Of a stretch of DNA of 64,000 nucleotides, positions 1 to 64,000 are shown one piece after another. The notes below the pieces were generated by a model. It made no database searches, was not told the origin of the DNA, and worked only from the letters and a program-made list of their open reading frames with translations. Position numbers and translations under genes: made by a program. The stretch's first letter is position 1; every line of letters starts with the position of its first letter. The DNA lies in NCBI RefSeq assembly GCF_017656475.1, contig NZ_JACDNT010000001.1, positions 1 to 64,000 of the forward strand, read 5' to 3'. Origin of the DNA: Archaeoglobus sp. (GTDB lineage: Archaea > Halobacteriota > Archaeoglobi > Archaeoglobales > Archaeoglobaceae).

Positions 1-911
1 CAGTTGAAAACTGCAAACCTCGCTCCAGATTTTACCATGTCCTCCACGTTCTTCTTCTGCACCTCCTCTGCCAGCTCATATTCACCCCACATCTGAAACA
101 CGGCTCCGCAGCAGATCCCATTCTCCCTGTCGTACTCTCTCTCAGTCCTCTCAACGCCGATGAGCTCGAAGACCTTGTCGAGAATCCTGTCCGTTTCGGG
201 GCTTAGCCTGTTGGAGCAGTTCCTCTGATAGGCAACCTTAACGTTCAGCTTCCTTATCCTGTCCTCGTTCTCCTTCAGCCAGTTGTACAGGTACTCGTAG
301 AGGTGGACGGTTTTGAAGGGCACATCTATGCCATAGGCCCTGGCATAGGAGTTGAAGAAGCCGTAGCACTCGTCGTGGAAGCAGACGAGCTCATCCACGC
401 CGTACTTCCTTATATTCTCTATTGTCTGTCTGGCTCTTTCCTTTATAACAGACATGTTGGCGAAGTGCAGATAGACGAGGTTGCAGAAGACCTGTCTGCC
501 CATTATAACCGGCAGACCCTCGAAAAGCTTGCCCTTCACGTTGTCTCTCAAATCGGGGAAAAGACAGAGGGAGAGGGCTTTGCTGCCAACCTCCCTTATT
601 GCGGCCAGATCCTTTTCCTTTGCCGCATACATTTTAACAAGCTGCTTGGAGATCGGCTTCGGGGCGAGGTTTATTCCGTACTGCTCCTGAAGCTCCACTA
701 TGCGGTAGAAGGGGTGGTTGTCGTAGGGACAGTACTCCTCGCAGGCGTAGCAGGTCTTGCACTCCTCAAGAACCCTGCTGTACTCTCCCTTCGCGATCTT
801 TATCCTCTCCTCCCTCGCAGACTCAAAATCGTAATTCAGATACTGACATTTCGTCAAACAGGCATAGCTATCGCAGTTAAAACACCTGTCTGGATCGAAT
901 TTAAGGTTCAT
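1..911 (-). CDS. HdrD-like (CCG-domain) Fe-S oxidoreductase, 3' end cut by window edge
   Basis: Reverse-strand translation from ATG at 911: MNLKFDPDRCFNCDSYACLTKC...CKTCYACEEYCPY...YQRNCSNRLSPETDRIL...ENGICCGAVFQMWGEYELAEE. It has cysteine-rich N-terminal ferredoxin-like motifs and a C-terminal CCG-type motif. It is open to the window start, so it is absent from the ORF track. Confidence 0.8.
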   Translation of the reverse strand, partial: MNLKFDPDRCFNCDSYACLTKCQYLNYDFESAREERIKIAKGEYSRVLEECKTCYACEEYCPYDNHPFYRIVELQEQYGINLAPKPISKQLVKMYAAKEKDLAAIREVGSKALSLCLFPDLRDNVKGKLFEGLPVIMGRQVFCNLVYLHFANMSVIKERARQTIENIRKYGVDELVCFHDECYGFFNSYARAYGIDVPFKTVHLYEYLYNWLKENEDRIRKLNVKVAYQRNCSNRLSPETDRILDKVFELIGVERTEREYDRENGICCGAVFQMWGEYELAEEVQKKNVEDMVKSGARFAVFN

Positions 912-915
912 AACA

Positions 916-2649
916 TCACCTCCTCATAAATTCCTCCAAACCCATCTCCATGTAATGCTCATCCAACATCCTCTCCACATCTTCCTTAGTTAGCGGTTCG
1001 CCAGTAACGTAGTCCCGAAAGCCGTCATCTAACCAGTCCTCAGGTGGTAAATCATCTTCCCGAGTGAAACCAGCCCTGAAGTTTGCAAGCTTTAGCATCC
1101 TCCATACCTCCTTTGCCCTGTCCAAGAGCTGATTCTTGCTTATCTCTATTCCAGTAGCAGCAGAGTACAGTTCAGCGCAAATGTCAGCGTTGTAGAAGCG
1201 ATTGATCTGAGCCCTAGCGCATATTCCGAGTGAAGCAAGGACTGTGAACCAGATGTGAGAGTAGCAGAGCAGCTTTCCTATCTTTATTCCACCACTCAGA
1301 ATCTCCTCTATTTTTTCATCTGGTATGCCCATTCTGGCAAGGTGTTTTCTAAAACTCTCCGGAGGTCTCTTGGCGAAATAAGTAGGAGATCCGCCAGCAG
1401 CAACATGAGGGCCACGAGGATCAAGGATTTGGCCAAGCTCCATCGTTCCAAAGAGGTTCCATATCAATGGACCTTTAGGAGTTACATAAGCTCTCAAACC
1501 TTTAACAACGCTTTTTGGCTTAACTCCGAATTTCTTTTCCATCTCAGTAAAGCCGTTGGCGAGCAAATCTCCAGTGCCTTCTCTTAAGGCTATTTTCTTC
1601 GCCCAAGATAGCATTGAGTCAAGAGATGTGAAGTCTATCTCGCTATCAAGTTCAAGTTTCCCTTTCTCGCTCAGCTCCTTTGCAAAGTTGAGAATCCCCA
1701 AAAATTCGAACATGTCCATTCCATACTCATCGAGTTTTGCTGTAAGTCTCATCGCATCCTTGTAGTTCATGCCCATAACAGCCGGTGTCACCAAATTTAC
1801 GGCTGAAGTCGTGTAAATCTCCTCTCCATCAAGCTCAAGGACATCTTTGTCTCCGATTGGACACGAAACGCAGGCTATTCTTCTCTTTCTGAGCTTCAGA
1901 TAAACGTCTCGTGGAATCGCTGGAAGAGACTTCAGCAGACCGAGTTCCTGCCATTCCTTGAGGTAGGGATAGCTTCTCATTCTTTCAAGCAGCTCCTTAA
2001 CGGCTTTATCGAACCTCCTCCTGTCCTTAACTTCAACACTTCCGCTTCCTCTGACGAACAAAGCCTTGAGGTTCTTCGATCCCATTACAGCTCCAATGCC
2101 TCCCCTTCCGACGGTTGAGAGTCTGTCTACATACATCATCGAGAATCTGACAAGGTTTTCTCCAGCCTGACCTATTGCCATAATTCCTCCCTCGCCGCAT
2201 TCTTTCCATATCTTCTGGCATGTCTCGCTGATTCCAAAGCCCCAGGTATCCTCAGCATCACAAATACCAATGTCATTATCCTCTATCGTGATAAAAACCG
2301 GTCTGTCTGCTTTTCCTTCAATTATTACTGCATCGTAGCCTGCAAACTTAAGATTGCATGCAAAGGTTACTCCTCCACCGCCGCCCCACCCAATTGCTCC
2401 ATTTGCGGGCAACTTGGTAAAAGCGTAAATTCTCGACGTTGCAGGAGCGTTTGTTCCAACAAGAGCTCCAGCACCGATTATTAGTGGATTTGATGGACTT
2501 AGTGGATCCATTTCAGGCTTAATATTGTCACAAGCAAGTTTTGCACAAAATCCGAACCCGCCAATGTAGTTCTTGGCCAAATCGGAATCATATTTGTTAA
2601 TTTCGCAATTAGTTAAATCAATGCGCAGGATTTTTCCGGCAAAGCTCAT
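916..2649 (-). CDS. Tungsten-containing aldehyde:ferredoxin oxidoreductase family (AOR) protein
   Basis: MSFAGKILRIDLTNCEINKYDSDLAKNYIGGFGFCAKLACD; GGIGAVMGSKNLKAL; CVSCPIG; SLGIC. These are AOR-family hallmarks. Start placed at the internal ATG (2649), overlapping the upstream ferredoxin stop. Confidence 0.9.
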   Translation of the reverse strand: MSFAGKILRIDLTNCEINKYDSDLAKNYIGGFGFCAKLACDNIKPEMDPLSPSNPLIIGAGALVGTNAPATSRIYAFTKLPANGAIGWGGGGGVTFACNLKFAGYDAVIIEGKADRPVFITIEDNDIGICDAEDTWGFGISETCQKIWKECGEGGIMAIGQAGENLVRFSMMYVDRLSTVGRGGIGAVMGSKNLKALFVRGSGSVEVKDRRRFDKAVKELLERMRSYPYLKEWQELGLLKSLPAIPRDVYLKLRKRRIACVSCPIGDKDVLELDGEEIYTTSAVNLVTPAVMGMNYKDAMRLTAKLDEYGMDMFEFLGILNFAKELSEKGKLELDSEIDFTSLDSMLSWAKKIALREGTGDLLANGFTEMEKKFGVKPKSVVKGLRAYVTPKGPLIWNLFGTMELGQILDPRGPHVAAGGSPTYFAKRPPESFRKHLARMGIPDEKIEEILSGGIKIGKLLCYSHIWFTVLASLGICARAQINRFYNADICAELYSAATGIEISKNQLLDRAKEVWRMLKLANFRAGFTREDDLPPEDWLDDGFRDYVTGEPLTKEDVERMLDEHYMEMGLEEFMRR

Positions 2650-2852
2650 TTTACCATCTCCAGCGCCCCATAAAAGCACTGCTCAACACACTTTCCACAT
2701 TCATTACAGTCTTCGGTGAACTCTGCCCTGTACTCTCTTATTTTTATCCTTGAAGCTGAGAAGCTGAATTTTTTGGTGTACGTGTAAGAGCATACGAGCA
2801 TACAGCGCATACAGCCAGTGCAGTTTTCAGGATGAACAACAATCATCCACAA
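2646..2852 (-). CDS. 2x[4Fe-4S] ferredoxin-like protein, likely AOR electron partner
   Basis: 68 aa with CTGCMRCMLVC and CNECGKCVEQC; 4-bp overlap with the AOR start. Confidence 0.85.
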   Translation of the reverse strand: MWMIVVHPENCTGCMRCMLVCSYTYTKKFSFSASRIKIREYRAEFTEDCNECGKCVEQCFYGALEMVK

Positions 2853-2860
2853 CCCTTACC

Positions 2861-3004
2861 TTATGTCCGCTTCGTCAATTCAACATCTGGAGACTTTTTT
2901 CTCGTTCTTATTACTTCTGATACCAAAATGACTGTTTGTACTTTGTATGATGCTAAACGCTCACCACTGACAAACTCTCCATCTTTTGTGATGCAAATTC
3001 CCAT
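2861..3004 (-). CDS. Candidate 47-aa small protein upstream of the ferredoxin-AOR genes
   Basis: MGICITKDGEFVSGERLASYKVQTVILVSEVIRTRKKSPDVELTKRT*, co-directional and 8 bp upstream of the ferredoxin gene, with TATA-like sequence (catatattttcatataaaac) just upstream. Below the ORF-track cutoff. Confidence 0.35.
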   Translation of the reverse strand: MGICITKDGEFVSGERLASYKVQTVILVSEVIRTRKKSPDVELTKRT

Positions 3005-3146
3005 GTTTTTTTGTTTTATATGAAAATATATGAAAATTTCGATAGGTAAGAGAATAATCCAAGATTGTAGCTAACCTCTAAGGCCTGCTTAGGAAACTCC
3101 CAAAAAATTTAAATCACGATTTGGTGATTTGTAGGAAGTGTCCCAG

Positions 3147-4376
3147 ATGAGCGCTGTCAAGCTTGTTGAACTTCTGCTTACCGCGGAAATATTTAACAGA
3201 TATGAGGAGCTGACCGAGGACGACATACCAAAGGAAATCAGGAAACTGCTGTATAACAAGGGAGGTATAAAGAGACCTGTGGTGATTAGGGAGGATACTG
3301 TTGTAAGGTATGCTGGAAAAGTTGATCAAAGCCCACCATTCGTTGATTTGAACGCATTTTCAAAGCAGTACATTCTCACTTCTTTCGATCTGGCTGTTAA
3401 ATGGTTCGCAAGTAGGGGAGTTGAGCTAATAAAGAAGAATCCTGCTCTCGCCTACTTCTACCAGAACTATGACTCCCTCGATGTTTCGTACGAGGAGGCG
3501 AAGAAGGCTAACCTGCCGAAGCATGGAGACAAAGAGTGGCTGAAGAGCTTGATAGAGGAGCTCGAGAAGAAGGATGAAACGAGGGAGATGCTCTCTCTTG
3601 TAAGAGTGCTATCTCCTGAAGAAATTCCCGTTGATTTCAGAGAGGTGGCTCTCAGTGAGGAGCAACTTGAAGAAGTGAGAAAGATTGAGATTGCGCTGGA
3701 AGAAAGAAGCTTTCTGAGAAAAATTGGGCTATCAGACATTGGAAAGCTTCTGTTCATCGGCCCACCGGGAACCGGAAAAACGACCACTGCAAGGGCATTG
3801 AGCAAGAAGCTCTACCTTCCGTTGCTCGAGGTCAAGCTGTCGATGATAACAAGCCAGTATCTCGGTGAGACTTCCAAGAATATAGAGAAAATTTTCGAAA
3901 TTGCGAGGATGATGTCTCCCTGCATTCTCTTCATTGATGAGTTTGACTATGTCGCCAAAATGAGGACGAGCGATGAGCATGCGGCAATAAAAAGGGCGGT
4001 TAACACACTGCTGAAGTCAATTGATGATATCAACCTTGTTGAAGATGGTGTTCTGCTGATTGCCGCAACCAACCACCCCTCTCTTCTCGATCCGGCAGTA
4101 TGGAGGAGATTCGACAAGGTTATCGAGTTCCCGGAGCCAGAAGAGGCGATAAGAAGGAGAATTTTTGAGATATTCCTGGCAAAAATCCAGGGAGATTTTG
4201 ACATAGAAGAGCTTGTGAAGGAGACTGAAGGCTTCACGGGAGCAGATATAAAGCTTGTTGTCAGAGAGGCTGTTCTCGACGCTCTTCTTCAGGGGAGAAA
4301 GGAGCTTACTCAGGAAGACTTATTGAATGCGGTAAGAGAGGTTGGAGAGAGACTTAAGCTAAAGAAGTCTTACTAG
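3147..4376 (+). CDS. AAA+ ATPase (proteasomal/FtsH/CDC48-like AAA module with a distinct N-domain)
   Basis: Walker A GPPGTGKTTTARAL, Walker B CILFIDEFD, AATNHPSLLDPAVWRRFD. ORF opens at GTG 3138; ATG 3147 is preferred. Confidence 0.85.
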   Translation: MSAVKLVELLLTAEIFNRYEELTEDDIPKEIRKLLYNKGGIKRPVVIREDTVVRYAGKVDQSPPFVDLNAFSKQYILTSFDLAVKWFASRGVELIKKNPALAYFYQNYDSLDVSYEEAKKANLPKHGDKEWLKSLIEELEKKDETREMLSLVRVLSPEEIPVDFREVALSEEQLEEVRKIEIALEERSFLRKIGLSDIGKLLFIGPPGTGKTTTARALSKKLYLPLLEVKLSMITSQYLGETSKNIEKIFEIARMMSPCILFIDEFDYVAKMRTSDEHAAIKRAVNTLLKSIDDINLVEDGVLLIAATNHPSLLDPAVWRRFDKVIEFPEPEEAIRRRIFEIFLAKIQGDFDIEELVKETEGFTGADIKLVVREAVLDALLQGRKELTQEDLLNAVREVGERLKLKKSY

Positions 4377-4377
4377 C

Positions 4378-5142
4378 ATGATAATTACCCTGCTCGGAAC
4401 CGGCGACTCCCCAGGCACACCAATTCTCAACTGTCACTGCAGAACATGTGAAGATGCGAGAAGAAAAGGATGGGAGAGGAAGAGATTCTCGGTTATGGTT
4501 CAGAACAACGGCAAGACTGTTCTTATTGACACCTCTCCAGATTTGAGGAGACAGCTTCTCGATTGTAAGGTGGAGAAGGTTGATGCCGTAATCTGGACTC
4601 ACTGCCACTTCGACCACTTTGGTGGGTTTGGAGAGTTTTACAGAGTTCAGAACAACGTCAGGGTTTACTCCACACCACAAATTCACGAGGATATCGGCCA
4701 CTTCATGAAGTTCATGTCCTACAAGCCAATCGAGGTGGAAGCTTTTGAGAGCTTTAACGTGGGAGGTGTGGATTTCACCCTTCTGCCAGTGAACCACCCT
4801 CCCGTGAGTGCTGTTGGTGTAAAGGTGGAGTGGAAAGGTTACAAGGTGGTCATCAGCGGAGACACAAATGCAAGAATACCAGAGAGCACTCTGACGGAAA
4901 TGCAAAATCCGGATTTGTTTATAGTTGAGGCTCTCGCTCCAACAGGCAGGTTCAGGAAACATATGAATGCCAGAGAGGCCATGGATCTCGGTAAAAGGCT
5001 TAACGCCGGAAAAATCGTTTTAACGCATCTTGGACACTTTTATCCACCACATCACATCGCCGTGAAGAGCTATCCTGTAGGTGAAGACTATCAATCCTTT
5101 TCGTTTGGAGAGGGGAGGCTAGATGAGTTCATTGGGGATTGA
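4378..5142 (+). CDS. MBL-fold metallohydrolase, PhnP-like
   Basis: MIITLLGTGDSPGTPILNCHCRTCEDARRKG...HCHFDHFGG...GDTN; PhnP-type N-terminal Cys/His zinc motif. Confidence 0.85.
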   Translation: MIITLLGTGDSPGTPILNCHCRTCEDARRKGWERKRFSVMVQNNGKTVLIDTSPDLRRQLLDCKVEKVDAVIWTHCHFDHFGGFGEFYRVQNNVRVYSTPQIHEDIGHFMKFMSYKPIEVEAFESFNVGGVDFTLLPVNHPPVSAVGVKVEWKGYKVVISGDTNARIPESTLTEMQNPDLFIVEALAPTGRFRKHMNAREAMDLGKRLNAGKIVLTHLGHFYPPHHIAVKSYPVGEDYQSFSFGEGRLDEFIGD

Positions 5143-6070
5143 TATTGGAGGAGCAAATCTTAAGGTTGCCTCACCTGACGGATGGGAAATTATCTACTTC
5201 CCCATGTGGAGGGAGGCTGAGAGGCTGGAAAGTAAGCTGAGAGAAATTGCTGAGAAATACTCAGCAAAAAAAGCCGGAGTTGTTATGACTGCTGAGCTTG
5301 CTGACTTTTTCAACTCAAAGTCCGAGGGAGTAGAATTTATTGCAAAGGCCTGCGAAAACGTTTTTGATGAGGTTTGCTTTCTGGATGTTGATGGCAATCT
5401 CAAATCCAGCATCGATGTCCCGGAAAACTTTGCTGCAAGCAACTGGGTTGCTTCATGCAGGTTTCTCTTAGAGGAAGGATACAGGAATTTTCTTTTCATC
5501 GACATGGGTTCAACCACAACAGACATAATCCCTGTTACTTCAAAAATTAATGCCGGAAAAACAGATTTTGAGAGGCTTAAAAGAAGAGAGCTCGTTTACT
5601 TCGGTATCCTTAGAACTCCAGTTTTTTATGTGCTTAAGGAGTTTAATTCTGTTCCTCTCTGCCCCGAATTTTTTGCGATAACCGCAGACGTTTTTATTCT
5701 AACCGGAGATATTCAGGAAAGGGACTATACCTGCAACACTCCTGATGGCAAAGGAAAGAGCGGAGAGGAGTGTATGCGGAGACTTGCGAGAACGGTTTGC
5801 AGTGATCTGGATGAGCTGGGAGAGAGTAACGTTAAGGAGCTTGCCCTTGAAGCCAAGTGGTCCATGATAGACACGGTTTCTGAAATAATAAAGGCCAAAT
5901 CTGCAGAGTATGGTCTGAATAAGGTCTTCGCCTGCGGTATAGGGGAGTTTCTTATCAAAGAAGCTTGTGAGGAGGCAGAGATTGATTGCCAGCTGATTTC
6001 AGAACTCTATGGAGAGTACTCCAAGCTCTTCCCGGCCTACGCAATGCTAAAGCTTGTCGAGAAGCTTTAG
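5123..6070 (+). CDS. Hydantoinase A/oxoprolinase-like kinase-fold protein (MfnF-like, H4MPT/methanofuran-linked family)
   Basis: MSSLGIDIGGANLKVASPDG...FIDMGSTTTDIIPV...GRTDFERL-like region. Matches the archaeal 'H4MPT-linked C1 transfer' family; MfnF assignment is from memory. Confidence 0.65.
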   Translation: MSSLGIDIGGANLKVASPDGWEIIYFPMWREAERLESKLREIAEKYSAKKAGVVMTAELADFFNSKSEGVEFIAKACENVFDEVCFLDVDGNLKSSIDVPENFAASNWVASCRFLLEEGYRNFLFIDMGSTTTDIIPVTSKINAGKTDFERLKRRELVYFGILRTPVFYVLKEFNSVPLCPEFFAITADVFILTGDIQERDYTCNTPDGKGKSGEECMRRLARTVCSDLDELGESNVKELALEAKWSMIDTVSEIIKAKSAEYGLNKVFACGIGEFLIKEACEEAEIDCQLISELYGEYSKLFPAYAMLKLVEKL

Positions 6071-6607
6071 CCTGTAAACAATCTCGCAGGAGTGCTCCGC
6101 ATAGCTCGCCTTGTTGTACGCATCCCTTAAATTCTTCCCTGCTGCGTAAATACCGTGATTTCTTACAATCGCTATCCCCTTCATCCTGATAACTTCTGAG
6201 ATTTTCTCTGCAAGTTCGGGAGACCCAAACTGTCCATCAACAACCTCTATTTCCCCAAAATACAGCTTACCCTCCAAATCTGCTGGCACGATTTTATCCA
6301 TTAAACTCCCCAAAACGACATTGAACACACCGTGGCAGTGCAAAACTGCGTTGTAGTCCGTTTTCTCGTAAACTTTCATATGTATCAGCTGGTCAACCGA
6401 GGCTTCCTTAACGAATTCACCGGGCTTTACTTTAACAAAAGATGAGTCACTAAGGTCGTCAAGGTTTTCGCCAGAACGGGTTATGTAAATCGAACCGGCC
6501 ATTTTGAAGCTCATGTTCCCGCTTGCACCGTCTATCAACCTCGATGCAGCGAGAAGCTTTCCAACTTTAATCGCCTCTTCGAACATAATTTCAAAAGAAC
6601 GAAACAT
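6047..6607 (-). CDS. Class II aldolase/adducin family (fuculose-1-phosphate aldolase-like)
   Basis: ASRLIDGASGNMSFKM...HCHGVFNVVLGS...IAIVRNHGIYAAGKNLRDAY. Confidence 0.85.
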   Translation of the reverse strand: MFRSFEIMFEEAIKVGKLLAASRLIDGASGNMSFKMAGSIYITRSGENLDDLSDSSFVKVKPGEFVKEASVDQLIHMKVYEKTDYNAVLHCHGVFNVVLGSLMDKIVPADLEGKLYFGEIEVVDGQFGSPELAEKISEVIRMKGIAIVRNHGIYAAGKNLRDAYNKASYAEHSCEIVYRLKLLDKL

Positions 6608-6671
6608 TTAAAAATCTTTTTTCTCTAATGAAAGATGCCTAAGGGCTATTTTAAAAACCAAAAACAAAGTG

Positions 6672-7313
6672 ATGAGCATGATAGAGGAGAAGATATATAA
6701 AGGAACCACGACGGTAGGCTTGGTTTGTAAGGACGGAGTAGTCATGGCTACCGAAAAAAGAGCGACTATGGGCAACTTCATAGCGAGCAGAGCGGCCAAG
6801 AAGATATACCAGATCGCAGACAGGATGGCCATGACAACCGCAGGCAGTGTAGGTGACGCTCAGTTTCTCGCCAGAATAATCAGAATCGAAGCGAACCTTT
6901 ACGAGATAAGAAGGGAGAGAAAGCCGACTGTAAGAGCCATCGCAACCCTCACATCGAACCTTCTCAACTCATACCGCTACTTCCCTTACTTAGTTCAGCT
7001 TCTCATAGGTGGGATAGATTCGGAAGGAAAGAGCATTTACTCAATCGACCCAATAGGAGGAGCCATAGAAGAGAAAGACATAGTTGCAACGGGAAGCGGC
7101 AGCCTGACAGCTTACGGTGTGCTGGAGGACAGATTCACACCGGAGATGAGTGTAGATGAGGCTGTCGAGCTTGCTGTGAGGGCAATCTACTCAGCAATGA
7201 AAAGGGACTCTGCTTCAGGCGACGGTATTGATGTTGTAAAGATAACGGAGGATGGGTTTTATCAGTACAGTCCTGAAGAAGTGGAGCAGATACTGGCAAA
7301 GTTCAGGAAATAA
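6672..7313 (+). CDS. psmB: Archaeal 20S proteasome beta subunit
   Basis: MSMIEEKIYKG|TTTVGLVCKDGVVMATEKRATMG: propeptide plus N-terminal Thr nucleophile. Confidence 0.97.
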   Translation: MSMIEEKIYKGTTTVGLVCKDGVVMATEKRATMGNFIASRAAKKIYQIADRMAMTTAGSVGDAQFLARIIRIEANLYEIRRERKPTVRAIATLTSNLLNSYRYFPYLVQLLIGGIDSEGKSIYSIDPIGGAIEEKDIVATGSGSLTAYGVLEDRFTPEMSVDEAVELAVRAIYSAMKRDSASGDGIDVVKITEDGFYQYSPEEVEQILAKFRK

Positions 7314-7315
7314 GG

Positions 7316-9214
7316 ATGACGAAGTATCTGGATGAAATACGGGAGAAGGTAAAGGAGTATCTTCCATCGAAGGTCAGGGTTAAGAGCATAGAATTTGAGG
7401 GGCCTCAACTTGTAATCTACGTTGAGAACCCTCAGGAGCTGGCAGAAGTAGACATAGTTAAGAAGCTCGCCAAAGATCTGAGGAAGAGGATAATCATCCG
7501 CGCTGATCCAAAGTCGCTGAAACCCCCAGAGGAGGCAAAGGAGATAATACTGAAAATCGTTCCGGAAGATGCCAAGATCTCAAACATCTTTTTTGACGAA
7601 GAGAATGGAGAGGTAATTATCGAGGCAGAGAAGCCAGGAGTTGTGATAGGAAAACAGGGCTCTACATTCAGAGAAATAATGCGAGCTGTGGGCTGGAGTC
7701 CAAGGGTTGTGCGCACACCACCCATAAAATCGAAGATTATCGAGAACATCAGAAACTACCTCCTGAGCGTAAGGGAGGAGAGAGGCGAAATTCTGAAAAG
7801 AATCGGGGAAAGGATACACAGAACCTCGCTCATAGATGAAAAGTGGGTCAGAGTTACGTTTCTTGGGGGAAGCAGAGAGGTTGGAAGGAGCTGTTACCTG
7901 CTGCAAACACCGGAGAGTAGAGTCCTCATTGATTGTGGAGTGAATGTGAGCAATCTTTCAAGCACACCCTACCTCTACGTCCCCGAAGTCCAGCCACTCG
8001 ACGCTCTTGATGCTGTTGTAATAACTCACGCACACCTCGACCACTGCGGTCTCGTGCCCTTGCTCTACAAGTTCGGGTATAAGGGGCCGATATACCTCAC
8101 TCCACCTACGAGAGACCTCATGGTCTTGCTGCAGCTAGATTTTCTTGAAGTTGCAGGAAGGGAAGGCACTAATCCTCCTTACAGCTCAAATCTAATTAGA
8201 GAAGCTCTGAAGCATACAATCACTCTCGACTACGGTGTTGTTACGGATATAAGTCCAGACATCAGGCTGACCTTCTACAATGCAGGCCACATACTTGGGT
8301 CGGCAATAGCGCACTTCCACATCGGGGAGGGGCATTACAACATCGCTTTTACTGGAGACTTCAAGTTCGAGAAGACGAGACTTTTCGATAGAGCAGCGAC
8401 AAACTTCCCGAGACTTGAGGCGCTTGTTATGGAAGCCACCTACGGTGGAGCAAACGATATACAACCATCAAGGAGAGAAGCTGAGGAAAGGCTGATCGAA
8501 ATGATTAACCGAACACTTGATAGAGGAGGGAAGGTGCTTATACCGACTTTCGCTGTAGGAAGAAGCCAAGAGGTCATGATAGTTCTTGAGGAGGCGATGA
8601 GAGAGAAAAGACTAAGAGAAACCTACGTTTACCTAGACGGAATGATCTACGAGGCTACAGCGATCCATACAGCATATCCTGAGTATCTGAACGCACATCT
8701 GCGAGACCTGATTTTCTACCACGGAATAAACCCCTTCATAAGCGAGAACTTCGTGAGGGTTGACTCATCATCAAAGAGAGAAGAGGTAATCAGCGACCCC
8801 TCACCAAGCATAATTATCGCGACATCCGGTATGCTGAACGGTGGGCCGGTTATGGAATACTTCAGGCATCTCGCAGAGGACGAGAGGAACACGATCGTCT
8901 TTGTAGGTTATCAGGCTGAAGGAACGCTGGGCAGAAAAATCCAGAAAGGCTGGAAGGAGGTTCCATTCCCTGTTGCCGGTAGAAGAGAAGTTGTCGAGGT
9001 GAAGATGGAGGTTGAAACCGTCGATGGATTCTCTGGACATTCCGACAGAAGACAGCTAATGAACTACATACGTTATCTGAACTCCAAGCCTGAGAAGGTT
9101 GCGACTGTGCATGGAGACGAATCGAAATGCATTGATCTCGCTTCAAGCATATACAAGACATACAGAATTGAAACCAGAGCACCGATGAACCTTGAGACGA
9201 TAAGGTTTGTTTGA
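7316..9214 (+). CDS. KH-domain beta-CASP ribonuclease aCPSF1/FttA (archaeal transcription termination factor)
   Basis: N-terminal KH region (GVVIGKQGSTFREI), MBL HAHLDHCG, beta-CASP C-terminus GFSGHSDRRQLMNYI; 632 aa. Confidence 0.95.
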   Translation: MTKYLDEIREKVKEYLPSKVRVKSIEFEGPQLVIYVENPQELAEVDIVKKLAKDLRKRIIIRADPKSLKPPEEAKEIILKIVPEDAKISNIFFDEENGEVIIEAEKPGVVIGKQGSTFREIMRAVGWSPRVVRTPPIKSKIIENIRNYLLSVREERGEILKRIGERIHRTSLIDEKWVRVTFLGGSREVGRSCYLLQTPESRVLIDCGVNVSNLSSTPYLYVPEVQPLDALDAVVITHAHLDHCGLVPLLYKFGYKGPIYLTPPTRDLMVLLQLDFLEVAGREGTNPPYSSNLIREALKHTITLDYGVVTDISPDIRLTFYNAGHILGSAIAHFHIGEGHYNIAFTGDFKFEKTRLFDRAATNFPRLEALVMEATYGGANDIQPSRREAEERLIEMINRTLDRGGKVLIPTFAVGRSQEVMIVLEEAMREKRLRETYVYLDGMIYEATAIHTAYPEYLNAHLRDLIFYHGINPFISENFVRVDSSSKREEVISDPSPSIIIATSGMLNGGPVMEYFRHLAEDERNTIVFVGYQAEGTLGRKIQKGWKEVPFPVAGRREVVEVKMEVETVDGFSGHSDRRQLMNYIRYLNSKPEKVATVHGDESKCIDLASSIYKTYRIETRAPMNLETIRFV

Positions 9215-9252
9215 GGAGAATAAATTTATTTGTTTGAAGTTGGTGAGATATT

Positions 9253-9468
9253 ATGAAAAGAATTCTTATCTGTCCGGTATGCAAGTCAAAGGATGTTGAG
9301 CTTGATGCTGGAGGCTACACGGGAAAGTACTACTGCAAAAACTGCGGTTATGTGGGAAGCTTTGTTTTGGAGATGACTAAAGGAGAGTACAAAGAGATGA
9401 TGGAAAAAGAGAAATTTGAAAGGATAGAAGATGAGAAATCGAAGCCAAAAGGAGTGAGAGAGGATTAA
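9253..9468 (+). CDS. Small zinc-ribbon protein
   Basis: CPVCKSKDVELDAGGYTGKYYCKNCGYVG: C-x2-C...C-x2-C. Confidence 0.7.
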   Translation: MKRILICPVCKSKDVELDAGGYTGKYYCKNCGYVGSFVLEMTKGEYKEMMEKEKFERIEDEKSKPKGVRED

Positions 9469-9502
9469 AATTAAGTTTATATTCCCTTGACCAACTTTTT
9501 TT

Positions 9503-10639
9503 ATGCAAGAAATCTCTTCCCACGTAAAATCTGGAAAACCTGTCATGATTCTCGATTCGGAAAAAAGTGCTATATGCATTCCAGCAGAGGTTGTTAGCGG
9601 GGAGATACTCAACTTCATGATGAAGAACTGCGACGAAATTCGTCTGGCATTGACATGGAAACAGATTTTGAACTTGGGACTAAACAGGTTCAGATTTCAG
9701 AACGGTAATTTAATACCAATTGACCCGAATCTTGATAAGATTTCGGCTGATGAGAGAGCAGTTTTCATCAGGGAGCTCGTCGGTGGAAAGGTTAGGGACG
9801 TAAAGTATCCTGGCAGAATATTTGTGGAAGAGACGAAGGAGATGGGTGTGCTTGAAAGGCCGGGAATGGCTGAGGCATGTGTTGACCTTGCGAGAATGGC
9901 GGGCTTTGGCCCTTCAGCCGTCTATGCACCCCTCATGACAGCCGAGGGTGGTGTGGCTGGGGAAGATTACGCCCTCAAATTTGCAAAAGAACACTCAATG
10001 CCGGTTTTCAGAATAAAGGACATGATTGAGTTCAGAATCAAATCGGAGAAAATTGTTGAGAGAGTTGTTGAAGCCACACTTCCAACGAAATTTTATGGAA
10101 CTTTCAAAGCAATGGGTTACAAAACGCCTCTGGGAGAGATCGTTGCACTCGTCAGGGGAGAAGTTGATAAGGGGGACGTGCTGGTGAGGATACACTCCGA
10201 GTGTCTAACCGGAGACGTTTTTCACTCCCTGCGTTGTGACTGCGGAGACCAGCTCGAAAATGCCCTTAAGATGATTGACAAAGAGGGCAAGGGTGTGGCA
10301 ATCTATATGAGAGGACATGAAGGGAGAGGGATAGGTTTAATCAACAAGCTGATGGCCTACAAGCTTCAGGAGGAAGGGAAGGACACTGTTGATGCAAACA
10401 TAGAGCTCGGCTTCCCGCCAGACATGAGAAGCTATGGAATAGCAGCTCAAATACTGATGGATTTGGGGGTTAAAAGCATAAGACTCCTCACAAACAACCC
10501 TCTGAAGATAGAGGAGCTGAAAAAATACGGATTCAAGATTGTCAGGGAGCCGATTGAGGTAGAGCCCTGCGAGGTCAACCTCCCGTATCTTAAGGCGAAA
10601 AAGGATAAGATGGGTCACATGATATGTTTCAACGATTAA
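9503..10639 (+). CDS. ribA: RibBA-like protein: GTP cyclohydrolase II domain fused to an apparently degenerate DHBP synthase domain
   Basis: C-terminal half HSECLTGDVFHSLRCDCGDQL...GHEGRGIGL...RSYGIAAQIL (GCH II). N-terminal half is RibB-like in layout but lacks the acidic loop. Confidence 0.85.
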   Translation: MQEISSHVKSGKPVMILDSEKSAICIPAEVVSGEILNFMMKNCDEIRLALTWKQILNLGLNRFRFQNGNLIPIDPNLDKISADERAVFIRELVGGKVRDVKYPGRIFVEETKEMGVLERPGMAEACVDLARMAGFGPSAVYAPLMTAEGGVAGEDYALKFAKEHSMPVFRIKDMIEFRIKSEKIVERVVEATLPTKFYGTFKAMGYKTPLGEIVALVRGEVDKGDVLVRIHSECLTGDVFHSLRCDCGDQLENALKMIDKEGKGVAIYMRGHEGRGIGLINKLMAYKLQEEGKDTVDANIELGFPPDMRSYGIAAQILMDLGVKSIRLLTNNPLKIEELKKYGFKIVREPIEVEPCEVNLPYLKAKKDKMGHMICFND

Positions 10640-11361
10640 CCTGCGAATGTGGTGCAGAGTTAATCAGCGATGCTGCGTATTGCCTTAACTGCGGGAGAAA
10701 ACACGCTATTGGCTGTGGTGTTTATGTTTCGGAAAGGAGAGTATACGTAAGAATTTTCGGTAAAAAAGGTTACGACGGGTTCAGTTTAAAAAGATACGAC
10801 GAAGATGTTTCGATCAGAAACCTGTACGAGATTCTGGGTGAGAGAATTTACTTCTCAAGAGTGGAGGAGGTCGTTATTTCTGGAGAGAATAGGGAGTTGA
10901 TAGAGGAAGGTGTTGAGAATCTTAAAAACAGCCTTTATCCCTTTGAGATTTCAGTCAGCGATGTTTTTGAAACGCATGAGGAATTTTTTGATAAACTGGA
11001 GCGTGTGCTGAGGTTGAAAAGGGAGCTGAAAACTGTCGATACACCACCAGAAGACAAGATACACGGCAGCCACTCAACGATAATTGGAGGGAGGGAAGGT
11101 TACAACCTCATCATTTCACTCGCTAAATCCCCATACGTGAAAAAGGTCGTTCCAGGAGTTATAGAAGGTAACGCGACGAGCATTGGTGGAGGAGTTAAGC
11201 TGAAGCTCACAAGAAGCGATGAAAAAGGGAATGTCAGGGCTTTGCTTATCGATGGCTCGTCTGTCCAGCAGGTTCACGTGATAACCACAGCGTCAAACAG
11301 GGAGAAGGGGGAGGAGGTTTTGAAGCTTCTGAGGGGGTATGTACGCGATATACAGGGCTGA
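10624..11361 (+). CDS. DUF2103-like archaeal metal-binding protein
   Basis: N-terminal zinc ribbon CECGAELISDAAYCLNCG; IHGSHSTIIGGREGYNLI core; overlaps ribA end. Confidence 0.7.
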   Translation: MFQRLTCECGAELISDAAYCLNCGRKHAIGCGVYVSERRVYVRIFGKKGYDGFSLKRYDEDVSIRNLYEILGERIYFSRVEEVVISGENRELIEEGVENLKNSLYPFEISVSDVFETHEEFFDKLERVLRLKRELKTVDTPPEDKIHGSHSTIIGGREGYNLIISLAKSPYVKKVVPGVIEGNATSIGGGVKLKLTRSDEKGNVRALLIDGSSVQQVHVITTASNREKGEEVLKLLRGYVRDIQG

Positions 11362-11731
11362 GGGTATTGAGGTTGCAATCCCTTTCGAATGTAGAATGTG
11401 CGGGAAGTGCTGCGAAAAACTCAGCCAGTGCGTTTATGACCCGCTGTCGGGAAAAATAATCGCGGAGACAGAGTTTGGGTTGTTTGACTATATCGAGCTG
11501 AGTGTTGATGCGAAAAGTCCCGTTTTGATTAAACCCTGTCCTTTCCTCAAGGACGGAAAATGCGAGATTCATGAAATCAGACCGAAAAGCTGCCGGGATT
11601 TTCCTCTGACTGAGCGAGGTGACTGCGGTGTGGGATGCGAGGGTTACAGAGAGATCAAAGAGAGGGTTAAGAAAATTGAAAGTGCTGTGGGAAAGCTTGA
11701 ATTTATTGGGGTAGAGCACGACAGCGATTAA
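11339..11731 (+). CDS. YkgJ-family cysteine-cluster protein
   Basis: FECRMCGKCCEKL...CPFLKDGKCEIHEIRPKSCRDFPL. Confidence 0.85.
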   Translation: MYAIYRAEGIEVAIPFECRMCGKCCEKLSQCVYDPLSGKIIAETEFGLFDYIELSVDAKSPVLIKPCPFLKDGKCEIHEIRPKSCRDFPLTERGDCGVGCEGYREIKERVKKIESAVGKLEFIGVEHDSD

Positions 11732-11810
11732 TATGTCTACAGAAGTCGTTAATTACCGAGATTATGAAGTGTTGGAAAGCAATCCGGGAAACAACAAACC
11801 TGTTCTTTGA

Positions 11811-11855
11811 TTATAATTATTGGATAATCCAGTTTATAATTATATTTATAAATTT
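11811..11855. promoter_or_regulatory. Compound operator-like element plus TATA region upstream of the CoADR/NADH oxidase-like gene
   Basis: TTATAATTAT (11811-11820), TGGATaATCCA palindrome (11821-11831), TTATAATTAT (11834-11843), then atatttataaattt. Confidence 0.4.
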
Positions 11856-11896
11856 CCTCAAAAAGTATTAAATTTTGGTGAGGCTAAAGAACAACT

Positions 11897-13234
11897 ATGA
11901 AATACGACGTTTTGATAATCGGTGGTGGGCCTGCAGGGATGGTTACAGCAACGACTGCAAAAAAGTTTTACCCTGACAAGAGCGTTGCGATAATCAAGAA
12001 GGAGGAGAAGGGTCTGGTTCCATGTGGAATACCCTACGTCTTCAGCACTCTCGGATCGGTTGAGAAGAACATAATGCCGACAAAGCCGGCAGAGAACCTC
12101 GGAATCGAGTTCATAATCGACGAAGTTACAGATGTTGACGTCAAAGCAAAGGTTGTAAAAACCAAGAGTGGCAAAAGCATCTCATACGAGAAGCTTGTTT
12201 TTGCCACCGGTTCAACGCCTGTAATACCGAGAATAGAGGGTGTTGAGAAAGAGGGAGTTCATGCGGTGTCCAAGAACATTGACGAGCTGAAGAAGCTCCA
12301 TGAAGCTGTTGAAAAGGCTGAGAGAGTTGTCATAGTGGGCGGAGGCTTCATAGGTGTTGAGGTGGGGGAACAGATAGCCAGACTGGGAAAGAAGGTAGCA
12401 ATAGTGGAAATGATGGACCAACTCCTTCCTGCTGCCTTCGACAAGGAATTTGCGAGAATTGCTGAAGAGGAGCTGAAGAAGCTTGGAGTTGAGCTTTACC
12501 TTAACTCAACCGTCAAAAAGATAGTCGGTAATTCCAAGGTTGAGGCGGTTGAGCTGGTGGATGGAAGGAAAATTGATGCTGACGTTGTCATTTTATCAGT
12601 AGGTTACAAACCGAACATAGAGCTTGCGGAAAAGGCAGGGTTGAGAATAAGCATAGGAAACAGGATATGGACGGATGAGTACGGCAGAACGAGCGAGAAA
12701 GACGTTTTTGCTGTTGGCGACTGCTCTGAGGAGAAGGACTTCTTTACAAGAGAGACGAGCAGAGTTATGCTCGCTTCAACCGCGACCTTTGAGGCAAGGA
12801 TTGTTGGGGCTAACCTATTCTCTCTTAAAGTTGTGAGGGTGAACAAGGGAACTGTAGGCGTTTTCTCAACAGTTGTTGGAGAGGTCGCCTTTGGTGCTGC
12901 AGGTCTAACTGAAGAGGCTGCGAGAAAGGAGGGGTTTGAAGTTGTTGCAGGTTACGCTGAAAGCTTCAACAGACATCCTTCAAGTATCCCTGGAGGAACA
13001 GTAACAAGAGTGAAGCTTGTTTTCGCAAAGGAGAGCGGAACAATTCTCGGCGGACAGGTTGCGGGAGGTGCAGAGGTTGGAGAAATGGTCAACATGATTG
13101 CAATGGCAATCCAAAATCACCTCACTGCATCGGAGATCGACACATTGCAGATTGGTACACATCCGCTTTTAACCTCAGCACCTACGATGCCCCCGCTGAT
13201 AATTGCAGCCGAGGATGCTCTGAGAAAAATGTAA
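11897..13234 (+). CDS. FAD-dependent pyridine nucleotide-disulfide oxidoreductase (CoA-disulfide reductase/NADH oxidase-like)
   Basis: MKYDVLIIGGGPAGMVTA; single redox Cys in GLVPCGIPYV; VVIVGGGFIGVEVGE; FAVGDC. Confidence 0.9.
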   Translation: MKYDVLIIGGGPAGMVTATTAKKFYPDKSVAIIKKEEKGLVPCGIPYVFSTLGSVEKNIMPTKPAENLGIEFIIDEVTDVDVKAKVVKTKSGKSISYEKLVFATGSTPVIPRIEGVEKEGVHAVSKNIDELKKLHEAVEKAERVVIVGGGFIGVEVGEQIARLGKKVAIVEMMDQLLPAAFDKEFARIAEEELKKLGVELYLNSTVKKIVGNSKVEAVELVDGRKIDADVVILSVGYKPNIELAEKAGLRISIGNRIWTDEYGRTSEKDVFAVGDCSEEKDFFTRETSRVMLASTATFEARIVGANLFSLKVVRVNKGTVGVFSTVVGEVAFGAAGLTEEAARKEGFEVVAGYAESFNRHPSSIPGGTVTRVKLVFAKESGTILGGQVAGGAEVGEMVNMIAMAIQNHLTASEIDTLQIGTHPLLTSAPTMPPLIIAAEDALRKM

Positions 13235-14431
13235 CTATCCAATATTTTTTTCAACCTCTCTGAGAACTTCTCGAAGAGGTATACCTAAGTCCTCTGCTAT
13301 TTTCCTGAGATCCTCGTACTCCGGTTTTACGTTTATTACCTTTTCGCCCATCTTGGACGTTTTGACCGTTACTTCAAACTTCTTGCCAAAGAGCTCGATT
13401 TCAACCTTCTCCTTCTTTCTTTCTGCCACCAATCTCGGTAGCTCGTAAATCCTTACCCCTATCGTTCCTGTCTCCCTCATAAGAACCTCAGCCATTCTGT
13501 GGCAATTTTTGTAGTCACTGATCACGGAAATAACGTTTGCCGGTCGGTTTTTCTTGCCGATTACCTGAGTGACATACACATCAACAGCACCCTCATCGAA
13601 CAGCCTTCTTACAGCATGCCCTACAATCTCCCCACTAGCATCGTCAACGTTGGTTTCGAGAATAACTATTCTGTCGTTCACAGCCCTGAAATCCTCTCCT
13701 TCTGCCACTCTCAGCACGTTAACGATTCCGTCAACCCTCTTAGTACCAGCCCCGTAGCCAATCCTACTTAGTTTCATAGGTGGAAAAACATCCACCACAT
13801 TCTCAGTAAGATTTACCAAAAGCGCTGCTCCGGTCGGAGTTGTCAACTCCGTGTTGACATCAAAGTTTGAATATCTAAAACCATGTGCTGCCAGAATCTC
13901 AAGCGTTGCGGGAGCGGGAGAGGCAATTTTGCCGTGATCCATCTTTATATATCCCCCACCCAGCACGGGAGGAGTTGTGTAGATTTCAGCGTCGAAGTAC
14001 CCCTCTCTGTCGAGTATTGTCGCAGTCCCAACAACGTCAAAAATTGTGTCCAGCGAGGCTATTTCATGCAGATGGAACTCCCCGCCGTGAAGTCGTGCCT
14101 CTGCCCCTACAAGGTCGTCAATTACGCGATAAACGAATTTTGATGCTCGCTCAGATATCTCTAAGCTCTCCACTACCGATTTAACAGCTTTTCTAAGATT
14201 TGCCGGACTTGAAAGCCTTCTCTCTTTGATGTCGATCTCCAGTCCCTTTGCAAGTATTCCCATATCTCTCTCAATCACTTCCACTTTGAACTTCTGACAG
14301 TTTTCAAGCCTGTTTATTGCCTCTTCTACGTCTAAAACTGCATCAGTGGAGTCTGTCAGATCAATGAGGGCCGAAAGTAGCATATCTCCAGAGATACCGG
14401 CAATTTTTGGATCCAAAACAAGGATTTTCAT
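13235..14431 (-). CDS. larC: LarC-type nickel insertion protein (nickel-pincer nucleotide synthesis)
   Basis: MKILVLDPKIAGISGDMLLSALIDL...HLHEIASLDTIFDVVG...ETNVDDASGEIVGHA...GTIGVRIYE: LarC/DUF111 signature. Confidence 0.9.
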   Translation of the reverse strand: MKILVLDPKIAGISGDMLLSALIDLTDSTDAVLDVEEAINRLENCQKFKVEVIERDMGILAKGLEIDIKERRLSSPANLRKAVKSVVESLEISERASKFVYRVIDDLVGAEARLHGGEFHLHEIASLDTIFDVVGTATILDREGYFDAEIYTTPPVLGGGYIKMDHGKIASPAPATLEILAAHGFRYSNFDVNTELTTPTGAALLVNLTENVVDVFPPMKLSRIGYGAGTKRVDGIVNVLRVAEGEDFRAVNDRIVILETNVDDASGEIVGHAVRRLFDEGAVDVYVTQVIGKKNRPANVISVISDYKNCHRMAEVLMRETGTIGVRIYELPRLVAERKKEKVEIELFGKKFEVTVKTSKMGEKVINVKPEYEDLRKIAEDLGIPLREVLREVEKNIG

Positions 14432-14443
14432 AAAAAATAAAGA

Positions 14444-16294
14444 TTATGGAAGAATTTCTCCTCCCTCAACGAGCCTCGAATGTATTAGCTTGGCGAGTTT
14501 TGCAACCTCTTTTGCATTGTTTTTGGCACCTGGTATTGCCCTTGTCAGGTATGCACCGTTTTCAGCCTTCTTTGCAGCTTCATTCTCATCCATTCCGAGA
14601 ATTGCTGCCACAGCAGCGGGAACAGTTACGTTGATGATAGTATGACCGATGTACTGAAGTTCCTGCCCAAGAACAGCGCCGGCAAAAAGAGCAGTTCCGT
14701 AGTCCGGATCGTCTCTTCCCTTACCTTCAAGTGCGTAATCCACGACAGCTTTGGCGGAGAGGTTCTCAATATGGTATGTTTTTCCGTCAATGGTTACATC
14801 GTAGGATATGTAGGAGTCGAAACCCCAGAACTTCTTGGTGAATCCGTCAGTTCTCCTCGCCTGCGGTCTGATTTCTGTAAACTTGAACTCAATCTTCTTG
14901 CCTGTGAAAGCCGAGAGTATTGCCGACCCCCTCTTCTCAACGTAAGCCTTCCTTTCTTCATCGAGGGTTCTCGCAACCTCTTCAACATCCTTGCCCTCTT
15001 TTAGCATTTCGTACGCCTTAACTGCCCTCCTGTAGATCGCTCTATCCCTCACGTCCTCACTTGCGAGCATGCATGCCCGTGTTACGGGACCCCTCTTAAC
15101 CTCTTCAGCCTTCCTTGTGATCGTGTTGAGCGCGCACAAAGCCATCTCAGGATCTATGAAAGAGTTCATCTTGTAGTTCCTTATCTCCTCAGCAACCTTG
15201 TAAATGTCCCCGTACTTCATCATCAGCCTTATGGCCGGAACAGTATCACCGCACAGATGGCCCAGCGGTGGGTTTACCGGTCCACCTGAGAAACCGGCGC
15301 CAATGATGGGAGACTCCTCAAATCCCGCAAATATTTCATTTAGAGCCATTGATCCAATTACCGACGGTCCGCCTATGTCCTTCAGTATAAGTCCGAAGTC
15401 TCCAATTACCCTGGCAGTTTCGAATTCTTCCCTTGTGCCCCTTATGTGCAGCTTTTCTGGCAGGCCAGCAGCCTCCACAGCACCCTTTCCTGCCATGTAT
15501 GCCGAATCGGCACTGCCAAACGCTCCGAATTCCTCCCCAAGGAAGGCATCTGGATGCACTATCTCCATCGCAACAGTTGCACCGATAAGTGCCGGCCAGA
15601 GTGGGTAGGGTGTGATTCCTGCCCCCTCCATCGCTCTCATCATCGCCTGAGTTCCGACCTTTGCAGCATTCTTGGCAAGTTCCGGTATGTTAACGTCCTC
15701 ACCCAGAGCACTGTGTCCATAAATGGCTCCACCAGCTATAAACGGCGGAAGTACAGCTCCATCAACCTTCGTGAGCTTCTTATCGAGTAGTTCCTCAAAA
15801 ACGGCTTTGTATGCCGGGAATGCGGGTATTCTATGAGTAAACTTGTTGGTAACAAGAGCTATACCGCTCGTTCTGCATGCCCCAGCATGCATCCTAGCCA
15901 TCGCGCCAAGCTTTCTGTTAGCCATCGGAACTCCGGCTCTCGCTGCAGCACCGGCAAAGTAAGCAAGAGCCGCAACTATGAGCGCGGCATTCTCAGGAGA
16001 GGCTCCCGCATTTTTCGCCTCATTGACCGCCTTTTGAATTACGAGATCCAATGGAATTTGCGGTGCTGCAGCATCGACGAGCGTTGCCTCACTCATCAAT
16101 TTCATTTCGGGCTCCTGAACACCACCAAACATATCCTCCGCAATAGAGTTTGCTGCACAAAAAACTGGGATTACCAGCGTACCATGACCCTTCGTTGCTG
16201 CTTCTATCTTGTCGTTTGTCATAAGGTCTGGCTTAAACGTTGCTGCAAGTGTTGCTGCTAATACTGCTTTCTCCTTTTCTTCCATACATTTCAC
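14444..16294 (-). CDS. Conserved-looking 616-aa protein of unknown function, co-directional with larC (12-bp gap)
   Basis: MKCMEEKEKAVLAATLAATFKPDLMTNDKIEAATKGHGTLVIPVFCAANSIAEDMFGG...; long clean ORF; no family recognised by eye. Confidence 0.75.
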   Translation of the reverse strand: MKCMEEKEKAVLAATLAATFKPDLMTNDKIEAATKGHGTLVIPVFCAANSIAEDMFGGVQEPEMKLMSEATLVDAAAPQIPLDLVIQKAVNEAKNAGASPENAALIVAALAYFAGAAARAGVPMANRKLGAMARMHAGACRTSGIALVTNKFTHRIPAFPAYKAVFEELLDKKLTKVDGAVLPPFIAGGAIYGHSALGEDVNIPELAKNAAKVGTQAMMRAMEGAGITPYPLWPALIGATVAMEIVHPDAFLGEEFGAFGSADSAYMAGKGAVEAAGLPEKLHIRGTREEFETARVIGDFGLILKDIGGPSVIGSMALNEIFAGFEESPIIGAGFSGGPVNPPLGHLCGDTVPAIRLMMKYGDIYKVAEEIRNYKMNSFIDPEMALCALNTITRKAEEVKRGPVTRACMLASEDVRDRAIYRRAVKAYEMLKEGKDVEEVARTLDEERKAYVEKRGSAILSAFTGKKIEFKFTEIRPQARRTDGFTKKFWGFDSYISYDVTIDGKTYHIENLSAKAVVDYALEGKGRDDPDYGTALFAGAVLGQELQYIGHTIINVTVPAAVAAILGMDENEAAKKAENGAYLTRAIPGAKNNAKEVAKLAKLIHSRLVEGGEILP

Positions 16295-16303
16295 CTCACA
16301 AAA

Positions 16304-16319
16304 TTTAGGTTAACTTAAA
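16304..16319. promoter_or_regulatory. Near-palindromic operator-like site upstream of the 616-aa gene
   Basis: TTTAGGTTAACTTAAA; one mismatched base pair in a 16-bp dyad, 10 bp upstream of the start. Confidence 0.35.
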
Positions 16320-16436
16320 ATTGGATTGACCACTATAAAAACCTTCGGTTTAAATATTAAATTTTATTAAAATTTTATTAAAATTTTCGAAATTCAAAAA
16401 ATTAATAACTTAAATTTATGAGAGTATGCACCGACT

Positions 16437-16661
16437 AACGCTGTTCAAAGTCGTTCTCTTAAGATTACGAGTGAACTTGAACTACCAGATTCGGATTTTT
16501 AGAAAAATTACTCGAAGTTTTTTGGTAATTATGATTTCCTGCCAAACGGCGCTTTGATAGCTGCAGCATGCAAGCATCGCGGGATAAAAAAGATTGCGGC
16601 TTTCGATTGAGGTGATTTTCTAGAGATGAGATGTTTAAGTTTGGCTGCTGCATATCTTTAA
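16437..16661 (+). pseudogene. Decayed VapC/PIN-domain toxin remnant
   Basis: One frame reads ...ITSELELPDSDF*KNYSKFFGNYDFLPNGALIAAACKHRGIKKIAAFD*GDFLEMRCLSLAAAYL*. The PIN-like LLPNDALIAATCKHxGIxxIATFDxDF motif is interrupted by TAG (16500) and TGA (16608). Confidence 0.75.
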
Positions 16662-16724
16662 ATAAACCTGAAGCAGCTAAAGTTCATGCAAAATAAATAT
16701 ATATCACCGGTCTAACACACATAC

Positions 16725-19046
16725 ATGAAAAAGCTCGTGATAGTACCCCTGCTATTACTTGCAATCTTTGTCATTGCTGCATACAGCTACCTCAACCTCC
16801 TTGCCCCCTTCAGCGGCAGCCTGTGGGAGGTGGACAGATCAACAGAGGTTCCAAATCCTTACGGCTGGGCTGAAGTTTACTTTGACGAATACGGTGTGCC
16901 ACACATAGTTGCTGAAAATGAGAAGGCTATGGCTTTTGCAGTTGGTTACATCCACGCCAAAGACCGTCTCTTCCAGATGGACCTCCACCGAAGGATGATG
17001 AAGGGAGAGCTAAGCGAAGTTTTTGGTGAGGATTTCTTCGACTCCGATGAGTTCCACATAAAAATGGATTTTGCTGGTGCAGCAGAAGCTTCGTGGAGCA
17101 TAATCAAAGATTCAGAAATTGGTGACTTTCTGGTTGCATACAGCGAGGGTGTGAATTACTACATCAACAACCGCCCTCTCCCGATTGAGTTCAAGCTCGC
17201 AGGCTACAAGCCCAAAGAGTGGACTCCGGTTGATTCTCTCCTGCTTGGAAAGGAGATATCGTGGAGTCTAACTGGTAACTTCTGGGATTTGAAAAGAGCT
17301 CTGATCGTCGAAAAGCTAGGAGAGAAGGCACTGGAACTATACCCGGAGTATATGAACCACTCTTACCCCATAATAAGGACCGAAATCGTTAACAAATCTC
17401 TCCTCGACTGGCTTAAGCCATTTGAGGCGAAAGAAGGATTGGGATCGAACAACTGGGTCGTTTCAGGAAAGTTCACAGAAAACGGAAAGCCGATGCTCGC
17501 CAACGACCCCCACCTGCTCCTGATGGCCCCGCCCGTCTGGTACGAGATGCACCTGAAGGTGGATGAGGAGAATGTCAGAGGTGTATCCCTTCCAGGCGTG
17601 CCGGTCATCCTGATCGGGATGAACGACTATGTGGCGTGGGGCTTTACCAACGTTGGGGCTGATGTAATCGACTTCTACTACTATGTCTGGGATGGCGAGA
17701 AGTACCTCTACAAAGGTGAGTGGCTCGAACCGGAGAAGAAGGTCAAGGTGGTGAGGGTTAAGACAGACAGCGGTGTTGAGGAGAGAGAAGTTGTTGTGGA
17801 AAAGACCGTTCATGGGCCTGTTATAGAGAAGCACGGAAGAAAGATTGCGGTTGCTTGGACTGGACTGACAGCAACGAGAGAAGCATTGGCAATTTACAAG
17901 TACAACCACGCACACAACATCTCTGAGTTCATTGAAGGTTTGAAGCTCTTTGATGTTCCCGCGCAGAATGTGGTTTATGCAGACATCTACGGAAATGTGA
18001 TGTATTATCCAGCAGGAAAATTCCCGATAAGGCTTATTAACGGAACTGAAGTTCCCGGCAATGTCATATTCAACGGCTCGGCTGGAGAGGGAGAGTGGAG
18101 GGGGTTCAAACCCTATGGCGTTTCAACTTGGGAAGGCTTTATACCTTTCGAGGAGATCCCCCATCTCATAAATCCCGATTACGTTGGAACTGCAAACCAG
18201 AGGGTTGTTTTTGGCTATCAGCACTATCTTGGCGATTCGATGTACTTTGCAGACCCATACAGAGGTATGAGGATTTACCAAATGCTCGATGATGCTGCCA
18301 AATCAGGCAAAAAGATATCTCATGAGTACTTCATGGAAATGCAGAGAGACGTCTACTCCAAACCGGCGGAGTTCTTCACACCGTTCATTTTTGAGGCTGA
18401 AGGGAAAATGAGCGAAAAGGCGAAGAGCTACGCTGAGAAGCTGAGAAACTGGGACTTCAGAATGGTTAAAGACAGCGAAGCGGCACTGGTGTTCTCAATC
18501 TGGCTCGAAGAGTTTATAAACGAGACTTTTGGCGATGAGTTCTACTCAGCCGGGCTGGATAAAGACTTCTACCCCCACCTCTACGTTCTTCAGAACCTGC
18601 CTGCATACAGCATCTGGTTTGACGATATCAGGACTGAAGAAAGGGAGCAGAGAGCGGATATTGTGGCGAGAGCCATGGAGAAGGCAGTTGAAATAATAGA
18701 GTCTGAAGGTTACAGGGTTTATGGAGACTACAACAGGCTGAACATAGAGCACGCGTTCAGCAGCTTGGTTAAATTCTTCGACTATCCAAGCATGCCGATG
18801 AACGGCTCCACGTATACCGTTTTCAACTTCAGAAGGGCCGTTGACTGGGGAACTGGAGTATCGCAGGCAGGGAGTAGCTGGAGAATGATCGTCAACTTCG
18901 ACAAGAACTACTGCATAATTCCGGGTGGAAATTCTGGCAACTACTTCTCCCCACACTACTACGATCAGCTTGAAATGTGGGCGAATGGAGAGTACAAGAG
19001 CTTCGATTTCAATGTTAGAGGTGAGAAAATTGTCTTCAGGGGGTGA
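16725..19046 (+). CDS. Penicillin acylase-family N-terminal nucleophile hydrolase, secreted/membrane-anchored
   Basis: Signal peptide MKKLVIVPLLLLAIFVIAAYSYL; DEYGVPHIVAENEKAMAFAVGYIHAKDRLFQMD; nucleophile context EGLG|SNNWVVSG (Ser241). Confidence 0.93.
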   Translation: MKKLVIVPLLLLAIFVIAAYSYLNLLAPFSGSLWEVDRSTEVPNPYGWAEVYFDEYGVPHIVAENEKAMAFAVGYIHAKDRLFQMDLHRRMMKGELSEVFGEDFFDSDEFHIKMDFAGAAEASWSIIKDSEIGDFLVAYSEGVNYYINNRPLPIEFKLAGYKPKEWTPVDSLLLGKEISWSLTGNFWDLKRALIVEKLGEKALELYPEYMNHSYPIIRTEIVNKSLLDWLKPFEAKEGLGSNNWVVSGKFTENGKPMLANDPHLLLMAPPVWYEMHLKVDEENVRGVSLPGVPVILIGMNDYVAWGFTNVGADVIDFYYYVWDGEKYLYKGEWLEPEKKVKVVRVKTDSGVEEREVVVEKTVHGPVIEKHGRKIAVAWTGLTATREALAIYKYNHAHNISEFIEGLKLFDVPAQNVVYADIYGNVMYYPAGKFPIRLINGTEVPGNVIFNGSAGEGEWRGFKPYGVSTWEGFIPFEEIPHLINPDYVGTANQRVVFGYQHYLGDSMYFADPYRGMRIYQMLDDAAKSGKKISHEYFMEMQRDVYSKPAEFFTPFIFEAEGKMSEKAKSYAEKLRNWDFRMVKDSEAALVFSIWLEEFINETFGDEFYSAGLDKDFYPHLYVLQNLPAYSIWFDDIRTEEREQRADIVARAMEKAVEIIESEGYRVYGDYNRLNIEHAFSSLVKFFDYPSMPMNGSTYTVFNFRRAVDWGTGVSQAGSSWRMIVNFDKNYCIIPGGNSGNYFSPHYYDQLEMWANGEYKSFDFNVRGEKIVFRG

Positions 19047-19050
19047 TTCC

Positions 19051-19371
19051 ATGAACAGGTGGATTCTTATAGCTTTATCTTTCCTGTTAGCTCTCGCTTT
19101 ATCCATCTTTCACTGGGCCAGCATAATAATCGGAGGACTGATTGCAGGATACTTCTCGAAAAATTTCAAGGAGGCACTTGCTGTTGGCTTCGCATTGGGC
19201 TTTTTCATATATGGGGCTTTCATGGCTTACCTGGCTTACATGGGAATGCTGGCAAAGTTTCTCGCCCTATCCCCACTGTCCTACCTAAGCTTGGTGCTGT
19301 GTCTGGCTCTTGCAGTAATTTCTACAATCATCACAAACTTTTTTTCACCTTACGCAGTAAAGAAATTGTGA
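19051..19371 (+). CDS. Small integral membrane protein, unknown function
   Basis: MNRWILIALSFLLALALSIFHWASIIIGGLIAGYF...: several hydrophobic segments; ATG at 19051. Confidence 0.7.
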   Translation: MNRWILIALSFLLALALSIFHWASIIIGGLIAGYFSKNFKEALAVGFALGFFIYGAFMAYLAYMGMLAKFLALSPLSYLSLVLCLALAVISTIITNFFSPYAVKKL

Positions 19372-19697
19372 AAGGTCTGCCGCCATCACTGAGAAGCAGA
19401 AAAAGATATATTGCCTTCAGGATTATAGCTGAAAAAAAGATAGACGAGAGGTCACTTTCCCGCGCACTCTCGGAGAAGATGCTTGGCCTGTTTGGTGAGT
19501 GCTTTGCAGCAAGCGGGCTGAGAGTAGTCAGCTTCGACGGGGAGAAAGGGATAATCAGATGCTACAGAGAGGCGCTCGAGATGGTGATGGTGGCCCTCAC
19601 GCTAATGACCAGTGTTGGTGATGTAAAGGTAACTCCGCTGACAATCGGTGTCAGCGGGACTATAAAAAGGTGTAGAAGAAAGTATTTGGAGGTGTGA
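19368..19697 (+). CDS. rnp2: RNase P protein component 2 (Pop5 homolog)
   Basis: GTG 19368: VKGLPPSLRSRKRYIAFRII...GIIRCYREALEMVMVALTLM; directly upstream of psmA as in other archaea. Confidence 0.85.
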   Translation: MKGLPPSLRSRKRYIAFRIIAEKKIDERSLSRALSEKMLGLFGECFAASGLRVVSFDGEKGIIRCYREALEMVMVALTLMTSVGDVKVTPLTIGVSGTIKRCRRKYLEV

Positions 19698-19699
19698 AC

Positions 19700-20440
19700 A
19701 TGCATTTACCGCAAATGGGATATGATAGAGCCATAACGGTATTCAGCCCTGACGGAAGACTGTTTCAGGTAGAATACGCCAGAGAAGCTGTAAAGAGAGG
19801 TGCTACTGCAATTGGCATGAAGTGCAGTGAGGGTGTTATTCTGATAGCCGACAAAAGGGTTGGCAGCAAGCTTCTTGAGGCAGATACGATCGAGAAAATT
19901 TACAAAATTGATGAGCACATCTGTGCCGCTACTTCCGGCCTTGTAGCCGATGCGAGAGTTCTTATCGACAGGGCGAGAATTGAGGCCCAGATTAACAGAT
20001 TAACTTACGATGAGCCGATAACGGTTAAGGAGCTTGCAAAGAAAATCTGCGACTTCAAGCAGCAGTACACGCAGTATGGAGGTGTCAGGCCTTTCGGTGT
20101 CTCGCTGCTCATTGCTGGTGTCGATGAGGTGCCAAAGCTTTACGAAACGGATCCAAGCGGTGCTTTGCTTGAGTATAAGGCGACAGCAATAGGGATGGGC
20201 AGGAACACTGTTACAGAGTTCTTTGAGAAAGAGTACTGCGAAGATCTCAGCTTTGATGATGCGTTAATCCTTGGACTGGTTGCGATGGGGCTCTCCATCG
20301 AATCAGAACTCGCCCCTGAGAACATTGAAGTGGGCTACGTTAAAGTTGACGATAAAACTTTCAAGGAAGTGACGGCAGAAGAGCTCAGACCCTACGTTGA
20401 AAAGGCAAACGAGAGGATTAGAGAGTTGCTGAAGAAGTGA
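19700..20440 (+). CDS. psmA: Archaeal 20S proteasome alpha subunit
   Basis: MHLPQMGYDRAITVFSPDGRLFQVEYAREAVKRGATAIG. Confidence 0.97.
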   Translation: MHLPQMGYDRAITVFSPDGRLFQVEYAREAVKRGATAIGMKCSEGVILIADKRVGSKLLEADTIEKIYKIDEHICAATSGLVADARVLIDRARIEAQINRLTYDEPITVKELAKKICDFKQQYTQYGGVRPFGVSLLIAGVDEVPKLYETDPSGALLEYKATAIGMGRNTVTEFFEKEYCEDLSFDDALILGLVAMGLSIESELAPENIEVGYVKVDDKTFKEVTAEELRPYVEKANERIRELLKK

Positions 20441-20443
20441 AGT

Positions 20444-21148
20444 ATGGTATCCCTCGATAAGGCCGTAATTGCAAGGCTCAGAAAAGGAGGAGAGGAGTTC
20501 GAGGTCCTTGTTGACCCTTACTTAGCCAGAGACCTCAAGGAAGGAAAGGAAGTCAACTTCGAGGACCTTCTCGCTGCCGAGGAAGTCTTCAAAGATGCAA
20601 GAAAGGGTGAGAGGGCATCGGCAGAGGAACTGAGAAAGGTATTTGGAACGGAGGACATCTCCGAGATTGCCAGAAGAATAATAATCGACGGAGAAGTGCA
20701 GATAACTGCTGAGCAGAGAAAAGAAATGCTTGAGGCGAAAAGAAAGCAGATAATCAACTTCATTAGTAGAAACACAATCGATCCGAGAACAAACGCCCCA
20801 CATCCCCCCTCAAGGATCGAAAGGGCAATGGAGGAGGCAAAGGTGCACATCGACATCTTCAAGTCGGTCGAGGCACAGGTAAAGGACATAGTTAAAGCCC
20901 TGAAGCCCATTATTCCGCTGAAATTTGAAGAAATGGAAATAGCCATTAAAATACCACCGGAATACACCGGAAAAGCCATCTCTGCCCTTTACAACTTCGG
21001 AGGAGTGACAAAAGAAGAATGGCAGAGAGACGGAAGCTGGATATGCGTGATGCGTATCCCGTCAGGAATGTACGGAGACCTGATGGACTTGCTCGGAAAG
21101 GTCGCGAAAGGTGAGGCTTTGACAAAAATTTTGAGGAGGATAGGATAA
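20444..21148 (+). CDS. SBDS/Sdo1 ribosome maturation protein
   Basis: [58 protein letters not shown]. Confidence 0.95.
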
Positions 21149-21819
21149 TGAGGAAGATAGTACTGCCTGGAGATTTGCTCTCCACCAATCCACGTGCCGC
21201 TGGATACGGAACATACGTGGAAGGTGGGAAGGTTTACGCGAAAATAATAGGTCTTTTTGACCAGACTGAAACTCACGTTAGAGTCATTCCCCTAAAGGGC
21301 AGATACACGCCTTCCGTCGGGGATGTTGTTATCGGTATAATTAGAGAGGTCGCCGCCAACGGCTGGTCAGTAGATATTTACTCCCCATATCAGGCCTTTT
21401 TGCCCGTAAGTGAAAATCCGGAAATGAAGCCCAACAGGAAACCGAACGAGGTGCTCGACATAGGTGATGCAATAATAGCCAAGGTTCTCAACATCGACCC
21501 CAAAATGAAGGTCACACTGACGATGAAGGACAGAATATGCCGTCCTATCAGGTTTGGGAGAATCGTGGCCATCAATCCGGCGAGGGTTCCGAGAGTTATA
21601 GGCAAGAAGGGGAGCATGATAAAGCTTCTTAAGGGCGAGCTTGACGTTCAGATAGTTGTCGGGCAGAACGGTTTGATATGGGTTAATGGAGACCGCAGGA
21701 AAGTTTCCATTGCTGAGGAAGCAATCTACCTTATCGAGCAGGAGGCTCATACAGAAGGCTTAACAGATAGAGTTGCAGAATTTATAAAGAGGAGGAAGGC
21801 AGATGTCGGAATTCAATGA
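21148..21819 (+). CDS. rrp4: Exosome RNA-binding subunit Rrp4
   Basis: [32 protein letters not shown]1 and KH ([12 protein letters not shown]) regions. Confidence 0.95.
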
Positions 21820-22579
21820 GAAACCAGAAAGGTTAATTGTGGATGGTTTAAGGCTCGATGGGAGAAAATTTGACGAGCTCAGACCAATAAAAATTGAGGC
21901 AAGTGTGTTGAAGAGAGCCGATGGCTCATGCTACCTTGAAATGGGTAAGAACAAGGTAATCGCAGCGGTTTTCGGTCCGAGAGAGGTGCACCCGAGACAC
22001 CTTCAGGACCCAAGCAAGGCTGTTGTCAGATACAGGTACAACATGGCACCTTTCAGCGTTGAGGAGAGAAAGAGGCCCGGGCCGGACAGAAGGAGTGTTG
22101 AAATATCAAAGGTAAGCAAGGAAGCTTTTGAAGCAGTAATAATGAAGGAGCTGTTCCCAAGAAGTGCAATAGACATCTTCGTAGAGGTTTTGCAGGCTGA
22201 TGCAGGGAGCAGGACAGCGTGTCTGAACGCTGCAAGCGTGGCACTGGTTGATGCTGGAGTGCCAATGAAGGGGATGATTACTTCAGTTGCGGTAGGCAAG
22301 GCTGACGGGCATCTCGTCCTGGATCCGATGAAGGATGAGGACAATTTTGGAGAGGCAGACATGCCCTTTGCATTCCTCATCAGGAACGGCAAGATCGAAT
22401 CGATAGCGCTGCTTCAAATGGACGGCAGAATGACTAAGGATGAGGTGAGGCAGGCAATAGAGCTTGCAAAGAAGGGTGCGCTGCAGATTTACGAAATTCA
22501 GAGAGAAGCGATACTCAGGAGATATATAGAAGTTGGAGAAGAAATGGACGAAATAACAGAGGGTGGTGAAGATGTCTGA
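21803..22579 (+). CDS. rrp41: Exosome core subunit Rrp41
   Basis: [32 protein letters not shown]; RNase PH-like; follows rrp4. Confidence 0.96.
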
Positions 22580-23351
22580 AGATATTCTGGCGGACATCAA
22601 GCGAGACTACGTCCTCTCAAAGCTTAGAGACAATGAGAGAATAGACGGAAGAGGCTTTGATGAGTTCAGAAATGTTGAAATAATTCCAAACGTTGTGGAG
22701 AAAGCCGAAGGTTCGGCTCTGGTCAAACTGGGTGACACGCAGGTAATGGTTGGAGTTAAGATGCAGCCAGGCGAACCTTATCCTGATACTCCCGACAAGG
22801 GAGTTATCATCGTGAATGCTGAGCTCGTTCCACTTGCTTCACCAACATTCGAGCCTGGACCACCAGATGAAAACTCGATCGAGCTTGCGAGAGTTGTGGA
22901 CAGAGGAATTAGGGAAAGCGAGGCTGTTGATTTATCAAAGCTTGTTATCGAGGAGGGAGAGAAGGTCTGGATAGCATTCGTTGACATCCACGCTCTCGAC
23001 GATGACGGAAACCTGCAGGATGCTTCAGCACTGGCAGCGATCGCTGCACTGATGAACACAAAAGTCCCGGCTGAGAGGTTCGAGGTAGGAGAGGACTTCC
23101 TGCTTCCAGTTCGAGACCTTCCAGTCTCAGTAACGTCACTCGTTGTTGGGAACAAGTACCTTGTCGACCCAAGCAGGGATGAAATGAGTGTTGGAGACAC
23201 AACTCTAACAATCACCACCGACAAGGAAGACAACGTTGTTGCAATGCAGAAAAGCGGTGGATACTTGCTTGACGAAAAGCTTTTCGATGAGCTTCTGGAT
23301 GTGAGTATAAACTGTGCCAGAAAGCTGAGGGAGAAGCTGAAGGAAATCTGA
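22572..23351 (+). CDS. rrp42: Exosome core subunit Rrp42
   Basis: [37 protein letters not shown]; RNase PH-like; follows rrp41. Confidence 0.95.
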
Positions 23352-23389
23352 ACTTTTTTTATTTTTAATATTTTCAGGCATAGTTTTTA

Positions 23390-23402
23390 GGTGTAGCACA
23401 CC
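23390..23402. promoter_or_regulatory. 13-bp palindrome abutting the polB TATA region
   Basis: GGTGTagcACACC immediately before caaactttaaatc. Confidence 0.35.
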
Positions 23403-23438
23403 CAAACTTTAAATCCTTCTTTAGCATAATGTGTTTCG

Positions 23439-25781
23439 ATGGAAAGAGTTGAAGGCTGGCTCATCGATGCTGACTACGAAACCATCGGTGGTAAGGCCGT
23501 TGTCAGGCTGTGGTGTAAAGATGATGAGGGGATTTTTGTCGCATATGATTACAACTTCGACCCCTATTTTTACGTTCTCGATGTTGATGAGGATATTCTC
23601 AAGAACGCCAGCGTTTCGACAAAAAAGGATGTTATTAAGGTAAAGTCCTACGAAAAAGCCCAGCTAAGGTCATTGGGAAGGGAGGTAGAAGGATACATCG
23701 TCTATGCTTACCACCCACAGCACGTTCCAAAGCTGAGGGACTACCTGTCCCAGTTTGGAGACGTGAGAGAAGCGGACATCCCGTTCGCCTACCGCTATCT
23801 GATTGACAAGGATCTGGCATGCATGGACGGGATTGCGGTTGAGGGGGAAAAGATTGAGGGAGTCATAAGAAGCTACAAGGTTGAAAAGGTGGAAAGAATT
23901 CCAAGAATGGAGTTCCCGGATCTCAAGATGCTCGTGTTTGACTGTGAAATGCTCTCGTCATTCGGCATGCCCGAACCTGAAAAGGATCCTATTATAGTTA
24001 TCTCGGTAAAAACTGACGATGATGGCGAAATGATACTAACGGGAGAAGAGAGGAAAATCATATCGGATTTCGTGAAGCTTGTAAAGAACTGCGACCCCGA
24101 CATCATCGTCGGATACAATCAGGATGCTTTTGACTGGCCCTACTTGAGAAAAAGAGCTCAAAAGTGGAATATCCCCCTTAACGTCGGAAGGGATGGCTCA
24201 AGCATCGTTTTCAGAGGTGGCAGGCCGAAGATAACCGGAAGGCTGAACGTTGATCTTTACGACATAGCGATGAGGATTTCGGACATAAAGATAAAGAAGC
24301 TGGAGAACGTTGCGGAATTTCTTGGGACTAAGATAGAAATCGCAGACATTGAAGCTAAGGATATCTACAGATACTGGAGCAGGGGGGAAAAAGAGAAAGT
24401 TCTAACCTATGCAAGGCAGGATGCCATAAACACCTACCTCATCGCCAAGGAGCTTCTGCCAATGCACTACGAACTTTCAAAGATGATAAGGCTACCAGTT
24501 GACGATATAACGAGAATGGGAAGGGGAAAGCAAGTTGACTGGCTGCTGCTGAGTGAAGCCAAGAAGATTGGTGAGATTGCCCCTAACCCACCGGAACATG
24601 CTGAGAGCTATGAGGGGGCTTTTGTTCTTGAACCAGAAAGGGGCTTGCACGAGAATGTAGCCTGCCTCGACTTTGCCAGCATGTACCCGTCGATAATGAT
24701 AGCGTTCAACATAAGCCCTGACACTTACGGCTGTAGAGAAGACTGCCACGAAGCACCTGAAGTCGGCCACAAGTTTAGAAAAACCCCGGATGGATTCTTC
24801 AAAAGAATTCTCAGAATGCTCATAGAAAGAAGGAGGGAGATTAAAGCGGAACTCAAGAAGCTCGATCCCGAAAGTTCGGAGTACAAGCTTCTCGATATAA
24901 AACAGCAAACTCTGAAGGTTCTCACGAACTCATTTTACGGATACATGGGCTGGAACCTTGCAAGGTGGTACTGCCACCCCTGTGCGGAGGCAACAACCGC
25001 CTGGGGAAGGCATTTCATAAAGAAGTCGGCAAAAATTGCTGAAAGCATGGGATTCAAAGTTCTTTACGGCGACACGGACAGCATTTTCATCACGAAGGCG
25101 GGAATGACTAAAGAGGAGGTGGAAGAGCTGATTGCCAGGCTGCACGAAGAGCTACCAATACAGATTGAGGTTGACGAGTACTACTCATCCATCTTTTTCG
25201 TTGAAAAGAAGAGGTATGCTGGACTTACCGAAGACGGCAGGCTTGTGGTCAAGGGGCTGGAGGTCAGAAGAGGAGACTGGTGTGAACTGGCGAAGAAGGT
25301 TCAGAGGGAGGTTATAGAAATCATACTCAAAGAAAAGAATCCTGAAAAGGCTCTGTCGCTCGTAAAAGACGTCATATCTAGGATTAAAGAAGGAAAAGTT
25401 GCCCTCGAAGATGTAGTGATTTACAAGGGTTTGACAAAGAAGCCATCAAAATACGAGTCCATGCAGGCTCACGTCAAAGCCGCTCTTAAGGCAAAGGAAA
25501 TGGGTATAATCTATCCAGTTTCTTCAAAAATAGGATATGTTATCGTAAGAGGTTCGGGGAATATAGGGGACAGAGCCTATCCAATAGACCTTATCGAGGA
25601 CTTCGACGGTGAAAACCTGAGGATAAAAACAAAGAGTGGGACGGAAATCAAGAAACTGGACAAAGACTACTATATTGATAACCAGATCATTCCATCTGTT
25701 CTGAGAATACTTGAGAGGTTCGGATACACGGAGGCAAGTTTGAAAGGGTCTTTGCAGACAAGTCTGGACTCATTCTTTTAA
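23439..25781 (+). CDS. polB: Family B DNA polymerase, no intein
   Basis: Exo DCEMLSSFG; DFASMYPSIMIAFNISP; YGDTDSIF; C-terminal PIP box QTSLDSFF. Confidence 0.97.
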   Translation: MERVEGWLIDADYETIGGKAVVRLWCKDDEGIFVAYDYNFDPYFYVLDVDEDILKNASVSTKKDVIKVKSYEKAQLRSLGREVEGYIVYAYHPQHVPKLRDYLSQFGDVREADIPFAYRYLIDKDLACMDGIAVEGEKIEGVIRSYKVEKVERIPRMEFPDLKMLVFDCEMLSSFGMPEPEKDPIIVISVKTDDDGEMILTGEERKIISDFVKLVKNCDPDIIVGYNQDAFDWPYLRKRAQKWNIPLNVGRDGSSIVFRGGRPKITGRLNVDLYDIAMRISDIKIKKLENVAEFLGTKIEIADIEAKDIYRYWSRGEKEKVLTYARQDAINTYLIAKELLPMHYELSKMIRLPVDDITRMGRGKQVDWLLLSEAKKIGEIAPNPPEHAESYEGAFVLEPERGLHENVACLDFASMYPSIMIAFNISPDTYGCREDCHEAPEVGHKFRKTPDGFFKRILRMLIERRREIKAELKKLDPESSEYKLLDIKQQTLKVLTNSFYGYMGWNLARWYCHPCAEATTAWGRHFIKKSAKIAESMGFKVLYGDTDSIFITKAGMTKEEVEELIARLHEELPIQIEVDEYYSSIFFVEKKRYAGLTEDGRLVVKGLEVRRGDWCELAKKVQREVIEIILKEKNPEKALSLVKDVISRIKEGKVALEDVVIYKGLTKKPSKYESMQAHVKAALKAKEMGIIYPVSSKIGYVIVRGSGNIGDRAYPIDLIEDFDGENLRIKTKSGTEIKKLDKDYYIDNQIIPSVLRILERFGYTEASLKGSLQTSLDSFF

Positions 25782-25833
25782 CAAAAATAGTAAAAACTTT
25801 AAATATTAATATTTTAAAATTGAATCAAAGAGT

Positions 25834-25923
25834 TTGTACTCCTCACAAGTCTTCCACAGTATTGCAAGTGGGGAAAAGGATTTTACAACCCTGGTAGAGC
25901 AATATGTGCATATCTACCCATAA
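25834..25923 (+). CDS. Candidate 29-aa microprotein (TTG start) or short gene remnant
   Basis: LYSSQVFHSIASGEKDFTTLVEQYVHIYP*; TATA-like ctttaaatatt upstream. Confidence 0.2.
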   Translation: MYSSQVFHSIASGEKDFTTLVEQYVHIYP

Positions 25924-25992
25924 AATTTTTAGAATAAGATTCAGTTTGATAGTCTTAAGTAAAGGTTATATATCAAACACAGAACCACCGCT

Positions 25993-27735
25993 ATGGACTC
26001 TACTGTGGACTTGTTGAACCCGAAAAAGTATAAGGGAGACCACTTAGATGAGAGAAGCAGAGAAATAATGCTGAAGACCATTGAGTTTTTTGAGAACATG
26101 GGCAAGGCAAAGCTGAAAGAGAAGTCGAGGAAAAATGAGTGGTATGACGACTTTCTGGAGTTCATTAAGGAGAACAGAATCTTTTACACTCTCATGACCC
26201 CTCCAGAATACGCTGATGGTGATCCTGATGTAAGGTGGGACACCTGGAGGATATGCGACTTCAGCGAGCTCCTTGCATTCTACAGCTTGGATTACTGGTA
26301 CACCTGGCAGGTTACGGTTCTGGGCCTTGGCCCTATATGGATGAGCAAGAATGAAAAAATAAAGAAAGAGGTCGCGGAATTGCTGAAGAACGGAGCAGTA
26401 TTTGCCTTTGGCCTCTCAGAAAGGGAGCATGGAGCAGACATCTATGCAACTGAGACGAAGCTGGTTCCGCAGCCTGACGGAACGTACAAGGCTTACGGCA
26501 GGAAGTACTACATAGGAAACTCCAATGTTGCTGCAATAATCTCAACCTTCGCGAGAATCGCTGATCCAGACGGTAGCCTCCCAGATAAGCCGGACAAGAG
26601 CAGATTCGCCTTCTTCGCCCTGAGGAGGGATGAAAAATACTATGAGCTAATCAAGAACATTGTTGATGCCCAGATGTTCGTCGGAGACTTTCTTATTCAC
26701 GATTATCCCGTTACTGAGGACGACATCCTTGAGAAGGGGGAGGAGGCGTGGGATGCAGCTCTGAACACTGTAAATGTGGGCAAGTTCAATCTCGGCTGGG
26801 CATCAATCGGAATTTGCACACACGCCTTCTACGAATCCATAAACCACGCATCAAAGAGGAGACTTTACGGAATGTACGTCACGGACTTCCCGCATATCAA
26901 GAGACTCTTTGTCGATGCATATGCAAAACTAATGGCAATGAAGCTCTTCGCAAGAAGAGCTTGCGATTACATGAGAGTTGCTTCCAGAGAGGACAGGAGA
27001 TACCTGCTCTACAGCGCTCTCGTAAAGTCTAAAGTTACGAGAGAGGGTGAGCAGGTCCTCGAACTGCTGTGGGACATTATTGCTGCAAAGGGTTTCGAGA
27101 AGGATACCTACTTCGAGCTGGCTGCAAAGCGCATAAAGGCATTGCCGAAGCTTGAGGGGACTGTGCACGTCAACATGGCTTTAGCACTCAAATTCCTGCC
27201 AAAGTACCTCTTTGAGCCTGGTGAGTTCCCAGAAGTCCCGAAGATGGACATGCCAAAGCACGATGAATTCCTGTTCAATCAGGGCTCGGCAGGTGGACTC
27301 AGCCAGGTCAGATTCCACGACTATCAGGAGGTTTACGACAGCTGGGACCTGCCAAACATCAATGTCTTCAAGGAGCAGATTGCGACATTCAAGGAGATGT
27401 GCATGGCTGCGCCACCTACTCCACAGCAGATGATGGACTTCGACTTCATGCTGCCTTGGGGTGAGATGTTCGCGCAGCTTGTCTATGGGCACCTCATACT
27501 TGAAGCAGCAAAGCTCTATGACGTTGACGACGACTTGCTTGATGAGATCTTCGACTTCATGGTAAGGGACTTCTCAAAGTTCGCCATCGACCTGCAGGCA
27601 AAGCCATCTGCAACAGACAAGCATGTCGAGTACGCAACGAAAATGATTAAGAGGCCTGTTCCAAACAAAGAGCGCTTCGAGAGAATGGTGGAGAGAGTGT
27701 ACTCCTACGCTGACGCGTACGAGATGAACCCCTGA
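25993..27735 (+). CDS. Acyl-CoA dehydrogenase family flavoprotein
   Basis: FAFGLSEREHGADIYATETKLVPQPDGTYKAYGRKYYIGNSNVAAIISTFARI; flavin-binding ACAD middle domain, 580 aa. Confidence 0.85.
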   Translation: MDSTVDLLNPKKYKGDHLDERSREIMLKTIEFFENMGKAKLKEKSRKNEWYDDFLEFIKENRIFYTLMTPPEYADGDPDVRWDTWRICDFSELLAFYSLDYWYTWQVTVLGLGPIWMSKNEKIKKEVAELLKNGAVFAFGLSEREHGADIYATETKLVPQPDGTYKAYGRKYYIGNSNVAAIISTFARIADPDGSLPDKPDKSRFAFFALRRDEKYYELIKNIVDAQMFVGDFLIHDYPVTEDDILEKGEEAWDAALNTVNVGKFNLGWASIGICTHAFYESINHASKRRLYGMYVTDFPHIKRLFVDAYAKLMAMKLFARRACDYMRVASREDRRYLLYSALVKSKVTREGEQVLELLWDIIAAKGFEKDTYFELAAKRIKALPKLEGTVHVNMALALKFLPKYLFEPGEFPEVPKMDMPKHDEFLFNQGSAGGLSQVRFHDYQEVYDSWDLPNINVFKEQIATFKEMCMAAPPTPQQMMDFDFMLPWGEMFAQLVYGHLILEAAKLYDVDDDLLDEIFDFMVRDFSKFAIDLQAKPSATDKHVEYATKMIKRPVPNKERFERMVERVYSYADAYEMNP

Positions 27736-27836
27736 ATTTATTTTTTAATTTTTCAGAGTTGGGCAATTTAACCTTTTTTTGGGTCGGATCAAGTCCAGAA
27801 TAGTTCTACACCTGAACAAAAAGTGGTTAAATAATT

Positions 27837-27929
27837 TTAGGTCAACTGTAACTGAAGCAAAAGTAAGACTAATGCCCCAGTTGAAAGTAGAATCATATCT
27901 CTAACCTCAACTATAGGTTTTGCTTCCAT
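27837..27929 (-). CDS. Candidate 30-aa single-TM microprotein
   Basis: MEAKPIVEVRDMILLSTGALVLLLLQLQLT* with ggtgg 5 nt upstream of the ATG and TATA-like ttttaaata about 40 nt upstream; divergent from hmeA. Confidence 0.4.
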   Translation of the reverse strand: MEAKPIVEVRDMILLSTGALVLLLLQLQLT

Positions 27930-28170
27930 ATCAACCACCAATATAACTTCTCTTTCATTGTATTTAAAACTTTTCCCTATACATAAACTAATATCTTATA
28001 ATAACCATCATAATGAGATAAAAAATTCATAATTTTTTTGTATATTTTGGCTCTCCTAAGTTCAGAGAAAGCTCAGAATCAAATAAAAAAGCAAAAGGTT
28101 AATATAAGCTAAATATACAGCAGACAGAGAATCTGAAGTTTACAGAAAAGCTGTATTCGGAGGAATAAAC

Positions 28171-28980
28171 ATGATGTCGAGAAGAAAATTTCTGTTACTA
28201 ACAGGAGCAGCGGCAGCGGGAGCTTTTCTAACTCCACAAATCTCAGCGAAAACTCAGTTCATCGAATCTCCTGAAGAAGTCGAGGCAAAGAGAAGATGGG
28301 GGATGGCTGTTGATGTTGAAAAATGTACAGAGTGCATGGAAGAACTAATAGCTAAAACTGGCAACCCTGAGGTCAAACCACCATGTGTAGTTGCTTGCGA
28401 TAAAGAGAACAACGTTCCAGAGTTTGAAGAGAAAAGAATTGATCCGCAGTGGATGAGAATCGCAAAACTGGAGCTTGATAAACCAGGAATAAACCCCAAG
28501 GAATTTTACATCCCCCTGCTCTGTAACCACTGCGAGCATCCACCTTGCGTGCAGGTTTGCCTAACCCAAGCCAGCTTCAAGAGACCTGATGGAATTGTGG
28601 AGATAGACATGCACCGCTGTATTGGATGCAGATACTGCATGATCGCCTGCCCATACGGAGCAAGGAGCTTCAATTTCCGCGACCCGAGAGAAGGGCTTAA
28701 AGAAGTGAACCCGAACGTTCAGATGAGGACTGAGGGGGTGGTGGAGAAGTGCACTTTCTGCGTTCACAGGATTGATGAAGCTATTGCAAAAGGAGAGGAG
28801 CCGATTCCTGCTTGCGTTGAAGCATGCCATAAGTACGGAAAGGGAGCACTGGTGTTTGGAAATGTAAAGGATCCAAACAGCGAAATTTCAAAGATTCTAA
28901 GAGAAAACATCGTCGTTCAGCTTAGAGCCAATCTGGGAACTGATCCGCACGTTTTCTACACCAAGCTTGGAGGTGAGTAA
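28171..28980 (+). CDS. hmeA: HmeA/DsrO-like periplasmic Fe-S ferredoxin with Tat signal
   Basis: MMSRRKFLLLTGAAAAGAFL twin-Arg signal; multiple CxxCxxC...C clusters (CNHCEHPPCVQVC, CIGCRYCMIACPYGAR). Confidence 0.92.
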   Translation: MMSRRKFLLLTGAAAAGAFLTPQISAKTQFIESPEEVEAKRRWGMAVDVEKCTECMEELIAKTGNPEVKPPCVVACDKENNVPEFEEKRIDPQWMRIAKLELDKPGINPKEFYIPLLCNHCEHPPCVQVCLTQASFKRPDGIVEIDMHRCIGCRYCMIACPYGARSFNFRDPREGLKEVNPNVQMRTEGVVEKCTFCVHRIDEAIAKGEEPIPACVEACHKYGKGALVFGNVKDPNSEISKILRENIVVQLRANLGTDPHVFYTKLGGE

Positions 28981-30171
28981 ATGGCGGTCGAGTTTAAGAA
29001 GATTGAGGGTGATTCGATCCAGTATTTCGCTTTAGTTATAGTGCTGGCAGCAGTAACAGCATCAGGCTTTTACGCTTACGTTCTCGATCATGAAATTGCA
29101 GGGTTAAACGGTCTAAGCAACAGGGTGCCATGGGGTATTGTCAACGCAGGAATCCCGTACTTCATCGGTCTGAGTGCCGGCTCGCTTATAGTCTCAGCTC
29201 TGGCAGGAGTGTTCAACATAAAGAAGTATAAGGTTTTCAGCAGAATCGCTGCATACATGGCTGCTGCGTGGATTATTGCTGCAATTCTCAGCATCGCCCT
29301 TGATATTGGAAAGCTCTACCACTTCATGAACGCTGTCAGATACTTCAACCCGACGTCAATCTTCTCATGGAACGCGTTTCTGTATTCAAGCTACTTCGTC
29401 ATCTGTTCCGTTTATCTCCTTGTCCAGTTTGAGGAGATGGAGAGAGCAACAAGGTTCATGGCTGGCTTAGCAGTTTTCTGGGCTGTCCTCGTTCACAGCG
29501 GTACTGGAGCAATCTACAGCTTTGTTTATTCAAAGGAGCTTTACCACTCAGCCCTAACACCACCAATGTTCATCGTCTGTGCTATCACTTCAGGTCTGGG
29601 GTTGCTGCTGGCGAACCTGTACTTCACCTTCCGCTTTACCAAAAGAGAGCTCGATCCGAAGCTGATCAGAGGATTAGCGTTAATCTTCGCCGGGTTGATG
29701 ATGATTCTCGGTTACTTCCTTGCGGTTGAGGGGTTTGAGAAGGGATACATTCCCGCTTTGCATGAGGCTGTTCAGTTTGTGTTCTTAACACCCACTTCCG
29801 GCGTCTTCTGGAGCTTCTGGCTTCTCGTGATTTTCGGCATTGCAATTCCGGTGATAATAGTCCTAAATCCAAAGACTGGCTACGATCTCCGCTGGATAAG
29901 CTTCGCAGGGATCTTGCACGCAGCTTTGGTGTTTGCAGAGCGTTTCTACCTGATCGTTCCAGGGCAAGTGTTTCCAGAGGAGTATCTCCCGGGTTACAAG
30001 ATTGAGTCTCTGCACACACTTGAAGGATACATCGTTACCTACACACCAACGATCATCGAATGGCTGCAGATCATTGGCCTTATTGCAATGGTCTACCTGA
30101 TCTTCGTTGTTGGAGTCAAGGTGTTCGCACTGATTCCTGAAAGGGCCGTGGAGGAGGTGGTGGAAGAATGA
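28981..30171 (+). CDS. hmeB: HmeB/DsrP-like NrfD-family integral membrane subunit
   Basis: Polytopic 396-aa protein between the DsrO- and DsrM-like genes; GIVNAGIPYFIGLSAGSLIVSAL. Confidence 0.9.
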   Translation: MAVEFKKIEGDSIQYFALVIVLAAVTASGFYAYVLDHEIAGLNGLSNRVPWGIVNAGIPYFIGLSAGSLIVSALAGVFNIKKYKVFSRIAAYMAAAWIIAAILSIALDIGKLYHFMNAVRYFNPTSIFSWNAFLYSSYFVICSVYLLVQFEEMERATRFMAGLAVFWAVLVHSGTGAIYSFVYSKELYHSALTPPMFIVCAITSGLGLLLANLYFTFRFTKRELDPKLIRGLALIFAGLMMILGYFLAVEGFEKGYIPALHEAVQFVFLTPTSGVFWSFWLLVIFGIAIPVIIVLNPKTGYDLRWISFAGILHAALVFAERFYLIVPGQVFPEEYLPGYKIESLHTLEGYIVTYTPTIIEWLQIIGLIAMVYLIFVVGVKVFALIPERAVEEVVEE

Positions 30172-31166
30172 TTGGAGTGATTTTCGGCGTAATAGTGCCT
30201 TACATCGCTGTTGCGATATTCGTTGTAGGAGTCGTTTACCGCATCGTAAACTGGGCCAACAGTCCCGTGCCACTCAAGATTCCCACAACGGGAGGACAGC
30301 AGAGATCACTCCCCTTCATTAAAAGAACTGTTTACGATCGCTTTGACTCACCCTACACATGGTGGGAAACTGCCGGAAGGATGCTCCTCGAAATCTTCCT
30401 CTTCCGCAGCTTGCTGAAGAACACTCGCTACTACCTTGACAGAGTGTCGCAGAAGGATGCACGCTGGCTATGGCTTTTCGGAATACTTTTCCACTACTCA
30501 CTTCTGCTTGTACTCATCAGACATTCAAGATTCTTCCTTGAGCCAGTTCCAAGCTTTGTTGAGATGCTGAGCGAGATAGAGTCCTTCAAAGGTGTGTTCA
30601 TACCCTCTGTGTACATCTCAGGACTGGCAATCGTTGCAGCCCTCTTCTTACTGTGGTTCAGAAGGATATTCCTATCGAGGGAAAGGACACTCAGCCTTCC
30701 GAGTGACCACTTTGCTCTGATTCTTCTGCTTGCAATAACAATCAGCGGAAACCTGATGAGGTACTTCTTCAAGGCTGATTTGTTTGCTGTTAAGGAGCTC
30801 CTCATGAGCCTAATGTCATTCAACATAGGCCATGCCGTTGAAGTCGCAGAGACGATAGAGCCAATATTCTACGTCCACTTCGCCCTTGCAAGCTTTCTTC
30901 TCGCCTACTTCCCGTTCAGCAAGCTAATGCACGCGGGAGGAGTGCTCTTCTCACCCACAAGAAACATGCCCAACGACAACAGAGCGAGAAGGCACGTCAA
31001 TCCGTGGGATCCCGCAGATGTTCCGCTGCTTGCAAAGGGAATTACAGTTGCCGGAAGAACCTACAAGTCAAAGAAACTCGACTGGGAGACTTACTACGAA
31101 ATGTACACAGATCAGCTGCAAGAGATTGAAGAGGCAAATTACAAGATCGTTCCTGAGGAGTTGTGA
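30168..31166 (+). CDS. hmeC: HmeC/DsrM-like membrane cytochrome b (NarI-like)
   Basis: FGILFHYSLLLVLIRHSRFFLEPVP; several TM segments; start overlaps hmeB stop by 4 bp. Confidence 0.9.
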   Translation: MIGVIFGVIVPYIAVAIFVVGVVYRIVNWANSPVPLKIPTTGGQQRSLPFIKRTVYDRFDSPYTWWETAGRMLLEIFLFRSLLKNTRYYLDRVSQKDARWLWLFGILFHYSLLLVLIRHSRFFLEPVPSFVEMLSEIESFKGVFIPSVYISGLAIVAALFLLWFRRIFLSRERTLSLPSDHFALILLLAITISGNLMRYFFKADLFAVKELLMSLMSFNIGHAVEVAETIEPIFYVHFALASFLLAYFPFSKLMHAGGVLFSPTRNMPNDNRARRHVNPWDPADVPLLAKGITVAGRTYKSKKLDWETYYEMYTDQLQEIEEANYKIVPEEL

Positions 31167-31176
31167 GGTGGTATAG

Positions 31177-32853
31177 ATGGAAGAAATGCCTGAGAAAATA
31201 GAAATAAGGCAAAAATTCCCAAGCTGGAGAGAAATGCTCAAACCGGTTAAAGAATTCGAGGAAGGAAGATTAAGCTACCTCTCGCTGCCCAAGCAGGTTG
31301 ATTCTGAGTTCTTCAAAATGCCGTTCGGTGATGTTGAAAGAGACTTTGATGACCTCAAGCTTCCCGAAAACTGGAAGGAAATCTTTCTGGAGGCTTTGAA
31401 GGAGACGCTGGAAAAGAACAGGTCATTCAAGCTTTTCATGGACATTTGCGTTAGATGCGGAGCCTGTGCGGACAAGTGCCATTACTACATCGGAACCGGT
31501 GATCCGAAAAACATGCCAGTTGCAAGAGCTGAGCTGATAAGATCAATCTACCGCCGCTACTTCACGCCAGCAGGAAAATTATTTGGCGAGTGGGCTGGGG
31601 CGAGAGAGCTTACTGAAGACGTTCTGAAGGAGCTTTACTATTATTTCAATCAGTGCTCCCTCTGCAGGCGTTGCAGCCTCTTCTGCCCATACGGCATTGA
31701 TACAGCAGAGATAGTCTGGTGGGTAAGGAGAATACTTAGCAGAATCGGCCTCAACCAGAGATTCATGACCATATCAATCGAGGCTTCGTCAAGAACCGGT
31801 AACCACCTCGGATTGCTGCCAGGAGGTATGTACGGAGCGATACAGCAGGGTCTGGAGGAGCTGAAGGACTACACGGGCTTTGATCTGCACACATACATCA
31901 ACAAGAAGGGTGCTGATGTACTGTTTGTAGCGCCTTCTGCAGACTACTTTGCCACTCCACACTGGTATGTGATGCTCGGATATCTGCTGCTGTTCAACGA
32001 GCTTGAGGAGAAGTACGGCCTCACAATAACATGGTCAACGTACGCCAGCGAAGGTGGTAACTTCGGAACGTTCCACAGCTACGAGGCTGCGCAGCTCCTA
32101 AACTCCAAGATTTACAAGGAGGCTGAGAGGCTGGGAGTTAGCTTCATAATTGGCGGAGAATGTGGCCACATGTGGAGGGACAAGCACCAGTTCATCAACA
32201 CAATGAACCAACCACCAAAGCACGAGGAGTGGAAGAAGTTCTGGGAAGATCCCGACCTGGGCGAACTTGCAGAAGGATTGAGGGGAGTAAGGTTTGACAG
32301 CTACGCCTCAGGGGAGCACGGATGGATTCACATTCTTGAGTTTGTCGCTGCGCTGCTGGAGCACAAGAAAATCACCGTTGACAAGAGCAGAAACGACAAG
32401 TGGATCGCAACCTATCACGACCCGTGCAATGTCGCGAGAGGAATGGGGCTCATTGAGGAGCCGAGGTATGTGCTCAGAAACGTCATGAACCACTTCTACG
32501 ACATGCCTGAGCACACGATAAAGGACAAGACCTACTGCTGCGGAGCTGGAGGAGGTATGCTTGCTGACGAGATAATGGACTTGAGAATGCGTGGAGTAAT
32601 GCCAAGAATGATGGCTGTGAGACATGTCTACAGAAAATACGGCGTCAACATCCTGCTAACGCCATGTGCCATTGACAAGGCCCAGTTCCCGCCTGCACTC
32701 GAGTACTGGAAGATACCGATCGAAGTTGGAGGGCCAATGGAGATGGTCGGAAACGCTCTCGTTATGACTGCTTTTGGCGAGAAACCGGAGGACAGACAGT
32801 TTGACCTGAGAGGAGAGCCGCTGAGAGAAGAAGAGGGAGAGGAGGGTGAGTGA
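31177..32853 (+). CDS. hmeD: HmeD/DsrK-like HdrD-family Fe-S catalytic subunit
   Basis: CVRCGACADKCHYY, CSLCRRCSLFCPYGIDTAE, YHDPCNVARGMG...YCCGAGGGM (CCG domain). Confidence 0.93.
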   Translation: MEEMPEKIEIRQKFPSWREMLKPVKEFEEGRLSYLSLPKQVDSEFFKMPFGDVERDFDDLKLPENWKEIFLEALKETLEKNRSFKLFMDICVRCGACADKCHYYIGTGDPKNMPVARAELIRSIYRRYFTPAGKLFGEWAGARELTEDVLKELYYYFNQCSLCRRCSLFCPYGIDTAEIVWWVRRILSRIGLNQRFMTISIEASSRTGNHLGLLPGGMYGAIQQGLEELKDYTGFDLHTYINKKGADVLFVAPSADYFATPHWYVMLGYLLLFNELEEKYGLTITWSTYASEGGNFGTFHSYEAAQLLNSKIYKEAERLGVSFIIGGECGHMWRDKHQFINTMNQPPKHEEWKKFWEDPDLGELAEGLRGVRFDSYASGEHGWIHILEFVAALLEHKKITVDKSRNDKWIATYHDPCNVARGMGLIEEPRYVLRNVMNHFYDMPEHTIKDKTYCCGAGGGMLADEIMDLRMRGVMPRMMAVRHVYRKYGVNILLTPCAIDKAQFPPALEYWKIPIEVGGPMEMVGNALVMTAFGEKPEDRQFDLRGEPLREEEGEEGE

Positions 32854-32854
32854 A

Positions 32855-33283
32855 ATGTACAACAAGAAGTACGTAATTCCTCTAATTTTAATATTCCTCG
32901 TCGGCTTCTTCACGCCCTACTGGTACAACGCCATGGCAGGAACCTTCGGCTATGTTCCGGAACTCAAGGAACCTTCTGGAGAGTGTGTTGAAGATAAAGA
33001 CTGGATGGCAGCCAACCACATGCTGCTGCTGCAAGAGTGGAGAACCCAGGCGATAAGACATGGTGCGGAAGGAGGAAGAATATACCACAGCTTTACAACC
33101 GGCGAGGAGTACCACGCCTCAACAAACACATGCTGGAGTTGTCATGAGGGCAAGGAAGAGTTCTGCGACCAGTGCCATGACTACATAGGCATACACCCCG
33201 AGTGCTGGGATTGTCATTATACTCCCAACATTGAAAAGCCGCACTACAGCGGAATTGAAGAGTTAAGCAAATATTTCTCCTAA
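32855..33283 (+). CDS. hmeE: HmeE/DsrJ-like triheme cytochrome c
   Basis: Signal anchor then CWSCH, CDQCH, CWDCH within about 40 aa; ATG at 32855. Confidence 0.92.
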
Positions 33284-34152
33284 TTTTTATACATTTTGTA
33301 GAGCTCAGCCCTTCTTGCCTCAAGAAGCTCTTCTTCAACTCCTGCAAACTCTGCTGCAGATTGGACCTTTACACCTGCTTCTTCTCCGGCCTTAAAAACT
33401 TCCTGCATTTTTTCCCTCCAGTTCAAATCTCTCGTCAGATGGTGGTCAAGCACGAGTGTCTTTACATCTGTTTCAGCAATCAGCTTTTTTAAATTCTCAA
33501 TGCTATTCTGGAAGGACTTCTGGGAAAAGCGATAGCCGAGCATGTATGTCATGGGGCCGTCAACAAAAACAACCTGGGCAGACTTCTCAAGCATGAAGGC
33601 TAGCTGTTCCGCATTGTTCGGCCCCTCAACATCTGACGAGAAGAGGAAGCTATTCTTCCCATCATCAATGTAAACCTCAACAACGAATCCAAGCCTGCTA
33701 TCCGCTCCGTGGAAAACAGGATTTGATATCTCGACAACCGTGTTGTCGAATTCATAGCTTTTCCCGTCGCAGTAGTCTATCTCAACATCCACAGCCTTAA
33801 GCTGCTCTAAGAAGAACTTAGCCCTGCCCATCTGGCTTTTGTTGATTTTCTCCTTCGGGTGCTTCAGCAAAACCTTTTTCCCTGAAAAAATTTCCACCTC
33901 GTTTGGGTCGTGGTGGTCATAGTGGTAGTGCGTAATAACTGCTACCCCAGCCTTTTTCATCATCTCCTTAATCTCCTCCCATTTCTGATTCATCCTTTCG
34001 ATCTCTATTCTGTGGGGAGGGAGACGGTAGCGTTTTGGAGCAAGGCTAACTCCGGGGTCGATAAGAATGGATACATCCTTTGTCTTAACAAAAGTCGCCA
34101 TACTCCTTACTCCCATGGAGTCGTAGGCTATGGGAATTATCTCCATATACAA
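33280..34152 (-). CDS. MBL-fold protein, UPF0282-like
   Basis: [33 protein letters not shown]...[10 protein letters not shown]. Confidence 0.85.
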
Positions 34153-34194
34153 TTTTCAGGCAAACAATAAAAAAACCTGACGATAATCTAAGTT

Positions 34195-34821
34195 GTGTTG
34201 AAAGCGGAGCTTCATGTCCACTCTTCCATCAGCGATGGGAAGGATGGGGTGAGAAAAATTCTGAATGCAGCGATGGAGAAAAAAATCGATGTTATATCCA
34301 TAACCGACCACGACACCGTTCAGGGCTCTCTGGAGGCACTCGATATTGTTGAAGAGGAAAAACTGCCCATAAAAATCCTTCCAGGGTGCGAAATAACGTC
34401 CTCTTCAGGCCACATCCTGGCTTTCGGAATAATAAAGGATGTTGAACCAAAGATGTCCGCAGAAGAAACGTGCAGAGTAGTGAGAGAGCTTGGAGGAGTT
34501 TGTTTTCTTGCCCATCCCTTTGATTTTATTCGGGGGGGAAGCGTGAGGTTGAAAGATTTCAGAATTGTGGACGGTGTCGAGACCTTCAACGCCAAAAGTT
34601 ACTTTAACTTCATGGCCAAAAGATATGCCAAGAAGTTTTCGAAACCTGAAATTGCAGGTAGTGATGCCCACTCTGCCAGAGCAGTCGGTCTGGCCGTTAA
34701 TTACCTCCCTGACAACATTAACCTGATAGAATCCATCTTTCATGCTCGATACGACGGAAAAAGAGTCTCAATCAGGGAGAGATTAGCCTTTCTGCTATTT
34801 CAACTAAGTCAACGACTTTAA
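34195..34821 (+). CDS. PHP-domain phosphoesterase
   Basis: LKAELHVHSSISDGKDGVRKILNAA...DVISITDHDTVQGS...GSDAHSARAVG; GTG start. Confidence 0.88.
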   Translation: MLKAELHVHSSISDGKDGVRKILNAAMEKKIDVISITDHDTVQGSLEALDIVEEEKLPIKILPGCEITSSSGHILAFGIIKDVEPKMSAEETCRVVRELGGVCFLAHPFDFIRGGSVRLKDFRIVDGVETFNAKSYFNFMAKRYAKKFSKPEIAGSDAHSARAVGLAVNYLPDNINLIESIFHARYDGKRVSIRERLAFLLFQLSQRL

Positions 34822-35878
34822 TTTTATTGCCCAGCTTCTCCGCAGATTTGGAGAGGTGATATTCGCAGAAGGGACAGCAGGTGATGAGATACTCTGCTCC
34901 TGTCTCCATTGCTTCTATAACTCTTTGTCTTCCGATTTCAAAGGAGATTTCGGGGAACTGACTTCTAAGCCCACCACCTGCACCGCAGCAGAGTGCCTGC
35001 TCTCTGTTCCTCTCCATCTCAACAAAATCAATGCCAAGCTTCCTTATGACGTTCCTTGGTTCTTCATACATCCCCATATGCCTTCCGAGATGGCACGGGT
35101 CGTGGTAGGTTGCCTTTGCAGTTATGTTTACCCTCTCAAACACACCCATCTTATCCAGTATTGACACGGTGTGAACTACCTCGATGTCGAATTCATATCC
35201 CTTCTCCTCAGCGATCCTGGGGTAATCCAGAGATATCGTTCTGTAACAGCCAGGACAGGAGGTTATTACCCTCTCTATTCCTGCCTTTTGCCAGTACCTG
35301 TAGTTTTTCTCAAAGAGCCTTTCAACAATGTCTTTCTGCCCCGTTCGCAGGAACGGAGAGCCACAGCAGTACTCATTCTTACCAGCAATGGTGAAATCAA
35401 TCCCGAGCTTGTTAAGAACGCTGGCTGTTGATTTGGCCAGATTTTGCAGTTTGAAGCTTGCCGTGCAACCTGCAAAGTAAAGTGTTTTTGCAGGCTTAAT
35501 TTCAAAGTCCGCCCACTCACCTCTCCTCTCCTGATCCCCGCTGTAGGGGTTGTAGTTCCTGAAGGTTATTTCCCTCAGCTTTCTGTGTACGGAAAGAGGT
35601 GCCATTCCCTTCTGAACAAGTTCCCTTCTAAGTTCCTCCCAAAAATCGATTAGTGGAAGCTCCACAGGGCAGACTTCCTGGCATAAACCACAAACGGAGC
35701 ATTTAAAGATATCTTTGACCACTTTCTGGTCAACGTTTATTTCCCCATTCAGATACTTGAGAGTTAGCTGAATTTTCCCCCTTGGCGAAACAGTTTCCCA
35801 CCCTTCTATTCTATATGTGGGACAGGTTGTGCAGTATCCACACCTGCTGCACTTTGCCGCTATTTCTCTTATATTCAT
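34772..35878 (-). CDS. GlcF/HdrD-like Fe-S oxidoreductase (glycolate/D-lactate oxidation module)
   Basis: CSRCGYCTTCPTYR, CSVCGLCQEVCPV, CCGSP, YHDPCHLGRHMG...CCGAGGGLRSQ. Confidence 0.88.
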   Translation of the reverse strand: MNIREIAAKCSRCGYCTTCPTYRIEGWETVSPRGKIQLTLKYLNGEINVDQKVVKDIFKCSVCGLCQEVCPVELPLIDFWEELRRELVQKGMAPLSVHRKLREITFRNYNPYSGDQERRGEWADFEIKPAKTLYFAGCTASFKLQNLAKSTASVLNKLGIDFTIAGKNEYCCGSPFLRTGQKDIVERLFEKNYRYWQKAGIERVITSCPGCYRTISLDYPRIAEEKGYEFDIEVVHTVSILDKMGVFERVNITAKATYHDPCHLGRHMGMYEEPRNVIRKLGIDFVEMERNREQALCCGAGGGLRSQFPEISFEIGRQRVIEAMETGAEYLITCCPFCEYHLSKSAEKLGNKIKVVDLVEIAERLISP

Positions 35879-37077
35879 AGAACCATCTCCGTTAGTTTTA
35901 TCATTCTGGAGAAGCTGTTGTTTTCAACTGCCTTTCCGGGATTGAGGAGCGATTCCGGATCGACGGTTTTTTTGTATTCTTTGGCAAAATCAGCAAGGCC
36001 TTTGTGGGGAAAGAGCATTCCCGTTGCATAGGTTCTCCCACCAAGTCTTTCTGCGATTTTTACGAACTTAATGGCTTTCATTGCAGCCCTGTAGTAGTTG
36101 TCAACCGGGATGAGACCGAGAAACACTACATTGTCCTTGGTAAAAACAGCCTCAACCGGAAACTCGACTTTGGAGAAGAAATCAGGTGCAGTTTCATATG
36201 GCAGGACAGCCTCTGTAAATATGATCTCTCTATCTCTGCCCGCCCTGAAGAGGTTGAAACGATTTTCCCACATTATACTTCCAAGCTCTCTATCCCTTTC
36301 CTTTTCCGCTTCACCCTCGTAACTAAGAAGGAGAAGGTTTGCCTCATTAAATCCAAGCATCTTTGCAAGCTTTAAATCGATGAAAGCCCCGTGATACGCT
36401 CCATCGAGCAAATCTATGGACTTTTCAAATTCCGTTTTAATCGCCACGCTGTCAATCCTTGCATTATCCCTCAGCTTAAGACATGCCCTGAGTATAACCC
36501 CTGTTGTGCCAAACAGCCCTACATAGTTTCTCAGCTCATCCCCCTCAACTTTCTTTATACCGTCAAAATCCGCAACTTCCAGCCACTCAATGTTCTCCCC
36601 CACGCTTCCGTACTTCAAACTGCCTATCCCGTAACCTCCCTGCGCTATCCACCCCCCAACAGTTCCTGCGGGTGCACTTGAAGGATAGACTCGCAATGCC
36701 AGTCCTTGCTTATTCAGCTCATTCTCCACATCGAGCCAAACCGCACCACTCTCAACTACTGCTTTTTTTCCAATAATCTCGATTTTTCTCATTCTTGTAA
36801 GGTCAACAACAATGCATGGCTTTATTGTAACCGCACCTCCGTAAGCAGACGTTGCGGCTCCCCTCGGAACTACGGGAACCTTGTACTTCCTGCTGACTTT
36901 CAGGACTGCTTTAACTTCCTTATCGCTTTCAGGTTGAACAACACAGATAGGGTATCTTATAAAACGTTCCAAAAATTTAGGTATTTTGAGCAGATCCTGC
37001 GAATAAAGGCTCATCTGTAAAGGATGGGCATCAACTCTTTTAATTAAGTGTGACAATTCCAATACTAACGAATCCAT
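35875..37077 (-). CDS. GlcD-like FAD-linked oxidase (glycolate oxidase/D-lactate dehydrogenase)
   Basis: VVQPESDKEVKAVLKVSRKYKVPVVPRGAATSAYGGAV; C-terminal KKTVDPESLLNPGKAV; 4-bp overlap with the GlcF-like gene. Confidence 0.88.
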   Translation of the reverse strand: MDSLVLELSHLIKRVDAHPLQMSLYSQDLLKIPKFLERFIRYPICVVQPESDKEVKAVLKVSRKYKVPVVPRGAATSAYGGAVTIKPCIVVDLTRMRKIEIIGKKAVVESGAVWLDVENELNKQGLALRVYPSSAPAGTVGGWIAQGGYGIGSLKYGSVGENIEWLEVADFDGIKKVEGDELRNYVGLFGTTGVILRACLKLRDNARIDSVAIKTEFEKSIDLLDGAYHGAFIDLKLAKMLGFNEANLLLLSYEGEAEKERDRELGSIMWENRFNLFRAGRDREIIFTEAVLPYETAPDFFSKVEFPVEAVFTKDNVVFLGLIPVDNYYRAAMKAIKFVKIAERLGGRTYATGMLFPHKGLADFAKEYKKTVDPESLLNPGKAVENNSFSRMIKLTEMVL

Positions 37078-37190
37078 AATGAGGATAAAGCTTGCAAACT
37101 AAAAAATTTTGTGAAAATGATTTATAGTTTATAATATCTCATGTTGAGCCTCCATACGAGCCAAAGTTTATATTCAGCCATTGCGAAGTG

Positions 37191-38207
37191 ATGACGATGA
37201 AGATAAACTTAGAAGAGCTAAAATTCGGCACAGAGCTAATTAAGAGAGGATTCGCCAAAATGCAGAAAGGCGGAGTGATAATGGATGTCACAAATGCGGA
37301 GCAGGCGGCAATAGCTGAAGAAGCGGGTGCTGTAGCAGTTATGGCTCTGCACAAAGTGCCTGCAGACATCAGAGCTACAGGTGGTGTTGCGAGGATGGCA
37401 GATCCAAAGAAAATTCAGGAAATCATTGATGCTGTCACGATCCCCGTGATGGCAAAGTGCAGAATTGGGCACATTGCTGAAGCCAGAGCACTTGAAGCCC
37501 TTGGTGTTGACATGATTGACGAGAGTGAAGTTCTTACTCCAGCGGATGTGTTCTTCCACATCGACAAGAGGAAGTTCGTCGTCCCATTCGTCTGCGGTGC
37601 AAGGAGTCTTGGGGAGGCTGTGAGAAGAATATGGGAAGGAGCTGCGATGATAAGGACGAAGGGTGAGGCTGGAACCGGCAACGTCGTCGAGGCTGTAAAG
37701 CACATGAGGCTGATAAACAGGGCGATTTTCGAGCTGCAGAAAATGAACGAAGAGAAAATATACATTACTGCCGAGAACTACGCCTACAGGTATGCGGAAC
37801 TCGCTTCGAGAGTCAGAGAGGAAATGGGGCTTGAGAAAGTTTCCAGAAACGATGTGGTTTTCGAGGAATACACTCTCGGTGAAATCATTGACGGAATTTA
37901 CGAAATTCTGCTTGAGATCAGAGAACTCGGAAGGCTTCCGGTTGTGAACTTCGCTGCTGGAGGTGTTGCAACGCCAGCTGATGCTGCACTGATGATGCAG
38001 CTCGGCGCTGACGGAGTCTTCGTTGGTTCGGGAATATTCAAGTCATCCAACCCGCCTGAGTATGCCAAGGCCATTGTTGAGGCGGTTCAGCACTATGATG
38101 AGCCGGAAGTGATTGCTGAAGTCTCAAAAGGGTTGGGTGAGGCGATGAAAGGTCTCGATGTCTTCAAGCTCAGTGAAGAAGAGAGACTGCAGACAAGAGG
38201 TTTATGA
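37191..38207 (+). CDS. pdxS: Pyridoxal 5'-phosphate synthase subunit PdxS
   Basis: [46 protein letters not shown]. Confidence 0.97.
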
Positions 38208-38800
38208 GAGTAACGGTCGTTGGGGTTCAGGGGGATGTTGAGGAGCACGTTTTAGCCACAAAACGGGCTCTGAAGAACCTGAAAATTGATGGCGAGGTTG
38301 TAGCTACAAGGAGGAAAGGTGTAGTTTCAAAAAGCGATGCTGTAATCCTTCCTGGTGGAGAGAGCACCACAATAAGCAAACTAATTTTTTCTGATGGCAT
38401 CGCAGATGAGATTTTACAGCTTGCAGAGGAAGGAAAACCTGTTATGGGCACATGCGCTGGCTTAATTTTGCTCTCGAAATATGGGGATGAGCAGGTTGAA
38501 AAAACTGACACGAAGCTCTTGGGTTTGCTTGATGCAAAGGTTAAGAGAAACGCGTTTGGAAGGCAGAGGGAGAGCTTCCAGGTGTCCCTGGATGTGAAGC
38601 ATGTTGGAAAATTCGAGGCTGTATTCATAAGGGCTCCCGCGATAGTAGAGGTCGGCAAAGATGTCGAGGTTCTTGCAACCTTAGAAAATTTTATCGTTGC
38701 AGCAAAGCAAAAAAACGTTTTAGGGCTGGCTTTCCATCCTGAACTGACCAATGACACGAGAATTCACGAATTTTTCCTGAAAATCGGAGAATGTCAATGA
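38204..38800 (+). CDS. pdxT: PLP synthase glutaminase subunit PdxT
   Basis: [11 protein letters not shown]...[12 protein letters not shown]...GTCAGLILL...[16 protein letters not shown]. Confidence 0.96.
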
Positions 38801-39666
38801 ACTCGAAAACTCACCTCCTACTAGGCTTAACTATGCTAATATGGGCGGGTTCGTTTATTTTCATTAAGGTTGGTTTGAGAGAACTCGACCCATACAACCT
38901 CGCATTCTACCGATTTCTCATAGCCTCTCCACTTCTGTTGGCGTGGGTCTTCTGGAGGAGAGGTGTAGTAAAGCCAAACGGTTTTGATTGGGTTTACTTA
39001 TCAATTCTCGCCCTCTCGGGAGTTACCCTGCTCTATGCCTTTCAATTTCTGGCTTTGAAGTACACCACAGCAACAAACGCTTCGATACTAATCAACACCT
39101 CTACGGTATTTGTTGCCATCTGGGGATTTGTCAAGGGAGAAACAAATCCGTGGAAGGTGGCAGGGGTGTTCCTATCCTTTGCCGGAGTAATACTAATAGT
39201 TTCAAAGGGCACACTGGAGTTTTTCAGCTCAAAAACTCTGTTTGGAGATATTCTTATGATTATAGACGGTTTTCTGTGGGCTGTTTACACAGTTCTCGGC
39301 TCGAAAATGCTTTTGAAGTACGACCATGAAACTCTTACAGCATATGCATTTGTATTGGGGACGGTTTTTCTCCTGCCATTCGCCCTTTATGCCGGACTTG
39401 CGAACCCTCTTATGCTTAATTCGGAAACGATTGCCGCTCTGCTTTACCTTTCCATCTTCTGCTCCGTTTTTGCCTATGTCGTGTGGTACTACGCTCTAAG
39501 CAATGCTGATTCGACAAGCGTTGCAGTTTACGTCTACCTCGTCCCGCTCTTCACTGCAATATTCGCATTCTATGCACTCAACGAGAGACCCGATTTATTC
39601 ACTGCAGTGGGAGGAATAATTACAATTTCTGGCGTTTATCTCACCACGGCCAAGCAGCATCAATAG
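38797..39666 (+). CDS. EamA/DMT-family transporter
   Basis: About ten TM segments, LTMLIWAGSFIFIKVGLRELDP. Confidence 0.85.
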   Translation: MNSKTHLLLGLTMLIWAGSFIFIKVGLRELDPYNLAFYRFLIASPLLLAWVFWRRGVVKPNGFDWVYLSILALSGVTLLYAFQFLALKYTTATNASILINTSTVFVAIWGFVKGETNPWKVAGVFLSFAGVILIVSKGTLEFFSSKTLFGDILMIIDGFLWAVYTVLGSKMLLKYDHETLTAYAFVLGTVFLLPFALYAGLANPLMLNSETIAALLYLSIFCSVFAYVVWYYALSNADSTSVAVYVYLVPLFTAIFAFYALNERPDLFTAVGGIITISGVYLTTAKQHQ

Positions 39667-39698
39667 TTTTATAAATCCTTGACTCAAGCAACTTCTGC

Positions 39699-40088
39699 AT
39701 GGAGTTCAGGGTTGTTATTTCAGATCCAAAGACAGGAAGAGCGTATCAGAAGGTCATTGAGGGAGCTAATGCTAACAGACTTATAGGAAAGCAGATAGGA
39801 GATGTAATCAGCGGTACAATCGTTGAGCTCCCGCCAGACTACGAGCTGAAGATCACAGGCGGAACGGACAGAGATGGATTTCCAATGAGACCTGATCTAC
39901 CAGGTACAGCAAGGAGAAGATTGCTGCTCAGTGGAGGAGTGGGATTCAAGCCAAAGGAAAAGGGACTGAGGAAGAGGAAGAGTGTAAGAGGTAAGGTGAT
40001 TTCAAAGGACATTCTGCAGATCAACACTGTGGTAGTGAAACACGGAAAGGTTCCGCTTGAAGAGATATTCAAGCAGAAGGAAGAGTGA
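39699..40088 (+). CDS. rps6e: Ribosomal protein S6e
   Basis: VVISDPKTGRAYQKVIEG...ITGGTDRDGFPMRPDLPGTARRRLLLSGGVGFKP. Confidence 0.97.
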   Translation: MEFRVVISDPKTGRAYQKVIEGANANRLIGKQIGDVISGTIVELPPDYELKITGGTDRDGFPMRPDLPGTARRRLLLSGGVGFKPKEKGLRKRKSVRGKVISKDILQINTVVVKHGKVPLEEIFKQKEE

Positions 40089-40099
40089 AGTAGAGTGAA

Positions 40100-40717
40100 A
40101 TGGGAATTTTAGAGGACAAAAAGAGAGCTCGGATTTTTTACAGGTACTTTTCTAAAATTTACGATTATATCAATCCCATCTTCTATTCTGACGAAATGCG
40201 AAAAACAGTAGTGGACATGGCCAATATTAACGGCGATTCTCTTGTCCTTGAAGTCGGATGCGGAACTGGCTTCACCACTGAAGAAATAGTCAGGAGAACT
40301 GGAGAGAACAAGGTAGTGGCGGTCGATCTCACCCCCGAGCAGATGATGAAAGCAAGAGCAAAACTCACTAATGTGAACTACTTTCTGGGAGATGCGGAAA
40401 ACCTACCGTTTAAGGACGACTTTTTCGATGCAGCCATATCGGCGGGGAGCATAGAGTACTGGCCACACCCGCAGAAGGGGATAGAGGAGATGGCAAGAGT
40501 CACCAAAAGCGGAGGAAAGGTTGTAATTCTCGCCCCAAGAAAGCCGGACAACATCATTGTGAGAAAATTCGCGGAAAGCATAATGCTCTTCCCCTCAACC
40601 CAGCAGTGCGTTTACTGGTTCATGAAGGCCGGTTTAGAAGATATAAGATTCGTCGAAATGGGTCCTTACCGGTTTTGGAGTAAGCTTGTAGTGATTATAA
40701 GCGGCACAGTTCCCTGA
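40100..40717 (+). CDS. Class I SAM-dependent methyltransferase
   Basis: LVLEVGCGTGFTTEEIVRR...VVAVDLTPEQMMKARAKL. Confidence 0.85.
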   Translation: MGILEDKKRARIFYRYFSKIYDYINPIFYSDEMRKTVVDMANINGDSLVLEVGCGTGFTTEEIVRRTGENKVVAVDLTPEQMMKARAKLTNVNYFLGDAENLPFKDDFFDAAISAGSIEYWPHPQKGIEEMARVTKSGGKVVILAPRKPDNIIVRKFAESIMLFPSTQQCVYWFMKAGLEDIRFVEMGPYRFWSKLVVIISGTVP

Positions 40718-40754
40718 CCAGAGAAATTTTAAACAGTAAAGGACTTCATCATTT

Positions 40755-41153
40755 ATGGACAAAGTGAGTTACATAGGTCCAGTAATTCTCGACGATCCAG
40801 AGGAGTTTTCCCTTTCAGAGTTTGCAAGGCAGGTTGTGGCAATGGAGGCCGAGAGGCTGTACTACTCCAACGGCAGAATATTTTTCGTCGAGTACGACAC
40901 GATCCACGGCATTCTTGATGACAGGCTGGTAATTGTTGAGCTCATAACCTACACCTCCTTCACCACGGTCGGTGAGTACAGGAACTGGATTGTCTATTAC
41001 GGAAATGACGACACTGCCGACTATGTGGAAAAAATAAAGGATATAAGAGGAGACATGACGATCATTCCAGTTCTCAGAACTCACGACAGGTTTATCAGAA
41101 AGATTGAGGAACAAATTAATAAGGGGCAGTTCAGAAGTTTTGCTTCTCAATGA
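40755..41153 (+). CDS. Hypothetical protein, 132 aa
   Basis: Clean ORF with good codon content; no family recognised. Convergent 23-bp overlap with the next gene. Confidence 0.55.
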   Translation: MDKVSYIGPVILDDPEEFSLSEFARQVVAMEAERLYYSNGRIFFVEYDTIHGILDDRLVIVELITYTSFTTVGEYRNWIVYYGNDDTADYVEKIKDIRGDMTIIPVLRTHDRFIRKIEEQINKGQFRSFASQ

Positions 41154-41694
41154 AATCAGCCACTATTCTGGCTATGAGGTCAAACTTTCCGAAGTAGAAG
41201 TGGTCTGTCTCAACTTTCACCATCTCTTTAGGCTCTGAAGCCAGTTCAAAAACTTTTAGTGATTCCTCTAGAGACACAAACTGATCCTGCGTTGCTACGA
41301 TGAAAAGCTTCGGTACTTTGGCATCCTTGAAGTAGATGGAGTTTATCTCAGGAAGTGGAGAGAGGTAAACGGCAGCGTCACAGTATTCAGCGACGTTTGA
41401 AGCTACCACACTTCCAAACGAGTATCCGACAATAGCTATTTTATCATGCCTGTCTTTAAGATAGGCTATGCACTTCTTCGCATCCTCTACCTCTCCTATA
41501 CCGCTTCTGAACGGCTGCTGGTAGTCAAACCTTAAGACTGAGATGTCCCTTTTTGTCAGCTCCGAAGCTATTCTTTCAAGCCTCACATCAAATCTGCTTC
41601 CACCCATAAGCGGGTGTGGAGGGCAAAGGAGAATCGCGTTCTCTCCCCGGATGCTGTAAGTTGCCCTGACACCATCAACAACTACCTCAGCCAT
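41131..41694 (-). CDS. Alpha/beta hydrolase (dienelactone hydrolase/esterase-like)
   Basis: LLCPPHPLMGGSRFDVRLERIA...IAIVGYSFGSVVA. Confidence 0.8.
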   Translation of the reverse strand: MAEVVVDGVRATYSIRGENAILLCPPHPLMGGSRFDVRLERIASELTKRDISVLRFDYQQPFRSGIGEVEDAKKCIAYLKDRHDKIAIVGYSFGSVVASNVAEYCDAAVYLSPLPEINSIYFKDAKVPKLFIVATQDQFVSLEESLKVFELASEPKEMVKVETDHFYFGKFDLIARIVADFIEKQNF

Positions 41695-42571
41695 TGTCCC
41701 TCCTCCTTATCTCCTCAACAGCCTCGCGGGCTGAATCAGCAACTCTACCTCCTTCAGAAATTAAATTTTCGAGCTCTTTCACATCTTTCTCATCGCCAAG
41801 CATTCCGAGCATCATAGCCGCATCTTCCCTAATCCTCGCATCCTCGTGTTTGAGAAGTCGTCTAAGAGCCTTCTTAACCCCCTCTACAACCTCTTTCTCG
41901 TCTTTAAGAGCTTCTGCAGTAGCCATCGCTCCCAGTCTGACCATGAACTCCTCGTGTCCCATCAACTCCCCAAGAAGCTCTCCGAGCCCTTCCTCTACAA
42001 CGAGTGCTTTCGCGTCCTCTATTTCACCGCTCATAAGTTTTTCCGCAAGGTAATCTCTGTAATCCCCGTTTATAGCATCCCTTATGTACTTTTCAGCCTT
42101 GGCCAAGCTGATTGCCCCAACGAACCTCATCTTGCCCATTAAAGTGGTGGGAACGCTCATCACCCCGTATTTTTCCGCAAAATCCGGAAACATTGTTGCA
42201 TCAACAATATGGTGCTCGATGGCAAATTTCTGGGCGAGAGTATTGATGGAATCGACCGTTGCCCTGCAGTTGGGACATACCGGGGCTACAAAGGTGATAA
42301 TCCTGATTTCTGCGCCATTCTTTATACCATCAGCAACGATTTTAATTGCGTGAATAAAGCTTTGAAGCTCGTTCTGCTTTGGAACTGCATGAAAGTAAAT
42401 TTCTGAGTAATCTATCTTAACTCCGGGAAGAGAGAGACTTGGCTCAGGAGTAGGGTTGAATTCGAGACTTATCCTTTCCTCATCGTTAAACAGTTTTTTG
42501 AGGTAATTGTAAATCTCCTCGCTGCCGAAAACTTTGAGTCTGACACTTCTTTTCAGTTCGTCCAGTCGCAT
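41687..42571 (-). CDS. Thioredoxin-fold (CPNC) protein fused to C-terminal HEAT repeats
   Basis: [21 protein letters not shown] then [33 protein letters not shown]. Confidence 0.75.
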
Positions 42572-42624
42572 CATCTGAACTTCCAGCAACAAGTTTTAAA
42601 GCATTTTTTGATTATATCTCAATA

Positions 42625-44721
42625 ATGGGTATTAGCAGTCCGGCACTTTGGACGGAGTTCTTTGAAAGGTACTACAGAGAAGAAATCAACAAGCTTGCTT
42701 ACAAGCTAAAGTCAGGCGGAGATAGTAGATCCCTTTACGTAAACTTTGTTAGAGACTTGTCCATATTTCAGGAGGGGAAGCTGGGAGAAGAGCTGATTGA
42801 AAAGCCCGATGAAGTATTGATTCACGCTGAAAGGGGTTTGGCGAACGCCACCAACATTTATGGCATCTCTCTTGAAGGTTGTAAGCCCAGATTCTACTCA
42901 CTCCCTACTGCGAGAAAAGTTCTGATAAGGAACCTCAGGTCAGAGCACATCGGGAAATTCATGGCGATTGAAGGGATCGTCAGGAAGGTCACTGAGGTGA
43001 GGCCAAGGATAGTGGAGGCAGCATTTGCCTGTCTCAACTGCGGGAGCATAACAATGGTTCCTCAGGAGGATAGCCAGCTCAGACATCCGTTTGAGTGCAG
43101 CAAGTGCAGCACGAAGAAAATGGTCTTTCTCCCTGACAGCAGCATCTCTGTTGACAGCCAGAGGGTGAAGATTCAGGAGTATCCTGAGAATCTAAGGGGA
43201 GGAGAGCAGCCACAAACGATAGATGTAATTCTTGAAGGAGATCTTGCCGGTTCCGTGAATCCCGGAGACAGAGTGGTAATCAACGGTATCGTGAGAGCAA
43301 AGCCCAGAGGTCTCGGGCAGAGGAAGATGACCCACATGGACCTCTATATAGAGGGAAACTCCGTTGAAGTTCTCCAGCAGGAGTACGAGGAGTTCGAGAT
43401 AACAGAAAAAGACAGAGAGCTGATAATGCAGCTTGCCGCAAGCGACGACATCTATGATAAAATAGTCAAGTCCATAGCCCCGTCAATTTACGGCCATGAG
43501 GACGTCAAGCTCGCCATAGCCCTGCAGCTCTTTGGAGGTGTGCCAAAAAAGCTTCCGGATGGAACTGAAATCAGAGGTGACATTCACATTCTCCTCGTCG
43601 GTGATCCGGGTGTTGCCAAGTCACAGCTTTTGAAGTACGTCCACAGGATAGCTCCGAGAAGCGTTTACACCACGGGAAAAGGGACGACGACCGCAGGCCT
43701 TACTGCTACAGCGGTCAGAGACGAGGTTGATGGGAGGTGGACTCTCGAAGCTGGAGCGCTTGTTCTTGCGGATAAGGGTATAGCTCTCGTTGATGAAATC
43801 GACAAGATGAGGAAAGAAGATACTTCTGCACTTCACGAAGCTCTGGAGCAGCAAACCATCAGCGTCGCCAAGGCGGGAATTAACGCAATTTTGAAGGCAA
43901 GATGTGCTTTACTTGGTGCCGCAAACCCCAAGTACGGAAGGTTCGAGAAGTTCACGCCGGTTCCGGAGCAAATCGAGATGTCTCCAACACTCCTCTCCAG
44001 GTTTGACCTCATCTTCGTCCTGAAGGATGAGCCGGATGAGGAAAAGGACAAAAGACTTGTTGAGCACATCCTCTACTCCCACCAGCTTGGAGAGATTACG
44101 GAGAAGGTCAAAAATGTTGTAGCGGAGTATGATGAAGATTACATAAAGCAGAGAGCGGAGAAGATAATTCCCGAAATTGATCCTGATTTGCTCAGGAAGT
44201 ACATAGCCTACGCCAGAAAGACCGTTTACCCCGTTTTAACAGATGAGGCAAAGGAGAAGATCAAGGAGTTCTACCTATCCCTCAGAGCGAGAGTGAAGGA
44301 GAACTCGCCAGTTCCCATAACCGCAAGACAGCTTGAAAGCATAGTCCGCCTTGCCGAGGCTTCAGCGAGAGTCAGGCTAAGCGACAGAGTTGAGCCTGAA
44401 GATGTGGACAGAGTTATTGAAATCATGATGAGGAGTCTCAGAGAGATTGCGGTAGACCCTGAAACTGGCGAGATGGACATCGATCTCGCTTATTCCGGCA
44501 CCTCGAAAACGCAGAGAGACAGAATTATGATTATGAAGAAAATAATCGACAAGCTTGAGAAGGACCATGAAAAGGGAGTCCCTGAGGAACTGGTACTGGA
44601 AGAAGCTGAGAAAGAAGGGATCGACAGGATGAAAGCGAAAGAAATTCTCTCAAAGTTAAAACTGCATGGGGAAGTCTACACTCCCAAGCACGGACATTAC
44701 AAATTGGTAAGCAAACTTTAG
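42625..44721 (+). CDS. mcm: MCM replicative helicase
   Basis: CLNCGS...CSKCS zinc motif; [48 protein letters not shown]. Confidence 0.97.
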
Positions 44722-44762
44722 AGAGATAAAGGTTAAATATTTTGCGGTCAAAATGCTTAACA

Positions 44763-45473
44763 ATGAAACTCGTAAAGACAGGGATCCTACCCCTCGACAC
44801 ACAGCTTGGCGGAGGGATGCCTGCAGGTAGCGTTGTCTCGGTCTTTGAAGAGCCAGGGGCAGGAGCTGATGTGCTTTCGTACCACTTTACAGTTGAGGGA
44901 GCAAAGCAAGGCGAGAATGTGTTCTACTTAGCCACGGACGATAGCAGTGAGGAAATTAGAGAATATATCAACCTTTACTTTGACCTTGACGAAGCTGTTT
45001 GGGAGAACATAACACTTCTGAGCCTGAATACTTCAGTTCTAAGCGAGGAAGGGGAGAAGGACGCAAAGGATTTCCTTAAAAAAACCATTTACGATCCCAT
45101 CGGAGGGATAAAAACAATACTAAGCCATGAAGAGTTTGAAAGAGTTGTGTTCAACAATTTCACGTACTTCCTCGTAAACTATCCGATAGAAGACGTCATA
45201 TCGCTGATTGATGTTCTGTCCAATTATGCAAAGAAAAACCAGTCAGTGGTGATGCTCCTTGTTACCAAAGGCATGTTCGATTCAAGAACTGAAACTACGC
45301 TTAAGCACTACTCCGATGGAGTTATCGAACTAACGCTGAGAGAAGTTGAAAATGAAGTCCAGAGAAGGTTGAAAGTCGTGAAGTTCAAGGGAATTCTTGT
45401 TCCCAAGGCGATTCTGAGGTATGAGTTAACCGACAAAGGTATAAAAATGGAGTCTGTGATGAGAGTTTTATGA
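44763..45473 (+). CDS. RecA/KaiC-like protein with degenerate P-loop
   Basis: TGILPLDTQLGGGMPAGSVVSVFEEPGAGADVLSYHF: RecA-superfamily layout, no GK[ST]. Confidence 0.75.
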   Translation: MKLVKTGILPLDTQLGGGMPAGSVVSVFEEPGAGADVLSYHFTVEGAKQGENVFYLATDDSSEEIREYINLYFDLDEAVWENITLLSLNTSVLSEEGEKDAKDFLKKTIYDPIGGIKTILSHEEFERVVFNNFTYFLVNYPIEDVISLIDVLSNYAKKNQSVVMLLVTKGMFDSRTETTLKHYSDGVIELTLREVENEVQRRLKVVKFKGILVPKAILRYELTDKGIKMESVMRVL

Positions 45474-45919
45474 GAGTTACATTCGGGGAAATTTATGTTG
45501 AAGACCCCTCAAATTTCAGGGCAGAGAATGCTGCATTTATAAACTCTAAGTACGTAGTCTCTCTTGAAGTTGTTGAATTTGCCGCTGAAAAGGCAATAAA
45601 GAACTGGCAGACTGGAAGGAGGATTTCAAGATTACTTCCAATTGAAATACTTCTCCACTACGCTGCAACAAGGCAGATAAGGGACGCTTTAAAACTGGGT
45701 GTTGGAAAGGGTCTCAATAGGGTGGCTGCTGTAATCCTTGATGAAAGCAAAATTGAAGGTTTTGAGGAAAGAGAATTCAAGCCCGAATATGACGTAAATG
45801 CTGTTGTTAAGCACTACGGTATAACAAAGGAAGAGCTGGAAATTGCAGGACTGGAGAAGCTTCCTTTGCTGGTTAGAGAGAGAATTGCCCTCTTTTCCGC
45901 TTTTGAAGAAGTGGTGTGA
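45470..45919 (+). CDS. KEOPS complex subunit Cgi121 homolog
   Basis: RRISRLLPIEILLHYAATRQIRDALKLGVGKGLNRVAAVILDE. Confidence 0.8.
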   Translation: MRVTFGEIYVEDPSNFRAENAAFINSKYVVSLEVVEFAAEKAIKNWQTGRRISRLLPIEILLHYAATRQIRDALKLGVGKGLNRVAAVILDESKIEGFEEREFKPEYDVNAVVKHYGITKEELEIAGLEKLPLLVRERIALFSAFEEVV

Positions 45920-46758
45920 TGAAGGCAAAGGCCTACGCTGCTGGAACGGTTTTAAACGCCTTACCCACAGGAATAGGTTCAGCCTTTGGGATAGAGATGA
46001 AGACCGTCGTAAAACTGAGACCATCTGAAGATGTAAGAGTTGTGATAAACGGAGTTGAGAGAAAAAACATTGTTGCTCAAAGAATTCTTCATTCAACGGG
46101 TGTTAGGGCTGAAATCTTCGTAGAGTCTGAAATTCCTGGAGGTAGTGGTTTAGGAAGCAGCAGCGCCTTCGTGAACGCCCTTATCTGTGCCATCAAAAAG
46201 ATGAAGGGTGAAAAACTCGATGCTTTCGAGATACTCAGGTCAAACGCAAGATTCTCTCTTGAAGCAGGTATAAGCTACACAGGAGCTTTTGACGATGCGT
46301 CTGCCTCACTGCTCGGTAAATTTGTTGTTTCGGACAACAGGAAAATGAGATTGATAAGAATCGACGATTTTGAAGGTTACTCTGCAGTACTTCTTCCTGA
46401 GTTCAGGAGGAGTAGGGTTGACTGGAAGAAGCTCAGGAATAATGCAAGCGAAGTCAAGGAAGGTATAGATGCAGCTCTGAAAGGGGATTACTGCGAGGCT
46501 ATAAGGTTGAATACAGAATATATCTGTAAAATGCTTGGTTATCCGGTAGAGATTGCGAAAAAAGGATGGAAGAAGGGATTTTGCTGTGGTTTATCAGGGA
46601 ATGGTCCGAGTTATGTGGCTTTTGGAAGCAAAAATGAGATGGAAGAACTTGAAGAGATCTGGAGTAATTATGGAAGGGTTTATGTTAGAAAGCTCGCAAA
46701 TAAGCCGGCTGAAGATGTTGTAATTTCCGATGCCATTTTTGAAGGGTTTGATGGCTGA
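45919..46758 (+). CDS. Archaeal GHMP-family shikimate kinase
   Basis: MKAKAYAAGTVLNALPTGIGSAFGIEM...EIPGGSGLGSSSAFVNAL. Confidence 0.88.
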   Translation: MKAKAYAAGTVLNALPTGIGSAFGIEMKTVVKLRPSEDVRVVINGVERKNIVAQRILHSTGVRAEIFVESEIPGGSGLGSSSAFVNALICAIKKMKGEKLDAFEILRSNARFSLEAGISYTGAFDDASASLLGKFVVSDNRKMRLIRIDDFEGYSAVLLPEFRRSRVDWKKLRNNASEVKEGIDAALKGDYCEAIRLNTEYICKMLGYPVEIAKKGWKKGFCCGLSGNGPSYVAFGSKNEMEELEEIWSNYGRVYVRKLANKPAEDVVISDAIFEGFDG

Positions 46759-46783
46759 TGGCTCTGTAGGGCAATAGGCCTTT

Positions 46784-47248
46784 TTACTTACTCAACTTCT
46801 TTCTCATTCTTATCCACTTTCCCCATTCCCCGCCCTCCTCGAAGCTTTGAGATGCGTAAAACCTTCTCGCCCTGTAGTTTGTTCTCCCTACCCATAACTC
46901 AGCCACTTTTCTTTCCCTCTCCCGAGCATATTCTAAGGCTTTTCCCAAAAGCTTTGCACCAATCCCTTTTCCCCTGTACTCAGGAAGGATGAAAAGCTCG
47001 TGAACCTCTCCAACCTTCTTTCGCTCGAACACGCTGAACCAGTTCGTGTCACATGCGACAAATCCAACAGCTTCACTGTTAATCAAAGCGACCATCACGC
47101 CATCTTTATCTCTTGAAAGAAGCCATTTGAAGTAATTTTTAATGTCTCTTTTTCTGGTATATGCGTAATTTTCAAGTCCCCTGTAAGATTCTATGTACAC
47201 TCTTACAAAATCATCAATATCGCTCCTGTCTGCTTTTCTTATCTCCAC
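46784..47248 (-). CDS. GNAT-family acetyltransferase
   Basis: LFILPEYRGKGIGAKLLGKALEYARER. Confidence 0.85.
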   Translation of the reverse strand: MEIRKADRSDIDDFVRVYIESYRGLENYAYTRKRDIKNYFKWLLSRDKDGVMVALINSEAVGFVACDTNWFSVFERKKVGEVHELFILPEYRGKGIGAKLLGKALEYARERERKVAELWVGRTNYRARRFYASQSFEEGGEWGKWIRMRKKLSK

Positions 47249-47281
47249 GAATCAGGCTTATATACTGGACTTTTAAAAGCT

Positions 47282-48247
47282 ATGATTATGTTGCTGAAGA
47301 AACTCGTGGAGATCGAGTCCCCGTCAGGGAGCGAGGAGGAGCTTAAAAACTTCATTAAGGACTTCCTCGAAAGGAGCGGCTATGAAGTTGTTGAGGGGGA
47401 CTACTTCATCTCCACAAAATCAAAATCCGAGCTTATTGTATCAACGCATCTCGACACAACCGCGGTTAAGGCCCCTTTCAGCACAGACGGAGTTTATGCA
47501 TACGGAACGGGTGTTTGCGATGCAAAGGCGAGCATTGCAGCGATTCTCGAAGCTGCAGAAAGGGGTGTTGACTTCACAATTGCATTTTTCTGCGATGAGG
47601 AGGAAAGCGGAAAAGGGTCAAAAGAGTTTGCGGAGAAATGGAAACAAGGCAGAATGGCGGTGGTTATGGAACCAACTGATCTGAAAATAGCCTCAAGACA
47701 TTACGGCAACCTGGATCTAACAGTTGAGGTGAGGGGAATTCAAAGTCATGGTTCTCTGCCAGAAATGGGTGTCAACGCCATAGAAAGAGCTTTTGAGATG
47801 ATAAATGAGCTGAAGAGACGTTTCAAAGTTACACCTCTCAAAATTCATGGTGGAAGTGACGATTATGTCATTCCCGATTACTGCAGAGTGAAACTGGATG
47901 TTGTGATAGAGCCAGAACTCAAACTGGATGATATGTTGAAGGAAATCGAGTTTCTCAAGACTTACGGGGACTACAAGGTTTCCAACGCATATGACGGTTT
48001 TGTAAGCAGGGTGGTTGCAAGACTGCTTGAACAGGCGATGAGGGCTGCTGGAGTTGATGTGGAGTATGTGATTATGCCATCCTGGACCGATGCTCTGAAC
48101 CTGAAAAATAGGTACGATGTTGTGGTCTGGGGGCCTGGAGAGTTACACTACTGCCACACGGCAAGAGAGAGGGTAAGGCTGAAGGATATAGAAACTGCGA
48201 GAGACGTTTTAATTAAGCTCAATGAAATTGTTAAACGAAAAATTTAA
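47282..48247 (+). CDS. M20-family peptidase/deacylase, LysK-like ([LysW]-lysine/ornithine hydrolase)
   Basis: LVEIESPSGSEEELKNFIKDFL...VSTHLDTTAVKAPF...CDAKASIAAILEAA...CDEEESGKGSKEF. Confidence 0.78.
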   Translation: MIMLLKKLVEIESPSGSEEELKNFIKDFLERSGYEVVEGDYFISTKSKSELIVSTHLDTTAVKAPFSTDGVYAYGTGVCDAKASIAAILEAAERGVDFTIAFFCDEEESGKGSKEFAEKWKQGRMAVVMEPTDLKIASRHYGNLDLTVEVRGIQSHGSLPEMGVNAIERAFEMINELKRRFKVTPLKIHGGSDDYVIPDYCRVKLDVVIEPELKLDDMLKEIEFLKTYGDYKVSNAYDGFVSRVVARLLEQAMRAAGVDVEYVIMPSWTDALNLKNRYDVVVWGPGELHYCHTARERVRLKDIETARDVLIKLNEIVKRKI

Positions 48248-48255
48248 GTTAATCC

Positions 48256-48648
48256 ATGCTTACAAGAGTCATGGCTCTTGGCTCGCAGTTTCTGGCTGAA
48301 ATGTATCCGATCCTAGCGCCACTAACAGTTGTTCTTGCGACGGGAATACTCTTCCTCATCATGCTGGGCCTTTTTGGCAACAGGCTTTCGAAGCTCGACA
48401 AGAGACAGATCAGAAGAGCGTTAACAGTAGCCGTGATCTCGTTTTACTTTGGCACCATTCTCTGTGCAGTGGCGGGAATCTTCAAACCAGATGAGGAGTT
48501 TTTCAAGTTGATAGATGGGCTTAATCTGGCCTTCATCACTACTGTGTCGTTTTACTTCGGTTCCAGAACTGTTGAGAGATACATCGAGGCTAAATACCCA
48601 GAATCTGCTGAATCACGTCACCATAAAGAAGATGAAGGGCTACAATGA
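48256..48648 (+). CDS. Membrane protein of unknown function
   Basis: Several hydrophobic segments: YPILAPLTVVLATGILFLIMLGLFG etc. Confidence 0.6.
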   Translation: MLTRVMALGSQFLAEMYPILAPLTVVLATGILFLIMLGLFGNRLSKLDKRQIRRALTVAVISFYFGTILCAVAGIFKPDEEFFKLIDGLNLAFITTVSFYFGSRTVERYIEAKYPESAESRHHKEDEGLQ

Positions 48649-49273
48649 TAACCGGATGCTGAACAACGTAAATTTTTAGAGAGTTTCTGCCCAGGTATGG
48701 CACCAAAGGCACGTTAAGATTGATGCCCTTAGGTCTCGCAACGTTTCCAGAGAACATCCCGATAAGGAATACGCCCAACCATGGAAGAAGAGGGTAGTAG
48801 TCGAGTGTGGAGAAGCCGTAGGGCATCAGGCCGAGCCATACTAACGTCTCCGTATCCACCCTTACCCGGTTCATGATGAGACCTATTACGAAAAATGTTA
48901 AACCAGCTGGAAGCTGGATTTTTGGATATCTCAAGAAAATGTAGCCAATAAGCGTGGCGAGAGTAAAGAAGTGGATTATCCCAAACACTACCACTTCATC
49001 GGGAACGAGTGCGAAGGTGACCGCTGTAATTGTTGCAGCAAGAGCAGCGAGTTTTAAAACCTTCTTTTTCAACCTGCTCAGATCGGGATTAATGACAGAG
49101 AGAGTGTATCCTGAAATGAAGATGAACATCCCACCGATGAACCTCGGAAAATAGTACCAGAAGGCTCCCGAAAGCTCGATTTTGCCGAAGTAGTACGCAT
49201 CAAAAAAAGAGTGGAAGACGAGCATTAAGATTACTGCTACTCCTCTGGCAATGTCTATTTCAGGATATCTCAT
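48590..49273 (-). CDS. DUF1624/heparan-alpha-glucosaminide acetyltransferase-like membrane protein
   Basis: MRYPEIDIARGVAVILMLVFHSFFDAYYFG...FIFISGYTLSV; ATG 49273 overlaps the upstream stop. Confidence 0.75.
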   Translation of the reverse strand: MRYPEIDIARGVAVILMLVFHSFFDAYYFGKIELSGAFWYYFPRFIGGMFIFISGYTLSVINPDLSRLKKKVLKLAALAATITAVTFALVPDEVVVFGIIHFFTLATLIGYIFLRYPKIQLPAGLTFFVIGLIMNRVRVDTETLVWLGLMPYGFSTLDYYPLLPWLGVFLIGMFSGNVARPKGINLNVPLVPYLGRNSLKIYVVQHPVIIVALHLLYGDVIQQILGI

Positions 49274-50049
49274 CTGAAGTATCTCAAATCCTCGTCGCTC
49301 TTCCACTGCTGAACTGCCATCTCCTGCATTTCTTTTATCTGGGCAATGATCTTTTCCATCTCCTTGGCCCTCTCCTCCAGAGCCTCAACTGAGACTTTCA
49401 GGTTCAGCATTTTGCACAGCACATCAAGAACCACCTTTGCACTCTTAGGATCGACCATGTATCCCGAAGTGACACCCATCAAACAAGCTGCAGGAATGTT
49501 CTCAAGCTTCGAAACACCGAGCAGAAGACCTGAAGCACCGATAATACCTCCTCCCGGCTCACCGGGCTCGAACTTCACTCCGTATTCCTTAAGCTCCTCA
49601 ACGATTTCGGAGGAGTTGGCAGCACCTATGACGTAGGGCTCCTCAACAAGCTTACCTACACCGTATCCACCAAGCGTGTATATCATCCTGGCAGAGAACT
49701 TCTTTGCGACGTCGATGTAGGCATTAACGAGCTCGAAGTGTCCCTCGTTGCTTATGCTCTGAAAATCTCCCACGAGGATCAGCAAATCCGTGCCATTTCC
49801 ATCAGATTTCCATGCATAAACCTCATTTTTGGGCATTCTTATTGTCCCATCCTCAAGAACCATCACCTGAGGTGGGAAGTAGTAGGAGTATATCTCAACA
49901 ACCTTTTCAGCCTTCAACTCGTTCACCAGATGATCTGCAACAAGCTTGCCAACATGGCCTATACCCGGTAGCCCTTCTATGAAGACCGGGTTTTCAAGAC
50001 CGACTTCTTCAGGGCTCTTCAAAAATCTGACATCAACTTTCTCTAACAT
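49270..50049 (-). CDS. PAC2/PbaB-like proteasome assembly chaperone family protein
   Basis: VFIEGLPGIGHVGKLVADHLVNELKAEKVVEIYSYYFPPQV. Confidence 0.85.
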   Translation of the reverse strand: MLEKVDVRFLKSPEEVGLENPVFIEGLPGIGHVGKLVADHLVNELKAEKVVEIYSYYFPPQVMVLEDGTIRMPKNEVYAWKSDGNGTDLLILVGDFQSISNEGHFELVNAYIDVAKKFSARMIYTLGGYGVGKLVEEPYVIGAANSSEIVEELKEYGVKFEPGEPGGGIIGASGLLLGVSKLENIPAACLMGVTSGYMVDPKSAKVVLDVLCKMLNLKVSVEALEERAKEMEKIIAQIKEMQEMAVQQWKSDEDLRYFR

Positions 50050-50053
50050 TTAT

Positions 50054-50221
50054 TCACCTCCTGAAGCTGAAAAATCCAATTTCCTTCCTCAACTTCCTCC
50101 TGTACTTTCCGTAAGGGTCCTCAATAGAGAATCTCGGTGGAATTGGCATGTAGGTTTTCTCACCACAAGCAGGGCACTTTTCCTTTAGCGTATACCTTCC
50201 GCATTTACCACATTTCCTCAT
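50054..50221 (-). CDS. nop10: H/ACA ribonucleoprotein subunit Nop10
   Basis: MRKCGKCGRYTLKEKCPACGEKTYMPIPPRFSIEDPYGKYRRKLRKEIGFFSFRR*; short ORF absent from the track. Confidence 0.92.
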   Translation of the reverse strand: MRKCGKCGRYTLKEKCPACGEKTYMPIPPRFSIEDPYGKYRRKLRKEIGFFSFRR

Positions 50222-50229
50222 CAAAACCT

Positions 50230-51033
50230 TCATGCTGCCTCCCTGACGAAGTTACCCTCCCCACCGAGTTTTTTAATTGCTTTCAAAACATTTTCAGTTG
50301 CCTTTTTCAAAACGTTTTCGGCTGTCTTGTAGTCATCCGCCTCAACAACGATTCTGTACTTTGGAGCGCCTACGTACTCTAACCTCATCTCCACACCGTC
50401 TTTTACGGCTTTTTTGGCCTCAAGTAGAGCCTTCTTTATCCTCTCTATTCCGTCAGAAGCAGAGCTTTTAAGCTCAAAGTAACCCCTCACTTTAACTCTC
50501 TTGGGCTTTATGTTTTCTCTGGCTATTTCAGCCATCTCCTTTGCGAACTCCTCACCCACAATCGGGGCAATGAGTTCGTATCCTTCAAAGGCAGCCTCTT
50601 CGAAAGCTGCGTAAACGGAATCGTACTCCTTCATGAGCTTCTTGCCAATCTTCTCAAGTTCTCTGAAATCAACGTTTAACTTTTCACCGATTATCTCCAG
50701 CCATTTGAAGGCTTTCATCTCGTTCTTCCACTGCTGAAGCTTCTCTCTCCGCTGCCTCTCGTTAACATCCTTGATTGAAAGGTCGATGTGCCCCCTTTTT
50801 GGATTCACATCGAGAACCTTGCAAATTACCTTCTGACCTTTTTTTACATGCTCTCTGATATCCTTAATCCACCCGGATGCCACTTCACTTATATGCACCA
50901 TCCCCTCTCTACCCTCATACTCGTCAAGAGAAACAAATGCCCCAAAATCAAGTACTCTCTTGACGGTTCCTATTACAATTTCGCCTTTTGAAGGATAACC
51001 GCTTCTTTTTATAATCAGTCTCTTTTCTTTCAT
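50230..51033 (-). CDS. Translation initiation factor aIF2 alpha
   Basis: MKEKRLIIKRSGYPSKGEIVIGTVKRVLDFGAFVSLDEYEGREGMVHISEVASGWIKDI. Confidence 0.95.
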   Translation of the reverse strand: MKEKRLIIKRSGYPSKGEIVIGTVKRVLDFGAFVSLDEYEGREGMVHISEVASGWIKDIREHVKKGQKVICKVLDVNPKRGHIDLSIKDVNERQRREKLQQWKNEMKAFKWLEIIGEKLNVDFRELEKIGKKLMKEYDSVYAAFEEAAFEGYELIAPIVGEEFAKEMAEIARENIKPKRVKVRGYFELKSSASDGIERIKKALLEAKKAVKDGVEMRLEYVGAPKYRIVVEADDYKTAENVLKKATENVLKAIKKLGGEGNFVREAA

Positions 51034-51069
51034 CCTTTTTCCCTCCTCTTTCAATGAATTTAAATATTG

Positions 51070-51768
51070 TCACCAGGTCAGATCCGATGCCTTGAAAACC
51101 GGGCCATCAGTACACACTCTCAGACCGTTCTCAACGACGCATGAACCACAAACACCTAAGCCACATCTCATAAACCTCTCAAGCGAAAACTCTGCTTTAT
51201 CCAAAGCATCACGCTCCTTTAAGAACTCATATGTTGCTCTGAGCATACCCTCGCTACCACAAACATAGATTTTCTCAAATTCGTCAAGGTTTTCAAGGCT
51301 TAAAGCGTCGATGACGGTTCCTTTTAACCCCAAAGTTCCATCTTCAGTTGTAATCGTAATTTTATCGAATTTGTCAATCCAGAACAGGTTTTGGGACGTT
51401 CTGTCGCCATAAATAACACTCACTTTTGCATTACATTTCCGCAGATAATCATAGAGGTATTTCAAGGGAGCAATTCCGATACCGCCAGCAACAATGAGGG
51501 CGCTTTTAGAAGGTGAGAAAGCATTACCAAAGGCCCCCCTTATCCCCACATACATCCCTTCCTCTGACTTGACAAGCCTTTCAGTAGTCTCACCCACCGC
51601 CTTTACAGTAACCGAATTTGGAGATGAAAGGCTTAGGGGTATTTCCTCATAGCCCGGAACATTCACCATAACAAACTGTCCCGGATATGACTGCAGCCTG
51701 ATATTAAAGTTGATCGTGACGATTTTTTCAGTTAACCTCTCTAATTTTGTTATTTTTGCGTGATACAT
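51070..51768 (-). CDS. pyrK: Dihydroorotate dehydrogenase electron transfer subunit PyrK
   Basis: FNIRLQSYPGQFVMVNVPGYEEIPLSLSS...ERFMRCGLGVCGSCVVENGLRVCTDGPVF. Confidence 0.85.
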   Translation of the reverse strand: MYHAKITKLERLTEKIVTINFNIRLQSYPGQFVMVNVPGYEEIPLSLSSPNSVTVKAVGETTERLVKSEEGMYVGIRGAFGNAFSPSKSALIVAGGIGIAPLKYLYDYLRKCNAKVSVIYGDRTSQNLFWIDKFDKITITTEDGTLGLKGTVIDALSLENLDEFEKIYVCGSEGMLRATYEFLKERDALDKAEFSLERFMRCGLGVCGSCVVENGLRVCTDGPVFKASDLTW

Positions 51769-51841
51769 ATTTTTGGCTCAGGAGACAAGAGTTTATAAAT
51801 GTATTTTAGCTCTTTTTTAAATGATTAATTGTTTAATATTT

Positions 51842-51858
51842 TTACAACTCAGTTGTAA
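51842..51858. promoter_or_regulatory. Perfect 17-bp palindrome TTACAACTcAGTTGTAA in the divergent pyrK/HTH intergenic region
   Basis: Read directly; 8-bp arms, 1-bp centre. Confidence 0.6.
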
Positions 51859-51955
51859 TATATTTGCAATTTTGTGAAATTTACTATTAAGTTTGTACGC
51901 ATAACATGCAACATCTTAGGAAAAATTTAAAAAACGTGCAAGGAAGTAACACACA

Positions 51956-52171
51956 ATGATAAGCGATTTGCCAGACAATATCCGCAAAACAGCAGTTGCG
52001 CTGCTAAGGCTGAGAGAGGCCACTGCAGAGGATATTGCTAAGATTACCGGACGCAAGAGGTCCACGGAAAGTTACTATCTTAATCTGATGGCTGATATGA
52101 AACTCGTTAAGAAAAAGAAAGTTGGTAGGAAAATATATTTCGTGTTCAACTCAAATCAGGGCGAACAATAA
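51956..52171 (+). CDS. Small winged-HTH (ArsR-like) transcriptional regulator
   Basis: LPDNIRKTAVALLRLREATAEDIAKITGRKRSTESYYLNLMADMKLVKKKKVGRKIYFVF. Confidence 0.75.
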   Translation: MISDLPDNIRKTAVALLRLREATAEDIAKITGRKRSTESYYLNLMADMKLVKKKKVGRKIYFVFNSNQGEQ

Positions 52172-52257
52172 AAGTCCACCACAAGCATTTTTGAAAACTC
52201 ACTTTTTTGACATAAGTTAAAGGGAATGAACGTTTCATTATATACCAAGCGGGACAA

Positions 52258-52283
52258 ATATTGCTAAAAAATATTGCTAAAAA
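52258..52283. repeat. Perfect tandem duplication of 13-mer ATATTGCTAAAAA
   Basis: 52258-52270 and 52271-52283 identical; a third TGCTAAAAA at 52414-52422. Confidence 0.7.
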
Positions 52284-52428
52284 TTAATTTAAAATTTATG
52301 TTAAAAATTATTAGTTTGATTATGAATTATTTTAAAAAAATTTAAGTTATAATTTATTTTTTTATTTTAAGGTATCATTTTCAAAGTATGCTTTCTTAAC
52401 CATTTCATATTAATGCTAAAAAATTTCG

Positions 52429-52445
52429 TTACAGATTTTTTGTAA
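52429..52445. promoter_or_regulatory. TTACA-N7-TGTAA dyad
   Basis: TTACAgatttttTGTAA; same geometry as 51842-51858. Confidence 0.4.
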
Positions 52446-52452
52446 TAAAAAT

Positions 52453-52470
52453 TTTTAGGCAAACCTAAAA
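52453..52470. promoter_or_regulatory. 18-bp palindrome TTTTAGGcaaaCCTAAAA
   Basis: 7-bp arms, 4-bp spacer, read directly. Confidence 0.45.
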
Positions 52471-52597
52471 TCCCGTGATTCAAGAATTCAGTTATTTCAA
52501 AAATTATGTGAATATCAGGATTTGGATGTGTTTAATGGGGGGTAACTAGAAAAATAGCCCAAGTTGTTGAATCTATCACGATTTGTATAATATTCTG

Positions 52598-52614
52598 TTA
52601 CAATTTTCATGTAA
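52598..52614. promoter_or_regulatory. TTACA-N7-TGTAA dyad
   Basis: TTACAattttcaTGTAA; same geometry as 51842-51858. Confidence 0.4.
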
Positions 52615-52841
52615 TAAATAATTTTGAAGTTTTTAATCTATTTTAAAAAATTAATATACTTAAAATTTTTATTTTTTAATTTTTGAATATATCGAGTAAT
52701 TTTTGAAATACTTGTTCAATAAAGTTAAATAAAATAGTTTTAAAATATGGAAATTTTTTATTTTATAAATGTTTTTAAAATAATAATTTTTTAGGTATTG
52801 AAAAACAAAGTGCTTATTAACAAAGAAGTCGTAAAAAAGTT

Positions 52842-54728
52842 GTGAGTCCCGATCAAACGGCTGTTGAGTATTCGGCAAAGGATATTGAAGTTCTTGATGA
52901 CCTGGAAGCTGTCAGAAAAAGACCTGGAATGTACGTTGGAGGTGTGGGAGTTCGTGGACTGCATCACCTATTGTGGGAGGTAGTTGACAATGCTGTTGAT
53001 GAAGCCCTTGCAGGGTACTGCGATACAATAAAAGTGAGTCTTCACAAAGATGGTTCAGCGTCTGTAGAGGATAACGGAAGAGGGATTCCCACCGAGATGC
53101 ATGAACTGGGCAAGTCTGCGCTAGAAATTGTAATGACAAAGCTCCACGCTGGAGGGAAGTTCTCTAAGAAGGTTTATCGCGTTTCTGGTGGTTTGCACGG
53201 TGTTGGCGTTTCAGTTGTTAACGCGTTATCAGAGTGGCTGGAAGTGTGGGTTAAGAGAAACGGAAAAATTTACTATCAGAAGTACCAGCGTGGAAAGCCC
53301 GTAACAGAGCTTAAAGTTGTAGGAGAAACAAAGGAACATGGTACAAAAGTGAGATTTAAACCAGACAGAGAGATATTCGAGACGACGGAGTTCAAGTATG
53401 AAATTGTTAGCCAGCGTTTGAAGGAGCTTGCTTACCTCAACCGGGGATTGAAGATCATACTGGTGGATGAAAGAGAGGGTAAGGAAGAAGTCTTCCACTT
53501 TGAGGACGGAATAGTTGGTCTGGTAAAGAGCCTAAACAAAAATCGAAAGCCTCTTCACGACCCCATATACATAGAAACCATAAAAAATGGAGTAAGTGTT
53601 GAAGTGGCTATTCAATTTGTGAATTCTGACATTGAAAATATTCAGGCGTTTGCAAACAACATAAACACCTCTGAGGGCGGTTCTCACGTAGTAGGGTTCA
53701 GGGCCGGACTTACGAGGGCTGTAAATGAGTACGGCAAAAAGCATCTGAAGAAGTTTGAGCCAGTAACAGGAGCAGACATAAGGGAAGGGCTTACGGCAGT
53801 GATAAGCATCAAAGTCCCTGAGCCTCAGTTTGAGGGGCAGACGAAAACGAAGCTCACAAACAGCGATGTCAGAACTGTGGTTGAGTCAGCTGTTTATTCG
53901 GGAGTGTTAAAATGGTTCGAAGACAACCCCAATTTTGCAGAAATCCTACTCAACAAATTCATTCTGAACAAAAAAGCAAGAGAGGCAGCAAAAAGGGCTA
54001 AAGAACTCGTAAAGAGAAAAAACGAGCTGATTACAACTTTGCCGGGGAAGCTTGCCGACTGCTCATCAAAGAACCCTGAGGAGAGAGAGCTTTTCATTGT
54101 TGAGGGTGATTCCGCAGGAGGTTCTGCCAAACAGGCGAGAGACAGGAGATTTCAGGCAATCCTTCCGATAAAGGGCAAAATCATAAATGTTGAAAAGGCA
54201 GGAATGGCGAGAGTGCTTAAAAATGACGAGATAAAGGCGATAATATCTGCAATAGGGGCTGGAATAGGCAAAGATTTTGACATAACAAAGGCGAGGTACC
54301 GCAGAATCATAATAATGACCGATGCTGATGTTGATGGGGCGCACATCAGGACTTTGCTGCTCACGTTCTTCTACAGATACATGAGGCCGCTGATAGAGAG
54401 CGGGTACCTCTACATAGCCCAGCCTCCGCTCTACCAGATAAAGAAGGGGAAAAAGAGCTACTACGCCTACTCTGATGATGAGCTAAAGAGGACACTGGAG
54501 CAGGTTGGAAACGGAGAGGTGCAGAGATACAAGGGTTTAGGAGAAATGGACCCACATCAACTCTGGGAGACCACGATGAATCCGGAAAACAGAATCCTGA
54601 TACAGGTCACCCTCGAAGATGCCAAAAAGGCAGATGAGCTGTTCAGCATTCTTATGGGTGAGGATGTGGAGAGCAGGAGGAACTTCATAATGGCCCACTC
54701 TAAGGAGGTACGGAATCTTGACATCTGA
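52842..54728 (+). CDS. gyrB: DNA gyrase subunit B
   Basis: [68 protein letters not shown] start. Confidence 0.97.
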
Positions 54729-55479
54729 GAGATACAGCAGGCAAATCATGGTTTTCGGGGAAGGGGGGCAGAAGAGGCTACGTGAGGCAAGTGTTCTCGT
54801 AGTGGGTGCGGGTGGGCTTGGCAGTCCAGTCATCGCCTACCTCGCAGCGGCTGGCGTGGGCAGGATCGGGATAGTTGATGCAGACTCAGTTGAAGAATCA
54901 AATCTCCAAAGACAGATAATACACGCCGGAAACATTGGAAAAAACAAGGCTGAGTCTGCGGCTGAATTTGTAAAAAAACTCAATCCGGATGTTGAAGTTG
55001 ACATTTACCCTTTTTCTTTAACTCCAAAAAACGTTCTTGACACAATAAAACCTTACGACGTTGTTGTGGGCTGCCCCGATAGCTTCAGGGTAAGATATAT
55101 GCTGAACGATGCCTGCATGCTTCTAAGAAAACCTTTCGTCCATGCAGCCGTTTACGCCTGGGAGGGGGAAGTGGGAGCTTTCTTTGGTAAACCTTGCTAC
55201 CGGTGCTACCTTCCAGCATCTCCAGAGGAGAGTGGAAGAGCCATAGTAGGAGCAACTGCCGGCGCTTTTGGATGTCTGCAAGCAGCTGAAGTAATAAAGA
55301 TAATTACCGGAAGTGGAAAACCGCTTTCTGGAAAGCTGGTTAGAGGAGACCTTGCCGAGATGGACTTTTTCACGATCAACATACCCAAAAATATTGACTG
55401 TCCTGTCTGTTCAGGAAGACTGAAAGGAATATTTGAGGAAAACTATACGGGAAGCTGCGATATTAAGCGTCTTGAATGA
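54718..55479 (+). CDS. ThiF/MoeB/HesA-family E1-like adenylyltransferase
   Basis: [66 protein letters not shown]...CPVC zinc site; TTG start with aggaggt upstream. Confidence 0.92.
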
Positions 55480-55547
55480 TTTATCAAACTCAAAAATGAA
55501 TTATTTGGGCGAAACGTATTTATTGCAGAGTTAAGAAGTCAATAAGT

Positions 55548-56771
55548 ATGACTACAATTAACTTTCTTGGAGGATGCAGAGAAGTGGGAAGGTCAGCGGT
55601 AATGATAGACGGTATTGTAATCGATTACGGTGTAAAACCTTCTGATCCTCCCGAATTCCCGTTAAATGGTGTATCTCCTAAGGCCTTAATACTTTCCCAT
55701 GGTCATCTGGACCATATCGGAGTTGCACCTAACCTCATGTACTACGACCCTGAGGTCATCTTGACACCCCCATCTCATGAGCTTTCAATGATACTTCTGA
55801 GAGATTCAATGAAAATTATGCATCCACCTCCGTTTACCAAGAGAGAGCTCAGACAGTTTGAAAGCAACATCAGAGAAGTTGAGTATGAGGATCCGATCAC
55901 GGTTGGAGATTACGAGGTTGAATTTTTTAACGCAGGACACATTCCGGGAAGCGCCAGTGTGCATTTGCGAGGGGACATGAACATTCTCTACTCAGGAGAC
56001 ATCAGGTTAGAGAAAACAAGACTGCTTGAAGGTGCCAACACAGATTACCCCGAGACAGATATCCTTATTGTTGAGAGTACTTACTTCGGCACCGAGCATC
56101 CTGACAGAAAGGAGCTCGAAAGAAGCTTTGTCGAGAGCGTAATTGACACTCTTGACATGGGGGGCCATGCAATCATCCCTGCATTTGCTGTAGGCAGAAC
56201 TCAGGAAGTTTTGATGATACTCGAAAGGTATGGCATAACACCTTATGTAGATGGAATGGGTAAGGAGGTTGCACAGGTTATCCAGAGGCATCCAGATTTC
56301 ATCAGAAGTCCTAAAGAGCTAAAAAGAGCGATTAGAAATGCGATCCCGGTCGAGTGGAGGCAGAGAGAAAAGGTTCTGGAAGAGCCTTCAGCAGTTGTGA
56401 CAACCGCCGGAATGCTCAACGGTGGGCCTGCGATGTTCTACATCTCAAGACTTTACAACGACGAAAAGTCAAAGATACTTCTCACCGGATATCAGGTCGA
56501 GGGGACAAATGGAGATATGGCTTTAAGGACGGGCATGCTTAACTTGGGAACGAGGACTGTGAAGCTGAAGATGGGTGTCGAGCAGTACGACTTTTCAGCA
56601 CATGCAGACGACAGGCAGTTGAAGGAATACGTCAAGAAAGTTGTTGACAGAGGAGCAGAGGTTGTATTCACAATCCATGGAGAGGAAACTGAAGCATTTG
56701 CAGAGTGGATTAAAGAAAACATAGGGGTTGAGGCATACGGCCCGAAGAATGGAGAGATATATGTTATATGA
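55548..56771 (+). CDS. Beta-CASP MBL ribonuclease, aCPSF2-like
   Basis: FLGGCREVGRSAVMIDGIVIDYG...LSHGHLDHIGV...ESTYFGTEHPDR...VEQYDFSAHADDRQL; no KH domain. Confidence 0.9.
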   Translation: MTTINFLGGCREVGRSAVMIDGIVIDYGVKPSDPPEFPLNGVSPKALILSHGHLDHIGVAPNLMYYDPEVILTPPSHELSMILLRDSMKIMHPPPFTKRELRQFESNIREVEYEDPITVGDYEVEFFNAGHIPGSASVHLRGDMNILYSGDIRLEKTRLLEGANTDYPETDILIVESTYFGTEHPDRKELERSFVESVIDTLDMGGHAIIPAFAVGRTQEVLMILERYGITPYVDGMGKEVAQVIQRHPDFIRSPKELKRAIRNAIPVEWRQREKVLEEPSAVVTTAGMLNGGPAMFYISRLYNDEKSKILLTGYQVEGTNGDMALRTGMLNLGTRTVKLKMGVEQYDFSAHADDRQLKEYVKKVVDRGAEVVFTIHGEETEAFAEWIKENIGVEAYGPKNGEIYVI

Positions 56772-57388
56772 AATTCCTGATCCTCTCAGACATTCACTCC
56801 TCGATAGATGAGCTTGAAAAAATTTTGATTTCGGCAGAGTACGATGTTGTTTTAATCGCTGGTGACCTGACACAATTCCGGCCAAAAGACGCCAGGGTGG
56901 TTGACAAGATAGTATCTGACCACACTGACCTCTGCTTTGCCGTCCATGGAAACTGCGATCACGAAGTCATCCTCTACGAGAATTATGAAGTTCTAAAGTT
57001 TATTCACGGAAGAAGTGTTGAATTTGAGGGATACTCAATCCATGGCGTGGGTGGTTCGAGCTTTACGCCATTCAACACTCCCTCTGAGTACACTGAAGAG
57101 GAGATACTTAGAATAATGGACAGTTTCACAATGGGAGATTTCAACATCCTTCTCTCCCACTGTCCACCAAAGGGCATTCTTGACAGAACGTACTCAGGAG
57201 TTCATGCAGGCTGCGATGCGATAAGGAAAAGGATGAGTGACTTCGACGTAATCCTTTGTGGTCATATCCACGAAAGTCATGGTGTGGTAAGCTCCCCCTG
57301 CCTTGTTGTAAACCCCGGTCCGGTTATGTGGGGCAGGTTTGCAATCGTGGATATTGAGAGAGGAAAAGCTGAGCTCAGGAAACTCTGA
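56768..57388 (+). CDS. Calcineurin-like metallophosphoesterase (YfcE/MJ0936-like)
   Basis: FLILSDIHSSIDELEKIL...IAGDLTQF...VHGNCDH...LCGHIHESHGV. Confidence 0.88.
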   Translation: MKFLILSDIHSSIDELEKILISAEYDVVLIAGDLTQFRPKDARVVDKIVSDHTDLCFAVHGNCDHEVILYENYEVLKFIHGRSVEFEGYSIHGVGGSSFTPFNTPSEYTEEEILRIMDSFTMGDFNILLSHCPPKGILDRTYSGVHAGCDAIRKRMSDFDVILCGHIHESHGVVSSPCLVVNPGPVMWGRFAIVDIERGKAELRKL

Positions 57389-58334
57389 AGTACTTTATCA
57401 CTCCTTTTTCCTCTTTCTTGTCAACAAGTCCTTTGTTGTAGAGGTGCTCAAGGTGGGCAATTGTCTCTCCAACGGCAAACCACTTCTGAATGAGGTGTAT
57501 CTCTTCCCAGTTGCTGTAAACTAAGTCCCATGTTATACTTGGAGCTACCTCCCAGGCATTTTTTGGCCTGTCCAGTGCCAACAACGCTTCCTGCAACCTC
57601 TTTGAGTGATGTCTTTTTATCTCCTCAACTCTACCCTTCAAGTCGCTCCATCTTCGCCTGTGCCCAGGAAGAACGAGCCTAACCTTCAAATTTTCAACCT
57701 TTTCAAGACTTTGAAGGTAGCTCGAAAGCGAATCCTCAAGGAAGGGCCACCATGTAATGTTTGGAGTTATGTCTATCAGAACGTGATCACCGGAGAAAAA
57801 CAACTGCCTTACTTCGTCGTAGAGGCAGGTGTGTCCGGGAGAATGGCCAGGAGTCTCAATGGCTTTGAGCCTTATACTCCCCACCTTCACGTATTTTCCA
57901 ACTGCAGCAAACTCAACACCCTCTTTAACATAGAAGTTTCTACCCGGATGAAGAGAGAGCATTTTCTTTGCCTCTTCTGAAGGAAACCCATTTCTGATGT
58001 AGAAGTTCAGCAAATCACCCCAGTAATCATCAGTGGTCATCACCTCCTGGACTATTTTTGATTCAATTTTCCCCATCAGGACCTCATCTGCCAGTTTGGC
58101 AGCGAGTCCCATGTGGTCAGCATGCAAGTGCGTGCAGAAAACTCTCAACTCTTTTACTTTCAGCTCATCTAACGCATCCCTTATGGTTTTATAGCACAAA
58201 TCCCGGTTAAATCCTGTGTCAATAAGCAGAGCTTCACCGTCGTCAACAATAACGTATGAATTTGTATACTTGAGAGGACTTCCCACGAGAGGTACTTCTA
58301 TTCTGTAAACTCCTTCTGCGATCTTTTCCACCAT
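57375..58334 (-). CDS. MBL-fold hydrolase
   Basis: VDDGEALLIDTGFNRDLCYK...FCTHLHADHMGLAAKL...ETPGHSPGHTCLY. Confidence 0.88.
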   Translation of the reverse strand: MVEKIAEGVYRIEVPLVGSPLKYTNSYVIVDDGEALLIDTGFNRDLCYKTIRDALDELKVKELRVFCTHLHADHMGLAAKLADEVLMGKIESKIVQEVMTTDDYWGDLLNFYIRNGFPSEEAKKMLSLHPGRNFYVKEGVEFAAVGKYVKVGSIRLKAIETPGHSPGHTCLYDEVRQLFFSGDHVLIDITPNITWWPFLEDSLSSYLQSLEKVENLKVRLVLPGHRRRWSDLKGRVEEIKRHHSKRLQEALLALDRPKNAWEVAPSITWDLVYSNWEEIHLIQKWFAVGETIAHLEHLYNKGLVDKKEEKGVIKYFRVS

Positions 58335-58456
58335 CTTTTAAACAGCATCGGAAAAAATTATAAGAATTTCTCTTCCATCCGAAGCACAGGAAAGGGCCAA
58401 AGCGAACAAAGGATTTATATACTATCTTGCATGGATAATTGAAAAAGTAATGGGGG

Positions 58457-59563
58457 ATGTTCATGAAATCTATTGTTGAGGAGGCTCTTGCAAGGGCTGA
58501 GAGGGAGAAGAGAGAGAGAATAGAAGGTAAGGGTTTTGAAGACGTGGAGGATGAAATACTGCAGGTACTGCATGAGCTAAAGACTGTAATCAAGGTCATA
58601 GGCGTTGGTGGAGGCGGTTGTAACACGATTACGAGGATGTACGAGGAGGGAATCGAGGGTGCTGAGCTTATAGCCCTCAATACTGATGTTCAGCACCTTT
58701 ATTACACCAAGGCTAACAGGAGAATTTTGATAGGAAAGAGAAGGACGAGAGGATTGGGTGCAGGAAGCCTACCCCAAGTCGGCGAGGAGGCAGCGAGAGA
58801 GAGTGAGGATGAAATCAAAAAGCTCGTAGAAGGTTCAGACATGGTTTTTGTGACCTGCGGCCTTGGTGGTGGAACGGGAACCGGAGCGGCTCCAGTTGTT
58901 GCTGAAGCTGCCCAGGAGGCTGGAGCGCTAACAATAGCGGTTGTAACCTTCCCGTTCTCCGCTGAAGGAGCTGTAAGAAGGGCAAACGCTGAAGCCGGGC
59001 TGGAGAGGTTGAGAGAGGTTGCGGACACGGTTATCGTCATTCCAAACGACAGGCTGCTAGAAGTTGTGCCTAACTACCCGATGCAGCTCGCATTTAAGGT
59101 TGCAGACGAGATACTGATGAGAGCCGTGAAGGGAATAACGGAGCTAATCACAAAGCCGGCATTGATCAACCTCGACTTTGCTGACGTCAGAACGGTGATG
59201 GAGAAGGGCGGAGTTGCGATGATCGGTCTTGGAGAGGCAAGTGGAGAAGACAAGGCAGCAGAGTCTGTCAGAAAGGCTTTGAAGAGTCCGCTCCTGGATG
59301 TTGACGTGTCAGGGGCAAAGGCAGCACTCGTCAACGTCACTGGCGGTCCAGACATGACGATCGAAGAGGCTGAGAGCGTAATTGAGGAAATCTACAGCAA
59401 GGTCGATCCCGATGCAAGGATTATTTGGGGAGCCATGATTGACCCAGAACTTGAGAACACCATGAGAACTCTGATTATCGTAACAGGAGTTAAGAGCCCC
59501 CAGATTCTGGGGAGGAAGGGGTATCCTGTCACGAGAAAGTACGGGATTGACTTTGTAAGATAA
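58457..59563 (+). CDS. ftsZ: Cell division protein FtsZ
   Basis: [55 protein letters not shown]. Confidence 0.97.
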
Positions 59564-59595
59564 AGCTTTAAAAACAGGTTGCGGACATTAATTGC

Positions 59596-59781
59596 ATGCA
59601 GTTCAGCGAAGTACAGTCGAAGCTCAAGGAATACTACAACGTCTTGAAGATGGCGAGGAAGCCCGACTGGGAAGAATTCTCGATGACAGCAAAGGTAGCC
59701 CTCGCCGTAATGTTTATAGTCGGCTTTATCGGGTTCGCCATCTACATCTTAATGGAAATACTGCCGGGTGCCCTGAAATGA
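59596..59781 (+). CDS. secE: Preprotein translocase subunit SecE
   Basis: 61 aa, single TM, KMARKPDWEEFSMTAKVALAVMFIVGFIGFAIYILMEIL; upstream of spt5. Confidence 0.9.
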   Translation: MQFSEVQSKLKEYYNVLKMARKPDWEEFSMTAKVALAVMFIVGFIGFAIYILMEILPGALK

Positions 59782-60230
59782 GCAGGTTTTTTGCTGTTAA
59801 GACTACAGCCAACCAGGAAAGGGTTGTGGCAAATCTGATGGACATGGCTGCCAGAAAACACAATCTCAACGTGTACTCCATTCTCGCCCCCAAGGAGCTC
59901 AAAGGATACATTATCGTGGAGGCTGAAACACCTGACGACCTTTTGAAGGCAATAAGAGGCTTGCCACACGTGAAAGGTGTCGTTAAAGGAGAAATTAGTT
60001 TCAGCGAGATTGAGCACTTCCTGACTCCTAAGAAGGCTGCGGAGCAGATCAGAGAGGGTGACAAGGTTGAGATAGTGTCAGGACCGTTTAAGGGTGAGAT
60101 GGCCATCGTCAAAAGAGTTGATGAGGCAAAGAATGAAATAACGGTAGAGCTTCTTGAGGCTGTAGTGCCCATCCCCGTGACGGTGAAAGCCGATCACGTT
60201 AGAGTTATAGACAAAAAAGAGGAGGTGTAA
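59778..60230 (+). CDS. spt5: Transcription elongation factor Spt5/NusG
   Basis: [27 protein letters not shown]...[35 protein letters not shown]; 4-bp overlap with secE. Confidence 0.94.
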
Positions 60231-60232
60231 AT

Positions 60233-60706
60233 ATGGTACAGGTGGTTGAAGTACTGGTTCCGGGAGGTCAGGCTTCTCCGGGTCCACCCTTAGGCCCGGC
60301 TATTGGTCCCCTTGGACTTAACGTAAAGCAGGTGGTTGACAAAATAAACGAGGCTACGAAGGATTTCGAAGGGCTGAGTGTACCGGTCAAGATAATTGTC
60401 AAGGATGACAGAAGTTTTGAAATCGAAGTAGGAGTTCCACCGGTCTCAGCTTTGGTGAAGAGGGCACTAGGAATTGAGAAGGGCTCTTCACAACCGACGA
60501 GAGAAATCGTGGGAAATCTGACAATGGAGCAGGTCATAGAGATTGCAAGAACGAAAAAGCAGCAATCACTCTCATACACTCTAAGGGAAGTAGTCAAAGA
60601 GGTTCTTGGAACATGCAACTCCATGGGCGTTACGGTTGAGGGCAAGAGTCCGAAAGAAGTCACCAGAGAGATCGAAGAGGGAAAGATAGAAATTCCTGAA
60701 GAGTAA
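60233..60706 (+). CDS. rpl11: Ribosomal protein L11
   Basis: [38 protein letters not shown]. Confidence 0.97.
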
Positions 60707-60709
60707 CCA

Positions 60710-61417
60710 TCAGCTTATATCTCCACAAGAGCAGAAAAGCTCATTGACTGCTGAAAAAAGATTATCATACCCTGTTTTTTTAAGATTTGAAATCTTAATT
60801 AACCTGTATGGAATAGATGTTACTTCGATGAAGTCCACAACCTTCTCCATCAGTTCTGCAAGCACACCTTCCTTCATCCTTAGCTCATTGAGCAATGAGG
60901 TAACGTCAATCTCAGAAACATCAGTTTTTGTAAATACGGTTAAAGAGGGCAGATTCAGCCTCAGAGATACCACTGCATTCTGCATAACTGCTGAAAGAAG
61001 GCTCTCAGGATCTGTGATGAGTGTGGAGTCTACCAGAAAAATTGACATTGAGAAGGTTGAAGAGAGCTCTTCGACAAACTTTCTGCCTGCCAGACTGTAA
61101 ATGAAAAGCTCTAACTGGCCTGGAGTGTCGTATAAAACAAATTCGCCACTGCACTTCAGCTTATTTGCATAATTTGCTGCAATCTCTACAGACTTGATGA
61201 GTGCGCCATTAATCCCTAATCTGTATTCATCCATAACGTGTTCTGTTTTGACAAACTCCCTTATGTCCTTGGATGTCCTGTAAATGGGCTCACTGGCAGG
61301 ATCGAGGTTCACACAGTCAACTCTGTATCCTTTTTCCTCCAGATATTCCGAGAAATTCTTCACGAAGGTACTTTTACCGCTTCCCGCACAGCCAAGGACG
61401 AAGATCTCCATTTTCAC
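60710..61417 (-). CDS. GPN-loop GTPase
   Basis: EIFVLGCAGSGKSTFVKNFSEYL...VNLDPASEP...YDTPGQLELF. Confidence 0.9.
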   Translation of the reverse strand: MKMEIFVLGCAGSGKSTFVKNFSEYLEEKGYRVDCVNLDPASEPIYRTSKDIREFVKTEHVMDEYRLGINGALIKSVEIAANYANKLKCSGEFVLYDTPGQLELFIYSLAGRKFVEELSSTFSMSIFLVDSTLITDPESLLSAVMQNAVVSLRLNLPSLTVFTKTDVSEIDVTSLLNELRMKEGVLAELMEKVVDFIEVTSIPYRLIKISNLKKTGYDNLFSAVNELFCSCGDIS

Positions 61418-62100
61418 CTCCTCATCAGTGCAAAGGCTGATCCGACTAAAAAGGACAGCGTTACGAAAAAGAGAGTTTGAAAGGTTTCTGAGCTTGTCCT
61501 TGCTGTTGAGAGCTTGGACATTAGATCCTCGATTTGCAACTTCAGGTCACTGTTTTCTGCTTCAAGTCGAGTAAGGGTGGCGTTAAGGTCTTCTACTTTT
61601 CCTTCAAGCTCTTTAACGACTTTGGTGCAGTTGGAGGCCATCGTTTTGTACTTTTCCAGCTCTTTCTTTAATCTCTCATTTTCCTGAGCGTAGTTCTGAA
61701 TCCTGTCGTAGAGCTCAACATTCATGTTGTTCAAAACCTCAAAAAGTTTCTTGTAGTAATCAACCTCACCTCTCAGCCCTTCGATCTGCTTGCTGAGCTG
61801 CAGCAACCTGCTTTCCAACTCCACAACGTTCTCTTCTGGATTGGGATCCTTTTCGACTGTCAATGGAATTGAATACTCTGTTCTGTTCGTTTTCACTTCA
61901 ATTTGGTAGCTCCCCAAGCAGGAGTGAGTAATTTTTATTGAATGCGTTCCTGCAGAAAGATACGAGGAGTTTTCAAGGGTCTCAAGAAAGTACATGCAGT
62001 CATCCAGCGTTACGTGGGCTGGCTCATCCAGCGTGATGTTGACAATATCACCCTGAAAGGCCGTTGTGGCAGAAATAATGGCTAAAACAAGTAAAATCAA
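61414..62100 (-). CDS. Predicted secreted coiled-coil protein with C-terminal TM anchor
   Basis: Signal-like MILLVLAIISATTAFQG; long heptad-rich region; C-terminal TLFFVTLSFLVGSAFALMRR. Confidence 0.7.
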   Translation of the reverse strand: MILLVLAIISATTAFQGDIVNITLDEPAHVTLDDCMYFLETLENSSYLSAGTHSIKITHSCLGSYQIEVKTNRTEYSIPLTVEKDPNPEENVVELESRLLQLSKQIEGLRGEVDYYKKLFEVLNNMNVELYDRIQNYAQENERLKKELEKYKTMASNCTKVVKELEGKVEDLNATLTRLEAENSDLKLQIEDLMSKLSTARTSSETFQTLFFVTLSFLVGSAFALMRR

Positions 62101-62510
62101 CCTTCCACCCCCAAAATGCTTGTCTTAACCAGCTTCCACACTTTGGAAAAATCTTCTAAGGAAACAAACTTCCCCTTAATAAAAATGAATACACCTTTCC
62201 TCGCCATGGCATATTTATAGTCACTTCCAGAAACAAGCAGGATTTCGTCATTACCCATACTCCTCATCAAAGTTCTGATTTCATCAAGCTCGTAGTCATC
62301 CACACCATTAACAATTTTTTTGTCTCCGGTAATTGCAGCAACATTAACGAGGTACTTCGACTTGAGATGGCTGCAAAGCTCTTCGAGCTCCATACGCCTC
62401 AAAATCTCCCTACTGCGGTATCCTTTTCTGTCCAGAATTTTGTCGGTTAAAACGAATCCTGCTATGACTCCCACAATAGCGAAAAGTATCTGCCAGCTAA
62501 TACCTACCAC
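62097..62510 (-). CDS. Membrane-anchored small protein of unknown function
   Basis: N-terminal TM MVGISWQILFAIVGVIAGFVLTD then soluble domain; 4-bp overlap with the next gene. Confidence 0.6.
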   Translation of the reverse strand: MVGISWQILFAIVGVIAGFVLTDKILDRKGYRSREILRRMELEELCSHLKSKYLVNVAAITGDKKIVNGVDDYELDEIRTLMRSMGNDEILLVSGSDYKYAMARKGVFIFIKGKFVSLEDFSKVWKLVKTSILGVEG

Positions 62511-62634
62511 CTTAAGATTTGTTAGCAGAAGAATATTTTTAGGTTTTGGTTTGTATCTGTTTTATGTGGAAATACTGTTGCTATTAAAATTGCTGTTTAC
62601 GGTGTTCTGTATCATCCCTAATCTAGTGGTTCGT

Positions 62635-64000
62635 TTATTTTTTAGATCTCTCCAGCTCCTTCCCCCTCAACAACCTTCTGAGAAGCTTTCCTGCAGGTGT
62701 TCTCGGCAATTTTTCGACGAACTTCACTTCTCTTACTCTCTTGTAGCCCGATATCCTCTCTCTCATCCACTCTATTATCTCCTCTTCCGTAATCTTGCCC
62801 TTGTATTCCGGTTTGAGAACTATGTAAGCTTTCGGAATCTCACCAGCTTCCTCATCCGGTTTGCCAATTACTGCAACATCCATCACAGCCTCGTGCTTCA
62901 TCAGCAGAGATTCGAGTTCGAATGGGGCTATTGTGTATCCCTTGTACTTGATAACCTCCTTGACCCTGTCTTGGAAATGCAGAAAGCCCTCCTCGTTAAT
63001 GTAGCCTATGTCTCCGGTTCTGAAAAACTTTCTTCCCTTGCCATCGTACCACCAGCATTCCTGATTCTCCTTCTCTCTCTTCCAGTATCCCTTGAACACG
63101 TTCGGTCCTCTTATCACTATCTCTCCACTCTCGCCAATCCCCAGCTCTCTGCCGTCTTCGAGTGAAATTATTTTGAGTTCCACATCGGACATTGGAATGC
63201 CCTGTGTCGTGCTTTTATCCAACCTAAGCGCGGGGTTTGTCGTCGTCATCGGACTTGCTTCCGTCATACCCCAAATTTGATTATGCTTCAGCCTCGGATT
63301 ATTGCACTTCTCCGCAGCGACCTTCAATAGCCTTTCCACCAATGCGGGAGCTACTGGCCAGGCTCCTGTAGCAAATGCCTTAAGATAGCGCCAGTCGTAG
63401 GTTTTGCTGCTGTTTTCACTCGTGTTAAAAGCACGTTGAGAGCTGGCGGAACTGCCCAGGAAAAGGTTCCTTTGTACCTCTCAATGTTCTCAGCCATGAG
63501 TTCGGGATTGAACATGCCCATCACAACGTACTCATTTCCAACTGTGGCCATCAGATTCACAAGCCCGAATTCTCCAGAGTGGAACATCGGCATGGAGCCG
63601 ACAATGGTGTCCATATGTGATAAACCGGTGGCAACAGCAAGCTGCAGAGCGTTTGCCGTCAGATTATAGTGCGTGAGCATCACACCTTTCGGCATCCCCG
63701 TAGTCCCGCCTGTATATGGCAAAAGTGCTACATCATCTTCCGGATTTACCTTCACGTTCTCAAACTCCTCACTGCCAGAATCCCATGACCTCCGAGAGAT
63801 TGTTTTCCTCCCCAGCAACAACAAAAACTCTCTCAACCCTCATCCTGTTCAGAACCTGCTTGAAGTTGTCGTATAGCATTTTGTGAACAATTATGTCGTT
63901 GTTTCACTGTCGTTCAGCAAATGTTCAAGTTCAAAGGGCTTGTACATGGGATTTACGGGCACGGGAGTCGCTGCCACCCTCCAGAGGGCATATACAGACA
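62635..64000 (-). pseudogene. AMP-forming acyl-CoA ligase with multiple frameshifts, continues past window end
   Basis: Family motifs split over frames: YALWRVAATPVPVNPMYKPFELEHLLNDSETT | DIIVHKMLYDNFKQVLNRM...LSEVMG | DSGSEEFENVKVNPEDDVALLPYTGGTTGMPKGVMLTHYN...NVLLT | SENSSKTYDWRYLKAFATGAWPVAPALVERLLK...GKLLRRLLRGKELERSKK. Confidence 0.85.

Follow-up and report, generated by a model that had tools for sequence, protein, structure and literature searches.

The only users of the nickel-pincer cofactor NPN known in the literature belong to the LarA superfamily (PF09861), 2-hydroxyacid racemases and epimerases that include lactate racemase. In NPN synthesis, LarC serves as a CTP-dependent nickel insertase, and the CTP-binding half of LarC is its LarC2 domain. 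Use of CTP by LarC has been described, larB, larC and larE occur without larA in about 15% of surveyed genomes, and authors in the field expect NPN proteins other than LarA (PMC11796402); in Haloferax, larBCE is present without an assigned user (PMC8305020). In our literature search no NPN user outside LarA was named, the known NPN enzymes all being members of that superfamily.

The window analysed here, 64,000 nucleotides from an Archaeoglobus genome (contig NZ_JACDNT010000001.1), contains a two-gene unit in which a larC gene follows the gene of a protein that we call T. The features of this unit are the following:

14444-16294, minus strand: open reading frame of T, 616 codons from GTG (open reading frame list)
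14444-16285, minus strand: T, 613 aa from an ATG start, a candidate NPN-dependent enzyme of a family without recognised relatives (open reading frame)
16291-16297, minus strand: Shine-Dalgarno-like GAGGTGA, placed 5 bases before the ATG at 16285 (read from the sequence)
16334-16341, minus strand: putative archaeal TATA-like element TTTTTATA (read from the sequence)
14432-14443, minus strand: gap of 12 bases between the T stop codon (14446-14444) and the larC ATG (14431)
13235-14431, minus strand: T-linked larC paralogue with LarC1 and LarC2, 398 aa (domain matches and LarC tree)

A sequence-only reading of this DNA had described a 616-aa protein placed 12 bp from larC on the same strand. The spacing proved exact, and so did the naming of the neighbour, whose product matches Pfam Ni_insertion (E 6.6e-105) and passes the curated cut-offs for both LarC1 (146.6 bits, cut-off 90) and LarC2 (129.3 bits, cut-off 50); judged by these domains, it is an intact, true LarC. 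The length needs adjustment: the frame does hold 616 codons from the GTG at 16294, but the in-frame ATG at 16285 is probably the start, giving 613 aa, because GAGGTGA, a Shine-Dalgarno match, sits 5 bases upstream of it. The unit consists of T and larC with no further genes, the downstream gene being convergent (ending at 13234) and the upstream gene divergent. This divergent neighbour encodes a 773-aa protein of the penicillin amidase family (16725-19046, plus strand) and is kept in the nearest relative, L057.

T has no matches in Pfam or NCBIfam up to E = 1 and no convincing match in a PDB sequence search, and the Pfam, NCBIfam, PHROGs and PDB searches together rule out a known family for it by sequence. 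The LarA domain Lar_N (PF09861) is absent both from T (Pfam, up to E = 1) and from 45 T homologues, and no Pfam or NCBIfam match ties T to the families of the folate-like tetrahydromethanopterin (H4MPT) pathway (MtdB, Mch, Ftr, Fwd, Fae and others). The AlphaFold (AF2) model of T is confident (pLDDT 88.8, pTM 0.90) and consists mainly of helices; a beta hairpin lies near 465-506. Searched with Foldseek against the PDB, it gave nothing at E <= 0.1 (best 0.12), with probabilities of at most 0.11 among the matches listed. No LarA appears among these listed matches, from a library whose cut-off is later than LarA structures such as 5HUQ, and a LarA-like fold was accordingly rejected; there was also no convincing transporter fold in the PDB, and nothing in a viral fold library. 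The earlier statements that T belongs to no recognisable family and is not LarA-like thus stand after both sequence and fold searches. A suspected likeness of the T C-terminus to MmgE/PrpD found neither profile nor fold support.

The residues invariant across the 45 T homologues include K125, K148, K302, H191, H343, E196, D197, E241, D246 and D303, and the NRK motif (123-125) is invariant as a whole. Two segments of the model have a pLDDT below 50, namely 55-76 and 119-123, the latter at the NRK motif. Such low confidence can happen where a ligand is absent, which may be the cause here.

A scan of the collection with the T family alignment detected 73 loci. By the labels of their sources, which for bins may be imperfect, the archaeal loci belong to Archaeoglobi, Methanomicrobiales, Methanosarcinaceae, Methanobrevibacter, Thermoproteota and Thorarchaeota, and the bacterial ones to Synergistota, Chloroflexi, Desulfobacteraceae and relatives, Bacillota (Gracilibacter, Sporomusa), Actinomycetota and one Proteobacteria bin. 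T or pieces of it are found in 32 of 295 genomes of the window's phylum. In several genomes T is in pieces or shortened (G213, at C1:1136989-1137640; L088, L115, L133 and L131), possibly through contig errors, and these broken copies suggest that T is dispensable and sometimes decaying.

The linkage of T to lar genes is conserved in two domains of life. In 62 of the 64 loci whose flanks both exceed 700 bases, a lar gene lies on the same strand within 600 bases of T, in archaea and in several bacterial phyla, compared with a rough chance expectation of 0.2% per genome. In most cases this gene is larC or encodes a LarC2 domain alone; further lar genes may join it, as in Methanosarcinaceae (T, LarC2, LarB, LarC) and in Sporomusa (LarC2, T, then LarE, LarB, LarC). 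The two exceptions are the Thermoproteota loci L069 and L127, where an mtdB-like gene adjoins T and no lar gene occurs in the stretch examined. A known unrelated family for T combined with the lack of a conserved lar neighbourhood would have spoken against the sequence-only reading; neither was found.

A tree calculated from 41 LarCs unites those linked to T in Archaeoglobi, Thermoproteota and Methanomicrobiales as a single clade (support 100/99), and the window larC product falls into it. The unlinked LarCs of T-bearing genomes group with the ordinary LarCs of relatives, and the full-length LarC of the Methanosarcinaceae T cluster also groups with ordinary LarCs. Many members of the T-linked clade have lost LarC1 histidines and acids that are invariant in ordinary LarC, LarC1 scores in L039 and L060 being 21 and 30 bits against the cut-off of 90; LarC2 scores hold at 112-129 bits, with most of the ordinary-LarC invariants kept. 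In the other T clade (Methanosarcinaceae, Methanobrevibacter, bacteria) the partner is LarC2 alone. This stand-alone LarC2 retains D263, K293, K294, R296, G325 and K357 (window LarC numbering) in all 32 proteins, and its PDB matches include the LarC2-domain structure 6bwo. The conserved partner of T is specifically the LarC2 (CTP) domain, a point that the sequence-only reading did not contain. Consistent with a partner of its own, at least two LarC matches are present in 29 of 32 T genomes versus 15 of 263 genomes without T, as counted by eye with stand-alone LarC2 and split genes included. In one complete genome of the same genus (L034:11687-12870), the T-linked larC lies in two frames overlapping near residue 90, through either a frameshift or a sequencing error.

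Judged by their gene content, the hosts of T make NPN: every one of the 29 T genomes tested has LarB and LarE scoring over the cut-off, and all 32 T genomes in the sample of the phylum (n=295) have a LarC match. Nearly every genome of the phylum has LarC (268 of 295; LarA is over the cut-off in 158), so that finding NPN genes in a T genome carries little weight, and the argument rests on the dedicated paralogue, on adjacency and on the extra LarC matches. Eight T genomes (G074, G140, G154, G169, G208, G302, G303 and G308) have no PF09861 match, and T is therefore a natural candidate for the NPN user in them. The window's own genome has LarA on another contig. Many LarA-less genomes with LarC are also without T, which, together with the LarC and LarA counts for the phylum, means that T cannot be the sole unknown user of NPN. 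In several further T genomes the PF09861 matches are only weak, about 20 bits. These and similar weak matches (G000:C14:26712-26837, for instance) lie in proteins of about 370 aa that may be DUF362 and could be further NPN users; DUF362 is placed in the same clan as LarA (PMC11770544).

A second link of T, likewise new with respect to the sequence-only reading, is to H4MPT one-carbon genes. Bacterial T loci (L111, L114, L117, L120, L129, L091 and others) extend into a set made up of mtdB-like, ATP-grasp, fwdD, fwdB, fwdA and H4MPT synthesis genes, or into part of this set, and in Methanocorpusculum mptA adjoins T. In methanogens and Archaeoglobi T is accompanied by larC or LarC2, and H4MPT genes are usually not nearby. 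The H4MPT pathway marker Mch is present in 16 of 19 T genomes tested; the three others (L123, L124, L125) are Sporomusa and two divergent lineages, and the H4MPT context therefore does not extend to the whole T family. Within Synergistota (n=121), Mch occurs in 11 of 12 T genomes, one of which has just a T fragment, versus 6 of 109 genomes without T (1 T genome lacks Mch and 103 genomes lack both; p about 1e-10, without phylogenetic correction). An association of NPN genes with H4MPT clusters seems to exist independently of T as well: LarB, LarC and LarE also lie within the H4MPT clusters of some T-less genomes, and the tie between NPN and H4MPT may therefore extend beyond T.

Several other features of these clusters deserve mention. 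LarC is found in or near H4MPT clusters at L147:5485-6693 (LarC1 only), L155:4604-5797 (full) and L164:39-1247 (full). In the H4MPT cluster of a T-less genome, LarE is fused to an RdgB/HAM1 NTP pyrophosphatase domain (L145:2906-4246, 446 aa), and a similar 446-aa open reading frame is present in L155. DUF2193 (PF09959), a protein of about 500 aa with conserved Cys/His, occurs in Synergistota H4MPT clusters with and without T; it was matched at L145:15803-17323, and L150:16715-18283 and L158:13853-14998 are 68-74% identical to that protein. As a remote homologue of T, DUF2193 was rejected (hhalign probability 1%).

The sequence-only reading had proposed T as an NPN-dependent enzyme, a nickel-handling protein or a pathway enzyme, and the missing family and fold matches together with the conserved lar neighbourhood support this candidacy. 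We favour, with a probability of roughly 0.62, the reading that T is an NPN-dependent enzyme unrelated to LarA, charged by its LarC2-domain partner and acting in H4MPT-linked one-carbon metabolism. T would then be the apo-enzyme of a second class of NPN enzymes, resembling LarA neither in sequence nor in predicted fold. NPN itself would be synthesised by LarB, LarE and ordinary LarC, and the T-specific LarC2-bearing partner, be it a dedicated LarC paralogue (Archaeoglobi, Methanomicrobiales) or a stand-alone LarC2 (Methanosarcinaceae, Methanobrevibacter, bacteria), would finish, cytidylylate or deliver the cofactor to T. Hydride transfer via the pincer would be performed by T, in the main clades as part of H4MPT-linked one-carbon metabolism; in Sporomusa and lineages like it the substrate would be a different one. 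What we infer in this scheme is the binding of NPN by T, the job of the partner, the hydride chemistry and the substrate.

The main rival, unlikely as we consider it, is that T processes the cofactor itself and, with its LarC2 partner, makes from NPN (or P2TMN) another pincer cofactor, which some other enzyme would use. The most constant neighbour of T is indeed a cofactor-biosynthesis domain and no metabolic enzyme, and T-linked LarC departs from ordinary LarC at conserved positions (M284G and G287N in ordinary-LarC numbering). However, no single other enzyme goes with T everywhere in the neighbourhood comparison, and T lies amid transporter and enolase-superfamily genes in Sporomusa and beside acyl-CoA dehydrogenase and enoyl-CoA hydratase genes in L124, as would be expected of a catabolic enzyme. 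Another reading is that T is an NPN-free H4MPT enzyme, with lar genes nearby since NPN serves another step of the cluster. The lar genes in the H4MPT clusters of T-less bacteria and the two Thermoproteota loci with an mtdB-like gene beside T and no lar gene in the stretch examined would fit such a role, but it is quite improbable given that T of methanogens and Archaeoglobi keeps larC or LarC2 mostly without H4MPT genes, that the T-linked LarCs fall in one clade, and that in Sporomusa, without H4MPT, the lar neighbours of T are still there.

T might also take the place of Fae in bringing C1 units into H4MPT, for none of the Mch-positive Synergistota tested has Fae. Yet Fae is missing there with and without T, and those Archaeoglobi and methanogens with T that were tested do possess it; T is therefore not simply a Fae substitute, and we deem this role very improbable. 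Linkage to a nickel insertase gene would suit a protein that handles or stores nickel, or one that acts as chaperone to LarC, but we give hardly any credence to such a function for a protein whose predicted fold is large and mainly helical and which has many invariant polar residues and no convincing match to a transporter fold, the more so as many genomes with LarC manage without T.

If T is an NPN-dependent enzyme, the nickel-pincer cofactor serves an enzyme outside LarA, with a fold new to the PDB, and NPN is linked to the archaeal-type one-carbon pathway that methanogens, sulphate reducers and anaerobic bacteria use. T is a concrete and widespread non-LarA candidate with a dedicated cofactor partner, and its cultured hosts (Methanosarcina, Methanoculleus, Acetomicrobium and Sporomusa) make this reading open to testing now. 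One may speculate further that T is a new-fold Ni-pincer enzyme moving hydride to or from a C1-H4MPT intermediate, a nickel counterpart of [Fe]-hydrogenase that uses a cytidylylated (dinucleotide) NPN made by its LarC2 partner; in so specific a form the idea is rather improbable. The [Fe]-hydrogenase Hmd carries an iron-guanylylpyridinol cofactor, in which a metal is joined to a pyridine, and moves hydride to C1-H4MPT. The parallel between T and Hmd is a speculative one of function alone, with no similarity by sequence or fold search.

Compared with LarA, T would share hydride transfer at a nickel pincer, for which its invariant Lys and His residues are available as tether and Ni ligand, but it shows no sequence or fold similarity that we could find, is larger and mainly helical, and has a LarC2-domain partner of its own. 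T resembles the constituents of H4MPT clusters (mtdB, mch, ftr, fwd/fhc and H4MPT biosynthesis genes) in being embedded among them in Desulfobacterota, Chloroflexota, Bacillota and Synergistota, whereas the protein itself is unlike any known enzyme of that pathway. A further tie to a described system is to LarC, the gene adjacent to T encoding a bona fide LarC homologue; unlike ordinary LarC, this neighbour is part of a clade of T-linked paralogues, many of which show decay of LarC1, and elsewhere its place is taken by LarC2 alone.
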